Notes under the pieces: generated by a model
What the model saw: the letters and a program-made list of their open reading frames with translations, nothing else
The model's database searches: none
Told to the model about the DNA's origin: nothing
Shown: positions 1-57,130 of the stretch, one piece after another
How positions within the stretch are numbered: position 1 is the first letter of the stretch
Layout: each line of letters opens with the position of its first letter
Assembly (NCBI GenBank): GCA_902589505.1
Contig: CACITE010000007.1
Coordinates: 1-57,130 of the forward strand
Source: an uncultured Pelagibacteraceae bacterium
Lineage (GTDB): Bacteria; Pseudomonadota; Alphaproteobacteria; Pelagibacterales; Pelagibacteraceae
Reading direction: 5' to 3'
DNA length: 57,130 bases
Made by a program: the position numbers and the translations under genes

Positions 1-210
1 TAAAGTTCCAGAAGTTGATGATGCCAATATATTGTTTGCTTCATTAGCTACTGCTATAGGGGGTGGTATGCCCATAAAAATTAAAAAAGGAGTCATCAAA
101 AAACCGCCACCAACACCAAATAAACCAGATAAAAAACCTATTATATAACTAACAAAAAGTATTAATATTACATTTATCTGAACTTCAGCTATTGGTAAGT
201 AAATCTCCAT
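1..210 (-). CDS. TauE/SafE family permease, N-terminal part only
   Basis: Integral membrane permease of the TauE/SafE (DUF81) family, whose members are proposed to export sulfite or sulfonates or move other small anions; the substrate here cannot be told. The 70 visible codons start with MEIYLPIAEV and run off the left edge. They show a first membrane helix (about residues 12-28) followed by the glycine-rich signature GLFGVGGGFLMTP at about 29-41, typical of the first repeat of this family. The ATG is at 208-210. It is divergent from rpmB across a 109 bp spacer. The rest of the gene lies outside the window, so integrity cannot be judged. Confidence 0.85.
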   Translation of the reverse strand, partial: MEIYLPIAEVQINVILILFVSYIIGFLSGLFGVGGGFLMTPFLIFMGIPPPIAVANEANNILASSTSGTL

Positions 211-273
211 ATAAAAATCTTTAAATATAACTATTCCTCGGTATTAAGGTTGTCAATATTTTAATATATTATC

Positions 274-302
274 TTGATTCTATTTTCTGCTGGTTCTATA
301 TA
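274..302 (+). promoter_or_regulatory. Candidate sigma-70 promoter of rpmB
   Basis: TTGATT (274-279) and TATATA (297-302) are separated by exactly 17 bases, a near-consensus vegetative promoter. The expected start is near 309, giving a leader of only about 11 bases before the rpmB ATG at 320, with a weak AGGA at 308-311. The spacer also has to carry the promoter for the divergent TauE/SafE gene, which I could not place. Confidence 0.5.
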
Positions 303-319
303 GGCTTAGGAAATTTAAT

Positions 320-598
320 ATGACAAAAAGATGCGAGCTAACAGGGAAATCTCCCCTAAAAGGTCACAAAGTAAGTCACGCTAACAATAAAGCGAAAAGA
401 AAGTTTTTTCCAAATTTAAAAAAAGTAACTTTTAAGAGTGATATATTGAAGAGAAATATTGTACTTAAAGTTAGTAATGCAGCACTAAGAACAGTGGATT
501 ACAAAGGCGGATTAGACTTTTACCTTAAAAATACAAAATCAGCCAAGTTATCAGCAAGGGCAAAAAAACTTAAAAACAAAATAATTGAAGAAGCTTAA
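320..598 (+). CDS. rpmB: 50S ribosomal protein L28
   Basis: Large-subunit ribosomal protein bL28. The 92-residue product starts MTKRCELTGKSPLKGHKVSH, the typical L28 N-terminus, followed by a lysine-rich body containing NNKAKRKFFPNL. Size is normal for alphaproteobacterial L28 (about 90-100 residues). It lacks the paired CxxC zinc motif; only Cys5 is present, as in C-minus forms. It has its own good promoter just upstream, and its last 14 bases overlap the start proposed for the downstream transporter, so the two are probably cotranscribed. Confidence 0.97.
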   Translation: MTKRCELTGKSPLKGHKVSHANNKAKRKFFPNLKKVTFKSDILKRNIVLKVSNAALRTVDYKGGLDFYLKNTKSAKLSARAKKLKNKIIEEA

Positions 599-1172
599 TT
601 TCTTAACCGTGAAGGTAGAAAATAGATTTTTTTTTATCTTAGCCTTTTTTATGGCTTTAATAGTCGCGCTCTCAAACTACCTTGTTCAATTTCCCGTTAA
701 TTACTTTAAACTTCAAAATTTACTAACATACGGAGCTTTTACCTACCCGGTAGCATTTCTTATAACCGATTTATCAAATAGAAAATATGGAAAAAAAACT
801 GCTAAAAAAATTGTCTATTTAGGTTTTGCTATAGGAGTATTTTTAACATTTTATTTTTCTACAAATTATTCAGATCTAATTTCAATCAGAATTGCAATTG
901 GATCAGGAACAGCATTTCTTATAGCACAATTAATAGATGTTAATATTTTTGATAAATTAAGGAAAAAAATTTGGTTTGCGGCCCCCCTGATATCTTCCTT
1001 GGTTGGGTCTACAATTGATACATTTTTATTTTTTTCGATTGCTTTTTATGGAACAGAAATAAATTGGATAACTTTATCTTTTGGCGATTTATTTGTTAAA
1101 ATATTTGTTGCTATAATAATGTTAATACCTTTTAGATTTTTGCTTTTTTATACTCAAGAAAGTTCTACTTAA
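585..1172 (+). CDS. yhhQ: Queuosine precursor transporter (QPTR/YhhQ, VUT family)
   Basis: Inner-membrane protein of the DUF165/VUT family, known for import of queuosine precursors (preQ0/preQ1) for tRNA modification. It has about six hydrophobic helices. The stretch AFTYPVAFLITDLSNRKYG (about residues 51-69) contains the family signature of a YP...TD..N..YG helix-loop. Length of 195 residues fits the family (about 200-230). The start is uncertain: the frame opens at TTG 585, inside rpmB, and a GTG at 609 also gives a complete protein; the first ATG (651) would remove part of helix 1. The gene converges on cobT, leaving only five bases between the stops. Confidence 0.8.
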   Translation: MKKLNFLTVKVENRFFFILAFFMALIVALSNYLVQFPVNYFKLQNLLTYGAFTYPVAFLITDLSNRKYGKKTAKKIVYLGFAIGVFLTFYFSTNYSDLISIRIAIGSGTAFLIAQLIDVNIFDKLRKKIWFAAPLISSLVGSTIDTFLFFSIAFYGTEINWITLSFGDLFVKIFVAIIMLIPFRFLLFYTQESST

Positions 1173-1177
1173 AAAAA

Positions 1178-2980
1178 TTAATGTAGAGTTTTTTTATTCT
1201 TTTCAGAGAAAAGTTTAGTTAATTGATTTATCATAACGTCTCCAAGTTCATTAACATCAACTATTTTTACAGCCTTCTTATAGTATCTAGTTACGTCATG
1301 TCCAATTCCTATTGCTAAAATTTCTATGTTTGAATTTTCTTCAATCCATTTTACTGTTTGTTTTAAATGCTTTTCTAAGTAATCACCTGAGTTTACAGAT
1401 AACGTAGAATCATCAACAGGAGCTCCATCTGAAATTACCATTAGCACTTTTCTTTCTTCTTTTCTTAAAGCAATTCTTTTAAAGGCCCATAAAAGCGCTT
1501 CTCCATCAATATTTTCTTTTAACAAACCCTCTTTAAGCATTAAACCAAGATTTTTTTTTGATTGTCTCCAAGGTTTATCAGCTGATTTGTAAATAATATG
1601 TCTTAAATCATTTAGTCTTCCCGGATTTCTAGGTTTATTTTCTATATTCCATTTTTCTCTACTTTTTCCACCTTTCCAATTTTTAGTTGTAAAACCCAAT
1701 ACTTCTACTTTCACAGAACATCTTTCCAAGGTTCTAGACAAAATATCAGCGCAGATTGCTGCTACGGAAATTGGTCTTCCTCTCATAGAGCCGGAATTAT
1801 CAATAAGAAGAGTAACTATAGTATCTTTAAATTCAATTTCTTTTTCCATTTTGTAAGATAAAGGGTGGAATGGATCAATAATTATTCTTGATAACTTTGC
1901 GGAATCTAACATTCCTTCTTCTAAATCAAATTCCCAAGATCTATTTTGTTTTGCCAGCAGTTGTCTTTGTAGTTTATTTGCAAGTTTAGCAATTACACTT
2001 TGTAGATTTAATAGTTGTTGATCTAAATTTTTTCTAAGTCTAATAATTTCTTGCTCATTTTCCAGTTCTTCAGCATGCTTTATTTCATCGTACATATTGG
2101 TAAACACTTTGTATTTTTCTTTTTGAATATTTTTTTGAACATTTCTTACTAAATTTGTATCACCTTCTACTTCTTTTTCTGCAGAATCGTCCATTTCTTC
2201 AGAAAAATTGGGATCTTTTTCAACAATATTTAGATCGGAAACTTCTTCTTGATTCTCTCCTTTTTGGGTTGGGTCACCTTTTTCATCATTCTTTTCAGAC
2301 TCGGACGAGGTTTCTTTTGGCGTTTCTTTTTCTTCCTTTTTTTCGTTTAAATCTGAATCTTTGAAATCAAGACTATCAATTAAATTAGCAATTAACTGAT
2401 TGAATTGACTTTGGTTTTCGACACATTTATCTAATTTTAATAAATTTTGCTTTAAATTTTTGTCAAACAAATCTTTCCAATAACTTAATACTTTTTTTGT
2501 AGTATTGTTTTGTTTAATTTTAAAAAAATGGTTTCTTAAATACAACTCAAAAGCTTCGGTGATTGGAACATCTGCCTCGGTTTTTATTTCATCTTCCTTC
2601 TTATCTATAAATTTATTTTCATAACATTGAACTATATTATTTTTAACACCTTTTAATTTTTCTGACCCAATTTTTTCATATCTAATTTTTTCAGCAATTG
2701 CGTAAAGTGATTTACTTATATTACCCTTAGGTTCATTTTCTAGATAAATTTTTTTATCTGTATATTTTATTTTTAGTGCCTCAGAGTCTGCAAAAGCCCT
2801 TAAATTTGTGAAATCTTGTAATTTTTTTAAACTTACCACTTCGGGTAAATTTAGAGAATTTTCTTTCGAAGATGTGTTTTTGCCAAATTTAACCTCAAGA
2901 TCAAAATTTCCAGAAATAGCTTTTATTGTCGATGAAACAGCAGACTTGAATCTTTCTTTTAAGAATTCTTTTTCGTCCAT
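1178..2980 (-). CDS. cobT: CobT-like cobaltochelatase subunit (VWA domain)
   Basis: Homolog of CobT, which with the AAA+ protein CobS drives the CobN cobaltochelatase in aerobic cobalamin synthesis. The C-terminal von Willebrand A domain has the metal-ion-dependent adhesion motif DNSGSMRG at about residues 394-401. The middle (about 213-273) is extremely rich in Glu/Asp/Lys/Ser and likely disordered, as in other CobT proteins; a helical segment follows. I chose the ATG at 2978-2980 ([11 protein letters not shown]) because the longer frame would run into cobS. The cobS stop lies 13 bases upstream. Length of 600 is normal. No cobN or other corrin pathway gene is in the window, so the real partner is unknown. 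Confidence 0.9.
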
Positions 2981-2993
2981 TTTATTTATAAGT

Positions 2994-3968
2994 TTATATT
3001 TTAATGTTAATTGTAGATTCTGGTAAGTCGTCCCCAAAACATCTTTGGTAATATTCAGCAATTATGTTTTTTTCTAAATCATCGCATTTATTCAAAAATG
3101 TTACTCTAAATGCATATCCAGTATCCTTAAATATTTCAGAATTTTCAGCCCAATGAATGACTGTACGGGGACTCATGACAGTCGAAATATCACCATTCAC
3201 AAATCCTTTTCTTGTAAGGTCTGCCACTTTAATCATATTGGAAATTATTTCTTTACCTTCTTTGTTGTTGAAATTTTTAGATTTGGCAAGAACAATTTCT
3301 AGCTCTTTATCAAATTTTAAATAATTTAGTGTTGTTATAATATTCCATCTATCTAATTGACCTTGATTTATTTGTTGAGTTCCTTGATAGAGTCCGGTTG
3401 TATCTCCAAGCCCTATAGTATTAGCAGTAGCAAATAATCTAAAAAATGAATGTTGCTTTAAAACTTTATTTTGATCTAGCAAGGTAAAACTTCCTTCTCT
3501 TTCAAGAATTTTTTGGATTACAAACATTACATCAGGTCTACCTGCATCATATTCGTCAAAAACCAAAGCTATTGGATTTTGTAATGACCAGGGCAGAATT
3601 CCTTCTTTAAATTCTGTGATTTGTTTATTGTCTTTAATTACTATTGCATCTTTTCCTATTAAATCTATACGACTTATATGACTGTCTAAGTTTACTCTAA
3701 TACAAGGCCAATTTAATCTTGCTGCAACCTGCTCAATGTGAGTTGATTTTCCTGTTCCATGATAACCTTGGACTAGCACACGTTTGTTGAAAGCAAATCC
3801 AGAAATAATAGCTAAGGTAGTATCTCTATCAAATTTATATGTAGTATCTATTTCTGGAACGTACTCATTTCTTTTAGAAAAACCATCAACCTTCATTTCC
3901 GAATCTATTCCAAAAATTTGATTTACCGAAATCTTTATATCAGGAACTAATCCAGTTAAATTCGTCAT
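2994..3968 (-). CDS. cobS: CobS-like cobaltochelatase AAA+ subunit
   Basis: MoxR-type AAA+ ATPase, the motor partner of CobT. Walker A is GYHGTGKST at residues 68-76 and Walker B is VFDEYD at 136-141; a sensor-like FATANT motif follows. The N-terminal substrate-motif region is typical of CobS and the length (324) matches the family. It sits directly between the DnaJ-like gene (four bases between start and stop) and cobT, an order common in alphaproteobacteria. Known CobS/CobT use ATP to insert cobalt through CobN; with no CobN seen here, a chelatase role is by homology only. Confidence 0.92.
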
Positions 3969-3972
3969 TTAT

Positions 3973-4491
3973 TTACTTTCTAGTCATTAACAATTTTAAG
4001 TGACTATATGCTAAAGTTATTTTTTTTAATTTGTCTTCAAATTGTTTATTACCTGAGTTTCTATCAGGGTGAAATTTTTTTACAAGAGTTTTAAACTTCT
4101 TCTGTATTTTTGGCCAATCAGCGTGAAATTCTAATCCCATAATATTGAAGGCATCTCTATCTTTTTCAGTAAACTTTCTGTTTTTAATATTACTTATTAT
4201 TTTTTCTCCATGGAAGAAACCAAATTTGTCATTAAGGGCGTTATTCCAAAGAATATTAAAAAAATTATCTGGAGAACCAAATTTTTGTGTAGGTCTATGC
4301 CAAGTAATATCAGACTTCAAAAAAAATTCTATTTCACTTTGGGACATTCCCTCAAAATAGTTCCAGCTTTTGTTAAATAGTTTAATATGTTCCTCACAAA
4401 GCCATTTATAGTCTTTGCTATTATCTTTTTCTAGTGGAGCCTTAAATTTTCCACTTTCTTTGCAATTTTTCCACTCACAAATATTTTCCAT
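3973..4491 (-). CDS. DnaJ-domain protein with N-terminal zinc-type motif
   Basis: J-domain co-chaperone-like protein of 172 residues. The J domain is at the C-terminus, with the HPD tripeptide at 141-143 (KKFHPDRNSG), which in this family stimulates Hsp70 ATPase. The N-terminus carries a possible zinc site: Cys5, Cys10, Cys32 and His35. This architecture (Cys/His N-terminus, linker with WNYFEGMS, then C-terminal J domain) is recurrent in alphaproteobacteria next to cobS. It is the first gene of the dnaJ-like/cobS/cobT run, which suggests a chaperone linked to the CobST machine. That link is inference. Confidence 0.85.
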   Translation of the reverse strand: MENICEWKNCKESGKFKAPLEKDNSKDYKWLCEEHIKLFNKSWNYFEGMSQSEIEFFLKSDITWHRPTQKFGSPDNFFNILWNNALNDKFGFFHGEKIISNIKNRKFTEKDRDAFNIMGLEFHADWPKIQKKFKTLVKKFHPDRNSGNKQFEDKLKKITLAYSHLKLLMTRK

Positions 4492-4534
4492 TGTTAAAAA
4501 CTATTATATGTTTTAAGATTTTAGAAGTAAAATA

Positions 4535-4786
4535 ATGAATTTCCTTGAGCAGATTAAAGAAAAGATTAATAATAAAATAAATCCAGAAAATATAATTTTA
4601 ATTGATAATAGCCACATTCACGCTAAACATAAATCTTTTGAAAAAAACAAATTTCATTTAAAGGTTATAATTAAATCAAAAAAATTAAAAAGCATGAATA
4701 AAGTTATGGCACATAAAATAATCTTTTCAATTTTAAAAGACGAAATGAGATATAAAATTCATGCGTTAGAAATAGAAATCCAGTAG
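4535..4786 (+). CDS. bolA: BolA family protein
   Basis: Small BolA-fold protein (83 residues). Family members bind monothiol glutaredoxins and Fe-S clusters and take part in iron homeostasis or Fe-S delivery. The conserved NSHIHAKH-like stretch (about 25-32) and the C-terminal KVMAHKIIFSILKDEM with its conserved His (about 61) fit BolA; no Cys is present. In alphaproteobacteria a bolA gene is commonly divergent from the dnaJ-like/cobS pair, as here, with a 43-base shared start region. It converges on aroB with only three bases between stops. Confidence 0.88.
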   Translation: MNFLEQIKEKINNKINPENIILIDNSHIHAKHKSFEKNKFHLKVIIKSKKLKSMNKVMAHKIIFSILKDEMRYKIHALEIEIQ

Positions 4787-4789
4787 GTT

Positions 4790-5902
4790 TTAAGAAAAGT
4801 AAGAAGTTAAAAATTTTTTTATCACCTTATCCTCTAGAAAATATTCTTTTGGTTTGGTAGTCTTTCCTATTTTATTTAGTAAAATTAAATTAATTTTTTC
4901 ACTTACATTTTTTTTATCTTTTTTCATAAAGTTAACAATTTTTTTAATATCTGTTTTTTTAAAAATTTTGTTTATATGCATTGGTAATTTTAAATCACGG
5001 TAGTGTTTTTTTATTAGAGATAACTCTTTATATGTTAACTTTCCTCTCTTGTATGATAGATCGCTAGCTATCATCATGCCTAATAATACAGCTTCACCAT
5101 GATTTAGGCTTTTAGAGAAATTTTTTGCAGCTTCAAATCCATGACCAAAAGTATGACCGAAGTTTAAAATCATTCTTAGGTCTTTTTCTTTTTCATCTTT
5201 TTCGACTACCTTGCACTTTATTTTACAACTTTTAATTATAGACTCTTTGAGAAAAAAATTATTTCTTTTATAAATTATTTTTTTTCCATTTTTTAAAAGC
5301 CAAAAAAAAAGTTTTTTATTCTGTATTAGCGAATGTTTTAAAATTTCTCCATAACCCGAAACTATTTCTCTTTGGGATAAACTTTTTAATGTTGATACGT
5401 CACTTAATATGAAATCAGGTTGATAAAAAGTTCCTATAAGATTTTTACCTTGTTTTGAATTAACACCAGTTTTTCCTCCTATAGAAGCATCTACCTGAGC
5501 TAATAATGTAGTAGGTATATTTATAAATTTTAAACCTCTTTTTGTTAGATTAGATACAAAAGCTGATAAGTCTCCTATAATACCCCCTCCTAAAGAAATC
5601 ACGCAGTCTGATTTATTAAAATTTTCGTTTAAGAGCTTTTCAATAATTTTTGTAGCAATTGAAATATTTTTTATTTTTTCACTAGGTTTTAATTTATAAA
5701 TTATTATCTTATATTTTTTTAATGAACTAGTTAGTTTTTTTAATATAAGCCTAGGTAATCTGCCATCACTAATTATACATATTTTTTTAACACCAGGTAT
5801 ATTTTTTTCAATCAAAGTACCAGTTGAATTTATAATATTATTTCCAAAAAAAATTGGATAGTTTTTGCTTTTCGTTTTAACAATAAGTTTATTTTTTTTC
5901 AT
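4790..5902 (-). CDS. aroB: 3-dehydroquinate synthase
   Basis: Second step of the shikimate pathway: converts DAHP to 3-dehydroquinate using NAD and a divalent metal. Seen in the sequence: an N-terminal nucleotide-binding half with SLGGGIIGDL, the GGKTGVN segment, and metal-ligand regions NFGHTFGHGFE and LNHGEAVLLGM. Length of 370 is normal. Its start overlaps the end of aroK by 14 bases, so the two are translationally linked in the common aroK-aroB order. The 3' end nearly abuts bolA on the other strand. Confidence 0.96.
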   Translation of the reverse strand: MKKNKLIVKTKSKNYPIFFGNNIINSTGTLIEKNIPGVKKICIISDGRLPRLILKKLTSSLKKYKIIIYKLKPSEKIKNISIATKIIEKLLNENFNKSDCVISLGGGIIGDLSAFVSNLTKRGLKFINIPTTLLAQVDASIGGKTGVNSKQGKNLIGTFYQPDFILSDVSTLKSLSQREIVSGYGEILKHSLIQNKKLFFWLLKNGKKIIYKRNNFFLKESIIKSCKIKCKVVEKDEKEKDLRMILNFGHTFGHGFEAAKNFSKSLNHGEAVLLGMMIASDLSYKRGKLTYKELSLIKKHYRDLKLPMHINKIFKKTDIKKIVNFMKKDKKNVSEKINLILLNKIGKTTKPKEYFLEDKVIKKFLTSYFS

Positions 5903-6398
5903 AAAAATTTATAATTTTATTCGCAACGTCATTTGTATTTAAATTTTCACAATTGATTTTATGATTAGCAAGTTGATAAATTTTTTTTCTTTTCAAGTAT
6001 AATCTATTAATTTCTTTTTGATTGTCTTTTTTATTTAACAAAGGTCTTTTTTTGCTATTTTTTGTTCTTTTATTTAAAGTTTCCAAATCGACGTCTAGCC
6101 ATATTGAAACAGCACTTTTTAATATATTGTCTCTAATAGTTTTGTTTATAAAGGCGCCACCACCAAGGGCTATAACACAATTGTGTTTTTTAAGTGATTC
6201 TAGGACTACTTTTTCTTCTTCTAGTCTGAAGAAATTTTCACCCTTTTTTTTAAAGATTTCAGCAATCTTCATTGAGCAGTTTTTTTCTATATTTAAATCA
6301 ATATCAATAAACTCCAAATTCTGTTTTTGTGCCACAATCTTACCCACTGTAGATTTACCAACACCCATCATTCCCAATAAAACAAGGTTTTTTTTCAC
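5889..6398 (-). CDS. aroK: Shikimate kinase
   Basis: Phosphorylates shikimate at the 3-OH with ATP. The 169-residue protein begins MKKNLVLLGMMGVGKSTVGK, giving Walker A GMMGVGKST at 9-17. Further family markers are the DID substrate site near 32-34, FRLEEE with the substrate-binding Arg near 58, GGGAF near 79, and an RPLL lid segment near 118. It is first in the aroK-aroB pair and divergent from a plus-strand run beginning with a small membrane protein 73 bases away. Confidence 0.96.
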   Translation of the reverse strand: MKKNLVLLGMMGVGKSTVGKIVAQKQNLEFIDIDLNIEKNCSMKIAEIFKKKGENFFRLEEEKVVLESLKKHNCVIALGGGAFINKTIRDNILKSAVSIWLDVDLETLNKRTKNSKKRPLLNKKDNQKEINRLYLKRKKIYQLANHKINCENLNTNDVANKIINFYEKK

Positions 6399-6471
6399 AC
6401 TTACCTGAAATTTTAAATTTGATTATTCACAATTATGTCTTAATTTTCAGTGTAAATACAATTTAATAATT

Positions 6472-6651
6472 ATGCAACTTAGATCTAGATATAAACCAAA
6501 AACTGACACTAGAAATTTGATAATTAAAATTATTTTAGCCTTTTTTCTTTTCTTTTTAGTAATATTTTTAATTGATAAAATTGATTTTCCGGTACCGAAA
6601 AAACTTATCAAACATGAAATTAGCAATGATAAGCTTATCACGCTTAAGTAA
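6472..6651 (+). CDS. Small single-pass membrane protein, unknown function
   Basis: A 59-residue frame (MQLRSRYKPKTDTRN start) with a basic N-terminus, one strongly hydrophobic helix at about residues 16-34, and a short lysine-rich C-terminal tail (IDKIDFPVPKKLIKHEI). This is a plausible bitopic protein with the tail outside. It overlaps the start of the next gene by 38 bases in another frame, which suggests coupling. I do not recognise a family. Support is the membrane-protein composition, position at the head of the run and the overlap; comparison with relatives would decide it. Confidence 0.55.
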   Translation: MQLRSRYKPKTDTRNLIIKIILAFFLFFLVIFLIDKIDFPVPKKLIKHEISNDKLITLK

Positions 6652-8365
6652 GCTAACTTTTTTTTCAATATACTTTTCCGTTCTAATTTTCGGATTTTCT
6701 TATGCAGAAGAAGAACCCGCAGATATATGGAAGAAAAAGGAAAAAAAAAATCAGACCGAAAATCAAATTAAAACCAATCAGAATGAGTTAATAGAAAGTC
6801 CTGTTCTTTCAGAAGATCCAAATAAAATAATTATTAAAATTGAAGAAGATGTAATAGAAAATTCAAAAGGATCCATAATTGGCATATTTGACCCTGAGGA
6901 AAATAATTTGAGCTTACATATGTGGACTCAGTCAGATGGCGAAGAAATAAAAAAAATTTTGAAAAGAATAAATAAAATGAAGTTATCAAAACATTCAGAA
7001 GATTTACTTTTCAATGTCTTATTTACAAATGCGTATCCACCTAAAATAAATTTAAGCCAAGAAGAATTTCTAAAAATAAAAATAAACTGGCTAATAAAAA
7101 ATAAAAGAATTGAAGACTTAAAAATTTTGTTAAAAAATAATCCTGAAGTTGGTCAAAATTCTAAAGCTATAAAATTTTTAATAAATGAATATTTGGCTTT
7201 AGCGGATATAAAAACGGCATGCGATTCGATTGATTTTATAGATAAAAATGTTCAAAATATTTATTTAGAAAAATTCAAAATTTACTGTCTGATAAACAAT
7301 GATAGAAATAGTGAAGCCCAATTAGTTTTGGAGCTCTTAAAAGAAAGCGGATTTAATGATAGCTTTTTTGAAGATAAAATTAATTTTTTACTAGGAGTTA
7401 CAAACACAACTACAAAAAAAATTTTAGATGATAATCTACTAAATTTTTATTTTTCCCATATTACCAACGAAGATTTTCAATATAAACCAACAGATAAAAC
7501 CGATAAATATATTTGGCAATATCTTTCTTCAGCCAATTTAATTCAAGTTATTGATTTTGAAAATGAAGAGGTAGTATCAACATACGAACAAGCAGCATCC
7601 AAAGATTCTTTTGACAATGATGAAATTTTTAAAATTTATTTAAAAATGAATTTTAGTTTTAATCAATTGCTAAATGCTCAAGAAATTTATAAAAACTTAC
7701 CAAATTACAAAGCAAGAGCATTAATTTATCAAGGTATTTTATTAACAGATGGAGTAGAAAAAAAAATAGATTTAGCCTTTTTACTTAAAGATCTTTTCAT
7801 AAAGGATAAGCTTCTTAGTGTTTACGAAGAAGAATTGTCAAACATTTTAAAATCTATAGACACAAATAAGATTCCTGAAAGATATGCTGAATTAGTAGAA
7901 CAAAATTTGGATAAAAACATAGCTTCAAAAATAAAATTTGATAATGACGTATTGCATAGATCAAAGGTAATAAAGCATTTTTTGGAAAAAAATCAAAAAT
8001 TAAGCAAAACTGAAAAAGATTTTAAGTCAGTTTATAAAAAAATAAAAAGAAATAAAAAATACTTTGTTTCCATAAAAGATATAGTTGTATTAGAATCTCT
8101 AGCCGCAGACGGTATAACTTTACCTGAAGATCTAGACTATTCTAAACTATCATCCGAACTAACTGTGCCAGAAAGTTTATATGATTTAGCAAATCAAAAT
8201 CAAATTGGTTTAGTTATGCTTAAAATTATAGAAATAATTGGAGAAGATAATATTAACGATTTAGATCCAGAGACTATCTACTTCTTAAATAAAATATTAA
8301 ATGAGCTTAACCTAAAAAAAATAAGGAATAATATTTTAAGAGAATCTTTGCCAGTCAGAGTTTAA
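6614..8365 (+). CDS. Exported protein of unknown function
   Basis: Product of 583 residues from the ATG at 6614 (a second in-frame ATG at 6626 would also work; an upstream ATG at 6572 is less likely because it lies deeper in the small gene). It has a clear signal peptide: basic start, hydrophobic core TFFSIYFSVLIFGF, and a cleavage-like FSYA site near residue 31 followed by an acidic mature start EEEPADIW. The remainder is rich in Lys, Asn, Leu and Ile and appears all-helical, possibly with helical-repeat character, and has no obvious catalytic motif. It is probably periplasmic. I do not recognise its family. It lies upstream of def-fmt-truA on the same strand. Confidence 0.8.
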   Translation: MKLAMISLSRLSKLTFFSIYFSVLIFGFSYAEEEPADIWKKKEKKNQTENQIKTNQNELIESPVLSEDPNKIIIKIEEDVIENSKGSIIGIFDPEENNLSLHMWTQSDGEEIKKILKRINKMKLSKHSEDLLFNVLFTNAYPPKINLSQEEFLKIKINWLIKNKRIEDLKILLKNNPEVGQNSKAIKFLINEYLALADIKTACDSIDFIDKNVQNIYLEKFKIYCLINNDRNSEAQLVLELLKESGFNDSFFEDKINFLLGVTNTTTKKILDDNLLNFYFSHITNEDFQYKPTDKTDKYIWQYLSSANLIQVIDFENEEVVSTYEQAASKDSFDNDEIFKIYLKMNFSFNQLLNAQEIYKNLPNYKARALIYQGILLTDGVEKKIDLAFLLKDLFIKDKLLSVYEEELSNILKSIDTNKIPERYAELVEQNLDKNIASKIKFDNDVLHRSKVIKHFLEKNQKLSKTEKDFKSVYKKIKRNKKYFVSIKDIVVLESLAADGITLPEDLDYSKLSSELTVPESLYDLANQNQIGLVMLKIIEIIGEDNINDLDPETIYFLNKILNELNLKKIRNNILRESLPVRV

Positions 8366-8411
8366 AAAGTCGTTTTTCTTAAAAATTGCTATTACTTGAC
8401 TAAAATACTCT

Positions 8412-8417
8412 TATAAT
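8412..8417 (+). promoter_or_regulatory. Candidate -10 element upstream of def
   Basis: A perfect TATAAT sits 14 bases before the def ATG. No good -35 lies 17 bases upstream (TTGCTA at 8386-8391 would give a 20-base spacer), so this is a weak or activator-dependent promoter at best. The short leader would be nearly without a ribosome binding site. Confidence 0.3.
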
Positions 8418-8431
8418 TTATTCATATTTAA

Positions 8432-8956
8432 ATGACATTGAGGCAAATATTAACTGAACCAAATAGTATGTTAAGGCAAAAATCTACACCAGTTCAAATT
8501 GTAGATAAGGATGTTCAAAGTCTTATGGATGATATGTTAGAAACAATGTATGCGGCTCCAGGAATAGGATTGGCTGCAATTCAAGTCGGGGTCCCAAAAA
8601 GAATAATTGTTCTAGATATAAATCATAAAGAAGGGTCTAAAAAACCTATGTTTTTTGTAAATCCTGAAATAATCGAAAAATCAAAAAACAACTCAACTTA
8701 CGAAGAGGGATGTTTATCAGTACCGGGACAATTTGCTGAAATTGAAAGGCCAGATAGGTGCAATGTAAAATACTTGGATTATTATGGACAACCCAAAGAA
8801 ATTAAAGCTGAAGGTATGCTTGCCACATGCATTCAACATGAAATGGATCATTTAGAAGGAATATTGTTTATTGATTATTTATCTAAATTAAAAAAAACAA
8901 TGATAATTAAAAAACTTTCTAAACAAAAAAAAACAATAGAAAGAATTGTAGTTTAA
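8432..8956 (+). CDS. def: Peptide deformylase
   Basis: Removes the formyl group from the N-terminal methionine of nascent proteins; cytoplasmic metalloenzyme. All three signature motifs are intact: GIGLAAIQVG at 44-53, EEGCLSVPG around the metal-binding Cys94, and QHEMDHLEG with His136, Glu137 and His140. Length of 174 is normal. It is followed after 16 bases by fmt, the enzyme that adds the formyl group, the usual def-fmt pairing. Confidence 0.98.
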   Translation: MTLRQILTEPNSMLRQKSTPVQIVDKDVQSLMDDMLETMYAAPGIGLAAIQVGVPKRIIVLDINHKEGSKKPMFFVNPEIIEKSKNNSTYEEGCLSVPGQFAEIERPDRCNVKYLDYYGQPKEIKAEGMLATCIQHEMDHLEGILFIDYLSKLKKTMIIKKLSKQKKTIERIVV

Positions 8957-8972
8957 ATTCAATAATAAATTA

Positions 8973-9893
8973 ATGTCACTAAAAATAGTTTTTATGGGAA
9001 CCCCCAAGTTCTCAGTGCCTGCTTTAGATATTTTGCTTAAGAATAAATTTAATATTTTAATGACGTATACTCAACCCCCTAAAAAATCTAAAAGAGGGCA
9101 AAAAATTAACTCATCACCAGTAGAAGAATTTTGCAAAAAAAATAATATCAAATTTAAAAATCCTTCCAGTTTAAATAGTAAAGAGGAATTTAATAACCTT
9201 AAAAAAATTTCTCCAGATTTGGTAATTGTAGTTGCTTATGGGAAAATAATCCCAAAAAGTTTTTTAAAAATAGCCAAATTTGGATTTATTAATATTCATG
9301 CATCGTTATTACCAAAGTGGAGAGGCGCAGCTCCAATCCAAAGAGCAATAATGAACAGAGATAAAAAAATAGGAGTAAGTATTATGAAAATAGAAGAAAA
9401 ATTGGATAGTGGACCAGTCTTAGCTTCGAAAGAATTTGAATTAGACAAAAACGCAACACATGGAGATATTGAAAAAAAACTCTCTATAGAAGGTGCAAAT
9501 TTGTTAATTCAAAATTTAAAAATTATTCAAACTGGAAATCCAAAATTTACAAACCAAGATAATTCTCAAGCTACCTATGCAAAAAAAGTAGAAAAGAATG
9601 AAGCGAGAATTGATTGGAAAATAGATGCTGATAAAGTTTTGGCACATATTCACGGTCTAAGTCCGCGGCCAGGAGCATGGTTTGAGTTTGAAAATGAAAG
9701 GTTTAAGGTTTTAAGAGCTAAAATATCTTCAGAAAATGGAAAACCAGGTTATGTTCTTGATGAAAATTTGACTATAGGATGTTTGTCAAACTCCATTCAA
9801 ATTTTAGAACTACAACGTCAGGGAAAAAATATACAAACTACCAGAGAATTTTTATTAGGTAAAAAAATTAATAAGGGAAAAATTTTATTTTAA
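8973..9893 (+). CDS. fmt: Methionyl-tRNA formyltransferase
   Basis: Formylates initiator Met-tRNA using 10-formyl-THF. The N-terminal formyltransferase domain contains the catalytic region INIHASLLPKWRGAAPIQRA (about 107-126) and the later KLDSGPVL segment. The C-terminal tRNA-binding domain follows with HGLSPRPGAW. Length of 306 is typical. Its TAA shares one base with the truA ATG (TAATG), so translation of the two is coupled. Confidence 0.98.
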   Translation: MSLKIVFMGTPKFSVPALDILLKNKFNILMTYTQPPKKSKRGQKINSSPVEEFCKKNNIKFKNPSSLNSKEEFNNLKKISPDLVIVVAYGKIIPKSFLKIAKFGFINIHASLLPKWRGAAPIQRAIMNRDKKIGVSIMKIEEKLDSGPVLASKEFELDKNATHGDIEKKLSIEGANLLIQNLKIIQTGNPKFTNQDNSQATYAKKVEKNEARIDWKIDADKVLAHIHGLSPRPGAWFEFENERFKVLRAKISSENGKPGYVLDENLTIGCLSNSIQILELQRQGKNIQTTREFLLGKKINKGKILF

Positions 9894-10630
9894 TGCAAAG
9901 ATATAAAATAAAAATAGAATATGAAGGTACATCGTTCGTAGGATGGCAGTTTCAAAAAAATGGACAATCAGTTCAAGAGGTATTACAAAAGGCAATATTT
10001 AATTTTTCAAAAGAAAAAGTGGTTGTTATAGGTGCGGGAAGAACAGATTCCGGAGTTCATGCTTTAGCACAAATTGCTCATTTCGATTTAAAAAAAAAAA
10101 TTAAAAAAAAAAATCTTTTGCCTGCCATTAACCAAAATATTTCTAATAAATCGGTAACAGTTTTGAAAATAAATAGAGTAAATAAAAATTTTCATGCTAG
10201 GCATAATGCTCAAAAAAGAATTTATGAATATTTAATTGTTAACAGGCAGTCGCCCTTAACACTTCAAAAGAATAAGGCTTGGCACATAAGAAAAAAGTTG
10301 GACATAAAACCTATGAAAAAAGGAGCAAAATTGTTATTAGGCACGCATGATTTTTCAACTTACAGAGCTGCATCTTGTGGAGCTAAATCTCCAGTTAGAA
10401 CTATGGAAAAAATTTTAATAAAAAAAAACAAAGATAAAATTTCTTTACAATTTACCTCTAGGTCATTTTTACAACAGCAGGTTAGATCTATGGTTGGTTG
10501 TATTAAATATTTGGGAGAAGGAAAATGGAGCGTTGATGCATTTCAAAAAGCATTTAAGTCAAAAAAACGTTCCAAATGTGCACCACCTGCTCCTGCTTGT
10601 GGCCTTTATTTAAAAAATATTATTTATTAA
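9893..10630 (+). CDS. truA: tRNA pseudouridine(38-40) synthase
   Basis: Makes pseudouridine at positions 38-40 in the anticodon arm of several tRNAs. The catalytic Asp is Asp52 in GAGRTDSGVHA; the RRYEYLIVN-like strand and the C-terminal FLQQQVRSMVG motif are also present. Length of 245 is normal. It ends the def-fmt-truA run, and its stop codon overlaps the stop of the converging HDAC-like gene, so there is no room for a classical terminator. Confidence 0.97.
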   Translation: MQRYKIKIEYEGTSFVGWQFQKNGQSVQEVLQKAIFNFSKEKVVVIGAGRTDSGVHALAQIAHFDLKKKIKKKNLLPAINQNISNKSVTVLKINRVNKNFHARHNAQKRIYEYLIVNRQSPLTLQKNKAWHIRKKLDIKPMKKGAKLLLGTHDFSTYRAASCGAKSPVRTMEKILIKKNKDKISLQFTSRSFLQQQVRSMVGCIKYLGEGKWSVDAFQKAFKSKKRSKCAPPAPACGLYLKNIIY

Positions 10631-11553
10631 AATTCCATTAAGGATTTTATGTGGCAATCAACACTTTCTCTTAAAGCATTCAAATCATATCCTCCTTCTA
10701 AAATAGATACGACTTTTCCATTGCAAAGTTCTTTTGCTAAAGTCAGAATTCTTTTTGTCAAAGTATAATAATCTTTTGATTCTAGATTAATTTGTGCAAG
10801 CGGATCATCTTTGTGAGCATCGAATCCTGCGGATAGTAGAACAAATTCAGGTTTAAATGTTTTAAGTTTTTTAAAAATACTTTCATAAGCATTTAAAAAT
10901 TCATGTGGTTGAGTTCCAGCATTTAGAGGAACATTTAGCACATTATCTTTATTGCCCTTTTCATTTACTGCTCCAGAGCCAGGATAATAGGGATATTGAT
11001 GAGAAGAAATGTATAAAACTTTTTCATTATCATAAAATATATCTTGTGTTCCGTTACCATGATGTACATCAAAATCAATAATAGCGACTTTCTTTAATTT
11101 GTATTTTTCTAGTAAATAATAAGCTCCAACAGCCACATTATTGTAAACACAAAATCCCATTGCCTTTTGTTTTTCAGCATGATGTCCCGGCGGTCTTACA
11201 GCGCAAAAAGCATTACTGAATTCCTTTTTCATCACACCATCGATTGCAGTTAAAATTGAACCAACAGCGTCCCTTGTTGCTTCCTTACTTCCAGGCGATA
11301 CAATCGTATCTCCGTCTAAAAAATTTAGACCATGTTTAGGAAAGGACTCAGTTACATTATTTAAATATTCTTTATCATGGGCAAATTCTAAATATTTGAG
11401 GTCAAATTTTGCTGGTTTTTTCCAAATTAAATTTTTTGATTTTAGTTTTTTTAAGTGGTCTATAACTACAGTTACACGATCTGCTCTTTCAGGATGTCCT
11501 TGACCTGTATTATGATTTAAGTAGGTGTCAGTAGTTACTAATCCAGTTTTCAT
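10627..11553 (-). CDS. Histone deacetylase-like (AcuC/HDAC superfamily) hydrolase
   Basis: Zinc-dependent deacetylase of the arginase/HDAC fold; bacterial members act on acetylated polyamines, acetoin-related substrates or proteins, and the substrate here is unknown. The active-site residues are all present: RPPGHHAE (His124, His125), zinc ligands DFDVHHGNGT (Asp162, His164) and SAGFDAHKDD (Asp245). Length of 308 fits class II-like bacterial proteins. The ATG overlaps the dapE stop by four bases. It is the last gene of the long minus-strand run that starts at rpmH. Confidence 0.9.
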   Translation of the reverse strand: MKTGLVTTDTYLNHNTGQGHPERADRVTVVIDHLKKLKSKNLIWKKPAKFDLKYLEFAHDKEYLNNVTESFPKHGLNFLDGDTIVSPGSKEATRDAVGSILTAIDGVMKKEFSNAFCAVRPPGHHAEKQKAMGFCVYNNVAVGAYYLLEKYKLKKVAIIDFDVHHGNGTQDIFYDNEKVLYISSHQYPYYPGSGAVNEKGNKDNVLNVPLNAGTQPHEFLNAYESIFKKLKTFKPEFVLLSAGFDAHKDDPLAQINLESKDYYTLTKRILTLAKELCNGKVVSILEGGYDLNALRESVDCHIKSLMEF

Positions 11554-12689
11554 TTAAAGTAATTTTCTAAAATATTTAAATATATTTTAGTTAATTTCTT
11601 TAGATCTGACAAAGGAACAGATTCATCAATTTTGTGCATGGTTTTTCCAACTAAACCGAACTCCAAACAAGGTGTTATTTTTCTAATAAATCTTGCATCA
11701 GAAGTTCCTCCTGAAGTTGATAATTTAGGTTTAATTCCAGTAACTTTTTTTATCGTATTTTGAATCATATAAGTTGTTTTATTTGGCTTTGTTAAAAAAG
11801 CTTCACCAGAAACTTCGTATTTTACTTTAAAATTACAATTAGCTTTTTTAGCTATTGATCTAAATAAGATATTTAACTTTCTTTTTAGTGAACTAGAAGA
11901 ATGCTTATCATTAAATCTAATATTAAACACAGCATCCGCCGATCCTGGAATTATATTGTCAGCATGATTATCTATATTAATTTTGGTTATTTCTAAGTTT
12001 GATGGTTGGAAATTTTTTGTACCTTTATCTAATTTTATTTCTTTTATTTTTTTCAAGATTTTAATCATTGTATTTGATGGATTATTTGCTCTATTTGGAT
12101 AGGCTACATGGCCTTGTGTTCCAATTACAGTAAGTCGCCCTGTTATACTTCCTCTTCTTCCAATTTTGATCATTTCTCCAAGTTTGTTTGGATTAGTTGG
12201 TTCTCCAACTAAACAAAAATTGATTTTTTCTTTTCTTCTTTTTAAATATTTTACTACTCTTTTTGTTCCATTAATTGCTATTCCTTCTTCATCTCCTGTA
12301 ATTAATAAACTAATTGAACCTTTGATTTTTTTATTTTTTGCTTTGAATTTACTTACTGCTGCCACAAAGCAAGCGATCGAAGCTTTCATATCATTAGCTC
12401 CTCTGCCGATTAATTTATTATTTTTTATAGCTGGTTTAAATGGATTAACACTCCAGTCACTTATATTCCCAGGAGGAACTACATCTGTATGTCCAGCATA
12501 GCAAAAATTGGGTTTTGATTTTCCAAGTTTGGCATATAAATTCTTTATATTTTTAAATTTTATTAATTTACATTTAAAACCGAGGGATCTTAAATTTTTT
12601 GATAATAGATTTATAGCACCTGAATCTTTTGGTGTAATACTAGGTTTACGAATCAATTCTTTTGCTAATTTTAATTCACTGATCGCCAT
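11550..12689 (-). CDS. dapE: Succinyl-diaminopimelate desuccinylase
   Basis: Hydrolyses N-succinyl-LL-diaminopimelate to LL-DAP in lysine and peptidoglycan synthesis; M20-family dinuclear zinc enzyme. Motifs seen: AGHTDVVPPG (His67, Asp69), GRGANDMKAS with the bridging Asp near 99, GDEEG near 132-136 with the catalytic Glu, and a C-terminal TSGGTSDARF segment. Length of 379 is usual. It follows dapD after a nine-base gap, so consecutive steps of the succinylase branch are coexpressed. Confidence 0.96.
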   Translation of the reverse strand: MAISELKLAKELIRKPSITPKDSGAINLLSKNLRSLGFKCKLIKFKNIKNLYAKLGKSKPNFCYAGHTDVVPPGNISDWSVNPFKPAIKNNKLIGRGANDMKASIACFVAAVSKFKAKNKKIKGSISLLITGDEEGIAINGTKRVVKYLKRRKEKINFCLVGEPTNPNKLGEMIKIGRRGSITGRLTVIGTQGHVAYPNRANNPSNTMIKILKKIKEIKLDKGTKNFQPSNLEITKINIDNHADNIIPGSADAVFNIRFNDKHSSSSLKRKLNILFRSIAKKANCNFKVKYEVSGEAFLTKPNKTTYMIQNTIKKVTGIKPKLSTSGGTSDARFIRKITPCLEFGLVGKTMHKIDESVPLSDLKKLTKIYLNILENYFK

Positions 12690-12698
12690 GAGTTTTTT

Positions 12699-13526
12699 TT
12701 AATCTCTCAATAAATCGTTTATTGAGGTTTTGCTTCTTGTTTTTTCGTCTACTTTTTTTACAATTACTACGCAATATAATGATGGACCTTCAGGATTATT
12801 TTTACTAGGCATAGTTCCTGGTACTACAACCGAATATTCAGGAACTTTTCCGTAGTGTATTTCTCCCGTTGCTCGATCAACAATTCTTGTCGAAGCTCCT
12901 ATATAAACCCCCATGGACAAAACCGATCCTTTACCAACAATAACACCTTCAGCAATTTCGGCTCTAGCTCCAACAAAACAATTATCCTCAATTATAGTAG
13001 GATTTGCTTGCATTGGTTCCAACACGCCACCAATTCCAGCTCCACCCGATATATGACAGTTTTTTCCAACCTGCGCACAAGATCCTACTGATGCCCAAGT
13101 ATCAATCATGCTTCCTTCATCTACATAAGCACCAACATTTAGAAACGAAGGCATTAGTACAACATTTTTTGCAACAAAAGCTCCTTTTCTAATAACTCCA
13201 TTAGGAACATATCTAAAACCAGCAGCAGCTATTTTTTTTTCATTCCAACCCTGTGTTTTTCCATCTATTTTATCGTACCAAGTTGAATAAGGTCCTTTTG
13301 ATGCTTTCATTTTATTTACTCTGAAACTTAACAATATTGCTTTTTTAATCCATTGATTAACATGCCACTGATTATCTTTTTTTTCAGCAACTCGTATTTT
13401 TCCTGAATCTAATAACTCTACTGTCTTGCTTATAGCATTTAATATTTTTTTATCAGACTTAGAATTTACTTTGTTTTTATTATTCCAAGCTTCATTAATT
13501 ATTTTTTCAAAAGTATCAGTATTCAT
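12699..13526 (-). CDS. dapD: 2,3,4,5-tetrahydropyridine-2,6-dicarboxylate N-succinyltransferase
   Basis: Succinylates tetrahydrodipicolinate, the committed step of the succinylase branch to DAP. The C-terminal two thirds form a left-handed beta helix, visible as hexapeptide-like repeats such as [19 protein letters not shown] and [16 protein letters not shown]. Length of 275 is standard for the DapD trimer subunit. Its first base is the last base of the HAD nucleotidase gene upstream, and dapE follows. Confidence 0.97.
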
Positions 13527-14197
13527 TATGCAGCTTTTTCCAAATTTATTTTTCTTAAAAATTCAGGTAAATCATTTGTTTTATACTTAACAAACTTACT
13601 ATCAGAAAACTTTTTTGCCCAAGGTTCATCATTTTCAATCCAAACTGTCGTCATTCCCATTTCATATGCTGGTTTTAAATTTCTTGCAATATCTTCAACA
13701 AATACACATAAGTTTGGGTCAATTTTATGTTTTTTTACCAATTTTTTATAAGGCTCTATCTCGGGTTTTGGTACAAAATTCGAATCAACTATATCAAAAA
13801 TGTCAATAAAACACCGATCGATTCCAATCTTTTGAATTACGTTTAGTGCATGCTTTCTTGGGCCGTTAGTAAATATAATTTTTTTCCCATCGAGTTTTCT
13901 TAATTCAGCATTAAGCTTTAGGTCTTTATTAAGAAAATCTATATTTATATCATGAACAAAATCTAAAAATTCACTTGCATCGGTATTATGATTTTTTATC
14001 ATACCGTTCAAAGTTGTATTGTATTTGTGAAAATATTCTGTTTGAATTTTTTTTGCCTCATTTAGATTTACTTTAAGCTTATTAGACACATATTTTGTCA
14101 TTCTATTACTGACTTGTTCAAAAACTTTAGTTTTACCTGAATATAGAGTGTTGTCTAAGTCAAATATCCAATATTTAATTGACTGAAATGATTTCAT
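13526..14197 (-). CDS. HAD-family pyrimidine 5'-nucleotidase
   Basis: Haloacid-dehalogenase superfamily phosphatase of the SDT1/pyrimidine 5'-nucleotidase type, predicted to dephosphorylate pyrimidine nucleotides. The catalytic motif is FDLDNTLYS, with Asp13 as nucleophile and Asp15 as acid/base; motif II is [10 protein letters not shown] and motif IV is VFVEDIARN. The length of 223 fits. It lies between argB (four-base overlap) and dapD, a placement I recall as frequent in alphaproteobacteria. Substrate assignment is by family only. Confidence 0.85.
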
Positions 14198-15066
14198 TTT
14201 CTTAAAAGAGTTCCAGCGCCTTTGTCTGAAAACAATTCAAATAAGATCGAGTGGGGTTTTCTGCCATCAAGAATAACAACAGCTCTAACTCCATTATTTA
14301 TAGCGTCAATGCAAGTTTTAACTTTTGGTATCATTCCCCCATGAATTATTTCTTGGTTTATTAATTCTTTTGCTTCTAATGTACTAATTTCGGAAATTAA
14401 TTTATCATTATTATCCAAAACACCATCAATATCAGTTAGTAACATTAGTCTTCTTGATTTTATGCTTCTTGCAATGGCTCCAGCTGCTGTGTCGGCATTA
14501 ATATTATAAGGATTTCCTTTTTCGTCAAGTCCCATAGGTATTATTACAGGTACAAAATCTTCTTTGATTATTTCTTTAAGCATTTTTGCATCAACTCTTT
14601 TTGGCTTTCCAACAAAACCTAGTTCTTTGCTTTCCTGGTCAACATAAATTATATTATTTTTTCTTATCGTTATGGCTTTTGACTTGCAGCCTTTTTTTTC
14701 TAGAGCATTAACAATTTCTTTATTAAATTCTATCATTACGTTTTCAACGATTTGGATCATTTTCTCATCTGTTACCCTTAAACCCATAATAAATTTACTT
14801 TTAATATTTTTTTCATCTAGTTTTTTTTTAATACCTAAGCCGCCGCCATGCACAAGTATAGGAGTTAGACCTAGCTTTTTTAAAATTGTTACATCTTCAA
14901 TTAAATTATTTAAAAGAGATTGGTCTAAAAGGACTCTACCGCCGCACTTTATTACTATTTTTTCTTTTGCATATTTTTTTACATACTTTTCTACTTCTAG
15001 AATTGAAGGACCATTTTCTGGCCAAAATTTTTTTATTTTATTATCTAAATTTTCGGCTGGCTGCAT
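14194..15066 (-). CDS. argB: Acetylglutamate kinase
   Basis: Phosphorylates N-acetylglutamate, second step of arginine synthesis. An amino-acid kinase fold is seen: VIKCGGRVLLDQ near 38-49, the phosphate-binding ILVHGGGLGIKK near 70-81, INADTAAGAIA near 194-204, and LLTDIDGVLDN near 213. Length of 290 is normal. It lies directly after yidC (three bases between) and overlaps the downstream HAD gene by four bases. In many relatives engB sits between yidC and argB; it is not here. Confidence 0.97.
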   Translation of the reverse strand: MQPAENLDNKIKKFWPENGPSILEVEKYVKKYAKEKIVIKCGGRVLLDQSLLNNLIEDVTILKKLGLTPILVHGGGLGIKKKLDEKNIKSKFIMGLRVTDEKMIQIVENVMIEFNKEIVNALEKKGCKSKAITIRKNNIIYVDQESKELGFVGKPKRVDAKMLKEIIKEDFVPVIIPMGLDEKGNPYNINADTAAGAIARSIKSRRLMLLTDIDGVLDNNDKLISEISTLEAKELINQEIIHGGMIPKVKTCIDAINNGVRAVVILDGRKPHSILFELFSDKGAGTLLRK

Positions 15067-15069
15067 TTT

Positions 15070-16758
15070 TTAAACTGTCTTAACCTTAGTACCCCTCATT
15101 ATTACCCATTGTTGTGCAATAGTTAATATATTGTTTATAGTCCAATATACGACCAGGCCTGAAGGAAAGGGAGCTAATATTATGGTTAGAAAAAGTGGAA
15201 AAAACATAAATATTTTTGCTTGGATAGGATCAGGAGGAGCCGGGTTTAGTTTTTGCTGTATAAACATACTTAAACCCATCATTATCGGCCACGCACCAAT
15301 CATTAAAAAAGTGGGAGGATCCCAAGGTATTAAACCAAATAAATTAAAAATCGAAGTAGGGTCTCTTGAAGATAAGTCTTCAATCCAACCAAAGAATGGC
15401 TGATGTCGCATTTCAAGTGTGACAAACAGCATTTTATAAATTGCAAAGAAAAAAGGTATTTGAATAAGCACTGGAAGACAGCCTGATATTGGATTAACCT
15501 TTTCTCTCTTGTACAACGCCATCATTTCTTGTTGTAATTTAGTTTTATCATCTTTGTGCAATTCTTTTAATCTTAGCATCTCGGGTTGTAGAACTTTCAT
15601 TTTTGCCATTGATTTAAACGAATAGTTTGCTAGAGGAAAAAAGATCAATCTTACGAGCGCTGTAATTATTACAATTGCTAAACCAAAGTTTCCTGTGATT
15701 CTAAAAAAATAATCTATTACAAAAAATAATGGTTTAGTAAAAAAATAAAACCAACCCCAGTCTATTGTTAAGTCAAACTTTTCTATACTTAATTTTTCAG
15801 CATAATTATCTATGACCGCAACCTCTTTGGCAGCTACAAAAGCGTTGATTACATGCTCAGCTGAACTGTTGGGGTTAATAATTACCGGATCTTTAATTAT
15901 AAAGTTAGCTTTATATTTACTATCCTTTGATAAAAACTCGGATTTAAAATTTTCGCCTTTTTCTGGGACTATGGCTGTAAGCCAATACTTATCCGTAATA
16001 CCCAACCAACCTTTAGAGCTACTTGTTGTAAATTTTTCTTTGTCGATGTCGTCATAATCCATTTCTTTTAGTTCTTCGCCAAAAACTCCAACAAATCCTT
16101 CGTGCAAAATATAAATTGGTGTTATTTCAGGTTTATAATTTCTTGTAATTTGAGCATATGGAAAAAATTGAAAAGATTTATTAGAATTATTTTTTATTTT
16201 TTGTGTTATTTTAAACAAAAAATTCTCATCTAATTCAATTTTTTTTGTGAAGATTAAACCTTCATTGTTATTCCATTCAAGTACTATAGGACTTCCTGGT
16301 GCAAGAGAATTATTTCCTTTAACCTTCCATTTAGTGTTGTCCAAAGGTAATTGTAGTTTTTTATTACCGCCAGATGCCCAGCCCGTTTCAATATAATATC
16401 CTCTATCAGAATTTTTAGGATTTAAGAAAATAACATTATCGTCGCTTTCTAAGTTTTCTTTATATTTTTTAAAAATAATGTCATCAATAACGGCGCCTTC
16501 TAGTGATATAGAGCCCTTTATATTTGTATTTTCTAATTTAATTCTGTCGACCTTGGTTATAGCTTCGTTTCTTGAAAGTTTTTTTAAATTATCTACTTCT
16601 TCAATTGATGGAGTAGATCCAGTTTCATTTTCAGTAATTTTTTTTTCAACTTTTTTTTGTTCAACTTGCTCCACTACAGGGGTTTCAAAAAAAATTGCCC
16701 AACCAAGCAAAACGGCTGATGAAAGAACGATAGCCATTAATACATTTTTAAAATCCAT
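15070..16758 (-). CDS. yidC: Membrane protein insertase YidC
   Basis: Inner-membrane insertase that works alone or with SecYEG. The 562-residue protein has an N-terminal helix (about 5-23), a charged linker, a large periplasmic beta domain (to about 330), and the conserved C-terminal five-helix core. The core includes FKSMAKMKVLQPEMLRLKE, the coiled cytoplasmic hairpin, and VNPISGCLPVLIQIPFFFA. The layout and length are those of Gram-negative YidC. It abuts yidD with no gap and belongs to the classic rpmH-rnpA-yidD-yidC set. Confidence 0.97.
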   Translation of the reverse strand: MDFKNVLMAIVLSSAVLLGWAIFFETPVVEQVEQKKVEKKITENETGSTPSIEEVDNLKKLSRNEAITKVDRIKLENTNIKGSISLEGAVIDDIIFKKYKENLESDDNVIFLNPKNSDRGYYIETGWASGGNKKLQLPLDNTKWKVKGNNSLAPGSPIVLEWNNNEGLIFTKKIELDENFLFKITQKIKNNSNKSFQFFPYAQITRNYKPEITPIYILHEGFVGVFGEELKEMDYDDIDKEKFTTSSSKGWLGITDKYWLTAIVPEKGENFKSEFLSKDSKYKANFIIKDPVIINPNSSAEHVINAFVAAKEVAVIDNYAEKLSIEKFDLTIDWGWFYFFTKPLFFVIDYFFRITGNFGLAIVIITALVRLIFFPLANYSFKSMAKMKVLQPEMLRLKELHKDDKTKLQQEMMALYKREKVNPISGCLPVLIQIPFFFAIYKMLFVTLEMRHQPFFGWIEDLSSRDPTSIFNLFGLIPWDPPTFLMIGAWPIMMGLSMFIQQKLNPAPPDPIQAKIFMFFPLFLTIILAPFPSGLVVYWTINNILTIAQQWVIMRGTKVKTV

Positions 16759-17010
16759 TTACTTTTTATCCTTTTTTAATTTTGGAATGGGATCAAATCC
16801 ACTGCTCCCACCTAAAAATTTAATTGGATGACATCTTAAAATTCTTTTTACTCCTAGAAAGAATCCCTTTAATGGTCCGTAAAATTTTAAACTATCTATA
16901 AAATATTCTGAGCATGTTGGTAAATATCTACAAGTAGATGGAAGGTAGGGTGAAATAAAATATTTATAAAATTTTATTACTAATATTAAAAAGTTGTTTA
17001 TAAATTTCAT
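16759..17010 (-). CDS. yidD: Membrane protein insertion efficiency factor YidD
   Basis: Small membrane-associated protein that aids YidC-dependent insertion. The 83 residues contain an N-terminal amphipathic/hydrophobic segment, YKYFISPYLPSTCRYLPTCS with the family's conserved cysteines, and a GFFLGVKRILRCHP motif near the middle. Length is typical (70-100). The start follows the rnpA stop by two bases and the stop touches the yidC start. Confidence 0.95.
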   Translation of the reverse strand: MKFINNFLILVIKFYKYFISPYLPSTCRYLPTCSEYFIDSLKFYGPLKGFFLGVKRILRCHPIKFLGGSSGFDPIPKLKKDKK

Positions 17011-17012
17011 TT

Positions 17013-17369
17013 TTAATTTTCCATTTGTTTAATTTTTTTAAACACTTTATTTACTTCATTAAGAACAAGTCCAAATTTATCTTTGTATACATTATTTTTC
17101 CCAAAAATTACATAAGTGTAGTTCAGCCCTATTAAGCTATTTTTCTTTGAAATTTTTTGCACAGCATATTTTAATTTTCGTTTTATCTTATTTCTTGTAA
17201 CTGCATTACCTATTTTTTTTTTCATTACAAAGCTTATATTTAAATATTTGTTTTCAGCAATTTTAGAATTCTTGTCAAAATAGATTGTAAAGTATTTTGT
17301 ATGTAATTTCTTTTTCTTTAAAATTCTTAAAAAATCTTTGTTTTGGTTTAAGCTCTTAAATTGGATCAT
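17013..17369 (-). CDS. rnpA: Ribonuclease P protein component
   Basis: Protein subunit of RNase P, which matures the 5' ends of tRNAs. The RNR signature is visible as GNAVTRNKIKRKLK near residues 52-65, preceded by the aromatic-rich beta strand. At 118 residues it is of usual size, highly basic. It starts 14 bases after the rpmH stop, the near-universal rpmH-rnpA arrangement. Confidence 0.95.
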   Translation of the reverse strand: MIQFKSLNQNKDFLRILKKKKLHTKYFTIYFDKNSKIAENKYLNISFVMKKKIGNAVTRNKIKRKLKYAVQKISKKNSLIGLNYTYVIFGKNNVYKDKFGLVLNEVNKVFKKIKQMEN

Positions 17370-17383
17370 TTTGTGAACTTAAT

Positions 17384-17518
17384 TTAAGAAGAAATTCTTT
17401 TTCTTCCTTTTGCTCTTCTTCGCGCAAGGGCCTTTCTGCCACCTTTTTTTTTCATTCTTGCTCTGAATCCATGTCGTCTTTTTCTGACTATTCGGCTTGG
17501 TTGGTATGTTCTTTTCAT
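17384..17518 (-). CDS. rpmH: 50S ribosomal protein L34
   Basis: Ribosomal protein bL34, 44 residues, too short for many gene finders. It starts [18 protein letters not shown] and ends [13 protein letters not shown], matching L34 along its whole length. A run of nine A's in the middle (codons 23-25, Lys-Lys-Lys) keeps the frame intact when counted carefully. It heads the minus-strand run rnpA-yidD-yidC-argB and onward. The promoter must lie in the 79-base spacer shared with the divergent cassette at 17598. Confidence 0.96.
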
Positions 17519-17597
17519 GAAATTTATTTAGTTCTTCCCAAAATTTTTTGATATTTATAGGTAATAAGTTCATATAAGTACAGTTAAAAATTAATTT

Positions 17598-17816
17598 ATG
17601 AAATTAGAGATTTTAAGTCCAAAGTTTGTTCTGGGCGTTGCCTATATTGCTATTATTTTAAGTGGTTTATATTTTTTGTTTTCTACAATCGATATTAAAG
17701 ATTTAACTAATACAGTTATGCTTTCATCAGAAATATATCTATCAATCGTTGCTTTTATTGTTATTTTAATTTTTGCATTTATAATAAAGAGTTTTTATTT
17801 TAAAAATAAATTATGA
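17598..17816 (+). CDS. Small two-helix membrane protein, unknown
   Basis: A 72-residue hydrophobic protein with two predicted membrane helices (about residues 10-28 and 44-66) joined by a short polar loop, IDIKDLTNTVMLSS. No family recognised. Its stop overlaps the ATG of the next gene (ATGA), so it is translationally tied to the oxygenase-like protein. It might anchor or accompany the two enzymes downstream; that is inference. Confidence 0.65.
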   Translation: MKLEILSPKFVLGVAYIAIILSGLYFLFSTIDIKDLTNTVMLSSEIYLSIVAFIVILIFAFIIKSFYFKNKL

Positions 17817-18508
17817 AACGAAAAAATATTGATCAAATAAAAAGTTTAGAAAGTAAACCAAAAATAGTTAGTATTTTTTCTGAAAAAGAAATAAATATGA
17901 TATCAGAGCTTTTCGATGCTTTGCCTGAAAAAACTTATAATAAAAAACAAAATATTAGAAAAAAAGCGTGGATACAAAATTATAATAAAGAGTTAGATAA
18001 AATATATTTTAATAAATTAAAAGATGCGCTTGGTGATTTTAAAATGGATAATTTAAAAAATGAAACAGGAGAAGATTTTTTAGGACTTTTTCATGAAAGC
18101 TTTTCACCTTTGCCAATTCATGTAGATACCGGATTTAATGCAGAAGATGTTATTTATAAACAGGTAATTACACCCCTATCCTCTGTGGGCGATACCATTT
18201 TTTTTAAAAAAAGATGGTATGGAAGATCAACAACTTTTACAAATGATCCTAAAGAATTAAATTTTAAACCAAAGCCAGATCAAAATGACAGATCCAATGC
18301 ACATTTGGGAGACAAAGAATTTGATATAAATTTGCACAAGAAATATTTAACTCATATAGATATAAAAAATCTTAGAGGCATGGAAATAGAGTATGTATAT
18401 AATTGGAAAATTGGCGAAACTTTAATTGCAGATAGAACATTTATACATTGCGCCTCTTCAAGAATAAAAAATAAAAAAATAGGGTTAACAACATTTACAA
18501 AAAAATAG
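17813..18508 (+). CDS. Putative 2-oxoglutarate/Fe(II)-dependent oxygenase
   Basis: The 231-residue protein shows the iron-binding facial triad of the cupin-fold 2OG oxygenases: His103 and Asp105 (PIHVDTG) and His212 (TFIHCAS). A basic residue ten positions later (Lys222 in KKIGLTTF) could bind the 2OG carboxylate. The spacing between HxD and the distal His (about 107 residues) is usual. The substrate is unknown. Placement between a small membrane protein and a GT17-like glycosyltransferase suggests modification of a sugar, lipid or surface component. Assignment rests on the motif and size only. Confidence 0.6.
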   Translation: MKRKNIDQIKSLESKPKIVSIFSEKEINMISELFDALPEKTYNKKQNIRKKAWIQNYNKELDKIYFNKLKDALGDFKMDNLKNETGEDFLGLFHESFSPLPIHVDTGFNAEDVIYKQVITPLSSVGDTIFFKKRWYGRSTTFTNDPKELNFKPKPDQNDRSNAHLGDKEFDINLHKKYLTHIDIKNLRGMEIEYVYNWKIGETLIADRTFIHCASSRIKNKKIGLTTFTKK

Positions 18509-18509
18509 T

Positions 18510-19319
18510 ATGGCTATTTACGATTGTTTTCAATTTTTTAATGAAGAGCATATTTTAGATTTAAGATTAAACATACTAGATGAATTTGTTGATTTTTTTG
18601 TTTTTGTTGAGTCAACTACCGATCATCAAGGCAAACCAAAAAAATTGAATTTTGATTCAAACAAATTTAAAAAATTTAATAATAAAATTATTTATATAGT
18701 AGTTGACGATACATCTGAAGAAATCAAAAAACCTCATGTAGGAGGTGAATCTTTGGTGGAACAACACCAAAGAAATTCAATCATGCGAGGTTTAAAGAAA
18801 TGTCATGATGATGATTTGATTATATTATCTGATGTAGATGAAATACCCGATCTAAATAAACTACATTTATTCAATAAAAAAAAAAAATACGCTGTTTTTT
18901 CGCAAAAAATGTTCAATTACAAAATTAATTTATTGAACGAAACAGAAAGTAACTGGCATGGATCAAAAATTTGTTTGAAAAAAGATCTTAAATCTCCGCA
19001 ATGGCTTAGAAATTTAAAATTTAAGCAATACCCCTTTTGGCGTTTTGATAAACCAAGAAACCTTCAAATTATTGAAAATGGAGGATGGCATTTTGCATAT
19101 TTACAAACTCCCGAAAAGATATCAAAAAAAATAAAATCATTTGCGCATGGAGAATTCAATAAGTCTGATTTTACAAATTTAAAAAATATAGAGGATAAAA
19201 TTAATACGAACAAAGATATTTTTGATAGAAAAATAAATTATAGAAAAGTCAAAATAGATAATTCTTTTCCCAAATATATTGTTGCTAACCAAGTTAAATT
19301 AAAAGAATGGATAATTTAA
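18510..19319 (+). CDS. Glycosyltransferase family 17-like protein
   Basis: Resembles family 17 glycosyltransferases (the beta-1,4-GlcNAc-transferase III type; bacterial members are of unknown specificity). The start MAIYDCFQFFNEEHILDLRL is the characteristic N-terminus (FxFFNE...LxLRL). It is followed by FVFVESTTDHQGKPK, the QHQRNSI segment, and an acidic metal site LSDVDEIPD with Asp108, Asp110 and Glu111. The C-terminal half has the WHFAYLQTPEKI stretch seen in the family. Length of 269 fits. It begins one base after the oxygenase-like gene and ends the cassette. Confidence 0.85.
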   Translation: MAIYDCFQFFNEEHILDLRLNILDEFVDFFVFVESTTDHQGKPKKLNFDSNKFKKFNNKIIYIVVDDTSEEIKKPHVGGESLVEQHQRNSIMRGLKKCHDDDLIILSDVDEIPDLNKLHLFNKKKKYAVFSQKMFNYKINLLNETESNWHGSKICLKKDLKSPQWLRNLKFKQYPFWRFDKPRNLQIIENGGWHFAYLQTPEKISKKIKSFAHGEFNKSDFTNLKNIEDKINTNKDIFDRKINYRKVKIDNSFPKYIVANQVKLKEWII

Positions 19320-19322
19320 CAA

Positions 19323-19463
19323 ATTTGGTGTCCCTAGGTAAGAATTGAATATATCGTCTCTTCTTTTGACCGCAGAAGTGCTTTCCAATTTAGTCGTATG
19401 GGCTCTCGTAAAATTAGAATTATCAAATATTCAATTTACCCAGTAAGCAAAAAATTGCCATAT
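19323..19463 (+). ncRNA. Candidate structured RNA (unassigned; strand uncertain)
   Basis: This part of the 209-base spacer can form one long bulged hairpin. An inner stem pairs AATTGAATAT (19343-19352), extended by GGTAA, with ATATTCAATT (19427-19436), extended by TACC. An outer stem pairs ATTTGGTG (19323-19330) with TGCCATAT (19456-19463) with two wobbles and one mismatch. The enclosed 74 bases are less AT-rich than nearby spacers and can form small hairpins (CTTCT 19360-19364 with AGAAG 19374-19378). The overall shape, a closing stem with a large central bubble, recalls 6S RNA, but I could not match conserved 6S sequence. No SRP or tmRNA signature is seen. Confidence 0.35.
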
Positions 19464-19528
19464 TATTTATCTAACTTGCAATATAGTAAGCAACAAAGTA
19501 AAAACTTATATCGATAGGCAGCAAGATT

Positions 19529-19726
19529 ATGGGAATACATTACGATTATAAATCAAAACGTGGAGAAAGAGCAGTGCTTAAAGAAGCAAAAAGAAAAGCA
19601 CGTCTAGCTGCGCGAAGAGCGAAAAGATTATTGTCTGCGAATCCCACAAAAGAAGAAGAAGTTAAAACCCATGATATTACAAAGACTATAACCCTAGATG
19701 ATTTAACAAACCCCAATCAGAAGTAA
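19529..19726 (+). CDS. Small basic protein, unknown
   Basis: A 65-residue protein with a highly basic first half (KRGERAVLKEAKRKARLAA and following RRAKR) likely forming one helix, and a polar, Thr-rich tail (TKTITLDDLTNP). It could bind nucleic acid or ribosome by composition, but no family is recognised. It stands upstream of the 40-residue gene and dcd on the same strand with an eight-base gap. Confidence 0.6.
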   Translation: MGIHYDYKSKRGERAVLKEAKRKARLAARRAKRLLSANPTKEEEVKTHDITKTITLDDLTNPNQK

Positions 19727-19734
19727 AAAAGTGA

Positions 19735-19857
19735 ATGTCAACAATTTGGCGAAAAGAACAGAGATATCAAAAAATTGAGAAAGCTCTGAAAAATAATCTT
19801 AAAAAAAGAAAATTATTTCACGACAAAATCAAAAAAAAAATAAAAAATAGTAAATGA
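19735..19857 (+). CDS. Very small basic protein coupled to dcd
   Basis: A 40-codon frame starting [20 protein letters not shown] and ending [10 protein letters not shown]. It is lysine-rich and probably a single helix. Its TGA overlaps the dcd ATG (ATGA at 19854-19857), the same coupling used by many real gene pairs in this window, and it starts eight bases after the preceding gene. No family recognised. A non-coding alternative cannot be excluded because of its shortness. Confidence 0.45.
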
Positions 19858-20408
19858 GCGTTTTATCAGATCGGTGGATTAAAAAAATGGCTCTTGAGCA
19901 AGAAATGATCAAGCCTTTCATTTCTGAACAAAAGGGAAAAAATAAAATTTCTTACGGATTGTCATCTTTTGGTTATGATGCGAGAGTTTCCAATGAATTT
20001 AAAATATTTACTGACGTGAATTCTGCCGTGGTTGATCCAAAAGATTTTAAAAGTACCAGTTTTATATCTCGAAAATCGGATGAATGTATAATACCGCCAA
20101 ATTCATTCGTTCTAGCAAGTACAGTGGAATATTTTAAAATACCAAAAAATATTATGGTCATATGCCTTGGAAAATCAACATATGCTAGATGTGGAATAAT
20201 AGTTAATGTTACGCCTCTAGAACCTGGATGGGAAGGTCATGTTACACTTGAATTTTCTAATACCACACCCTTACCAGCAAAAATTTACGCAAATGAAGGT
20301 GCTGCTCAATTTATTTTCTTAAAGGGCAATGAAGAACCGGAAGTTACCTATGAAAAAAGAAATGGAAAATATATGAAACAAACCGGTGTGACTTTACCAA
20401 AAGTATAA
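19854..20408 (+). CDS. dcd: dCTP deaminase
   Basis: Deaminates dCTP to dUTP, the main source of dUMP for thymidylate in Gram-negative bacteria; a homotrimeric dUTPase-fold enzyme. Motifs: [17 protein letters not shown] near 31-47, the nucleotide-binding [10 protein letters not shown] near 104-113, and [16 protein letters not shown] near 122-137 with the catalytic Glu (Glu132 by rough count). The 184 residues match the alphaproteobacterial form. It starts within the stop of the 40-residue gene and is followed by murA after 11 bases. Confidence 0.97.
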
Positions 20409-20419
20409 TTTTTAATTAA

Positions 20420-21679
20420 ATGCAAAAACTAGAAATTAGAGGTGGTAGAAAAATATCAGGAACTATTACAATATCGGGATCAAAAAATGCCACTCTTCCA
20501 ATACTAGCATCTACAATACTAACAAATAAAAAAATTGTAATTAAAAATGTCCCTGTAGTAAAAGATGTTGAAACTATGTCAACACTTTTGAGTGAACTAG
20601 GCTCTACAGTAAAATTTAACCAAAAAAGAAAAAAAATTGAAATTTTTAACAAGCAAAAATTAAAAACATTTGCTCCATATAATTTTTTAAAAACAATGCG
20701 AGCGGGAGTTTTGGTACTTGGGGCCCTATTAACAAAGTATAAAGTAGCCAAAGTAGCTTTGCCAGGTGGGTGTGCTATTGGTTCAAGACCAATTGATATT
20801 CATTTAAATGCATTAAAAAAAATGGGTGCAAAAATCACAATAAAAGATGGTTACGTTGTTGCTTCTGCTAAAAAAGGACTGAAGGGATGTAAAATAAAAT
20901 TTCCCAAAATATCAGTTGGTGCAACAGAAAACATATTGATAGCTGCTTGTTTTGCCAAAGGTATTACGAAAATGCGAAATTGTGCTTTAGAGCCTGAGAT
21001 CGACGATCTAATAAGTTTTTTAAAGAAGATTGGATGTAAAATAAATAAAATTGGAAAGAGAAGCATAGATGTTTGTGGAGTTAAAAATTTAAAAAAAGCA
21101 GTGCACAAAGTTATTTTTGATAGAATAGAAGCGGGAACTTACATAATTGCAGCTGCTTTAACTAAAGGAAGATTAAGAATTAAAAATATCGATCCTAAGA
21201 TTATGTTAACAGAAATTAATTTATTGCGAAAAATGGGAGTGGATATAGTAACAAAGAAAAATTATTTAATTGCTAGACGTTTGGATAAACTTAAAAGTGT
21301 AAACATTGAAACCAGACCTTATCCAGGATTTCCTACTGATTTGCAGGCGCAAATTATGGTTTTAATGATTATTGCCAATGGGGTTTCAACTATTAGAGAA
21401 AATATTTTCGAAAATCGATTTATGCATGTTTCTGAGTTAAGAAGAATGGGGGCTCAAATTGAAACAAAAGGAAATAGGGCAAAAATTTTTGGAAAAGGTA
21501 AATTAAACGGTGCGGAGCTAATGGCAACTGACCTTAGAGCTTCAGTCTGTTTAGTTTTAGCTGGTTTGGTTCCTTCAAATAAAACAGTTGTTAATAGAAT
21601 ATACCATCTGGATAGAGGATACGAAAAAATCGAAAAAAAATTATCAAAATGTGGAGCTAAAATTAAAAGATTTCGATGA
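20420..21679 (+). CDS. murA: UDP-N-acetylglucosamine 1-carboxyvinyltransferase
   Basis: First committed step of peptidoglycan synthesis: transfers enolpyruvate from PEP to UDP-GlcNAc. Lys22 and Asn23 (GSKNATLP) and the active-site Cys118 in LPGGCAIGSRPIDIHL are present; a Cys here predicts the fosfomycin-alkylable form. The fold is two inverted halves with the EIETRPYPGFPTDLQAQ-like segment near 292-307. Length of 419 is standard. The stop overlaps the start of the DUF2948 gene (ATGA). Confidence 0.98.
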   Translation: MQKLEIRGGRKISGTITISGSKNATLPILASTILTNKKIVIKNVPVVKDVETMSTLLSELGSTVKFNQKRKKIEIFNKQKLKTFAPYNFLKTMRAGVLVLGALLTKYKVAKVALPGGCAIGSRPIDIHLNALKKMGAKITIKDGYVVASAKKGLKGCKIKFPKISVGATENILIAACFAKGITKMRNCALEPEIDDLISFLKKIGCKINKIGKRSIDVCGVKNLKKAVHKVIFDRIEAGTYIIAAALTKGRLRIKNIDPKIMLTEINLLRKMGVDIVTKKNYLIARRLDKLKSVNIETRPYPGFPTDLQAQIMVLMIIANGVSTIRENIFENRFMHVSELRRMGAQIETKGNRAKIFGKGKLNGAELMATDLRASVCLVLAGLVPSNKTVVNRIYHLDRGYEKIEKKLSKCGAKIKRFR

Positions 21680-22116
21680 ACAATAATGTTAAATATGGTT
21701 TTAAATTAGTAGCAAAGAATCAAGACGACCTTAAAATTATTTCGGCTTATATCCAAGACAGTATTGTAACCATAGAAGATATAGTTTTTTTGGAAAAAAA
21801 TAGAATATTAATCATGATATTAAATAGATTTATGTGGGAATATTTTGACAAAGGGGTAAATAAAAGAATAAGGTGTGCAATCAAATTTGAAGGAGTTTTA
21901 AAAGTTAGATCAAAAAAAATTAATCAAAAGAACAAAAAAAGAAGTTTAGAGTGTTTAGCCATTGAATGTAACAAGATTATAAAAAACAACTATGAAATAA
22001 CTTTTTTATTTTCTGGAGGTGGGGCCATCACTTTAATTTCAGAGATTATCGAAGTTATCATGCAGGATATTGGCGAGCCTTGGAAAGTAAAATATGTTCC
22101 TAAGCACAATATTTGA
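21676..22116 (+). CDS. DUF2948 family protein
   Basis: 146-residue cytoplasmic protein of the DUF2948 family, which in alphaproteobacteria is typically encoded right after murA; no function is established. The FKLVAKNQDDLKIISAYIQDS N-terminus (AxDxxDLxxISAxxQD pattern) and the C-terminal DIGEPWKVKYVPKH are the family's recognisable parts, along with the NRFMWE segment. It overlaps murA by four bases, so it is part of the dcd-murA run. Confidence 0.85.
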   Translation: MNNNVKYGFKLVAKNQDDLKIISAYIQDSIVTIEDIVFLEKNRILIMILNRFMWEYFDKGVNKRIRCAIKFEGVLKVRSKKINQKNKKRSLECLAIECNKIIKNNYEITFLFSGGGAITLISEIIEVIMQDIGEPWKVKYVPKHNI

Positions 22117-22166
22117 ATATTGATTTATTTAAAAATATAAAATAAGAATTAAAAAAGGAGAAAATA

Positions 22167-22382
22167 TTGGCAAAGCAAGATTTTTTAGAATTCAAGGGCA
22201 AGGTAACCGAGTTGTTGCCTAATGCAATGTTTAGAGTAAAATTAGAAAACAATCACGAAGTTTTGGCACATACTGCTGGAAAATTAAGAAAAAATAGAAT
22301 AAGGATATTGACCGGAGATAATGTTTTGGTGGAAGTTACTCCATACGACTTAACTAAAGGTAGAATAATTTTTAGATTTTAA
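22167..22382 (+). CDS. infA: Translation initiation factor IF-1
   Basis: Binds the ribosomal A site during initiation. The 71-residue OB-fold protein contains [18 protein letters not shown] and [21 protein letters not shown], both diagnostic. The start codon is TTG at 22167, supported by the AAGGAG at 22155-22160 six bases ahead and by the standard protein N-terminus (MAKQD). A tRNA-Phe follows the stop after only three bases, so the tRNA may be cut from the infA transcript. Confidence 0.96.
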
Positions 22383-22385
22383 GTA

Positions 22386-22461
22386 GGCCAGGTAGCTCAG
22401 TTGGTAGAGCAGAGCCCTGAAAAGGCTTGTGTCGGCGGTTCGATTCCGTCCCTGGCCACCA
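22386..22461 (+). tRNA. tRNA-Phe (GAA)
   Basis: Complete cloverleaf of 76 bases with encoded CCA. Acceptor GGCCAGG pairs with CCTGGCC. The D arm is GCTC...GAGC, the anticodon stem GAGCC/GGCTT encloses CTGAAAA with anticodon GAA, and the T arm has GGTTCGATT. It lies three bases after infA. Confidence 0.97.
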
Positions 22462-22487
22462 TGTTTTGATTTTTTAAAGGTTTTTTA

Positions 22488-22504
22488 AAGTTATATTATA
22501 ACTT
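22488..22504. promoter_or_regulatory. 17-base palindrome at the cold-shock promoter (candidate operator)
   Basis: AAGTTATA-T-TATAACTT is a perfect inverted repeat with eight-base arms. Its right end overlaps the TTGACA at 22503-22508. Such a position is typical for a repressor or activator site. No T-run follows, so it is not a terminator of the tRNA. Confidence 0.4.
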
Positions 22505-22529
22505 GACATATCTGTTTCAAACCTATTAA
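22503..22529 (+). promoter_or_regulatory. Candidate promoter of first cold-shock gene
   Basis: A consensus TTGACA (22503-22508) followed by a poor -10 (TATTAA 22524-22529 after 15 bases, or ATTAAA after 16). The leader would be about 50 bases and contains a perfect small hairpin (22540-22556). Confidence 0.4.
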
Positions 22530-22539
22530 AGGGTTTTTG

Positions 22540-22556
22540 TTGTAGATTTTCTACAA
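22540..22556 (+). promoter_or_regulatory. Leader hairpin of first cold-shock gene
   Basis: TTGTAGA-TTT-TCTACAA, seven perfect pairs with a three-base loop, in the predicted 5' untranslated region 30 bases before the ATG. The leaders of cold-shock genes often control mRNA stability or translation by temperature-dependent folding, so a role here is plausible but unproven. Confidence 0.35.
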
Positions 22557-22586
22557 TAAATTATTAACAACTTAAGGAACGAGTAA

Positions 22587-22793
22587 ATGAGTCTTAAAGG
22601 AAAAGTAAAATGGTTTAATGGAAAAAAAGGTTATGGTTTCATTGAACGTGAAGATAAAGAAAAAGATGTTTTTGTTCATCACACTGCTGTAAAAGCAGCA
22701 GGCCTTAAATATCTTAATGAAGGCGATGAACTAACATTTGAAGTTGAGAACGGCGAAAAAGGTCCTTCCGCAGTAAATCTGCAAAAAGCTTAA
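22587..22793 (+). CDS. Cold-shock protein (CspA family), first copy
   Basis: 68-residue cold-shock domain protein, an RNA/ssDNA chaperone with an OB fold. RNP-1 is KGYGFIERE (14-22) and RNP-2 is DVFVHHTAV (about 27-35). It shares most residues with the second copy at 22919; differences cluster in the NGKK/NPQK loop, HHTAVK/HSSAAQ, and KYL/EL near residue 41, where this copy is one residue longer. An AAGGAACGAG ribosome site precedes it. Both copies have separate leaders and hairpins, so they are probably regulated independently. Confidence 0.96.
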
Positions 22794-22820
22794 TCGTATT
22801 TCAATAAATTTCATAAAATT

Positions 22821-22858
22821 TGGGGCAGAACTTATTAAATTTGATTTGAACTGCCCCA
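22821..22858 (+). terminator. Hairpin between the two cold-shock genes (possible terminator)
   Basis: TGGGGCAG (22821-22828) and CTGCCCCA (22851-22858) give eight perfect pairs, five of them G-C, around a 22-base AT-rich loop. It is unusual in such an AT-rich genome. The following bases (TAAAATTTG) hold no strong T-run, so it may be a 3' stability hairpin or attenuator rather than an intrinsic terminator. Confidence 0.5.
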
Positions 22859-22918
22859 TAAAATTTGTTGTTAGATTGGCTATCAATGAATTTAAACTAA
22901 ACAAAGAAAGGTAATAAC

Positions 22919-23122
22919 ATGAGCATCAAAGGAAAAGTAAAATGGTTTAATCCACAAAAGGGTTACGGTTTTATTGAACGTGAAGATAAAGAAAAAGATG
23001 TTTTTGTTCACTCTTCAGCAGCTCAGGCAGCAGGCCTTGAGTTAAACGAAGGTGACGCATTAACATTTGACGTTGAGACAGGCCAAAAAGGTCCTTCCGC
23101 AGTTAACTTACAAAAAGTTTAA
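22919..23122 (+). CDS. Cold-shock protein (CspA family), second copy
   Basis: 67-residue cold-shock domain protein starting [18 protein letters not shown], with RNP-1 KGYGFIERE and RNP-2 DVFVHSSAA intact. It is a tandem paralog of the gene 126 bases upstream with nearly identical central DNA, suggesting recent duplication or gene conversion. A short AAAGAAAGG precedes the ATG. A strong hairpin at 23137-23174 follows the stop. Confidence 0.96.
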
Positions 23123-23136
23123 TTGCATACAATCTA

Positions 23137-23174
23137 TTGTTGCAAAGTAAAAAAATTATGTTACTTTGCAGCAA
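23137..23174 (+). terminator. Hairpin after second cold-shock gene
   Basis: TTGTTGCAAAGTAA (23137-23150) pairs with TTACTTTGCAGCAA (23161-23174): 14 pairs with one G-T wobble, ten-base loop. Only weak T-richness follows, so it acts either as a terminator or as a 3' end stabiliser. Confidence 0.5.
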
Positions 23175-23209
23175 TGATTAAAAATTTAAAAATCATAAAC
23201 ATTCTTAAT

Positions 23210-23248
23210 GCAAAACACCATTTTGCACATGCTAGGCTATTGCTTAGC
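23210..23248 (+). other. Two small hairpins before tRNA-His
   Basis: GCAAAA (23210-23215) pairs with TTTTGC (23221-23226), and GCTAGGC (23231-23237) pairs with GCTTAGC (23242-23248) with one wobble and a four-base loop. They fill the spacer between the cold-shock gene and tRNA-His. They may be part of a 3' untranslated region or a small RNA; nothing recognised. Confidence 0.3.
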
Positions 23249-23307
23249 TAAATCATTACATATTTTAAAATACAAATTTATTAACAATTAATATAAAAAG
23301 GAGTTAT

Positions 23308-23384
23308 GCAGCAGTAGCTCAGTTGGTTAGAGCACTAGTTTGTGGAACTAGGGGTCGGTGGTTCGAATCCACCCTGCTGTACCA
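23308..23384 (+). tRNA. tRNA-His (GTG), without the usual G-1
   Basis: Complete 77-base tRNA with encoded CCA. The acceptor GCAGCAG pairs with CTGCTGT (first pair G-T), the anticodon stem CTAGT/ACTAG encloses TTGTGGA with anticodon GTG, and the T arm has GGTTCGAAT. The base before G1 is T and the discriminator is A, so there is no encoded G-1:C73 pair. Many alphaproteobacteria are known to have lost this otherwise universal feature. The hisS ATG follows five bases after the CCA. Confidence 0.97.
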
Positions 23385-23389
23385 AAATA

Positions 23390-24724
23390 ATGAGTAAAGA
23401 AAAAAATTTTAAACCTTCAAAGGAGTTGCCTTTAGGTTTTGTAGATAGACAAGAGAAAGAATTATTAGTCCGCGACTTCGTAATTTCAAATATTAAAGAA
23501 GTTATGATTAAGTATGGTTTTAAATATCTCGAAACACCAAGTTTTGAGTATACGGATAGTATTGGAAAATTTTTGCCTGACAAGGATAGACCAGATCAAG
23601 GAGTGTTTTCTTTTAAGGATGAAAGTAATTGGCTATCTCTAAGATATGATCTCACAGCTCCACTAGCTAGATATGTAGCAAAAAACTACATGGAAATTCC
23701 AAAACCTTTTAAACGCTATCAACTTGGAACAGTCTGGAGAAATGAAAAACCAGGACCGGGCAGATATAGAGAATTTTTACAATTCGATGCTGACTATGTA
23801 GGAACAAATAGTTTACAGGCTGATGCTGAGCTTTGTGTATTAATATCCGAGATATTACAAAAGTGTGGACTAGATAAAAAAGATTATACAGTGAAGATTT
23901 CTTCTAGAAAATTCACTGATAAACTCTTTGAGCAATTAAAAATTAAATCAAAAGAACAAATATCAACTACTTTACGTGCTCTTGATAAGATCGATAGACT
24001 TGGATGGGAAGAAGCAAAGAAGCTTCTTGGGGTAGGCAGAAAAGATAAATCTGGAGATTATACAAAGGGTGCAAATCTTAATAGTGATCAGATAAAAATA
24101 ATTGAAAACGCTCTAAAAAGCAAAACATCTGACAGTGAAGACGTTTTAGAGATTATTAAAATATTTAAAGATTATAATTTTGAAAATTATAAATTAGATC
24201 CATCAGTGATAAGAGGTTTGGAATATTATACAGGACCTATTTTTGAGGTTAATTTAAATTTTGAGGTAAAGAATTCAAAAGGACAAGCTATTCAATTTGG
24301 TTCAATAGGCGGAGGAGGAAGATACGATAACCTTGTAAGTAATTTTGGAAATTTTAATTGTCCCGCAACCGGAATATCAATTGGTCTTGATAGGCTAGTT
24401 TTTGCTTTAATGCAAAAAAAAGATTTTAAAATAAGAACCACTAGACCAGTAGTTATATGTGTCTTTGATAAAAACAAAAACAAAGAATATGTTGCGATAT
24501 TAAATAAACTCAGAATATCAAATATCAGTTCTGAGATTTACCCAGGGGAAGGTAAATTAAAAAAACAAATGGAATATGCAAATAAGATTGGATCTCCAGC
24601 TGTTATTTTGTATGGCGATGATGAAATAAAATCTGGAAAAGCAACATTAAAAAATCTTGAGAGTGGAAAAGAAAGTTTGGTTAAAATCGAGGATTTATCA
24701 AATGAGATCAAAAAGCTACTCTGA
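23390..24724 (+). CDS. hisS: Histidyl-tRNA synthetase
   Basis: Charges tRNA-His with histidine; class II synthetase, 444 residues. Start chosen at ATG 23390 (MSKEKNFKPSK), since the longer frame runs through the tRNA. Motifs: LRYDLTAPLARYVA near 83-96, motif 2 KRYQLGTVWRNEKPG near 105-119, the histidine site IRGLEYYTGPIFEV near 279-292, and GSIGGGGRYD near 303. A C-terminal anticodon-binding domain follows. Its cognate tRNA sits just upstream, and the alphaproteobacterial HisRS branch is known to have adapted to a tRNA without G-1. The last 23 bases overlap hisZ. Confidence 0.96.
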   Translation: MSKEKNFKPSKELPLGFVDRQEKELLVRDFVISNIKEVMIKYGFKYLETPSFEYTDSIGKFLPDKDRPDQGVFSFKDESNWLSLRYDLTAPLARYVAKNYMEIPKPFKRYQLGTVWRNEKPGPGRYREFLQFDADYVGTNSLQADAELCVLISEILQKCGLDKKDYTVKISSRKFTDKLFEQLKIKSKEQISTTLRALDKIDRLGWEEAKKLLGVGRKDKSGDYTKGANLNSDQIKIIENALKSKTSDSEDVLEIIKIFKDYNFENYKLDPSVIRGLEYYTGPIFEVNLNFEVKNSKGQAIQFGSIGGGGRYDNLVSNFGNFNCPATGISIGLDRLVFALMQKKDFKIRTTRPVVICVFDKNKNKEYVAILNKLRISNISSEIYPGEGKLKKQMEYANKIGSPAVILYGDDEIKSGKATLKNLESGKESLVKIEDLSNEIKKLL

Positions 24725-25748
24725 AAATATAATTAAAGTTTTTAAGAAAGATGGTTTTGTTTTATCAGAACCAGATGTTCTTTTAGATTCTGATTATATT
24801 ATTCAAAGATCAGGGGAGAATTTTAGAAAGCTAATGCTTACTTTTGAGGATGACACTGGGAGAAGTATGTGTCTACGACCAGATTTGACGGTTGCTTCTT
24901 GTATAAAATATTTAAAAGACAATTCTAAAGCAAATTCAAAAATTTTTTACTCAGGACAAGCTTACAGAAGATCAAGCAACTTAAAAGATAAAGTTGTTAA
25001 TGATCAGTTGGGAATAGAAATTTTAGGTTCTAAAAATAAATCTACTGATGATTTAAAAGTTTTAAATACAATCGCAAGTTCAATTAAAAAAATAAAAATA
25101 AAAAATACATCAATTAAAGTGAGCGATGTAAGTTTATTTCAAAAGCTAATAGATTCTTTAACAATTCCAGAAAGATGGAAGATGCGATTGAAAAGACACT
25201 TTTGGAGACCAAAATATTTTGAAGATTTGCTCAAAAGGCTTGAAACTAACTCCGATGTAGATCCAACAGCAGTTGAGCTAGATAAAAAAAGATTTATTGA
25301 TATGAAAAATCTTGATCAAAGCAAAGAAATTGCAAGTCGTAGAGTTTCTGAAATTTTGTCTAGATTTGATAGAAAAATAAAAGATCCAAGATCGTTTACA
25401 CAAAATAAAAAAATTGTCAAAATTATTAGAGAGTTTTTAAAAATTAATTGTCCAATCAATCAATTAGATAAAACATTGAAAAATTTTGTTAAAAAAAATA
25501 AATTAAGTAATATTGTTTTCAAAGATTTATCAACTATAAAGAATTTATCAAAAATAAATTCAAAAACTATTTTTTCAACAAATTTTGGTAGAAATATAGA
25601 ATATTATACCGGGATAGTTTTTGAGATTTATAACTCATCAAAAAAAGAGATAGCACGAGGTGGAAGATATGATGGTTTATTGAAAAGTCTGGGATCTAAA
25701 AAAAATATTTCAGCAGTTGGGGCTGCAATTAATTTAAATAACTTATAA
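24702..25748 (+). CDS. hisZ: ATP phosphoribosyltransferase regulatory subunit HisZ
   Basis: HisRS-like protein without aminoacylation function that forms a complex with short HisG and confers histidine feedback and activity. The start at ATG 24702 gives MRSKSYSENIIKVF (348 residues), overlapping hisS by 23 bases. HisRS-derived motifs are visible (CLRPDLTVASCI, YSGQAYRRSS, NIEYYTGIVFEI, IARGGRYDGLL). The protein lacks a C-terminal anticodon-binding domain; hisG follows after two bases. Confidence 0.93.
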   Translation: MRSKSYSENIIKVFKKDGFVLSEPDVLLDSDYIIQRSGENFRKLMLTFEDDTGRSMCLRPDLTVASCIKYLKDNSKANSKIFYSGQAYRRSSNLKDKVVNDQLGIEILGSKNKSTDDLKVLNTIASSIKKIKIKNTSIKVSDVSLFQKLIDSLTIPERWKMRLKRHFWRPKYFEDLLKRLETNSDVDPTAVELDKKRFIDMKNLDQSKEIASRRVSEILSRFDRKIKDPRSFTQNKKIVKIIREFLKINCPINQLDKTLKNFVKKNKLSNIVFKDLSTIKNLSKINSKTIFSTNFGRNIEYYTGIVFEIYNSSKKEIARGGRYDGLLKSLGSKKNISAVGAAINLNNL

Positions 25749-25750
25749 AT

Positions 25751-26428
25751 ATGAAAAATTTAATAACCATAGGCTTACCAAGCAAAGGAAGATTAAAAGA
25801 AGACTCAATAAGTTTCTTTGAAAAAAAGAATTTTAAACCAACATCCAGCGGAGGTGAAAGAAATTACTTTGCTCAAATGGAGAATTTACCTAATTCAAAA
25901 ATTATTTATTTGCACGCCAAAGAGATAATCCAAAGACTTGGTGACGGAACAATTGATATAGGGATATCTGGTCTAGATCTGTTACAAGAATCGTCTATAA
26001 ATCTTCAGAAAAAAATTGAAATTAAAAAAAAATTAGATTTTGGTGTAGCTGACGTAGTAGTTGCTATTCCTAATGACTGGATAGATGTTCAAACAGTAGC
26101 AGATCTAGAGGAGGTTTCTTTTGATTTTAGAGACAAAAAGAATGCTAGGTTACGAGTTGCTACAAAGTATCCAAATTTAACTAATAACTTTCTAGTCTCA
26201 AAGGGTATTACCCAATACAAACTTGTGCCAAGTCTTGGAGCAACAGAAACTTATCCATTTATTGGTTCGTCTGAAATTATTACAGATATAACTTCGACAG
26301 GAAAAACTTTAAAAGATAACAATCTTAGAGTTCTTAAGGACGGATGTATTTTAAATTCTCAAGCTTGTTTATTAATTTCAAAAAAAAAGGCCACAACTTT
26401 GCGGCCTTTTTTAAATTCATTAATTTAA
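25751..26428 (+). CDS. hisG: ATP phosphoribosyltransferase, short form
   Basis: First step of histidine synthesis: joins ATP and PRPP. At 225 residues it is the short form, which lacks the C-terminal regulatory domain and needs HisZ. Markers: GLPSKGRLKEDSI near 8-20, GDGTIDIGISGLDLL near 63-77, and the PRPP loop near EIITDITSTGKTL (178-190). Its 3' end contains a terminator-like inverted repeat and stops five bases before the converging groL. Confidence 0.96.
   Translation: MKNLITIGLPSKGRLKEDSISFFEKKNFKPTSSGGERNYFAQMENLPNSKIIYLHAKEIIQRLGDGTIDIGISGLDLLQESSINLQKKIEIKKKLDFGVADVVVAIPNDWIDVQTVADLEEVSFDFRDKKNARLRVATKYPNLTNNFLVSKGITQYKLVPSLGATETYPFIGSSEIITDITSTGKTLKDNNLRVLKDGCILNSQACLLISKKKATTLRPFLNSLI
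26383..26412. terminator. Bidirectional terminator inside the end of hisG
   Basis: AAAAAAGGCC (26383-26392), ten-base loop, GGCCTTTTTT (26403-26412). On the plus strand a T-run ends the hairpin (for hisG); on the minus strand the A-run becomes a T-run just past the groL stop. It is encoded in hisG codons, so one element serves both converging operons. Confidence 0.8.
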
Positions 26429-26433
26429 GTGGG

Positions 26434-28387
<1,954 letters not shown>

Positions 28388-28417
28388 TTAAATTTTCTCC
28401 TATTTTTTTATAGCTGG

Positions 28418-28445
28418 TATATAGTATTGGATACCAAAAATTCAA
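28418..28445 (-). promoter_or_regulatory. Candidate groESL promoter
   Basis: Read on the minus strand, TTGAAT (28440-28445) and TATATA (28418-28423) are 16 bases apart, giving a leader of about 25 bases. The promoter region also contains an inverted repeat TGGTAT (28415-28420) / ATACCA (28431-28436), which could be an operator or mRNA hairpin. Resemblance to a sigma-32 site is limited to the TTGAA. Confidence 0.4.
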
Positions 28446-28465
28446 TACCCCGAAAAACTGATGAT

Positions 28466-28487
28466 TTTTGGCATAAATTCGCCAAAA
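28466..28487. promoter_or_regulatory. Palindrome between groS and a HAD gene (candidate operator)
   Basis: TTTTGGC-N8-GCCAAAA, seven perfect pairs, lies in the 141-base divergent spacer, upstream of the groS promoter candidate and 41 bases before the plus-strand HAD gene. It is not CIRCE (TTAGCACTC-N9-GAGTGCTAA). Between divergent genes a terminator would be out of place, so an operator is the better guess. Confidence 0.4.
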
Positions 28488-28528
28488 TAGTGTATTTTTA
28501 GTCTTTCTTAAGCTAATCATCAATAAAG

Positions 28529-29347
28529 ATGACTAAAAAAACAATTAAGGGAATTAAAGAAATTCACAGCAAGTACGATATTTTTTTCATAGACTTGTGG
28601 GGTGTTGTGCATAATGGAGTTAAGCTTTATCCAGAAGCCATCGTGGTATTAGAAAATTTACATAAACTTAATAAAAGATTTGTTTTAATGTCAAATGCTC
28701 CCAGACCATCGAAAGATGTTGAAAAATTTTTGTTAAGTTTGAATATGAATAAAATTTTTACAAAGAATGTTTTTACTTCAGGTGAAGCAGCTTTGAAAAG
28801 TCTACAAAATAATAAATATGGAAAAAGCTTTTTTCATCTAGGTCCAGAAAGAGACAGTAATTTATTTGAGGGACTTGAAAAAAATAAAACAAATTTAAAT
28901 CAAGCCGACTTTATTCTATGCACGGGTCTTTTCGATCAACATAAAAAATCATTAGATTTTTATAGAGACTTATTAAAAAATTACACAAATATTAAAATGG
29001 TTTGCACTAATCCAGATTTAACAGTTCATCGCGGTCAAGACAAAGAGTACTGCGCAGGAGCTATAGCAGCCCTTTTTAATGAATTAGGTGGGAAGGTCGT
29101 TTATTTTGGAAAACCGCACCCAGAAATTTATAAGTTTTGTAGAAGTAATGGAAAAAAAGTTCTTGTTATTGGAGATAATATCCGCACAGATATAAAAGGA
29201 GCAAATAATATGAAGTTTGACTCTCTATTTATAACAAATGGCGTTCACAAAGATGAATTTTTAAATCAAACAGAAGAAAGTTATGAAAAGATTTTAAAAA
29301 AATATGGAACTAAAACAAATTATTATCAAGAAAGATTAAGCTGGTAA
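28529..29347 (+). CDS. HAD superfamily (subclass IIA) hydrolase
   Basis: 272-residue phosphatase-like protein of the HAD-IIA group (the TIGR01459-type proteins of alphaproteobacteria). Motif I is FFIDLWGVVHNG, with Asp22 as nucleophile and Trp in the usual Asp+2 neighbourhood, a known variation in this subgroup. Motif II is LMSNAPRPS, motif III has the GKPHPEIY segment, and motif IV is VLVIGDNIRTDIKGAN. Substrate unknown. It is followed by ribF after three bases, so it could be expressed with flavin synthesis. Confidence 0.88.
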   Translation: MTKKTIKGIKEIHSKYDIFFIDLWGVVHNGVKLYPEAIVVLENLHKLNKRFVLMSNAPRPSKDVEKFLLSLNMNKIFTKNVFTSGEAALKSLQNNKYGKSFFHLGPERDSNLFEGLEKNKTNLNQADFILCTGLFDQHKKSLDFYRDLLKNYTNIKMVCTNPDLTVHRGQDKEYCAGAIAALFNELGGKVVYFGKPHPEIYKFCRSNGKKVLVIGDNIRTDIKGANNMKFDSLFITNGVHKDEFLNQTEESYEKILKKYGTKTNYYQERLSW

Positions 29348-29350
29348 AAT

Positions 29351-30289
29351 ATGAAAATATTTAATAGTACAACAATTCCAAAAATTTATAAAGGTGCAGC
29401 TATAGCTATCGGAAATTTTGATGGCATTCACAAAGGACATCAAAAAGTTTTTAAAAAAACAAAGCAGTTTGCAAATATAAAAAAAATAAAATTTGGTGTT
29501 ATGACCTTTTCTCCATTACCAATAATGTTTTTTAATAAAAAAATAAAAAATCATAGACTAGTATCAGAAAATCATAAAATGAAATTATTTAAAAAGCATG
29601 GTGTAGATTTTGTTATAAATGTCAATTTTAATAAAAAATTTTCTAAAACTACAGCTAACGACTTTGTAAGAAATATTATTTTTAAAAAAATAAATCCAAA
29701 ATCTCTTTCCGTGAGTAATAATTTTAAGTTTGGCAGAAATAGAAAAGGTAATGTGGCTTTGTTAACCAAATTAGGAATTAAATATAATTATAGATTACTT
29801 AATATTAAACCTTTTAAATATAATGGTAATATAGTTTCATCTACAAGAATAAGAAAATGTTTACAAACTGGAAAAATTAACTTTGCAAACAAGTTGCTTT
29901 CAAGAACTTGGTTTATTGATGGATTGGTTCAAAAAGGCAAAAGACTGGGTCGAAAACTAGGATATCGTACGTGCAATATTAGTATAAAAAATTATATATA
30001 TCCAAAAATTGGAATTCATGCTGTTAAAATTATGATAGGAAATAAAAATAAAATTTATGGTGGCGTAGCTTACCTCGGATCTCGTCCTACCTTCAAAGGT
30101 AAAGAAGTATTTCTTGAAACAAACATATTTGGAATTAATAAAAATCTATATAATAAAAGATTAAAAGTATATTTCCAAAAATTTATAAGAGGAGATAAAA
30201 AATTTAAAAATCCAGCTAAATTGATAAAACAAATTAATAAAGATGTAATTCTTGCAAAAAAAGGTTTAAAAACAAAATTAGTTTTATGA
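29351..30289 (+). CDS. ribF: Bifunctional riboflavin kinase/FAD synthetase
   Basis: Converts riboflavin to FMN and FMN to FAD. The N-terminal nucleotidyltransferase domain has IGNFDGIHKGHQ (20-31) and the later SSTRIRKCL motif (near 166-174). The C-terminal flavokinase domain includes GKRLGRKLGYRTCNI (near 198-212), where the usual GRTLGFPTANI is altered. Length of 312 is normal. Its stop overlaps the ileS start by four bases. Confidence 0.95.
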   Translation: MKIFNSTTIPKIYKGAAIAIGNFDGIHKGHQKVFKKTKQFANIKKIKFGVMTFSPLPIMFFNKKIKNHRLVSENHKMKLFKKHGVDFVINVNFNKKFSKTTANDFVRNIIFKKINPKSLSVSNNFKFGRNRKGNVALLTKLGIKYNYRLLNIKPFKYNGNIVSSTRIRKCLQTGKINFANKLLSRTWFIDGLVQKGKRLGRKLGYRTCNISIKNYIYPKIGIHAVKIMIGNKNKIYGGVAYLGSRPTFKGKEVFLETNIFGINKNLYNKRLKVYFQKFIRGDKKFKNPAKLIKQINKDVILAKKGLKTKLVL

Positions 30290-33051
30290 GTAAAGAAAAC
30301 ATTAATTTACCGAAAACCTCATTCTCAATGAAGGCAAATCTGCCTAATAGAGAGCCCGAAATATTGAAAACTTGGGAAAAATTGAGTCTTTATAAAAAAC
30401 TTAGAGATTCTCGCAAAGGAAAAGAAAAATTTATTTTACACGACGGGCCTCCATATGCAAATGGGCACATACATATGGGTACGGCTCTTAACAAAATTCT
30501 TAAAGATATTATTACCAGATTTCATCAAATGGATGGAAAAGACTCGGTTTATGTTCCTGGCTGGGATTGTCACGGATTACCTATCGAATGGAAAATAGAA
30601 GAGCAGTATAAAAAAAATAAAAAAGATAAAAATCAAGTTCCAATAAAAGATTTTAGATTAGAGTGCCGAGAATTTGCTGAAAAATGGATTAAAGTTCATA
30701 TAAAAGAATTCACAAGATTAGGAGTCGAAGGTGACTGGAAGAATTACTATTCTACAATGAGTTTTGATGCTGAAGCTCAAATTGTAAGAGAGTTAGGTAA
30801 GTTTTTGTTAGATGGTAGTTTGTATCAAGGCTACAAGCCTGTCTTATGGTCAACGGTAGAAAAAACTGCTTTAGCGGACGCAGAGGTTGAATATAAAGAT
30901 CACACTTCTAACACAATATATGTAGGTTTTAATGTAAGGACTTCAAAAATAGATTTATTAAAAGATTCTCAAATTATTATATGGACTACTACACCTTGGA
31001 CTATACCAGCAAATAAGGCCTTGGCTTATAATAAAAATTTAGACTATTCAATTATCGAAATTAATCCAAAATCAAAAAATTTAGATAATAAGAAAATTGT
31101 AGTCGCTACTAAACTTCTCAATCAAGTTCTGAAAGATTGTGAAATAGAAAATTATAATATTATTGAAAAAATTAAAGGAAAAGATTTTGAAGGAACAATC
31201 TGCTCGCATCCATTTGAAAAATTAGGATATCAGTATGATGTTCCAATGTTAGAAGGTAGTTTTGTAACACTCGAACAAGGTACAGGTATTGTTCATTGCG
31301 CACCCAGTCATGGACCAGATGATTTCAATTTATGTTTAAAGCACGGAATTAAATCATTAGATACAATTGATGATGATGGCAAATACACAAAACATATAAA
31401 AAAATTTGAAGGCATTCACATCTTTAAAGCAGATCAAATTGTAATTGAAAATCTTAAAGAATGTAAAAAACTTTTGGCAAATGGCAAGCTTACCCATAGC
31501 TATCCACATTCTTGGAGATCTAAAGCGCCTTTAGTTCATAGAGCTACATCGCAATGGTTTATTTCTATGGAAAAAAAAGATTTAAGAAAAAAGGCACTTA
31601 AAGCAATTGATGATACAGATTTCTATCCTGAAAGAGGTAGAGATAGAATTAGATCGATGATTGAAACCAGACCAGATTGGTGCATTTCCAGACAAAGAAT
31701 CTGGGGAGTGCCATTACCTTTATTTGTTTCAAAAAAAACAAAAGAGCCTTTAAAAGATCCAGAGGTAATAGAAAATGTTGCAAAAATTTTTGAAAAAGAG
31801 GGAGCTGACTGCTGGTTTACTGACGATCCTCAAAAATTTTTAGGAAAAAAATATAAGAAAAGCGACTACATTAAATCTAACGATATAGTAGAAGTCTGGT
31901 TTGATAGTGGAGCAACCCATTCTTACGTGTTAGAAAAAAGAAAAGATTTAGCGTGGCCTGCATCTATGTATCTAGAAGGATCCGATCAGCACAGGGGATG
32001 GTTTCATTCATCTCTTTTAGAATCATGTGGCACAAGAGGCAAAGCGCCATTTAAAAGCATTCTTACTCATGGATTTGTGGTTGATGGCAAAGGTTTAAAA
32101 ATGTCAAAATCAACAGGAAATATAATCGCACCAGAAGATATACTAAAAAAATATGGGGCAGATATTCTTCGAACTTGGGTTGCAGCATCTGATTATGCTG
32201 AAGATTTAAGACTAGATTACTCAATTTTAGAACAGCACGCAGAATCTTATAGAAAAATTAGAAATACATTTAGATTTTTGCTAGGAAATTTAAAAGATAA
32301 AAAAATTGATTTTAATTTAAATTCTAAAGAAGTCGAAAAATGGCCAGAACTAGAGCGTTATATTCTTCATCAAATATTTGAACTTAACAAAAATTTTGAA
32401 AAATACTTTAAGGAGTATAATTTTCATAAGCTTTATAAAGAATTACTAAACTTTTGTTCATTGGATTTATCAGCATTTTATTTTGATATTAGAAAAGATG
32501 TTCTTTACTGCGATGATTTGAAATCGGAAAAAAGAAAGATTTGCACTAATTTACTATCACTGATCTTAGATATTTTATTGAAATGGTTTGCTCCAATACT
32601 ATCTTTTACAACTGAGGAAATTTTTCAAATTATCAACGTGGGAAAAAATTCAAGCATTCACCTTGAAAATTTTCCGAAAATACCTGCAAATTGGGAAAAT
32701 AGAAAATTGTGTGAAAAATGGGAGAAATTAAAAATAATAAGAAATGTTGTGAATGCTGGTATTGAAGTTAAGAGATCCAGCAAAGATATTGGTTCAAGCT
32801 TGGAGGCTGATATAGAAATATACCTTGGCAAAGAATATTTGGAACTCGTTAAGGACATAAATTTGTCTGAATATTTTATTACTTCAAAGGCGAGTGTAAA
32901 AAATATGATTAACGACGAAAAAGTTTTTAGATTAAATGATATATCCGATGTAGGTGTGTTAGTGCAGAAAGCTAAGGGTGAAAAATGTTCAAGATGTTGG
33001 AAAATTTTAGGAAATCCATGCGAAAGATGTAAATCTGTATTAAAAAATTAG
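30286..33051 (+). CDS. ileS: Isoleucyl-tRNA synthetase
   Basis: Charges tRNA-Ile; class Ia synthetase with CP1 editing domain. The HIGH motif is HIHM at 61-64 ([16 protein letters not shown]), KMSKS is at 605-609, and the C-terminal zinc site is [15 protein letters not shown]. The editing domain is in the 200-390 region with the [12 protein letters not shown] segment. Length of 921 is standard for the bacterial type. It is coupled with ribF upstream (ATGA) and is followed by lspA, a widely conserved ribF-ileS-lspA order. Confidence 0.98.
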
Positions 33052-33059
33052 ACTACTTA

Positions 33060-33530
33060 ATGAAAAAAATAATAATTATATTAACTTTATTTTTTATTGA
33101 TAGATTGGTTAAAATATATCTAATCAATTTACAATCGACAGGAACAGATATAGATTTTTATGTTTTTCCTTTCTTAAATTTTTATTTAGTTTGGAATACG
33201 GGAATTGGATTTGGTTTAGCTGCTATGGAAAGTAATGTATATTATCACAGCCTAACCTTACTAATAGCGCTGGTTAATATTTTGCTTTTGTACTTGCTTA
33301 TTAAATCCAGAGGTATTAGCGGCTACTTAATAGCAATAATAATTGGCGGATCCTTAGGAAATTTGTTTGACAGAATATATTATTATGCTGTACCCGATTT
33401 TATAGATTTACATATTGGCGATTATCACTGGTTTATATTTAATGTTGCTGATATTTTTATAACAGTAGGTATAATTGGGTTAATACTAGTTGAGTTAATC
33501 AAAAAGGAAAAAGTTTCTGAAAATGTTTAG
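33060..33530 (+). CDS. lspA: Prolipoprotein signal peptidase
   Basis: Aspartyl protease of the inner membrane that cleaves lipoprotein signal peptides. Four hydrophobic helices; catalytic Asp113 ([14 protein letters not shown]) and Asp131 ([11 protein letters not shown]), with [11 protein letters not shown] near 97-106. Length of 156 is usual. The next gene, overlapping by eight bases, itself encodes a lipoprotein that must be a substrate. Confidence 0.97.
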
Positions 33531-33834
33531 AACATTAATATTATTAATTACCGCAGTTTTTTTTCTATCATCATGCGGAGGCACATTTGATTCCGTTAAG
33601 CGCGGTCTAACAGGGCAAAAGCAAAAATCAACTGACGAATTTTTTATACAGAAAAAAGATCCATTAATACTTCCTCCAGATTATGAGAATTTACCATCCC
33701 CAGATGAAGAAGTTGCTGAGGTTAGTGAGGAGATTTCCATATTTGAATCAGCACTAGAAGAAAGTTCTGAAGACGAATCTTTAAACGAAGATTCTGTCGA
33801 AAGTTCAATATTAAAAAAAATTCAATCAAAATAA
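33523..33834 (+). CDS. bamF: BamF-like lipoprotein (DUF3035)
   Basis: 103-residue outer-membrane lipoprotein candidate. The signal peptide [20 protein letters not shown] has the lipobox Cys18. The central [20 protein letters not shown] (about 38-57) matches the family pattern of the beta-barrel assembly subunit BamF of alphaproteobacteria. The C-terminal half is acidic and serine-rich. It overlaps lspA by eight bases and touches pgi. The BamF name is by family resemblance; binding to BamA is not shown here. Confidence 0.75.
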
Positions 33835-35043
33835 ATGCTAAAAAAAAAAGATAATTTGTTTAAAAATTATTTCAATAATTCTGATAAATATAAAAAAAAT
33901 ATAAAAAAAACTAAAAAAATTTTTAATTCTTTTTTAATGGATTTAAAAAATAACCGAATCCCATTGTTAGAATCTTATGAAAAAAATTATAATTTTAATT
34001 TTTCTGATTTAACAATAAGAAAATTTTTTAAATACGAAAATATTGTAATTATTGGAATGGGAGGTTCAATTTTAGGAACAAAAACTATTTACTCATTTTT
34101 AAAAGAAAAAATTAAAAAAAAAGTTTTTTTCTTTGATAATTTAGATCCAAATTTGTATTCAGAATTTAAAAAAATAAATTTAAGAAATTCTTGTGTTATA
34201 GTAGCTGGCAAGTCAGGGAAAACTATCGAAACAATAATTAATTTAGGAATCGTATTTTCAAAAAAATTATTAAAAAATAAATTAATTGTTATTGCGGAAG
34301 CAACAGATAATGCTTTAATAAATATAGCCACAAAACATAACGCCGAGATTATTGAACATGAAAACTTTATAAGTGGACGTTATTCAGTTTTATCTGAGAC
34401 AGGTATGTTTCCTGCAGCACTAATGGGTCTCAATTTACCAAAATTTAAAAATTTAAATAGATTAATTAAAAATAAAATTTTTGTTTCAACTCTAGTTCAG
34501 AATGTAGCTTATATATACACTTTAGTATCAAAAAAAATTAACAATTCAATTATATTAAATTATGATTCTGACTTAAATGATTTAGGATATTGGTATCAGC
34601 AACTTGTTGCAGAAAGTTTAGGAAAAAAAGGAAAAGGTATTAATCCGATGCTTTCATTTGGACCAAAAGATCATCATAGCTTATTGCAACTTTACTTGGA
34701 TGGACCTAAAGATAAATTCTTTACTTTCTTCAACTCAAAAGAAAAAAAGGATAAATTTAGAGTTTCTCAAGATATTATTCCAAATAATATGAAATTTTTA
34801 AAAAATAAAAATGTAAAATTTATTATTAATGCGCAATGTAATGCAGTTAAAAATATTTTTAAATTAAAAAAAATTCCATTCAGGCAGATTACATTTGACA
34901 AAAAAAATGAAGAAGAATTAGGAGAGGTTTTCACTTTTTTTGCCTTAGAAACGATTCTTTTGTCACGTTTAATGAATGTTAATCCATTTGATCAACCAGC
35001 TGTTGAGCAAGTCAAAATTGAAACAAGAAAAATTTTAAAATAA
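33835..35043 (+). CDS. pgi: Glucose-6-phosphate isomerase
   Basis: Interconverts glucose-6-phosphate and fructose-6-phosphate. Family blocks are present: IVIIGMGGSILGTK near 70-83, the sugar-isomerase segment VAGKSGKTIET near 123-133, LGYWYQQLVAESLGKKGKG near 249-267, and NPFDQPAVEQVK near the C-terminus. At 402 residues it is shorter than the E. coli enzyme (about 550), near the size of compact bacterial forms. The start follows the lipoprotein gene directly. The last nine bases overlap rsmD on the other strand. Confidence 0.9.
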   Translation: MLKKKDNLFKNYFNNSDKYKKNIKKTKKIFNSFLMDLKNNRIPLLESYEKNYNFNFSDLTIRKFFKYENIVIIGMGGSILGTKTIYSFLKEKIKKKVFFFDNLDPNLYSEFKKINLRNSCVIVAGKSGKTIETIINLGIVFSKKLLKNKLIVIAEATDNALINIATKHNAEIIEHENFISGRYSVLSETGMFPAALMGLNLPKFKNLNRLIKNKIFVSTLVQNVAYIYTLVSKKINNSIILNYDSDLNDLGYWYQQLVAESLGKKGKGINPMLSFGPKDHHSLLQLYLDGPKDKFFTFFNSKEKKDKFRVSQDIIPNNMKFLKNKNVKFIINAQCNAVKNIFKLKKIPFRQITFDKKNEEELGEVFTFFALETILLSRLMNVNPFDQPAVEQVKIETRKILK

Positions 35044-35601
35044 AATTCTACCAAAAATTATTTTTGAGATCCCGTATGTTCTCTGTTCTATTATTTCGAA
35101 ATAATCAGGTAGTTTTTCTTTGGTAGTTTTGTTTCGGTGTAAAATTATAATTCCTTTTTTGTCTAGAATATTTTTATTAAAAATTAATTCGATTAATTTT
35201 TCAATATTTTTATCTTGAAAAGGAGGATCGCAGAAAATCAAATTAAGTTTTGATTTAAATATATTTTTTTTTATTAAATTAAATGCATCACTGCAAAATA
35301 TATTTGTATTTTCTTTTGCTTTTAGTTTTTGAACATTTTTTTCTAAAATTTTTACTATATCTTTTGATTTTTCTATAAAGATAACATTTTTAGTTCCTCT
35401 CGAAATGCATTCGAGTCCAAATGATCCAGATCCAGCATATAAGTCAAGTATATTTGATTTTTCAAACCGGAATGCTATTTTATTTGAATGGATCAATAAG
35501 TTAAAAATGCTTTCTCTAACCAAATCTTTAAGAGGTCTTGTAATTTTATTTTGCGGAAGATGTAAAGTGTAACCTTTAAGTTTGCCTGCTATTATTCTCA
35601 T
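35035..35601 (-). CDS. rsmD: 16S rRNA (guanine966-N2)-methyltransferase
   Basis: SAM-dependent methyltransferase of 188 residues. It begins MRIIAGKLKGYTLHLP with the RPLKDLVRESIFNLL helix near 22-36, SAM motif I LDLYAGSGSFGLECISRG near 52-69, and motif IV FCDPPFQ near 122-128, all typical of RsmD. It lies alone on the minus strand, converging with pgi (overlap of nine bases). Confidence 0.95.
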   Translation of the reverse strand: MRIIAGKLKGYTLHLPQNKITRPLKDLVRESIFNLLIHSNKIAFRFEKSNILDLYAGSGSFGLECISRGTKNVIFIEKSKDIVKILEKNVQKLKAKENTNIFCSDAFNLIKKNIFKSKLNLIFCDPPFQDKNIEKLIELIFNKNILDKKGIIILHRNKTTKEKLPDYFEIIEQRTYGISKIIFGRILF

Positions 35602-35643
35602 TTAAAATATATATATTCTCGATATACTAATGATTATTTATAT

Positions 35644-35841
35644 ATGAACAGAAATAAAGCAAAACTTAAATTTGGTCCAAACAATTTTGAAATAATAGAT
35701 GATGGCGATTATGTAGTTTGTGCAGTTTCGGGTAAAAAGATCTCGCTTAATCAATTGACCTATTGGAATGTTGAATTACAAGAAGCATATTTTTCACCAA
35801 AAGAAGCTCAACAAAGATATGAAGAATTAAATAAAAAATGA
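35644..35841 (+). CDS. DUF2093 family protein
   Basis: 65-residue cytoplasmic protein. The core NFEIIDDGDYVVCAVSGK (about 16-33), followed by LNQLTYWNVELQEAYFSP, is the DUF2093 signature, widespread in alphaproteobacteria and of unknown function. It overlaps the start of the M23 peptidase gene by four bases (ATGA). Confidence 0.9.
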   Translation: MNRNKAKLKFGPNNFEIIDDGDYVVCAVSGKKISLNQLTYWNVELQEAYFSPKEAQQRYEELNKK

Positions 35842-36623
35842 AAATTTTAGTTAGTATAGTTTTTATATTTTTTACAACCTCAAGTTTTGCTGCAACATTT
35901 GATGGTAAATTTATTCAAGGCGCATTTATTCTTGGAAAAACAGAACCAGGTTCTGAGGTTTTTATTGATAAAAAAAAAGTAAAAGTTACATCTGATGGAT
36001 ATTTTGCTTTTGGATTGGGTAGAGATAGAAAAAATGATGTAGTAATAACAATAAATGAAAAAAAAATTGTAAAAAAGGTTTTTAAGAGAAAATATAAAAT
36101 TCAAAGAATAGACGGCCTAGAAGAAAAAAAAGTTACACCTCCAGAAGAAGTTTACGAAAGAATTAAAAGAGAAAATAAATGGATAGGAGAGGCCAGAGCC
36201 GTCAATAGTGATTTATCATTTTTTAAAAATAAATTTATAAATCCACTAGAAAACGCAATCGTCACCGGTGTATATGGAAGTCAGAGAATTTTAAATGGAA
36301 AACCTAAGTGGCCTCATTATGGTATAGATTTTGCCGCTGACGAAGGTACAGAAATTAAAGCCATGTTAGACGGTGTCGTAACTTTAGCTGAGCCAGATCT
36401 ATTTTATACTGGTGGCACTTTAATATTTGATCATGGACATGGTATTTCAACGTTGTACATGCATATGAAAACATTGATGGTTAAAAAAGGTCAAAAAGTT
36501 AAACAAGGAGATGTTATAGGAACTGTTGGTTCAACAGGAAGATCAACAGGAGCACATTTAGATGTTAGACTTAATTGGTTTCAGACACGTTTAGATCCGG
36601 CAACAGTCCTTGATATTAAGTAG
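35838..36623 (+). CDS. M23-family peptidase, periplasmic
   Basis: 261-residue exported peptidoglycan hydrolase-like protein. Signal peptide MKILVSIVFIFFTTSSFAAT with cleavage after Ala18 or so. The C-terminal LytM/M23 domain has His160 and Asp164 (HYGIDFAA) and the His209 region LYMHM. Where the classical second metal motif is HxH, it has GAHLDVRLNW (His240, Asp242). That variant is recurrent in this proteobacterial subfamily. It likely cuts murein cross-links or activates an amidase; which is unknown. Confidence 0.9.
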   Translation: MKILVSIVFIFFTTSSFAATFDGKFIQGAFILGKTEPGSEVFIDKKKVKVTSDGYFAFGLGRDRKNDVVITINEKKIVKKVFKRKYKIQRIDGLEEKKVTPPEEVYERIKRENKWIGEARAVNSDLSFFKNKFINPLENAIVTGVYGSQRILNGKPKWPHYGIDFAADEGTEIKAMLDGVVTLAEPDLFYTGGTLIFDHGHGISTLYMHMKTLMVKKGQKVKQGDVIGTVGSTGRSTGAHLDVRLNWFQTRLDPATVLDIK

Positions 36624-36624
36624 T

Positions 36625-37311
36625 TTAAATATATTTTTCTTTTTTCAAAGAAATAACAAATTTGCAGCTAGCACAAGCCGGATTATATTCTGGCGGTTTT
36701 TCCATTAAACAAATATCGATAATATCAGTAACTCTTTTTATCAATTCATCATGACATCTATTACCTTTTAGATACAAAGTTTCAAATTTCATATAACAAG
36801 ATCCTTTAGAAATTTCAGTAATTTCCTTTGGTTCAAAAAGATATAATCCTAGTTCTTCAATATCAGAAAATTTTGGAGTTTTAGTATTTGGATTTTGAAA
36901 AATTGCTGCATAACTTTCTAATTGCAGTTTGTAGTTTTCAATTTTTGATGGACTAATTTTAGTTGTTTTTAAATCGATAATTCCATATTTTTTTGGATTG
37001 GTTTTAAATTCAATAACTACATCAGTTTTGCCACTAATTATAAAAGGTCTCCTTTTATTGTCTAGGAGTGTAGACGATCCTATAAATCCATTAAGTTCTG
37101 TCATTATACGTCCATCAGGTAAGTTTTTTGACATTAATTTTACAGATTGAGTGATTAAGAATTTTTTTTGAATCAAATCAAACGAATTAAATATCGGGGG
37201 AAAAAAAGCATCAAGCTTTATGTTTCTATGCGATAACCACAAACATCTTTTACATTTTAGCGCATAATCAAGTCCACTAGGAGCGACTTTGAAAATCTTT
37301 TTTTTATCCAT
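36625..37311 (-). CDS. PD-(D/E)XK nuclease-fold protein with two CxxC pairs
   Basis: 228-residue protein with the RecB/Cas4 nuclease core: Asp97 in GKTDVVIEF, Asp113 and Lys115 in IIDLKTTK, and QLESYA (Gln130, Tyr134). Cys20/Cys23 (CKRC) near the start and Cys213/Cys216 (CASC) near the end flank the core, as expected for an Fe-S or zinc clamp like that in Cas4 and AddB. No cas gene or CRISPR array is nearby. It is the last gene of the minus-strand envelope run, two bases after the LpxL-type gene. Function unknown; could be DNA repair. Confidence 0.75.
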   Translation of the reverse strand: MDKKKIFKVAPSGLDYALKCKRCLWLSHRNIKLDAFFPPIFNSFDLIQKKFLITQSVKLMSKNLPDGRIMTELNGFIGSSTLLDNKRRPFIISGKTDVVIEFKTNPKKYGIIDLKTTKISPSKIENYKLQLESYAAIFQNPNTKTPKFSDIEELGLYLFEPKEITEISKGSCYMKFETLYLKGNRCHDELIKRVTDIIDICLMEKPPEYNPACASCKFVISLKKEKYI

Positions 37312-37313
37312 CT

Positions 37314-38189
37314 TTATTTCCAGCGATTATGTGACCAAATCCATTGCTTGGGATTTTTAATTATCATTTTCTCAATGATATGATTAATTTTAAGTGTAAT
37401 ATTTTTAGTATCTTCTTCGGCGTTACCTGTTTTTTCAATTTTATATGGTTCGTGTATGGTCATTTCAAAACTAGGACCTACTTTTCTTTCCAAAGAAATG
37501 GGTACTAATTTGCAATTATACTTTAAAGCTATTTGCGCAGGTATAGTTGTGGTGTGAGCAGGTTTATTAAAAAAAAGAGTTCTAGGCCCTTCACTGACAC
37601 GTTGATCTACCATTAGAGCAATGCTGTAACCATCTTTAATTTTACTTATTATTTCTCTCATGCCCATTCTGCCTTTTGGAATTTGATTAGGGCAAATATA
37701 CTTCATTCTTAAATATTCCATTAATGGATTTAAAAAAAAATTATTTAAAGGCCTATATATTGCGGCACATTTAATTCCGGATTTATCTAATTCCATCGCC
37801 ATAAGTTCAAAATTTGCAAAATGGCCAGAATAAAAAATTACAGCTTCGTTATTTTTTTTAATTTGATTTAAATAATTGACCCCATTTATTTTTATATGAT
37901 TAAAATTTGTTCTGTTAAATTTAAAATCCTTTAAAAAAACATATTCTGCAAAAGTTCTTCCAATATTTGACCACATACCATTAATAATTTCAGTTACTTT
38001 TTGCTCATCAATTTTCCCTAACCCGATTTTAATATTTTGCTTGGTAATCTGCGTTGATCTAAAAAGTGGGCCAATAAGTTTTCCTAAAATATTTCCTAAA
38101 GCAGATGCATTTCTTAATCCTATTATTTTAAAAATAGTAAATAATGAAATTATGCTTATAAATTCAAAAAAGTATTTTAAAATTTTCAT
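37314..38189 (-). CDS. lpxL: Lipid A biosynthesis acyltransferase (LpxL/HtrB type)
   Basis: Adds a secondary acyl chain to Kdo2-lipid A precursor at the inner membrane. 291 residues with an N-terminal hydrophobic anchor, the catalytic H-x4-E in SGHFANFELM (near 121-130), AIYRPLNN near 143, and DQRVSEGP near 194. The start overlaps lpxK by four bases. Which position it acylates cannot be told. Confidence 0.92.
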   Translation of the reverse strand: MKILKYFFEFISIISLFTIFKIIGLRNASALGNILGKLIGPLFRSTQITKQNIKIGLGKIDEQKVTEIINGMWSNIGRTFAEYVFLKDFKFNRTNFNHIKINGVNYLNQIKKNNEAVIFYSGHFANFELMAMELDKSGIKCAAIYRPLNNFFLNPLMEYLRMKYICPNQIPKGRMGMREIISKIKDGYSIALMVDQRVSEGPRTLFFNKPAHTTTIPAQIALKYNCKLVPISLERKVGPSFEMTIHEPYKIEKTGNAEEDTKNITLKINHIIEKMIIKNPKQWIWSHNRWK

Positions 38190-39115
38190 ATAATTTTTTT
38201 TATTTCTTCAATAAATTGATTTTTATTTTCAATTTCAATATTTATTTTTATATATTTAATTTTTTCTCTATAATTTTTAGGGATTCTAAAATAATCTTTT
38301 TCAGTTGTTGTTAAAATACTATTATTTTCCTTTATTTTATCTAATAAATTTTTTAATTCATATTCCGTATATCTATGATGATCAGGAAATTTTATTGTTT
38401 CCAAAACATTTAATTTATGATTCTTTAATAAATCAAAAAAATTCTCTGGATTTCCAATACCAGCAAAAGCAGTAATTTTTTTTTGTTTAAATTCTTCGAT
38501 ATTTTCTGGTTTATAACTGCTATAAAAAATTTTAATTACATTGTTTTTTTTTAGTATTTTATTTTCCATATTCTCATTTTTTTTTCCATTTATCATTACG
38601 CAATCTGCTCTTTTTAAAGCAGAAAGATTTTCTCTTAGAGGACCAGACGGTATGGTCAATCCATTGCCAACCCATTGCTTTTCATTAAAACAAACTATAG
38701 AAAAATTTTTTTTTATGGAAAAATCCTGAAATCCGTCATCAAGAACAACAACATTTGCATTATTTTTTTTTGCTTCTTCAATAGCTTTTGATCTTTTTTT
38801 ATTTTGGTAAATTGGACCGATTTTTTCTTGAAGTTTTACTTCGTCCTGAAACAATTTATATTCTTTTCTAATAAAAGCAGGGTTTGCTTTTAGATCTTTT
38901 AAAATTGAAAATATTTCAATGCATAATGGCGTTTTTCCAGTTCCACCTATATATATATTGCCAACACAAATAACAGGTATAGTGGATTCTTTAGTTTTAG
39001 TTACAAGGCGATTCAATAAACTTAATAGCTTAATCAACAATGAGATTGGAAAAAGCAAAACTGAAAAAAAGGAGATTTGATTTTTATCCCAAAACTTTGG
39101 TTTAAAAAAATTCAT
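38186..39115 (-). CDS. lpxK: Tetraacyldisaccharide 4'-kinase
   Basis: Phosphorylates the 4' position of the lipid A disaccharide. P-loop kinase with an N-terminal membrane-associated helix; Walker A is NIYIGGTGKTPLCIE near 53-67, then VVLDDGFQDFSI near 117-128 and TTEKDYFRI near 274. Length of 309 is typical. Sits between waaA and lpxL in a compact lipid A set. Confidence 0.95.
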   Translation of the reverse strand: MNFFKPKFWDKNQISFFSVLLFPISLLIKLLSLLNRLVTKTKESTIPVICVGNIYIGGTGKTPLCIEIFSILKDLKANPAFIRKEYKLFQDEVKLQEKIGPIYQNKKRSKAIEEAKKNNANVVVLDDGFQDFSIKKNFSIVCFNEKQWVGNGLTIPSGPLRENLSALKRADCVMINGKKNENMENKILKKNNVIKIFYSSYKPENIEEFKQKKITAFAGIGNPENFFDLLKNHKLNVLETIKFPDHHRYTEYELKNLLDKIKENNSILTTTEKDYFRIPKNYREKIKYIKINIEIENKNQFIEEIKKII

Positions 39116-39124
39116 CTAAATTAT

Positions 39125-40402
39125 TTATATATATTTTTTTAATTCTAAGATCACACTATCAAATATATTTTGTCCGTAATTTTCTATTTTATTTGTAATC
39201 TCATCGTTTTTTTCTCTATTTTCATTAAATTCTTCAACTAGAGATAGACTTAATTCCTCTGAATTTTTGATCATTTTTGTAACACCCATTTCTTTTAAAT
39301 ATTCATAAATTTCAGCAAAGTTGCTTACGTTTGGACCGTGAAAAATTTTGCAGCCAAATCTTGCAGGTTCAATTGGGTTTTGTCCACTATTCATTATTAG
39401 AGTTTTTACCAACGACTTTCCTACAAAAACATATTTGGAAATATTATAAAACTTCAGAGATTCCCCAAAAGAATCTACTAACAATATATCTGTATTTTCA
39501 TTTATCTGATTGGGGTCACTATAAAAGGCAACTTGCAAATTAAGATTTGATAATTCAGTTTTAATTTTTTCCGCTCTATCAATATGTCTTGGTATTATAA
39601 TGGTTAAAATGTCGTTGTGATTTTTTTTAATTTTGATATGAGATTTTGCGCACAACAATTCTTCTGTTGCATGAGTGCTAGCCGCACACCATATTTTTCT
39701 ATTTTTTATTTTGTCTAAGAAAAGAGGATTTAATTCTAGATTTAATTTATTTTTAGTTTGTGAAAATTTAAGATTACCATAATTTTTTATATTTTTAGCT
39801 CCTAAAATTTTGAGAAAATTTTCACTCTGTCTATTTGATGCAATACATATTTCAAATTTTGAAAATATTTTTTTTGCAAAAATTTTAGCCAACCTCCATC
39901 TTCTAAAAGATTTTTCTGTTATTCTTGCATTTAATAATAATAAGGGAATTTCTTTTTTAGATGCACTTAAAATTAAATTGGGCCAAATTTCAGAATCAAT
40001 AAAAATAGATAAATTTGGCTTCCAATGTTCTAAAAATTTTTTTACTAAGATTGGTATATCTATTGGTAAATATTGGTGAACCACTTTTGCATTTTGTTTG
40101 TATTTTTTTTCTAGAATTTTTCCTGAGCTTAAAGTTATGGATGTTAATAAAATTTTATTGATTTTTTTTTCCTCTATAAAATTTTCAATTAATGGAAGAA
40201 TGCTCATTGCTTCTCCAACGCTAGCTACATGAAACCAAATTAAAAATCCACCACCTCTTTCTATGTTTATTTTAGATAATTTTTCTTTATATCTTATACT
40301 ATCTTCTTTTTTTCTTAATTTTCTAAAATATAAATAAATTGGAACAAAAGGGTAGAAAAGGTATGTAAAAATTTTATACCATGTATACATAAAATTATGC
40401 AC
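39125..40402 (-). CDS. waaA: Kdo transferase
   Basis: Transfers 3-deoxy-D-manno-octulosonate to lipid A precursor; GT30 family with an N-terminal membrane anchor (MYTWYKIFTYLFYPFVPIYL). Recognisable are FHVASVGEAMSILPL near 52-66 with the catalytic Glu, PIDIPILVKKFLEHWKP, and SEIWPNLI near 134-141. Length of 425 is normal. The frame starts eight bases inside the end of the ABC exporter gene. Confidence 0.94.
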   Translation of the reverse strand: MHNFMYTWYKIFTYLFYPFVPIYLYFRKLRKKEDSIRYKEKLSKINIERGGGFLIWFHVASVGEAMSILPLIENFIEEKKINKILLTSITLSSGKILEKKYKQNAKVVHQYLPIDIPILVKKFLEHWKPNLSIFIDSEIWPNLILSASKKEIPLLLLNARITEKSFRRWRLAKIFAKKIFSKFEICIASNRQSENFLKILGAKNIKNYGNLKFSQTKNKLNLELNPLFLDKIKNRKIWCAASTHATEELLCAKSHIKIKKNHNDILTIIIPRHIDRAEKIKTELSNLNLQVAFYSDPNQINENTDILLVDSFGESLKFYNISKYVFVGKSLVKTLIMNSGQNPIEPARFGCKIFHGPNVSNFAEIYEYLKEMGVTKMIKNSEELSLSLVEEFNENREKNDEITNKIENYGQNIFDSVILELKKYI

Positions 40403-42140
40403 TTAACTGTTTGCTGTATAGATTTTTGTAAAGCATGGAATTTTCTAGGAGCTCCTTATGAGTTCCGATGTCGACAATTTTGCCATGATTCAAAACAAAG
40501 ATTTTATTTGCTCGAATAATCGTTGATAGTCTATGCGCAATAACCAATGTGGTTTTGTTTTTTGTCAAATTTATAATTGCATTTTGAACTTTTTCTTCAG
40601 ATTCTGAATCTAATGAAGAAGTAGCCTCATCCAGTAGTATTATGGGAGAATTTTTTAGTACAGCCCTAGCGATAGAAATTCTTTGTTTTTGACCACCTGA
40701 TAGTTTTATACCATTTTCTCCAATCATTGTTTCATACGATTTTGGTAAGCTTTCTATAAATTCATTAGCAGCTGCAAAATCACAAGCCTTTTTTATTTGT
40801 TCGTCCGATGCATCTAATTTTGCATAAGCTATATTTGCTCGAACAGTATCATCAAATAGCATTATGTCTTGTGCTACCATAGATATATTTTTTCTTAAGG
40901 AGGATAACCTCACTTTAGAAATATTTTGTCCATCAATACAAACTTCTCCTTCTCCAGGATCGTAAAATCTTGGTAGCAAATTTATGATCGTGCTTTTTCC
41001 AGCTCCACTGTGGCCCACCAATGCAATAGTACTGCCCCCATCAATTTTTATATTAATGTTTTTTACGGCAGCAATATCAGTATTGGGATAAATGAAACTT
41101 ACTTTTTTAAATTCTATAAATCCTTTGTCAATTTTTAAATTGGAAAGATTTTCATTTTCTTTAATACTGGGTTTAGTATCCAGGACTTTAAACACTCTCT
41201 CGGCCCCTGCTGCTCCTTGGTAAAATAACATATTTATTGTCGCCAATGAACGAATTGGTTGATAGGCCAACATCATAGCGGTTAAAAAAGAAAAAAAATT
41301 ATTGATTCCCATTTCTCCGCTTGAAATTAAAAATCCAGAATAATAGATAAATGAAGCTATCATTATACCAGTTAAAAACTCCATTATAGGTGTTGCTCTT
41401 ATCATGATAAATCCAATTTTATTTCTTATATTTTTATTTGATGTTAGTATTTTATTTGATCTATCCAATTCAAATTTTTCTTGTTGAAAAATTTTAATCA
41501 TTCTTGAGCCTTTCAGCATTTCTGTTAAATAGCTTACTAAATTAGCGTTAAGCACTGTGCTTTCTTTAGTAGCTTTTCCTATTCTTTTTCCAAGAGATTT
41601 AGCAACAAAAGCAGCCAACGGCATCATAAGCATAGCAAAAAATGCAAGCTTCCAATTTTGATAAAACATTAGAGATACTAAAACAATTAAAGTTAAAGTA
41701 TCTTTCATCAAGTTTAGAACTCCATTACTTACCAACGAATTAACTTGACCCACGTCATATGTGATATGTGAAATATACTGACCAGAATGTTTTGATTCCA
41801 ATGTGTGTAAATCAGATTTTAAAATAGTAGAAGAAATTTGATTTTGTATAGTTAGAACGATTTCATTACCCACTTTAATTAATATGGTTCTTGCCAAATA
41901 TAAGGTTGTCCCCTTGCACGCAAAGGCTAAAACAATTGCAATTGGAATTAATAGCATCATTGTTTCATCTTTTTGTATAAACATTTTTTCAATTGCGGGA
42001 TCAAGCAACCATGCTATGGCCGCTGTACTGCCCGCAACTCCAAAAGCTAAAAAAAGTGAAATTATAATTTTATTTAAGTATTTTTTTACGTATTCAATGT
42101 ACAGTCTTAATAAAATTTTTTTTAGGGTTTGAAAGTTCAT
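40395..42140 (-). CDS. MsbA-like ABC exporter (lipid A/lipid flippase type)
   Basis: Half-size ABC exporter of 581 residues: six-helix domain (about 25-320) then ATPase domain with Walker A GHSGAGKST, the LSGGQKQRISIARA signature, and Walker B IILLDEATSSLD. Similar exporters move lipid A across the inner membrane. Position just upstream of waaA, lpxK and lpxL supports a lipid A role, but multidrug or other lipid substrates are possible. Its ATG is adjacent to the ubiA stop. Confidence 0.85.
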   Translation of the reverse strand: MNFQTLKKILLRLYIEYVKKYLNKIIISLFLAFGVAGSTAAIAWLLDPAIEKMFIQKDETMMLLIPIAIVLAFACKGTTLYLARTILIKVGNEIVLTIQNQISSTILKSDLHTLESKHSGQYISHITYDVGQVNSLVSNGVLNLMKDTLTLIVLVSLMFYQNWKLAFFAMLMMPLAAFVAKSLGKRIGKATKESTVLNANLVSYLTEMLKGSRMIKIFQQEKFELDRSNKILTSNKNIRNKIGFIMIRATPIMEFLTGIMIASFIYYSGFLISSGEMGINNFFSFLTAMMLAYQPIRSLATINMLFYQGAAGAERVFKVLDTKPSIKENENLSNLKIDKGFIEFKKVSFIYPNTDIAAVKNINIKIDGGSTIALVGHSGAGKSTIINLLPRFYDPGEGEVCIDGQNISKVRLSSLRKNISMVAQDIMLFDDTVRANIAYAKLDASDEQIKKACDFAAANEFIESLPKSYETMIGENGIKLSGGQKQRISIARAVLKNSPIILLDEATSSLDSESEEKVQNAIINLTKNKTTLVIAHRLSTIIRANKIFVLNHGKIVDIGTHKELLENSMLYKNLYSKQLSA

Positions 42141-43003
42141 TATAAATTAAAAGAGTAGATAAATAAAAAAACAAACAATCCTGTTAAATTATTTATTTTA
42201 AAACAAAAAAGACAAGAATCAGGATTATTAACTTTAAAATTCTTTATCTGGTAAATTAAAGTTGATATGAAAAAAACTGACAACGATAGTATATATTTAT
42301 CTAATTTCATCAAAAGACCTAATATTAAAATACATAAAACAAACAAGCTATAGCAGGTTCCAACAAATACTTTCGCATTATTTTTAAATTTAATTGATGT
42401 TGATTTAACGCCAATAATTTCATCGTCTTTAATGTCCTGAAGTCCATAAATCGTGTCATAACCGAGTGTCCAAAATATGGCTGATAAATACAAAATAATT
42501 GGTTCAATAGATATATTATTTGCTATTGATGTCCAGCCCATTATTATTCCCCAGCTAAAAGTTAATCCCAAAAAAAGTTGTGGCCAATATGTAATTCTTT
42601 TCATAAAGGGATAGGTAAAAGCCAAAGTCATTGAACCTATTCCAAGCGCTACTGTTAAAAAATTGAATTGTAAAAGTACTAAAAATGCCATCAGGCAAAG
42701 AAAAATTATATAAAAAAAAGCTTTAAAAATTGAAATTTTTCCAGATGCGACTGGTCTTTCTTTGGTTCTCTCAACTTTTTTGTCAATATTTCTATCTACG
42801 ACATCGTTAAAAATACAACCCGCACTTCGCATCAAAACTGAACCTAAAAAAAATAATAATATATGTTTTAAATATAAAACTGTTTCTCCGCTGTAATAAT
42901 AGGCAAGCGTTAAACCCCACACACATGGCCAAAACAAAAGTAGAAAGCCTATGGGTTTATTTAGTCTAGTTAATTGAATAAATATTTTAATATTTTCCAT
43001 CAA
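42140..43003 (-). CDS. ubiA: 4-hydroxybenzoate polyprenyltransferase
   Basis: Prenylates 4-hydroxybenzoate in ubiquinone synthesis. Membrane protein with about nine helices and two Asp-rich metal motifs: NDVVDRNIDKKVERTK near 66-81 and DIKDDEIIGVKST near 192-204. The GYDTIYGLQD stretch also marks UbiA. Length of 287 is normal. It overlaps the oxidoreductase gene upstream by four bases. Confidence 0.95.
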   Translation of the reverse strand: MMENIKIFIQLTRLNKPIGFLLLFWPCVWGLTLAYYYSGETVLYLKHILLFFLGSVLMRSAGCIFNDVVDRNIDKKVERTKERPVASGKISIFKAFFYIIFLCLMAFLVLLQFNFLTVALGIGSMTLAFTYPFMKRITYWPQLFLGLTFSWGIIMGWTSIANNISIEPIILYLSAIFWTLGYDTIYGLQDIKDDEIIGVKSTSIKFKNNAKVFVGTCYSLFVLCILILGLLMKLDKYILSLSVFFISTLIYQIKNFKVNNPDSCLFCFKINNLTGLFVFLFIYSFNL

Positions 43004-43974
43004 GGAATAATAATTGCTGGACCAATAATTTTTCTTGCTTCCAAATCCTTATGAGATTGAATCACATTATCCAGTTTATATTTATCAAATATTTTTATTT
43101 TTACTCTTCCAAATTTTATTTGTTCAAATAATTTTTCAGCACCCTCATTTAACAAATTTTTATTTGTAAAATAATGGCCGCCTGTTGGGCGAGTAAAAAA
43201 TAGGCTTTTTGGCATTATATGTTTTTTTACATCTATATTTTTTACTGGACCAGAAGCATTTCCAAAAGAAACCATCATTCCTGTGTTTTTTAAACAAGCT
43301 ATAGAATCTTCAAAAGTTTTTGCTCCCACACCATCGTAGACCACAGGAACTCCATTACCTTTTGTAAAATTCATAACTTTTTCAACAAAATTTTCTTTAG
43401 AATAATTTATAACCAAATCGCAACCATTTTTTTTTGCTACGCTTATTTTTTCATCCGATCCTACTGTTCCAATAACTTTACATCCAAGGCCTTTAGCCCA
43501 CTGACAAAAAATTTGTCCAACACCACCCGCTGCAGCATGAAAAAGCACAGTGTCATTAGCTTTTACTGGGTAAGTTTTATACAAAAGATAATAAACTGTA
43601 AGACCTTTTGTCATTATTGATGCAGCAATCTCTAAACTAATTCCATCCGGTATTTTTACTACTTTGTCAGCAGGATAAATTCTTTCTTCAGCATAAGATC
43701 CAATCGGAGCGCCTCCATACGCAATGTTATCTCCAACGTTTAAATCTTTCACCTTTGCGCCAATTTTTTTTATAATTCCCGAAGCTTCTACTCCAATGCC
43801 AGAGGGCAGAGAAAGGGGATATAATCCAGATCTATGATAGGTATCAATATAATTAAGACCAATTGCTTTGGTTTCAATTAAAACATCATTAGGTCCAGGC
43901 TCTCCTATTTTTACATTTTCTATCTGAAGAACTTCAGGACCACCATTTTTTTCAATTTTTACTACTCTTGCCAT
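43000..43974 (-). CDS. NADPH:quinone oxidoreductase-like (MDR family)
   Basis: 324-residue medium-chain reductase without zinc ligands, like QOR of E. coli. Seen: the N-terminal KIGEPGPNDVLIETKAIGLN region, GIGVEASGIIKKIG near 59-72, the Rossmann motif HAAAGGVGQIFCQWAK near 145-160, and VVYDGVGAKTFEDS near 211. It would use NADPH to reduce a quinone or enone. Being next to ubiA suggests a quinone link, but that is inference. Confidence 0.9.
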   Translation of the reverse strand: MARVVKIEKNGGPEVLQIENVKIGEPGPNDVLIETKAIGLNYIDTYHRSGLYPLSLPSGIGVEASGIIKKIGAKVKDLNVGDNIAYGGAPIGSYAEERIYPADKVVKIPDGISLEIAASIMTKGLTVYYLLYKTYPVKANDTVLFHAAAGGVGQIFCQWAKGLGCKVIGTVGSDEKISVAKKNGCDLVINYSKENFVEKVMNFTKGNGVPVVYDGVGAKTFEDSIACLKNTGMMVSFGNASGPVKNIDVKKHIMPKSLFFTRPTGGHYFTNKNLLNEGAEKLFEQIKFGRVKIKIFDKYKLDNVIQSHKDLEARKIIGPAIIIP

Positions 43975-44211
43975 TTATTTACTATGAGAACCATCACAGA
44001 ATGGTTGATTATTGGTTTGCTTACAAATGCATAAATATATTTTTTTAGTTTCTTCGATTTTAAAGATTACAGGTCTATACTCAGTATCCTTGTGAGAGTT
44101 GTCACAAAAAGGTTGTTTTTTACTTAATCCACAACTACACCATGCATAATTTTTTCCCTTTACTGCATCAAATATATACGGTTCGTTTCCTGCTCTTTTT
44201 TCTTTGTTCAT
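43975..44211 (-). CDS. Tandem CDGSH iron-sulfur domain protein
   Basis: 78-residue protein with two complete CDGSH-type [2Fe-2S] motifs: CSCGLSKKQPFCDNSH near 25-40 and CICKQTNNQPFCDGSH near 61-76. The three Cys and one His per motif are intact. Such small bacterial two-motif proteins are redox or Fe-S proteins of unknown partner. It abuts the oxidoreductase gene and follows the HAD gene, so it may share their redox role. Confidence 0.93.
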   Translation of the reverse strand: MNKEKRAGNEPYIFDAVKGKNYAWCSCGLSKKQPFCDNSHKDTEYRPVIFKIEETKKIYLCICKQTNNQPFCDGSHSK

Positions 44212-44220
44212 TTTTTTTCT

Positions 44221-44889
44221 TTAAATAATTTTTAGCAATTCTTCTAAATTGTTTATAACATATTTTGGTTTATAACTTAATTTATCAAACACTTTATTTA
44301 ATCGATTAACCCACACGGCATTATATCCAAAAATACCTCCACCAGAAACATCCCAAGTATTTGAACTCATAAAACAAACATTTTCTGGTTTACAGCTGTA
44401 CTTTTTAATGGGTATTTCATAAACCTTTGAATCGGGTTTATAAATACCGACAGTTTCGATAGAAAAAATATCATCAAAATAATTTTTTATATTATTACTT
44501 TTTACTAATCCCTGCAGAAGATCTGGAGTTCCGTTGGACAAAATAGCAATTTTAATATTTCTAGTTTTAAGGCCGTCTAAACATTTTTTTACTTCAGGGT
44601 AGGGGTTAAGTTTTTTATATAAATCTAACAATTCATTTCTCATTTCTTTTTTTATTTTATAAGTTTCCATTGTATGATCTAAGGAGTCTTCTGTAATTTC
44701 CCAAAAATTTTTATGTTTTTTCATAAGACTTCTCAACCAAGTATACTCAAGCTGGGTAGTTCTCCAGGCGTTAGCAAAACCTTCCCATTTGTTTCCAAGC
44801 TTTTCTTTACATTGTTTAGCAGCAGAATTTACATCAAATAAAGTACCGTAAGCATCAAAAACACATGCTTTAATATTTTTTATTTTCAT
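44221..44889 (-). CDS. Haloacid dehalogenase, type II
   Basis: 222-residue HAD hydrolase of the (S)-2-haloacid dehalogenase group. Motif I CVFDAYGTLFDVNS (nucleophile near Asp11), the WRTTQLEYTWLRSLM cap segment near 42-56 with the usual Arg, motif II AILSNGTPDLL near 115-125, and FMSSNTWDVSGG near 171-182. These positions fit true dehalogenases, yet natural substrates are unknown. It overlaps the MBL-fold gene upstream by four bases. Confidence 0.88.
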   Translation of the reverse strand: MKIKNIKACVFDAYGTLFDVNSAAKQCKEKLGNKWEGFANAWRTTQLEYTWLRSLMKKHKNFWEITEDSLDHTMETYKIKKEMRNELLDLYKKLNPYPEVKKCLDGLKTRNIKIAILSNGTPDLLQGLVKSNNIKNYFDDIFSIETVGIYKPDSKVYEIPIKKYSCKPENVCFMSSNTWDVSGGGIFGYNAVWVNRLNKVFDKLSYKPKYVINNLEELLKII

Positions 44890-45950
44890 AACAAATTTTC
44901 CAATTTTTGAACTTCACCAATTTTAAATATAATAGCATCATCTTTATGATAACCATACATGTTGGTTGCGTTCTTAAATCTCGCTGGTGGTTCAAAGGGA
45001 TCTTCAAGAGATAGCACTACGGTTCCCCAATGCATCCCCAAAACTTTTTTACTTTTTAAATCCTGTGCAATATTTAAAGCTTCTTCTGGATTTGTGTGAA
45101 AAATAGACTTATCTTTTTTTGGCGCTATGGGATAAAAATTATAGGCTCCTATATTAATAAAAGTTAAATCAATGGGTCCATATTTTTCTCCAAGGTCTTT
45201 ATAAATATTCCCATAACCAGTATCGCAAGCAAAAAATATTTTTTTATTTTTATATTCTATTAAAAAACTTCCCCACAAAGTTTTATCAGTGTCAGTTAGT
45301 GTCCTTTTTGACCAATGTACAGCAGGAACCAATGTAATTTTTAGATCATTAATTGTTGCTTGATCATACCAATCCATTTCTTTTACATTTTTAAATTTGT
45401 TTTTAGTAAAATACCTTCCAAGCTTAAGAGGAGTTAAAACATTTGCATTTTTATAAGGAAATTTTTTTATTGTTTTATAATCAAGATGATCATAGTGGTT
45501 GTGAGTTAACAGAAACAAATTAATCTCTGGTATTTCTTTTAAATCAATTGCGGGATCGACATATCTTTTCGGTCCAAAAATTAATGGACCCATATTTTTT
45601 GAAAAAACAGGATCAGTAATTATTGTAGTATCACCAAGTTTAATTAAAAAAGTTGCGTGCCCAATCCAGGCAACATAATCATTATTTTTATATTTGTTCA
45701 ATTTTTCTAATACTTTTTTTTTATCAATAACATGGTCAGTGGGAATATTTATTTTAATTTTTTTCTTTTCTTCATTCCACTTTGACATATCCCATTTAAA
45801 ATTAAGATCTCTTTTTGGGCTACCTTCAGGGTTTCTAAATGTTCCATCTGGTAAATGATGATAAGGTAGATCTTTCATAGTTTTTGCAAAAGTATTATAG
45901 TTTAATGAAAAAAATATTATTAATAAGTATATTAAGAAAGTTTTTTTCAT
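44886..45950 (-). CDS. Exported metallo-beta-lactamase-fold hydrolase
   Basis: 354 residues. The signal peptide MKKTFLIYLLIIFFSLNYNT ends near FAK, placing the enzyme in the periplasm. Metal site: THNHYDHLD near 149-157, plus VPAVHWS, FFACDTGYG and LGMHWGT. The GHATFLIKLGDTTIITDPVF stretch resembles the NAPE-phospholipase D/UlaG-like group. It likely hydrolyses a phosphodiester or lactone; unknown. Start kept because it is the one that gives a signal peptide. The start codon overlaps that of rsmE on the opposite strand. Confidence 0.88.
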   Translation of the reverse strand: MKKTFLIYLLIIFFSLNYNTFAKTMKDLPYHHLPDGTFRNPEGSPKRDLNFKWDMSKWNEEKKKIKINIPTDHVIDKKKVLEKLNKYKNNDYVAWIGHATFLIKLGDTTIITDPVFSKNMGPLIFGPKRYVDPAIDLKEIPEINLFLLTHNHYDHLDYKTIKKFPYKNANVLTPLKLGRYFTKNKFKNVKEMDWYDQATINDLKITLVPAVHWSKRTLTDTDKTLWGSFLIEYKNKKIFFACDTGYGNIYKDLGEKYGPIDLTFINIGAYNFYPIAPKKDKSIFHTNPEEALNIAQDLKSKKVLGMHWGTVVLSLEDPFEPPARFKNATNMYGYHKDDAIIFKIGEVQKLENLL

Positions 45951-46671
45951 GTCTTCTACAATAAGGTTATACTTTCCTGATAAAATTCAAAGTGATTTAT
46001 CACCACACTTGTCCAAAGATCAAACCCATTACCTTAAAGATGTTATGAGATTAAAAATAGGTGATAAAATATCTATTTTTAATACTTCTGGAGAATGGAA
46101 TGCAGTTATCAAAACTTATGAAAAAAAAGGAGTTAAAATAAAAATAACAGGAAAGACAAGGGACAAAGAAAATGAAAAAAATATTTGGTTAGCTTTTTCA
46201 CCAATAAAACAAAATTCATTAAATTTTACCATTCAGAAAGGTACAGAGCTGGGAGTGCAAAAATTTATTCCAATTTTAGCAGAAAGAACAATTGTTAGAG
46301 AAATTAATATTGAAAGAATCAAAAAAATTATGATTGAAGCTAGTGAACAATCTAATCGAATTTCAGTTCCAGATATTTATAAACCAGAATCATTAAAAAA
46401 CTTTTTGTCTCAGTTTCCAAAAAAAGGATCCTTGATTTTTTGTGATATTAATTCAAATCAAAATAATTTAAAAAATATTTTGGAAAAAAATATAGATGGA
46501 CCAACATGTATTCTTATAGGCCCAGAAGGTGATTTTTCAGAAAATGAAAGAAAAATGATTTTTGATTTAAATCAAACTAGTTCTATTTCTTTGGCAAAAA
46601 ATATTTTAAAATCAGAAACAGCAGCACTTTCTGCGATTACAATAGTAAACTATCACTTGAATCTAAGCTAA
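45949..46671 (+). CDS. rsmE: 16S rRNA (uracil1498-N3)-methyltransferase
   Basis: SPOUT-fold methyltransferase of 240 residues. The PUA-like N-terminus starts STIRLYFPD and HYLKDVMRLKIGD, and the C-terminal knot has LIGPEGDFSENE near 184-195 and LAKNILKSETAALSAI near 208-223, both diagnostic. The ATG shares three bases with the minus-strand start codon (CATG), so its promoter must lie in the neighbouring gene. Confidence 0.96.
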   Translation: MSSTIRLYFPDKIQSDLSPHLSKDQTHYLKDVMRLKIGDKISIFNTSGEWNAVIKTYEKKGVKIKITGKTRDKENEKNIWLAFSPIKQNSLNFTIQKGTELGVQKFIPILAERTIVREINIERIKKIMIEASEQSNRISVPDIYKPESLKNFLSQFPKKGSLIFCDINSNQNNLKNILEKNIDGPTCILIGPEGDFSENERKMIFDLNQTSSISLAKNILKSETAALSAITIVNYHLNLS

Positions 46672-46819
46672 ATTTCAAAACTGCATCAAGTTGACACATC
46701 AAATCAATTAATTTGCTTAGTCAATTCACTCTTATTGAAAAGGATTCACAGTGTAAAATATTGTTATAAAAATGAAAAAGTTGTAAAAATAGGCTTAAAA
46801 ATTTTGGGAGAAATAATAC
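46672..46819. other. Spacer upstream of the cytochrome oxidase operon
   Basis: 148 bases, AT-rich. It contains a TTGACA (46691-46696) without a convincing -10, and a TTGAAA (46735-46740) followed after 18 bases by TATTGT. One of these probably drives the oxidase operon. A GGGAG at 46806-46810 is the ribosome site of the GTG-started coxB. No gene is seen. Confidence 0.35.
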
Positions 46820-47653
46820 GTGTTTGTAGCGATAATTTTTGCATTAGTCATTATAGCATCAATAGCTTTTCATTTTTGGAGTCCGTGGTGGTGGACACCA
46901 GTAGCATCAAATTGGGGTAATATTGATAGTACAATTATTTTAACTTTCTGGGTTACTGGCGCTGTCTTTGTGGCAGTCTGTTTATTCATGGCCTATTGCG
47001 TTTGGCAATACCGCTACAGACCAGAAAGAAAAGCAGAATACAAACCAGAAGATAAAAAATTAGAATTTAGGCTTACGTGGCTAACTGCTTTAGGTGTAGT
47101 AGCACTACTTGCTCCAGGACTCGTTGTTTGGAATAAATACGTTACAGTTCCTGATGATGCTTTTAAAATAGAAGTGCTCGCTTATCAGTGGGGATGGAAT
47201 TATAGACTTCCAGGCGCTGACGGAGTTTTAGGGAAAACAAGTATAGATTTAGTGAGCGACGAAAATCCATACGGTTTAGATGCAAACGACCCAAATAGTA
47301 AAGATGATATTTTAGTTATGGACGCAGATCTTCATTTAAAAATTAATCAACCTGTTAAAGTTGAGCTGAGATCTTTTGATGTGTTACATAATTTTTATGT
47401 TCCACAATTTAGAGCAAAAATGGATACGCTTCCGGGGATTATAACTTATTATTGGTTTATACCTGAGAAAACAGGAAAGTTTGAAATTCTTTGCGCCGAG
47501 TACTGTGGTACAGGCCATTACGCAATGCGCGGGTATGTCCAAGTTGATGAGGAAAAAGATTATTCTGATTGGTTGGCTAAACAGATTAGCTTTGAAAAAA
47601 TGTTCGCAAAAAATAGTAAAAAAAAATTATTAGTAGCTGAAAATAAAAATTAG
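46820..47653 (+). CDS. coxB: Cytochrome c oxidase subunit II
   Basis: Electron entry subunit with the dinuclear CuA site. CuA ligands: His190 (FDVLHNF), Cys225, Glu227, Cys229, His233 and Met236 (CAEYCGTGHYAM). The N-terminus is hydrophobic (about 1-20), followed by helices near 36-60 and 86-106. The aromatic patch is AYQWGWNYR (121-129). The start is GTG at 46820 with GGGAG ahead. No cytochrome c domain is fused. Length of 277 is usual. It heads an operon of at least seven genes. Confidence 0.93.
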   Translation: MFVAIIFALVIIASIAFHFWSPWWWTPVASNWGNIDSTIILTFWVTGAVFVAVCLFMAYCVWQYRYRPERKAEYKPEDKKLEFRLTWLTALGVVALLAPGLVVWNKYVTVPDDAFKIEVLAYQWGWNYRLPGADGVLGKTSIDLVSDENPYGLDANDPNSKDDILVMDADLHLKINQPVKVELRSFDVLHNFYVPQFRAKMDTLPGIITYYWFIPEKTGKFEILCAEYCGTGHYAMRGYVQVDEEKDYSDWLAKQISFEKMFAKNSKKKLLVAENKN

Positions 47654-47662
47654 GAGCAAAAT

Positions 47663-49489
47663 ATGAGCGATGAATATATAGATAATAAGATAGAAACAAA
47701 ATCAGCAGATTCTTCTTCTGGTGGTTATGCTCCGCCTGCAGATCATATTCCTGCCAAGGAAGCGCCTGATCAAGAATTGTACCATGCAAAAAGTTTTTGG
47801 ACGAAATGGGTGTTTTGCCAGGACGCAAAAGTTATTGGCGTGCAATATGCTCTAACTGCTACGGCAATTGGAATGATCGGATTGATACTATCTTGGGGTA
47901 TGAGATTACAATTAGGTTTTCCAGAAACTTTTTCATTTTTGGGTCCAGCGACTTATTATCAATCAGTAACAATGCACGGAATGATAATGGTAATTTATCT
48001 TCTTACAGCATTGTTTCTTGGGGGATTTGGTAACTATCTTATTCCTCTAATGGTTGGAGCACGGGATATGGTTTTTCCATATGTAAATATGGTTAGTTAC
48101 TGGATGTTCTTAGTTGCTGTTATAGTTTTAATAGCAAGCTTTTTTGTTCCCGGGGGACCAACAGGAGCTGGTTGGACACTCTATCCACCTCAAGCCATAT
48201 TGCCTGGAACACCAGGTTCAGAACTTGGAATAGTATTAATGTTAGTATCTCTATCTCTTTTTGTAATTGGTTTTACAATGGGCGGTTTAAATTATGTAAT
48301 TACTGTTCTTCAAGCTAGAACTAGAGGAATGACTTTAATGCGTATGCCTTTAACTATTTGGGGTATATTTACTGCTACAGTTCTTGCACTCTTAGCTTTT
48401 CCAGCTCTTTTTGTTGCTTGCATAATGATGACACTTGATAATTTAATAGGGACAAGTTTCTTTATGCCCGAAATATTTACTATGGGCGAAAAATTAGAAA
48501 CTGGAGGAGGAAGTCCAATTTTATTTCAACATCTATTTTGGTTTTTTGGCCACCCTGAAGTTTATATAGTAGCACTCCCAGCTTTTGGAATCGTATCTGA
48601 CGTAATTTCAGTGCATGCCAGAAAAAATATTTTTGGATACAGAATGATGGTTTGGGCTATAGTAATTATAGGAGCTTTAAGTTTTATTGTTTGGGCGCAC
48701 CATATGTATGTTAGTGGAATGAATCCTTGGTTTGGATTTTTCTTTGCAACAACTACTTTGATTATTGCAGTTCCTACAGCAATTAAAGTTTACAATTGGG
48801 TTTTAACTTTATGGAGAGGAAACATTCACCTAACTATTCCAATGTTATTTTCATTAGGCTTTATAGTCACTTTTGTTAATGGGGGTATTACAGGATTATT
48901 TTTAGGTAATGTAATTATTGATGTTCCGCTTTCTGATACTTATTTTGTGGTTGCTCACTTCCATATGGTTATGGGAATAGCTCCTTTAATGGTAGTATTT
49001 GCAGCAATTTATCACTGGTATCCTCTGATTACTGGTCGACATTTAAATCAAACTTTAGGAAAAATTCATTTTTGGATAACTTTTATTGGAGCTTACGCAA
49101 TATATTTTCCAATGCATTATCTAGGTTTTATAGGCGTACCACGAAGATATTTTGAAATGTATGACAGTCCATATATGGCATCTGGTGTAGGTTTAAACCA
49201 GTTTATAACTGTTGCAGCATTAATTGTTGGATTTACACAATTTATATTTTTATACAATATTTTTACAAGTTGGTATAAAGGCGAAAAATCAGAAAGAAAC
49301 CCCTGGAAAGCAAATTCATTAGAATGGCACACGCCAGATTATCCACCAACACACGGAAATTTTGGTAAAGAATTACCCGTCGTACATCGTTGGCCTTATG
49401 ATTTTAGCGTACCTGGATCTGACAAAGAGTATATTCCGCAACATGTAGCGCCTAGCGAAGTTCCAGCAGCAAAGGTAGAGAAAACGTGA
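47663..49489 (+). CDS. coxA: Cytochrome c oxidase subunit I
   Basis: Catalytic heme-copper subunit. Heme ligands His105, His432 and His434; CuB ligands His297, His346 and His347; the Tyr301 cross-link site and the E in FGHPEVY (Glu299) are present, so it is an A-family proton pump-type oxidase. Lys375 fits the K channel. At the D-channel entrance Asp135 lies in VGARDMVFPYVNM, where the usual APDMAFPRMNN is altered, with no second Asn. Length of 608 includes a long polar N-terminus. Coupled to the next gene by overlapping GTGA. Confidence 0.95.
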   Translation: MSDEYIDNKIETKSADSSSGGYAPPADHIPAKEAPDQELYHAKSFWTKWVFCQDAKVIGVQYALTATAIGMIGLILSWGMRLQLGFPETFSFLGPATYYQSVTMHGMIMVIYLLTALFLGGFGNYLIPLMVGARDMVFPYVNMVSYWMFLVAVIVLIASFFVPGGPTGAGWTLYPPQAILPGTPGSELGIVLMLVSLSLFVIGFTMGGLNYVITVLQARTRGMTLMRMPLTIWGIFTATVLALLAFPALFVACIMMTLDNLIGTSFFMPEIFTMGEKLETGGGSPILFQHLFWFFGHPEVYIVALPAFGIVSDVISVHARKNIFGYRMMVWAIVIIGALSFIVWAHHMYVSGMNPWFGFFFATTTLIIAVPTAIKVYNWVLTLWRGNIHLTIPMLFSLGFIVTFVNGGITGLFLGNVIIDVPLSDTYFVVAHFHMVMGIAPLMVVFAAIYHWYPLITGRHLNQTLGKIHFWITFIGAYAIYFPMHYLGFIGVPRRYFEMYDSPYMASGVGLNQFITVAALIVGFTQFIFLYNIFTSWYKGEKSERNPWKANSLEWHTPDYPPTHGNFGKELPVVHRWPYDFSVPGSDKEYIPQHVAPSEVPAAKVEKT

Positions 49490-50121
49490 ACAAGAAAGAA
49501 TTAAATATTTTTAAATTATTATCGGAAAAACCTTGGGAGGAATCTCAAAAAGCAATCGATGACAAACATGATGGTAAGACATTAACTTTGAGCAGAGAAA
49601 AGTTAGGTGTTAGAACTATTATGGTTGTTAGTACAGTTATTTTTTCTTTATTTATCGTATCTTATTCTGACAGAATGTTAGTACACGATTGGAGAAGTTT
49701 GTCCGAACCATGGTTACTCTGGATTAATACTATAATTTTAATTTTTACTAGTTTTGTTTTTCATAAAGCAAAAATTTTATCTGATAAAACAGAATTAGAA
49801 AAAGCTAAAAATTATTTACTTTTAGTTGGTTTTTTAACTTTTGCTTTTATTACTGGGCAATTACTAGTTTGGCAGCATTATGTAAATCTTGGACAGTATG
49901 CTTCTACAAATCCTGCAAATGCATTCTTTTACTTATTTACTGCTTTACACGGTCTGCACGTATTAGGGGGGTTATTTTTTTGGGGTAGGGCAACCACTAA
50001 ATTATTTACAAAAAATTATAATGTTTTAAAAATTAAACAGGCAATAGAACTATGTGCTATTTACTGGCACTTTTTACTTATAGTTTGGTTTATCTTGTTT
50101 GGTTTAATGATTGCAACATAA
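49486..50121 (+). CDS. Cytochrome c oxidase subunit III-like protein, first copy
   Basis: 211-residue membrane protein with five helices. The stretch LYTALHGLHVLGGL-like FTALHGLHVLGGLFFWGR near 150-167 and IELCAIYWHFLLIVWFILF near 190-208 identify it as subunit III family. It starts with GTG at 49486, within the coxA stop. A second subunit III-like gene follows, so the oxidase is of a two-subunit-III design like the coxMNOP cluster known from Bradyrhizobium. Confidence 0.85.
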   Translation: MNKKELNIFKLLSEKPWEESQKAIDDKHDGKTLTLSREKLGVRTIMVVSTVIFSLFIVSYSDRMLVHDWRSLSEPWLLWINTIILIFTSFVFHKAKILSDKTELEKAKNYLLLVGFLTFAFITGQLLVWQHYVNLGQYASTNPANAFFYLFTALHGLHVLGGLFFWGRATTKLFTKNYNVLKIKQAIELCAIYWHFLLIVWFILFGLMIAT

Positions 50122-50135
50122 AAAAGGAAAAATTA

Positions 50136-50843
50136 ATGAGTCAATTTGATATAGAAAAACTTCCAAAAGGTTCAAAAGGTTTCATGTATGATTGGGGTTC
50201 TGATCAAAGAGCATTTAAAGGTGTTCCTTGGGGCAAAGCTATGATGTGGATTTTCCTTTTAAGCGATACATTTATTTTTAGTTGTTTTTTAATTTCATTG
50301 ATGACTGCTCGTGCTTCAACAGTAGTTCCTTGGCCTTATGCGAGTGAGGTTTTTGGATTAACAGTTTTCGGAACAAGTGTTCCTTTATTGCTTATAGCGA
50401 TCATGACCTTTGTATTAATTACAAGCAGCGGAACAATGGCCATAGCTGTTAAATATGGATACGAAAAAAATCGTAAGTTATGTGGATGGTTTTTATTAGC
50501 GACAGCAATAGGTGGATTAACATTTGTTGGTATGCAAGCATTTGAATGGTCTAAGTTAATTTTCCATGATGGTGTAAGACCTTGGTATAATCCATTTGGA
50601 GCAGAACAATTTGGTGCTTTCTTTTTCATGGTAACAGGATTTCATGGAACACACGTTTCTATAGGTGTAATTTTTCTGTTCATTTTTGCAAGAAAAGTCT
50701 TTAGAGGAGATTTTGATACAGGCAGAAAAGGATATTTTACTTCTATGAAATCTGATTATGAAGCTATAGAAATTTTAGGACTATATTGGCACTTTGTCGA
50801 TTTGGTCTGGGTATTTATTTTTGCATTTTTCTATCTTTGGTAA
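50136..50843 (+). CDS. coxC: Cytochrome c oxidase subunit III, second copy
   Basis: 235-residue subunit III. The start is the ATG at 50136 (MSQFDIEKLPKG), preceded by AAAAAGGAAAAA. Family features: FLLSDTFIFSCFLISL, GMQAFEWSKLIFHDG with the conserved Glu, and a C-terminal TGFHGTHVSIGVIFLF plus EILGLYWHFVDLVWVFIF. It is closer to canonical subunit III than the preceding gene. Confidence 0.92.
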   Translation: MSQFDIEKLPKGSKGFMYDWGSDQRAFKGVPWGKAMMWIFLLSDTFIFSCFLISLMTARASTVVPWPYASEVFGLTVFGTSVPLLLIAIMTFVLITSSGTMAIAVKYGYEKNRKLCGWFLLATAIGGLTFVGMQAFEWSKLIFHDGVRPWYNPFGAEQFGAFFFMVTGFHGTHVSIGVIFLFIFARKVFRGDFDTGRKGYFTSMKSDYEAIEILGLYWHFVDLVWVFIFAFFYLW

Positions 50844-50851
50844 GGTAAGCA

Positions 50852-51184
50852 ATGGGAACTGATAAAAAACAAGAAGTACATACACATAAATTAGGAATCT
50901 ATCTGTGGATTTGGGGGCTGCTGTTTGTTTTCAGTTTCTTTTCATACATGGTTGATTACATGGAATTTCAAGGACTATTAAGATGGTCTTTAATAGTATT
51001 TTTTATGTTAGCTAAGGCTGGGTTTATCATGGCAATATTTATGCATTTGTACTGGGAACGCTGGGCTATTGTTAACGTTCTTTTATGGCCTATGACCGCT
51101 ATTGGAGTGTTTATAGCAATTATGGCTGCCGAGGCCTATTATACTTTTTTCACACGAATGTTTTATTTTGTAGTGGGGAGCTAA
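50852..51184 (+). CDS. Cytochrome c oxidase subunit IV-like protein
   Basis: 110-residue protein with about three helices, starting MGTDKKQEVHTHKLGIYLWI. This agrees with the prokaryotic subunit IV family (COX4_pro/CyoD-like), including the central helix with KAGFIMAIFMHL. It follows the second subunit III by eight bases and precedes ctaB. Confidence 0.8.
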   Translation: MGTDKKQEVHTHKLGIYLWIWGLLFVFSFFSYMVDYMEFQGLLRWSLIVFFMLAKAGFIMAIFMHLYWERWAIVNVLLWPMTAIGVFIAIMAAEAYYTFFTRMFYFVVGS

Positions 51185-51203
51185 ACCTACAATCTCTAAA
51201 ATA

Positions 51204-52109
51204 ATGACTAACATCAAATCAAAAACACTAAAGTTAGATTACTTTGGTAGCATGAAAGCTTTTTTTAATTTGATGAAGCCAAGAGTAATGTCATTGGTGA
51301 TTTTTACATGTGCCGTAGGTCTATTAATCGCTCCCGTAAAAATTAATTTTATAGATGCTGTCTGTTCTTTAATGGCTGTTGCTTTGGGTTCTGGTGCAGC
51401 TGGTGCATTAAACATGTGGTATGAATCCGATTTGGATTCATTAATGACCAGAACTTGTCTTCGTCCTATTCCAACAGGAAAGTTAACAAGAAGCCAAGCA
51501 CTAACCTTTGGGATTTTTTCTTCGTTAATTTCTATAATAGCGCTTTATTTTTTTTCAAATTTAATGGCAGCAACAACCTTAGCAATTACAATATTATTTT
51601 ATGTATTTGTTTATACGGTTTGGCTTAAGAGAAAAACTCCTCAAAATATTGTTATAGGAGGAGCATCAGGAGCATTACCTCCTGTTATCGGATGGGCAAT
51701 TGCAACAAACACAATATCACTTGAGCCTATCATTCTATTTTTAATTATATTTATTTGGACACCTTCTCATTTTTGGGCTTTAAGTTTATATAAAACTGAT
51801 GATTATAAAAAAGCGAAAATTCCAATGTTGCCGATTACTTCAGGAATTCAAGCGACAAAAATTAACATACTTATATATTCTTTAATTTTATTTCCAGTTG
51901 CTGTTGCTCCATACTTTTTTAATTTTTCTGGATTGTTTTATTTAATATTTTCTTCAACTTTAAGCGTATATTATATTTTTATTTCTTACAAATTGCTGAA
52001 AGAAAAAAATTCGATAGCTGAAAAAAAATTGGCAGCGAAATTATTTGGATATTCAATAATATATCTTTTCATGATTTTTACTTCTATTTTAATAGATAGA
52101 GTCATATAA
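51204..52109 (+). CDS. ctaB: Protoheme IX farnesyltransferase (heme O synthase)
   Basis: UbiA-superfamily membrane enzyme that farnesylates heme b to heme o for the oxidase. Motifs NMWYESDLDSLMTRT near 70-84 and the second Asp region YKTDDYKKAKIPMLP near 195-209 are intact, with RPIPTGKL following. Length of 301 is normal. No heme A synthase gene (ctaA) is in the window, so heme a formation must be encoded elsewhere, if used. Confidence 0.95.
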   Translation: MTNIKSKTLKLDYFGSMKAFFNLMKPRVMSLVIFTCAVGLLIAPVKINFIDAVCSLMAVALGSGAAGALNMWYESDLDSLMTRTCLRPIPTGKLTRSQALTFGIFSSLISIIALYFFSNLMAATTLAITILFYVFVYTVWLKRKTPQNIVIGGASGALPPVIGWAIATNTISLEPIILFLIIFIWTPSHFWALSLYKTDDYKKAKIPMLPITSGIQATKINILIYSLILFPVAVAPYFFNFSGLFYLIFSSTLSVYYIFISYKLLKEKNSIAEKKLAAKLFGYSIIYLFMIFTSILIDRVI

Positions 52110-52122
52110 AAAATATTTTAAT

Positions 52123-52620
52123 ATGAGTTTTTTTAAAATAAAAATAAATAAGTCTTATTTTTTTATATTTTTTTTACTATTTATTATTTTATTATTTTAT
52201 TATTTTCAGAAACTATATGAAAAAGACAAAGAAATTTCTTTAAAACCAGTTAGTGTAAATTTACTTACAAGCGTTCACCCCAATTTATCTTGGTCTTTTA
52301 GACCTTTAAAAAAAAAATTACTTATCAAACCAGGTGAAGTAACTACTATTGAATATGAAGTTAAAAATTTAGATAATAAAAAAAGTACTGGAATAGCCAC
52401 ATTTCAATATTTTCCAAGAGATTACGGAAATTATATAAGCAAGATCAATTGTTTTTGTTATGATGCCAAAACCTTAAAAGCCAAAGAAATTGATAAATAT
52501 ATTCTTGTTGTGTTTATAGATCCGGAGGTGACAAAAGATAGCAAGACAAAGAGTGTTAAAGAGATTACTATTCAGTTTACTTTTTTTGATTATACAGAAT
52601 ATAATAAAAAAGAAGGTTAA
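52123..52620 (+). CDS. ctaG: Cytochrome c oxidase assembly protein CtaG/Cox11-like
   Basis: Copper chaperone for CuB insertion. 165 residues: one N-terminal helix (about 12-28) then a periplasmic immunoglobulin-like domain with the copper motif KINCFCYD (Cys110, Cys112). Canonical Cox11 carries a further Cys just outside the membrane helix (FC..TG..GT); here the equivalent FQKLYEKDKEIS has none. WSFRP near 57-61 and the FIDPE strand near 135 are as expected. Ends two bases before the next gene. Confidence 0.85.
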   Translation: MSFFKIKINKSYFFIFFLLFIILLFYYFQKLYEKDKEISLKPVSVNLLTSVHPNLSWSFRPLKKKLLIKPGEVTTIEYEVKNLDNKKSTGIATFQYFPRDYGNYISKINCFCYDAKTLKAKEIDKYILVVFIDPEVTKDSKTKSVKEITIQFTFFDYTEYNKKEG

Positions 52621-52622
52621 AA

Positions 52623-52811
52623 ATGATTACTCAAACTTTAATAATTCAACCAGAAAAACTAATTAGTTTATGTGCAGTTTGTGTTTCCGATAGAAATGGA
52701 GCTCAAATAGCTTTGTTTATTATTATTTCTTCTTTGATTCTTTTGGCTGTAGGAAATTGGGCTTGGAAGAAATATTTTTCAAATAAAAATCAACGTTCTC
52801 AACAAAAATAA
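52623..52811 (+). CDS. Small membrane protein in the oxidase operon
   Basis: 62-residue protein with an N-terminal polar part holding a CAVC pair (Cys17, Cys20) and one helix (about 27-47) before a basic tail. It starts two bases after ctaG. No family recognised. The CxxC next to the membrane in an oxidase operon suggests a redox or copper assembly helper, but there is no direct evidence. Confidence 0.55.
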   Translation: MITQTLIIQPEKLISLCAVCVSDRNGAQIALFIIISSLILLAVGNWAWKKYFSNKNQRSQQK

Positions 52812-52877
52812 TTCAAATATTTATACACATTTGGTTTTGCCTAGATAATATCAAAATTCTGTACTAATAGAGAGAGT

Positions 52878-54311
52878 ATGGAATATATAAGTACAAGAAA
52901 TAATAAAAAAACTTTTACTTTTGAGGACGTCTTTCTAAAAGGATTGGCTCCAGACGGCGGGCTATTTATTCCGAAATCTTTAAATAAAATTACTAAGGAT
53001 AAACTTAAATCATTTAGAAATCTTAGCTACCAAGATCTTGCTCAAAAAATAATTTTTCCCTTTATTAATAATTTTATGTCGGAAAGCGAACTGTCAGAAA
53101 TAATTAAAAAATCTTATTCGGTTTTCGATAGAGATAATGTTGTTAATTTAACTAATCGCAACAATGCATTAGAAATAGATATTTTAGAATTATTTCATGG
53201 GCCTACACTTGCTTTTAAAGATATTGCAATGCAATTAATAGGCAATTTTTACGAATATAATTTAAAAAAAAAAAATAAAAAAATTAATATTATTGTAGCA
53301 ACCTCAGGAGACACTGGAGCTGCTGCTATTGATTCGATTAAAGGAAAGAAAAATATGAATATATTCGTTCTTCATCCTTATAATAAAATTTCAATAGTTC
53401 AGAGAAAAATAATGACAACAACAAAAGAAAAAAATGTATTTAATATAGCTATCAAAGGAAATTTTGATGACTGTCAAAATTTAGTAAAATCTATGTTCTC
53501 AGATCAAGATTTTTCAAATTCTATTAATATGTCAGGCGTAAATTCAATAAATTGGGCAAGAATAATTGCACAAACTGTTTATTATTTTTATGGTTATTTT
53601 CAAAGCGAATATGCGAAAGGCAAGTTATATGAAGATCCAGTCAACTTCTCTATACCAACAGGAAATTTTGGTGATGCTTACGCAGGATATTTAGCAAAGA
53701 AAATGGGATTACCGATTAATAAATTGATTATTGCAACAAATAATAACGATATTCTTCATAGAGCAATTTCAAATGGAGATTATGAAGTGAATAAAGTTTT
53801 TCAAACATTATCTCCAAGTATGGATATTCAAGTTGCTAGTAATTTTGAAAGATTAATTTATGACATAAATGATTTTAGTGATAATGAAACTAAAAAAGTT
53901 ATGAATGAAATTAAAAAAACTGGAAAGTACAAAATACCCAAAGATAAAATTGCAAAAATTAAAAAAAACTTTTTATCAGCAAGTTTAAATGAGGAGGAGA
54001 TGAAAAAAATTATGATTAAACTCTCAACAGCACCGGGCGGTGAAGGAATTATTGTAGACCCTCATACTGCTATAGGCTTGGGAGCAATAATAAAAGTTAT
54101 AAGTGAAAATAAAGATAGTGAAGTTAATAAATTTAATACTATTTCATTAGCTACAGCTCATCCTGCAAAATTTCCTGAAGCAATGAAGTATGTTCAAGGT
54201 GAAGTTGGTTTTCCAGAGAAACTTGAACATGTCATGAAGGAAAAAGAAAATTTTAATATTATGGATAATAATATTGAAGTTATTAAGAATTATATTTTGA
54301 AAAAGATTTAG
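52878..54311 (+). CDS. thrC: Threonine synthase
   Basis: PLP enzyme converting O-phosphohomoserine to threonine. Lys114 in HGPTLAFKDIAMQ is the PLP lysine; ATSGDTGAAAID near 139-150 binds phosphate. The N-terminal YISTRNNKKTFTFEDVFLKG matches the long-form family. Length of 477 is normal. It is separated from the oxidase operon by 66 bases and converges with rnhA with one base between stops. Its pathway partner thrB lies on the other strand close by. Confidence 0.95.
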   Translation: MEYISTRNNKKTFTFEDVFLKGLAPDGGLFIPKSLNKITKDKLKSFRNLSYQDLAQKIIFPFINNFMSESELSEIIKKSYSVFDRDNVVNLTNRNNALEIDILELFHGPTLAFKDIAMQLIGNFYEYNLKKKNKKINIIVATSGDTGAAAIDSIKGKKNMNIFVLHPYNKISIVQRKIMTTTKEKNVFNIAIKGNFDDCQNLVKSMFSDQDFSNSINMSGVNSINWARIIAQTVYYFYGYFQSEYAKGKLYEDPVNFSIPTGNFGDAYAGYLAKKMGLPINKLIIATNNNDILHRAISNGDYEVNKVFQTLSPSMDIQVASNFERLIYDINDFSDNETKKVMNEIKKTGKYKIPKDKIAKIKKNFLSASLNEEEMKKIMIKLSTAPGGEGIIVDPHTAIGLGAIIKVISENKDSEVNKFNTISLATAHPAKFPEAMKYVQGEVGFPEKLEHVMKEKENFNIMDNNIEVIKNYILKKI

Positions 54312-54312
54312 T

Positions 54313-54759
54313 CTAAATAGGGGTTGCTTCTTTAGCTAGCTTATCAGCCAAATCATTCATTGGATTACCTGAATGACCTTTAATCCAACACCATTCAATT
54401 TTTTTTGTTTTTGTAAGATCTTTTAGCTTTTTCCAAAGATCAATATTTTTTACATTTTTTTTATCAGATGTTTTCCAATTATTTTTCTCCCAATTATCTA
54501 TCCAAACTGTAATTCCATCTTTTAAATAAACCGAGTCTGTATAAATTTTTATTCCAGTTATAGATAACTTATTTTTTTCTTGTGAAACACAATGCTCTAA
54601 AGCTTTAATTGCAGCTTGTAGTTCCATTCGATTGTTAGTAGTAAGTTTTTCTCCACCAAACAACTCTTCTTTATGATCTCCCGCAAGGATAATGGCAGCC
54701 CACCCACCTGGACCTGGGTTTCCAATGCATGCACCATCTGTATAAATTTTAATTTCCAT
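54313..54759 (-). CDS. rnhA: Ribonuclease HI
   Basis: Cuts RNA in RNA-DNA hybrids. 148 residues; catalytic acids Asp8 (IYTDGACIGNPGPGGWA), Glu46 (NNRMELQA), Asp75 (IYTDSVYL) and Asp136 (NPMNDLAD). The W..GHSGNP loop is typical. Start follows thrB after two bases, the thrB-rnhA order seen in many alphaproteobacteria. Confidence 0.97.
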   Translation of the reverse strand: MEIKIYTDGACIGNPGPGGWAAIILAGDHKEELFGGEKLTTNNRMELQAAIKALEHCVSQEKNKLSITGIKIYTDSVYLKDGITVWIDNWEKNNWKTSDKKNVKNIDLWKKLKDLTKTKKIEWCWIKGHSGNPMNDLADKLAKEATPI

Positions 54760-54761
54760 GA

Positions 54762-55730
54762 TTAAAAAAAATAGTCATTATAATTATTTACACCGTCATG
54801 AAATTCTAATCTTTTAAAGTATTCTAGCGGATCTTTAATTTTTACTATAGCACCCTCAATTAAATTTAAATAATCAAATACTCTAGTTAACAAAAATCTT
54901 ATAGCAGCGCCTTTGCATAATATTTTTAATGAATTTTTTTCTTCCTCAGTTAATTTTCGTATACTTGAGTACCCATCAATAAATTTTTTTGCTTTAGTTA
55001 CATTAAAACTTAAATTTTCATTGATGCCTTCAAAACATAAAGCATTTAAACATATTGCTATTTCAAAAGCATAAAAATCATAGCAAGAAAAATAGTAATC
55101 AATAATTCCTGACACTTTGCTTCCTTTAAAGAAAATATTGTCAGGGAATAAATCAGCATGGATTATTCCTGAAGGGATTTTTTTTGGCCAAGTTTTTTCA
55201 ATTTCATCTAAATTTCTTTCAATTACATTTGGTAGATCCGGATGTATTGTTGAGCAATCTTTCTTTACTTTATTGTAGATTGCTCTCCAAGAATTTATAG
55301 AAAGTTTATTTTCTCTTGTTACACTTAAGTTTTTTGTAATCAAATGAAGTTTTGCAGTATTAACTCCAACTTCAAAACAATTATTTGGACTTAAAGTTTT
55401 TTTCGCATTACCGTCCAAAAATGATACAACAGCAGCTTTTTTTTTCAAAATTTCAGAAATGTAATTACCATTTTTATTTATTATGGGTTCTGGCGACGGA
55501 AAGCCTTTATCAAAAAGATTTCTCATTAAGCCAATGAAAAAGGGCAAATCTTTTTCATCTACTCTTTTTTCATATAAAGTAAGAATAAACTTACCTTTTT
55601 CCATTTGAATAAAATAATTTGTATTTTCAATACCTTCCTTTATTTCTTTGTAATTTAAAAGTTTACCTAAGTTATATTTAGAGAAAAATTCTTCCAATTT
55701 ATTTTCTGATAATTTTGTGTATACAGCCAT
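54762..55730 (-). CDS. thrB: Homoserine kinase, APH-fold type
   Basis: Phosphorylates homoserine ahead of threonine synthase. The 322-residue protein is the aminoglycoside-phosphotransferase-like homoserine kinase of alphaproteobacteria, not the GHMP type: GIENTNYFIQ near 29-38, catalytic loop GIIHADLFPDNIFF near 189-202, and SGIIDYYFSCYDF with the metal Asp. It begins MAVYTKLSENKLEEFFSKY. It is cotranscribed with rnhA. Confidence 0.94.
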   Translation of the reverse strand: MAVYTKLSENKLEEFFSKYNLGKLLNYKEIKEGIENTNYFIQMEKGKFILTLYEKRVDEKDLPFFIGLMRNLFDKGFPSPEPIINKNGNYISEILKKKAAVVSFLDGNAKKTLSPNNCFEVGVNTAKLHLITKNLSVTRENKLSINSWRAIYNKVKKDCSTIHPDLPNVIERNLDEIEKTWPKKIPSGIIHADLFPDNIFFKGSKVSGIIDYYFSCYDFYAFEIAICLNALCFEGINENLSFNVTKAKKFIDGYSSIRKLTEEEKNSLKILCKGAAIRFLLTRVFDYLNLIEGAIVKIKDPLEYFKRLEFHDGVNNYNDYFF

Positions 55731-55782
55731 CTTTGATTAAATTATTTATTTTCAGTGAAGCGACTTTTTATATGCTACCACA

Positions 55783-56280
55783 TTAACTTTTAATGCTCTT
55801 TAATGAGATTTTTGCCTGTTCTAAACTTGTTAGATAAAGTTTTTCTAGTTTATTTTTGTCAATTGAATTTTTTATCAAATGTTCTACAGCTTCGATACTA
55901 ATCTTAACTGAAATATTTTTAATATCACTTATAGCATTTTCTTTCATTTGAGTTATTTTTTGCTCAGTATTCTTTTTTTTATTCTCCATGAACTGATGAA
56001 AATTTTTTGTTTTTTCTAAGATATTTGTTTCACTCTCCTTTTTTGCTAAATTTATAATTTCTAACGTTTCTTTTTTTGATTTATCAATTTTGTTTTCGTA
56101 ATTACTTAATAAATTTTTTGCTTCAATTTTTAATTTTTCAGCCTCATCCAATTCTTTTTTTATTTGATCAACTTTTTCTGATAAAGAGCTGTTTATTTTT
56201 TGTGGAACCTTGAGATAAACCAAGCCACCAAAAAAAATAAAAAAAGAGACAGCTACCCAAAAAGTTGCATCAATTGTCAT
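55783..56280 (-). CDS. atpF: ATP synthase subunit b
   Basis: Peripheral stator subunit of the F1Fo ATP synthase. 165 residues: membrane helix near 4-24 (FWVAVSFFIFFGGLVYL) and a long charged coiled coil. The ATG overlaps the end of the b' gene by four bases. The order c-b'-b is that of alphaproteobacteria. Confidence 0.93.
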   Translation of the reverse strand: MTIDATFWVAVSFFIFFGGLVYLKVPQKINSSLSEKVDQIKKELDEAEKLKIEAKNLLSNYENKIDKSKKETLEIINLAKKESETNILEKTKNFHQFMENKKKNTEQKITQMKENAISDIKNISVKISIEAVEHLIKNSIDKNKLEKLYLTSLEQAKISLKSIKS

Positions 56281-56855
56281 ATATTTTTTAACACTCTTTC
56301 TTTTGTAATATTTTCCACTATAGCTGAAACATTGCTTTTATTTACCTCAATATTAATTATTTTTTTAATTGTTTCTTCTGATGTAATAGCAGCTATTTTA
56401 TTTATATTTGAAATAGAAGTTTTCTTTAGAAGCTTTATTTCTTGTTCAGCGGCTTCCACTTCTTTTTCAATTTCTTCATTTAATTTTTTCTTTTTATCTT
56501 CAATATCTTGATCAAGTTTTTTCTTACTATCTTCAACTATTTTTTTTGCTTGTCTTTTAGCTTCTTCTATAATTTTGTTATACTCATCAAGTTTCTTTTC
56601 AGCGTTTTCTTTAAATTTTTGAGCTTCATCAAGATCGTTAATCACTCTCGATTTTCTATTTTCAATATTGTATGTGATTTTGGGTAAAAATATTTTCCAT
56701 ATAACCAAATATAGTGAAGAAAAAATTAATATTAACCAAAAGACCTGGGCAGACCAAAACTCAGGATTTAACTGAGGCATTCCAGCCTCAGACCCATAGG
56801 CCTGACCCATATAAAAAATCAAAAAAATATTTAGGACAAAGCTAAATTTTTTCAT
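56277..56855 (-). CDS. ATP synthase subunit b'
   Basis: Second, divergent b-type stator subunit that pairs with b in alphaproteobacteria. 192 residues with a leader-like N-terminal hydrophobic segment (MKKFSFVLNIFLIFYMGQAY), then the MPQLNPEFWSAQVFWLIL membrane segment and a very charged coiled coil full of Glu and Lys. The leader is a feature of this subunit in several alphaproteobacteria. Follows atpE after 16 bases. Confidence 0.9.
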   Translation of the reverse strand: MKKFSFVLNIFLIFYMGQAYGSEAGMPQLNPEFWSAQVFWLILIFSSLYLVIWKIFLPKITYNIENRKSRVINDLDEAQKFKENAEKKLDEYNKIIEEAKRQAKKIVEDSKKKLDQDIEDKKKKLNEEIEKEVEAAEQEIKLLKKTSISNINKIAAITSEETIKKIINIEVNKSNVSAIVENITKERVLKNI

Positions 56856-56871
56856 ATTTTAATTTTATTTT

Positions 56872-57099
56872 TTAAAAAGCAAATAAAATTATTAATGCTA
56901 CTACCAGTCCAAACAGACCAGTAGCTTCTGCTAAAGCAAAACCCAAAAGTAAGTTAGGAAATTGTTTTGCTGCCGCAGAAGGATTTCTCATCGCTCCAGA
57001 CAAATAATTTCCAAAAATAAGACCAATACCTACTCCAGCTCCTGCTAACGCAATAGCCGCTAGACCTGCTCCTATCATCTTTGCTGCTTCTAACTCCAT
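56872..57099 (-). CDS. atpE: ATP synthase subunit c
   Basis: Proteolipid forming the rotor ring. 75 residues in two helices with the ion-binding Glu58 (GFALAEATGLF). The first helix is glycine-rich (AGAGVGIG). The composition near the carboxylate is of the proton-type. A strong AGGAGG lies five bases before the ATG. Confidence 0.97.
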   Translation of the reverse strand: MELEAAKMIGAGLAAIALAGAGVGIGLIFGNYLSGAMRNPSAAAKQFPNLLLGFALAEATGLFGLVVALIILFAF

Positions 57100-57112
57100 T
57101 CTTCCTCCTTTG

Positions 57113-57130
57113 TTAGTGGTGTAAGTTTAA
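57113..57130 (-). CDS. atpB: ATP synthase subunit a, C-terminal five codons
   Basis: The last bases read on the minus strand encode LNLHH and a TAA. This matches the usual His-ending C-terminus of AtpB (for example ...LHLH) and its expected place right before atpE. The rest lies beyond the window. Identity rests on position and these few residues. Confidence 0.6.
   Translation of the reverse strand, partial: LNLHH

What the first reader, a model, noticed from the sequence alone, without database searches (positions are those of the whole stretch)
36625..37311. Cas4/RecB-like nuclease fold with paired CxxC in an envelope operon
Asp97, Asp113, Lys115 and QLxxY are all in place, and CxxC pairs at 20/23 and 213/216 could close an Fe-S cluster as in Cas4 or AddB. 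It stands alone, with no CRISPR, at the end of a lipid A gene run. Its job is unknown.
Basis: partly seen in the sequence, partly recalled or inferred. Interest (0 to 1): 0.5.

Follow-up and report, generated by a model that had tools for sequence, protein, structure and literature searches.

The report
Swappable Cas4-like defence nuclease in SAR11
A small DNA-cutting enzyme in ocean SAR11 bacteria sits in a chromosomal slot where very different versions of the same enzyme replace one another, and its relatives elsewhere ride in virus-restriction gene sets, so it is probably an exchangeable part of these bacteria's antiviral defence.

Summary
In detail: 36625-37311(-) encodes a 228-aa Cas4/RecB-like PD-(D/E)XK nuclease with the stated catalytic residues, and its four Cys are conserved. 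It is not random envelope cargo. Of 147 Pelagibacteraceae (SAR11) genomes searched, 63 carry a relative, 60 of them exactly one. In the window's genus the gap between the lipid A acyltransferase and M23 peptidase genes is a slot holding five divergent nuclease types (about 30% identical; flanks 75-84%), one on the opposite strand, while nearby gene order stays fixed. A position after gltX behaves alike in another genus. At seven other loci, in four genera, relatives lead or abut restriction gene sets: Z1-DUF4420-Dcm (twice), Dcm-TdeIII, Dcm-HNH, EVE-Dcm, McrBC, SNF2-NOV_C. Four of the five slot types have supported relatives among these; the window's own type has only a weak link. No AddA was found. 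Best reading: an interchangeable anti-phage nuclease acting on free-ended or restricted DNA where RecBCD/AddAB is missing. The role rests on context, not experiment. The Cys pattern is 2+2, not Cas4's 1+3, so it is Cas4-like rather than Cas4. New variant of a known kind, at odds with the published view that solo cas4 evolves mainly vertically.

The parts
36625..37311 (-). Cas4/RecB-like PD-(D/E)XK nuclease gene, type A of slot 1, 228 aa
37243..37254 (-). N-terminal C-x-x-C (Cys20, Cys23; reads C-K-R-C)
   Evidence: read; Cys23 68/68 and Cys20 67/68 relatives
37021..37032 (-). G94-x-x-D97, first acidic catalytic motif
   Evidence: 68/68 relatives
36967..36975 (-). D113-x-K115, PD-(D/E)XK catalytic motif
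   Evidence: D113 67/68 (Glu in the other), K115 68/68
36910..36924 (-). Q130-L-x-x-Y134 (QhxxY) motif
   Evidence: Q130 and Y134 68/68 relatives
36664..36675 (-). C-terminal C-x-x-C (Cys213, Cys216)
   Evidence: 68/68 relatives; no Cys after it in 67/68
36624..37313 (.). slot 1: variable position between two convergent conserved genes
37314..38189 (-). flank: lipid A biosynthesis acyltransferase (PF03279)
   Evidence: conserved flank
35838..36623 (+). flank: M23 peptidase (PF01551)
   Evidence: conserved flank
38186..40402 (-). genes before it on the same strand: LpxK (38186-39115, PF02606) and Kdo transferase (39125-40402, PF04413)

Best explanation
The gene encodes a Cas4-like PD-(D/E)XK nuclease with a conserved four-Cys set (a likely Fe-S site) that is an interchangeable component of SAR11 anti-phage defence. 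SHOWN by sequence: conserved active site and four Cys; about one copy per genome; replacement by very different versions in a fixed chromosomal slot; relatives of the same clades as first or abutting gene of several unrelated restriction gene sets; no AddA above threshold in the 147 genomes searched. INFERRED: the protein binds an Fe-S cluster and cuts DNA from free ends, mainly 5' to 3' as characterised Cas4 proteins do, or at branched ends. In restriction gene sets it would destroy DNA that the partner enzyme or helicase has opened, the job that RecBCD/AddAB does in other bacteria. As a solitary gene, as here, it would be expressed with the lipid A operon and act on phage DNA with exposed ends or on replication intermediates, or finish DNA cut by other nucleases. 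Exchange of versions would follow phage counter-adaptation, by homologous recombination through the conserved flanking genes.
For: Identity: Pfam PDDEXK_1 above cut-off; nearest solved sequence is Cas4 SSO0001 (4ic1), E 5e-5; AlphaFold model pLDDT 82.8, pTM 0.79; Foldseek rows 2-5 are SSO0001, row 1 a DinG with a nuclease part; second-look Z 11.7 over 158 residues for 4ic1, 12.1 for a type I-C Cas4 chain, 13.2 for AdnAB chain A. Replacement: of 19 slots with both flanks (G000 plus the 18 loci), 16 hold a nuclease, of five types; 53 different-type pairs (12 genomes) average 29.7% nuclease identity (21-43) against 75.5% and 84.4% for the two flanking proteins; monophyly of the 18 slot-1 sequences is rejected, AU p 3e-62; at other nearby junctions the variable genes are orthologues that come and go. 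Restriction context: seven SAR11 loci (G006, G083, G087, G102, G107, G125, G129), in four genera, plus IMG/VR contig L148; in the 10 genomes that have both Dcm and the nuclease, 5 have them within 5 kb, binomial P 6e-8 to 5e-6 for an assumed 1.2-3% per genome. Tree: types B, C, D and E group with restriction-linked copies at supported forks. AddA over cut-off in 0 of 147 genomes, against 1 of 14 control genomes; absence of RecBCD and of the RecF pathway in SAR11 is also in print (PMC12374537, passages).
Against: No experiment. The window copy itself has no restriction neighbour. Restriction sets do not need the nuclease: 4 of 6 genomes with Z1 and 12 of 22 with Dcm lack it, and 5 of the 10 genomes with both have them apart. 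Of 14 loci outside the three recurrent positions only 4 have a restriction set; the other 10 show none that I recognised, most of those neighbours being read by eye only. Adjacency could partly reflect shared insertion hotspots: three of the seven loci are at the same position after gltX. Type A's nearest restriction-linked relative (G125) joins through long branches at an open fork, so the link is weakest for the window's own type. Within type A, dN/dS is low, with no sign of arms-race sequence change. Hudaiberdiev et al. 2017 concluded that cas4 genes show no evidence of direct involvement in arms races (PMC5704561, abstract). The AddA search had sub-threshold matches in 123 of 147 genomes; those listed lie mostly in frames of 680-755 aa, smaller than AddA, but the list was cut. 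AddB was not searched with its own model.
Confidence: 0.55

Rival explanations
1. Housekeeping DNA repair or recombination: the nuclease resects double-strand breaks in place of the missing AddAB/RecBCD, and its versions are exchanged neutrally in a highly recombining lineage.
For: AddA over cut-off in 0 of 147 genomes; RecBCD absent in print (PMC12374537, passages); nearly universal in the window's genus: 19 of 23 genomes, against 16.0 expected from listed completeness if every genome had it; purifying selection; the third position lies beside an exonuclease-I-like gene (PF08411).
Against: Missing from most genomes of other SAR11 genera that have no AddA either: found in 4 of at least 26 in g3, and in none of the genomes seen from g7, g9 and g12. 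Position, strand and type change while neighbours do not. Repeated membership of restriction gene sets.
Confidence: 0.2
2. Shared-hotspot coincidence: the nuclease is a generic mobile cargo gene that lands at the same safe operon ends as restriction genes, without working with them.
For: Solitary in most loci; slot 1 also holds glycosyltransferase-like and methyltransferase genes; restriction sets exist without it; 10 of 14 loci outside the recurrent positions have no recognised restriction gene.
Against: The order nuclease-Z1-DUF4420-Dcm recurs in two genera with nucleases of different classes; gaps of only -1 to 10 nt to the next gene of the set in G006, G083, G102, G107, G125 and G129.
Confidence: 0.15
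3. Selfish or mobile-element gene: a nuclease that spreads itself by cutting chromosomes lacking it (homing-like), or a former phage exonuclease kept as superinfection exclusion.
For: Recurrent replacement at one site; related PHROGs include phage exonucleases; two IMG/VR contigs carry relatives; phage PD-(D/E)XK proteins share the fold.
Against: No relative in 50,697 phage records for four queries; one of the two IMG/VR contigs carries a restriction set beside the nuclease, though whether the contigs are truly viral was not settled; several insertion sites; the fold matches are end-processing nucleases.
Confidence: 0.07
4. Envelope-linked role: the nuclease acts on incoming nucleic acid at the cell surface together with the lipid A genes.
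For: Position 2 nt after the acyltransferase gene.
Against: In the 18 genomes of genera g5, g7, g9 and g12 where both flanking matches lie on one contig, they are 11-17 nt apart with no nuclease; in other genera the nuclease follows gltX or lies by an exonuclease gene; type D is on the opposite strand, behind the peptidase gene. A signal peptide was not looked for with a tool.
Confidence: 0.03

Closest known systems
Cas4 (SSO0001, Pcal_0546; CRISPR adaptation nuclease)
   Same: RecB-like PD-(D/E)XK fold, GxxD / DxK / QhxxY motifs, four conserved Cys near the two ends; SSO0001 is the nearest solved sequence.
   Different: Cys are 2+2 rather than 1+3; far under the NCBIfam cas4 cut-off (19.1 against 65 bits); no CRISPR array seen in the window.
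solo-Cas4 and PF12705 Cas4-like proteins (Hudaiberdiev et al. 2017, PMC5704561)
   Same: Stand-alone, in small environmental genomes; the paper reports solo-Cas4 beside restriction genes in several DPANN genomes, and UvrD-Cas4 fusions beside type III restriction and Dcm genes (section 8 and passages).
   Different: Here unfused, in SAR11 (neither SAR11 nor Pelagibacter occurs in that paper's main text), and exchanged in fixed slots, whereas the paper finds solo cas4 mainly vertical.
AddB/AddA, AdnAB, RecB nuclease domains
   Same: Fold and active-site arrangement (AdnAB chain A Z 13.2, AddAB chain A Z 10.4).
   Different: No helicase part, 228 aa; AddA over cut-off in 0 of 147 SAR11 genomes.
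Argonaute-associated Cas4-family protein ACE1 (9iab, 9iac)
   Same: A Cas4-family protein tied by its title to a defence-type gene; E 0.0098 by sequence, Z 9.7-10.2.
   Different: Named for Argonaute, not restriction genes; no paper on it found in the library.
Z1-DUF4420-Dcm restriction islands (PMC5379612, one passage; PADLOC MzaC/MzaD)
   Same: Same partner genes as in G083 and G107.
   Different: The passage names no Cas4-like nuclease in the Corynebacterium island (three of its proteins are unclassified there).

Membership tests
PF12705 PDDEXK_1 (Cas4-like) | score over Pfam gathering threshold | tested here: met
   22.9 against 22 bits; barely for the window protein and type D (23.8), clearly for types B, C and E (39-43 bits)
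PF12705 PDDEXK_1 (Cas4-like) | intact catalytic motifs | tested here: met
Cas4 (CRISPR-associated) | RecB-like fold with QhxxY | tested here: met
   (predicted model)
Cas4 (CRISPR-associated) | one N-terminal and three C-terminal Cys | tested here: not met
   2+2 in 67 of 68 relatives; no Cys after Cys216 in those 67; Cas4 pattern from PMC12538437 passages and the 4R5Q alignment
Cas4 (CRISPR-associated) | NCBIfam cas4 equivalog score | tested here: not met
   19.1 against 65 bits
Cas4 (CRISPR-associated) | CRISPR array or cas1/cas2 nearby | tested here: not met
   no short-spaced direct repeats in the window; the four window neighbours scanned are envelope genes; cas genes elsewhere in the genome were not sought
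Cas4 (CRISPR-associated) | bound Fe-S cluster and nuclease activity | not testable with these tools
   needs purified protein
solo-Cas4 | single-domain gene outside CRISPR loci | tested here: met
   228 aa
solo-Cas4 | mainly vertical inheritance (as reported) | tested here: not met
   slot-1 nucleases not monophyletic, AU p 3e-62; flank against nuclease identity
AddB / AddA | large helicase-nuclease with its partner | tested here: not met
   228 aa; AddA over cut-off in 0 of 147
anti-phage restriction system component | gene set with restriction or modification genes | tested here: inconclusive
   met for relatives at seven SAR11 loci and on L148, not for the window copy
anti-phage restriction system component | protection against phage | not testable with these tools
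   no experiment

The most novel reading that the evidence does not exclude
SAR11 cells carry a one-gene innate immune system: a Cas4-like 2+2-Cys nuclease, about one per genome, that destroys phage DNA without a methyltransferase partner and that populations diversify by swapping whole, very different versions into fixed operon-end slots. The same nucleases serve as the plug-in 'finisher' of many restriction systems, standing in for the RecBCD/AddAB that SAR11 lost.
Probability: 0.3. Interest if true: 0.8.

Novelty: new variant of a known kind. Interest (0 to 1): 0.6.

Why it matters
SAR11 is described as the most abundant clade of surface marine bacteria (abstract of PMC10504331 in the listing). 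A near-universal, exchangeable nuclease in one of its genera would be a defence layer that scans by known systems could overlook, because a lone gene scores only weakly as Cas4 (inference). It would also turn an open question, what solo Cas4 does, into a direct test: five natural versions, an empty slot and restriction-linked sisters are there to compare, and the replacement pattern disagrees with the published statement that solo cas4 evolves mainly vertically (PMC5704561, abstract).

Tried and rejected
Phage origin: tblastn of types A, B, an A-like protein (from G002) and E against 50,697 phage records gave nothing; IMG/VR scans with A, B and D gave nothing, and with the A-like and E types one contig each. 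The genome-contig scan with the window protein returned only five close SAR11 relatives, which by position and identity are the same places as five of the G handles. Plasmids: one hit with one query, a 26% relative in Flagellatimonas with no restriction gene named nearby, though a helicase-related gene lies about 2.5 kb away. AddB ortholog: rejected on size and on AddA not being found. CRISPR adaptation: rejected for the window. Envelope function: disfavoured on outgroup empty slots and the other positions. In the fold search AddAB chain B (3u4q_B) is listed but low (Z 8.0), which is not taken as exclusion.

A small ORF (cluster c37) before several restriction-linked copies first looked like a partner; its sequence shows nothing of a known regulator to my eye, and since it lies between the nuclease and the flanking genes in G083 I took it for a resident host gene and dropped it; I did not look for it in genomes without the nuclease. 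The weak outlier G031:C17 (E 9.6e-6) stays in the 68; alone among them it lacks Cys20 and has a later Cys, i.e. the Cas4-like pattern. The four genomes of the window's genus without a hit (G003, G007, G011, G016) are 55-73% complete. Genus sizes for other genera are lower bounds because the tool did not list every genome without a hit.

The labels gltX, lexA, exonuclease-I-like and thioredoxin rest on Pfam for one member each and on clustering for the rest; trpC, trpD, folC and accD, and the GIY-YIG-like gene on L148, are my reading. The expansion of the name MZA is recalled and not used.

Full report
1. The observation. The ORF at 36625-37311 (minus, 228 aa) is as described. It matches Pfam PDDEXK_1 at E 9.6e-5, just over the gathering score, PADLOC Cas4 at 3.4e-6 and a phage exonuclease family at 7.5e-7; the NCBIfam cas4 score is far below its cut-off (19.1 against 65 bits). 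The genome held is a 0.92-Mb, 76%-complete assembly with one copy; the five closest named records are uncultured Pelagibacteraceae, so the window is from SAR11.

2. Relatives. A protein search found relatives in 10 of 23 genomes of the genus and 22 of 147 of the family sample. A profile of 19 diverse relatives (alignment A1) found 63 of 147 with 66 matches: one each in 60 genomes, two in G018, in G022 (5% contamination) and in G031 (8% contamination, second match weak). In the window's genus it is 19 of 23, against 16.0 expected from listed completeness if every genome had it. By contrast it is in 4 of at least 26 genomes of genus g3 and in none of those seen of g7, g9 and g12. In 67 of the 68 no Cys follows Cys216, so the invariant set is 2+2.

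3. The slot. The acyltransferase and M23 genes are convergent neighbours. In the 18 genomes of genera g5, g7, g9 and g12 where both matches lie on one contig they are 11-17 nt apart (match ends, stop codons included), so the slot is empty there. In the window's genus and g10, 16 of 19 slots with both flanks hold a nuclease; one is empty (G002, 28 nt) and two hold only a glycosyltransferase-like gene (best Pfam match just under its cut-off) with an FkbM-type methyltransferase gene, shortened in G004 (G004, G010). The nucleases are of five types: A (window, G008, G009, G013, G014, G017), B (G001, G005, G012, G015, G022), C (G021), D (G018, and the half-slot G022:C19) and E (G019, G020, G031). 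D lies on the opposite strand, overlapping the end of the M23 gene by 4 nt. Different types average 29.7% identity (53 pairs, 21-43) while the flanking proteins average 75.5% and 84.4%; same-type pairs average 78.0%, with 76.7% and 90.4% for the flanks (13 pairs; 12 genomes used). So the acyltransferase is no more alike within types than between them. Control: over about 8 kb on either side (less where contigs end) the order is otherwise constant. Two junctions have a gene that is present or absent, and these are orthologues (422-424 aa, 74-82% identical, in 15 of 17; 279-285 aa, 65-91%, in 14 of 15), the second with small companion ORFs; besides there are three single cases of an extra ORF of 100 aa or more. 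The slot is the only junction seen with unlike occupants.

4. Other positions. In genus g4, 26 of at least 29 genomes have the nuclease, all in the interval after gltX (PF00749 for one member): 20 with one 255-256-aa type, 3 with a 220-aa type of the other class, and 3 with further types accompanied by restriction genes (G083, G087, G125). A third position is beside an exonuclease-I-like gene and a thioredoxin gene in g6, g13, g14, G010 and G086. At the first two positions the nuclease starts within -47 to +29 nt of the same-strand gene before it, apart from G083 and G125 (162-163 nt).

5. Restriction context. G107 (genus g2) and G083 (g4): nuclease, Z1, DUF4420 and Dcm genes in a row on one strand. 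G125 (g4): nuclease, PIF1-like helicase, a small ORF and a TdeIII-type endonuclease, with a convergent Dcm gene. G087 (g4): Dcm and HNH_2 nuclease genes convergent with the nuclease. G006 (g1): nuclease, EVE-domain protein, a 276-aa protein without a Pfam match, Dcm. G102 (g3): nuclease, McrB-like and McrC genes. G129 (g2): nuclease, a protein with a sub-threshold ParB-like match, SNF2 helicase, NOV_C protein. IMG/VR contig L148: nuclease divergent from a 454-aa protein without a Pfam match, SNF2 helicase and NOV_C protein. G086: beside a 1134-aa helicase-nuclease matching PADLOC MkoA; not counted among the seven. Of 14 loci outside the three recurrent positions, 4 have a restriction set (G006, G102, G107, G129); ten have none that I recognised (G002, G004, G018:C3, G031:C17, G053, G084, G096, G116, G121, G127). 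Of these ten, only neighbours of G053 (two) and G096 (one) were scanned; the rest were read or left. Dcm occurs in 22 of 147 genomes; 10 of these also have the nuclease and in 5 of the 10 the two are within 5 kb. With an assumed 1.2-3% chance per genome (my estimate from genome size) the binomial probability of 5 or more is 6e-8 to 5e-6. Z1 occurs in 6 of 147; the two with the nuclease have it adjacent, the other four lack it.

6. Tree. In a tree of the 68 sequences type C is sister to the G083 copy (100/100); type D groups with G087, G107 and G129 (100/100); type E lies in a supported clade with G102 (99/91); type B with G006 and third-position copies (100/99). Type A is nearest to G125, but that fork is open and the tool warns of long branches meeting there. 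Holding all 18 slot-1 sequences together is rejected (AU p 3e-62); the group was defined by position, after the types had been seen, and includes G029, which has only the acyltransferase flank.

7. Structure. The nearest solved sequence is Cas4 SSO0001 (E 5e-5). An AlphaFold model from eight sequences (pLDDT 82.8, pTM 0.79) matches SSO0001, AdnAB, type I-C Cas4, MGME1, Exo5, RecE and Dna2 chains. Foldseek TM-scores are modest (0.46-0.54 of the query for SSO0001), and residues 36-40 are poorly modelled. Phage PD-(D/E)XK proteins also match. The model does not test metal or cluster binding.

8. Literature. Hudaiberdiev et al. 2017 (PMC5704561; abstract, section 8 and passages) report solo Cas4 in small environmental genomes, mainly vertical inheritance, no evidence of arms races, and restriction links for UvrD-Cas4 fusions and for several DPANN solo Cas4 genes; SAR11 and Pelagibacter do not occur in the main text. 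Absence of RecBCD and the RecF pathway in SAR11 is stated in PMC12374537 (passages). PMC5379612 (one passage) describes a Z1-DUF4420-Dcm island in Corynebacterium. Searches for SAR11 with defence, hotspot, recombination and Cas4 terms listed no paper that by its title or abstract start is about this locus; passages of PMC2217521 and PMC9426551 for nuclease and restriction terms do not mention it. Passages of PMC4285135 had no bearing.

9. Judgement. Identity as a Cas4-like nuclease is close to certain. The slot with exchanged versions is shown. A defence role is the best reading of the context, at about 0.55 for the explanation as stated; the end-degradation mechanism and the RecBCD stand-in idea are inference. 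The defence link is weakest for the window's own type A.

Noticed in passing
slot 1 in G004, G005, G010, G014, G015 (L095, L096, L097, L099, L100): The same slot also takes a 355-364-aa glycosyltransferase-like gene, with or without a methyltransferase gene (FkbM or Methyltransf_24), i.e. possible surface-glycan cargo.
   Followed up: partly
window 35601-35838 and 43974-44221: A 422-aa gene (15 of 17 genomes) and a 279-aa gene (14 of 15) present at these junctions in relatives are absent from the window; they are orthologues among the relatives.
   Followed up: partly
L148 (IMG/VR contig), 1-5762: An SNF2 and NOV_C gene set, like part of that of G129, sits beside the nuclease on a contig classed as viral, with a gene that looks to me like a GIY-YIG endonuclease.
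   Followed up: partly
genus g4 loci, interval after gltX (e.g. L168, L035, L040): The interval after gltX is a small restriction island in three genomes (G083, G087, G125) and holds a nuclease without recognised restriction genes in 23.
   Followed up: partly
L108 (G009), 64-940: The acyltransferase gene of G009 is split into two overlapping ORFs, by mutation or assembly error.
   Followed up: no
L130 (G086), 601-4005: A 1134-aa protein with a weak N-terminal Cas4-like match, RNase_H_2 and AAA_11/12 helicase parts lies convergent with the nuclease; large frames with a PDDEXK_1 match also occur in G012 and G060, within about 3 kb of Dcm genes.
   Followed up: no
L113 (G018:C3), L133 (G096), L147: Nuclease copies lie near proteins made of DUF4116-type repeats (Pfam match obtained for L133 only; the others read by eye).
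   Followed up: no
L146 (G031:C17), 2317-3087: The one distant relative with a Cas4-like 1+3 Cys pattern; its genome is 8% contaminated.
   Followed up: no
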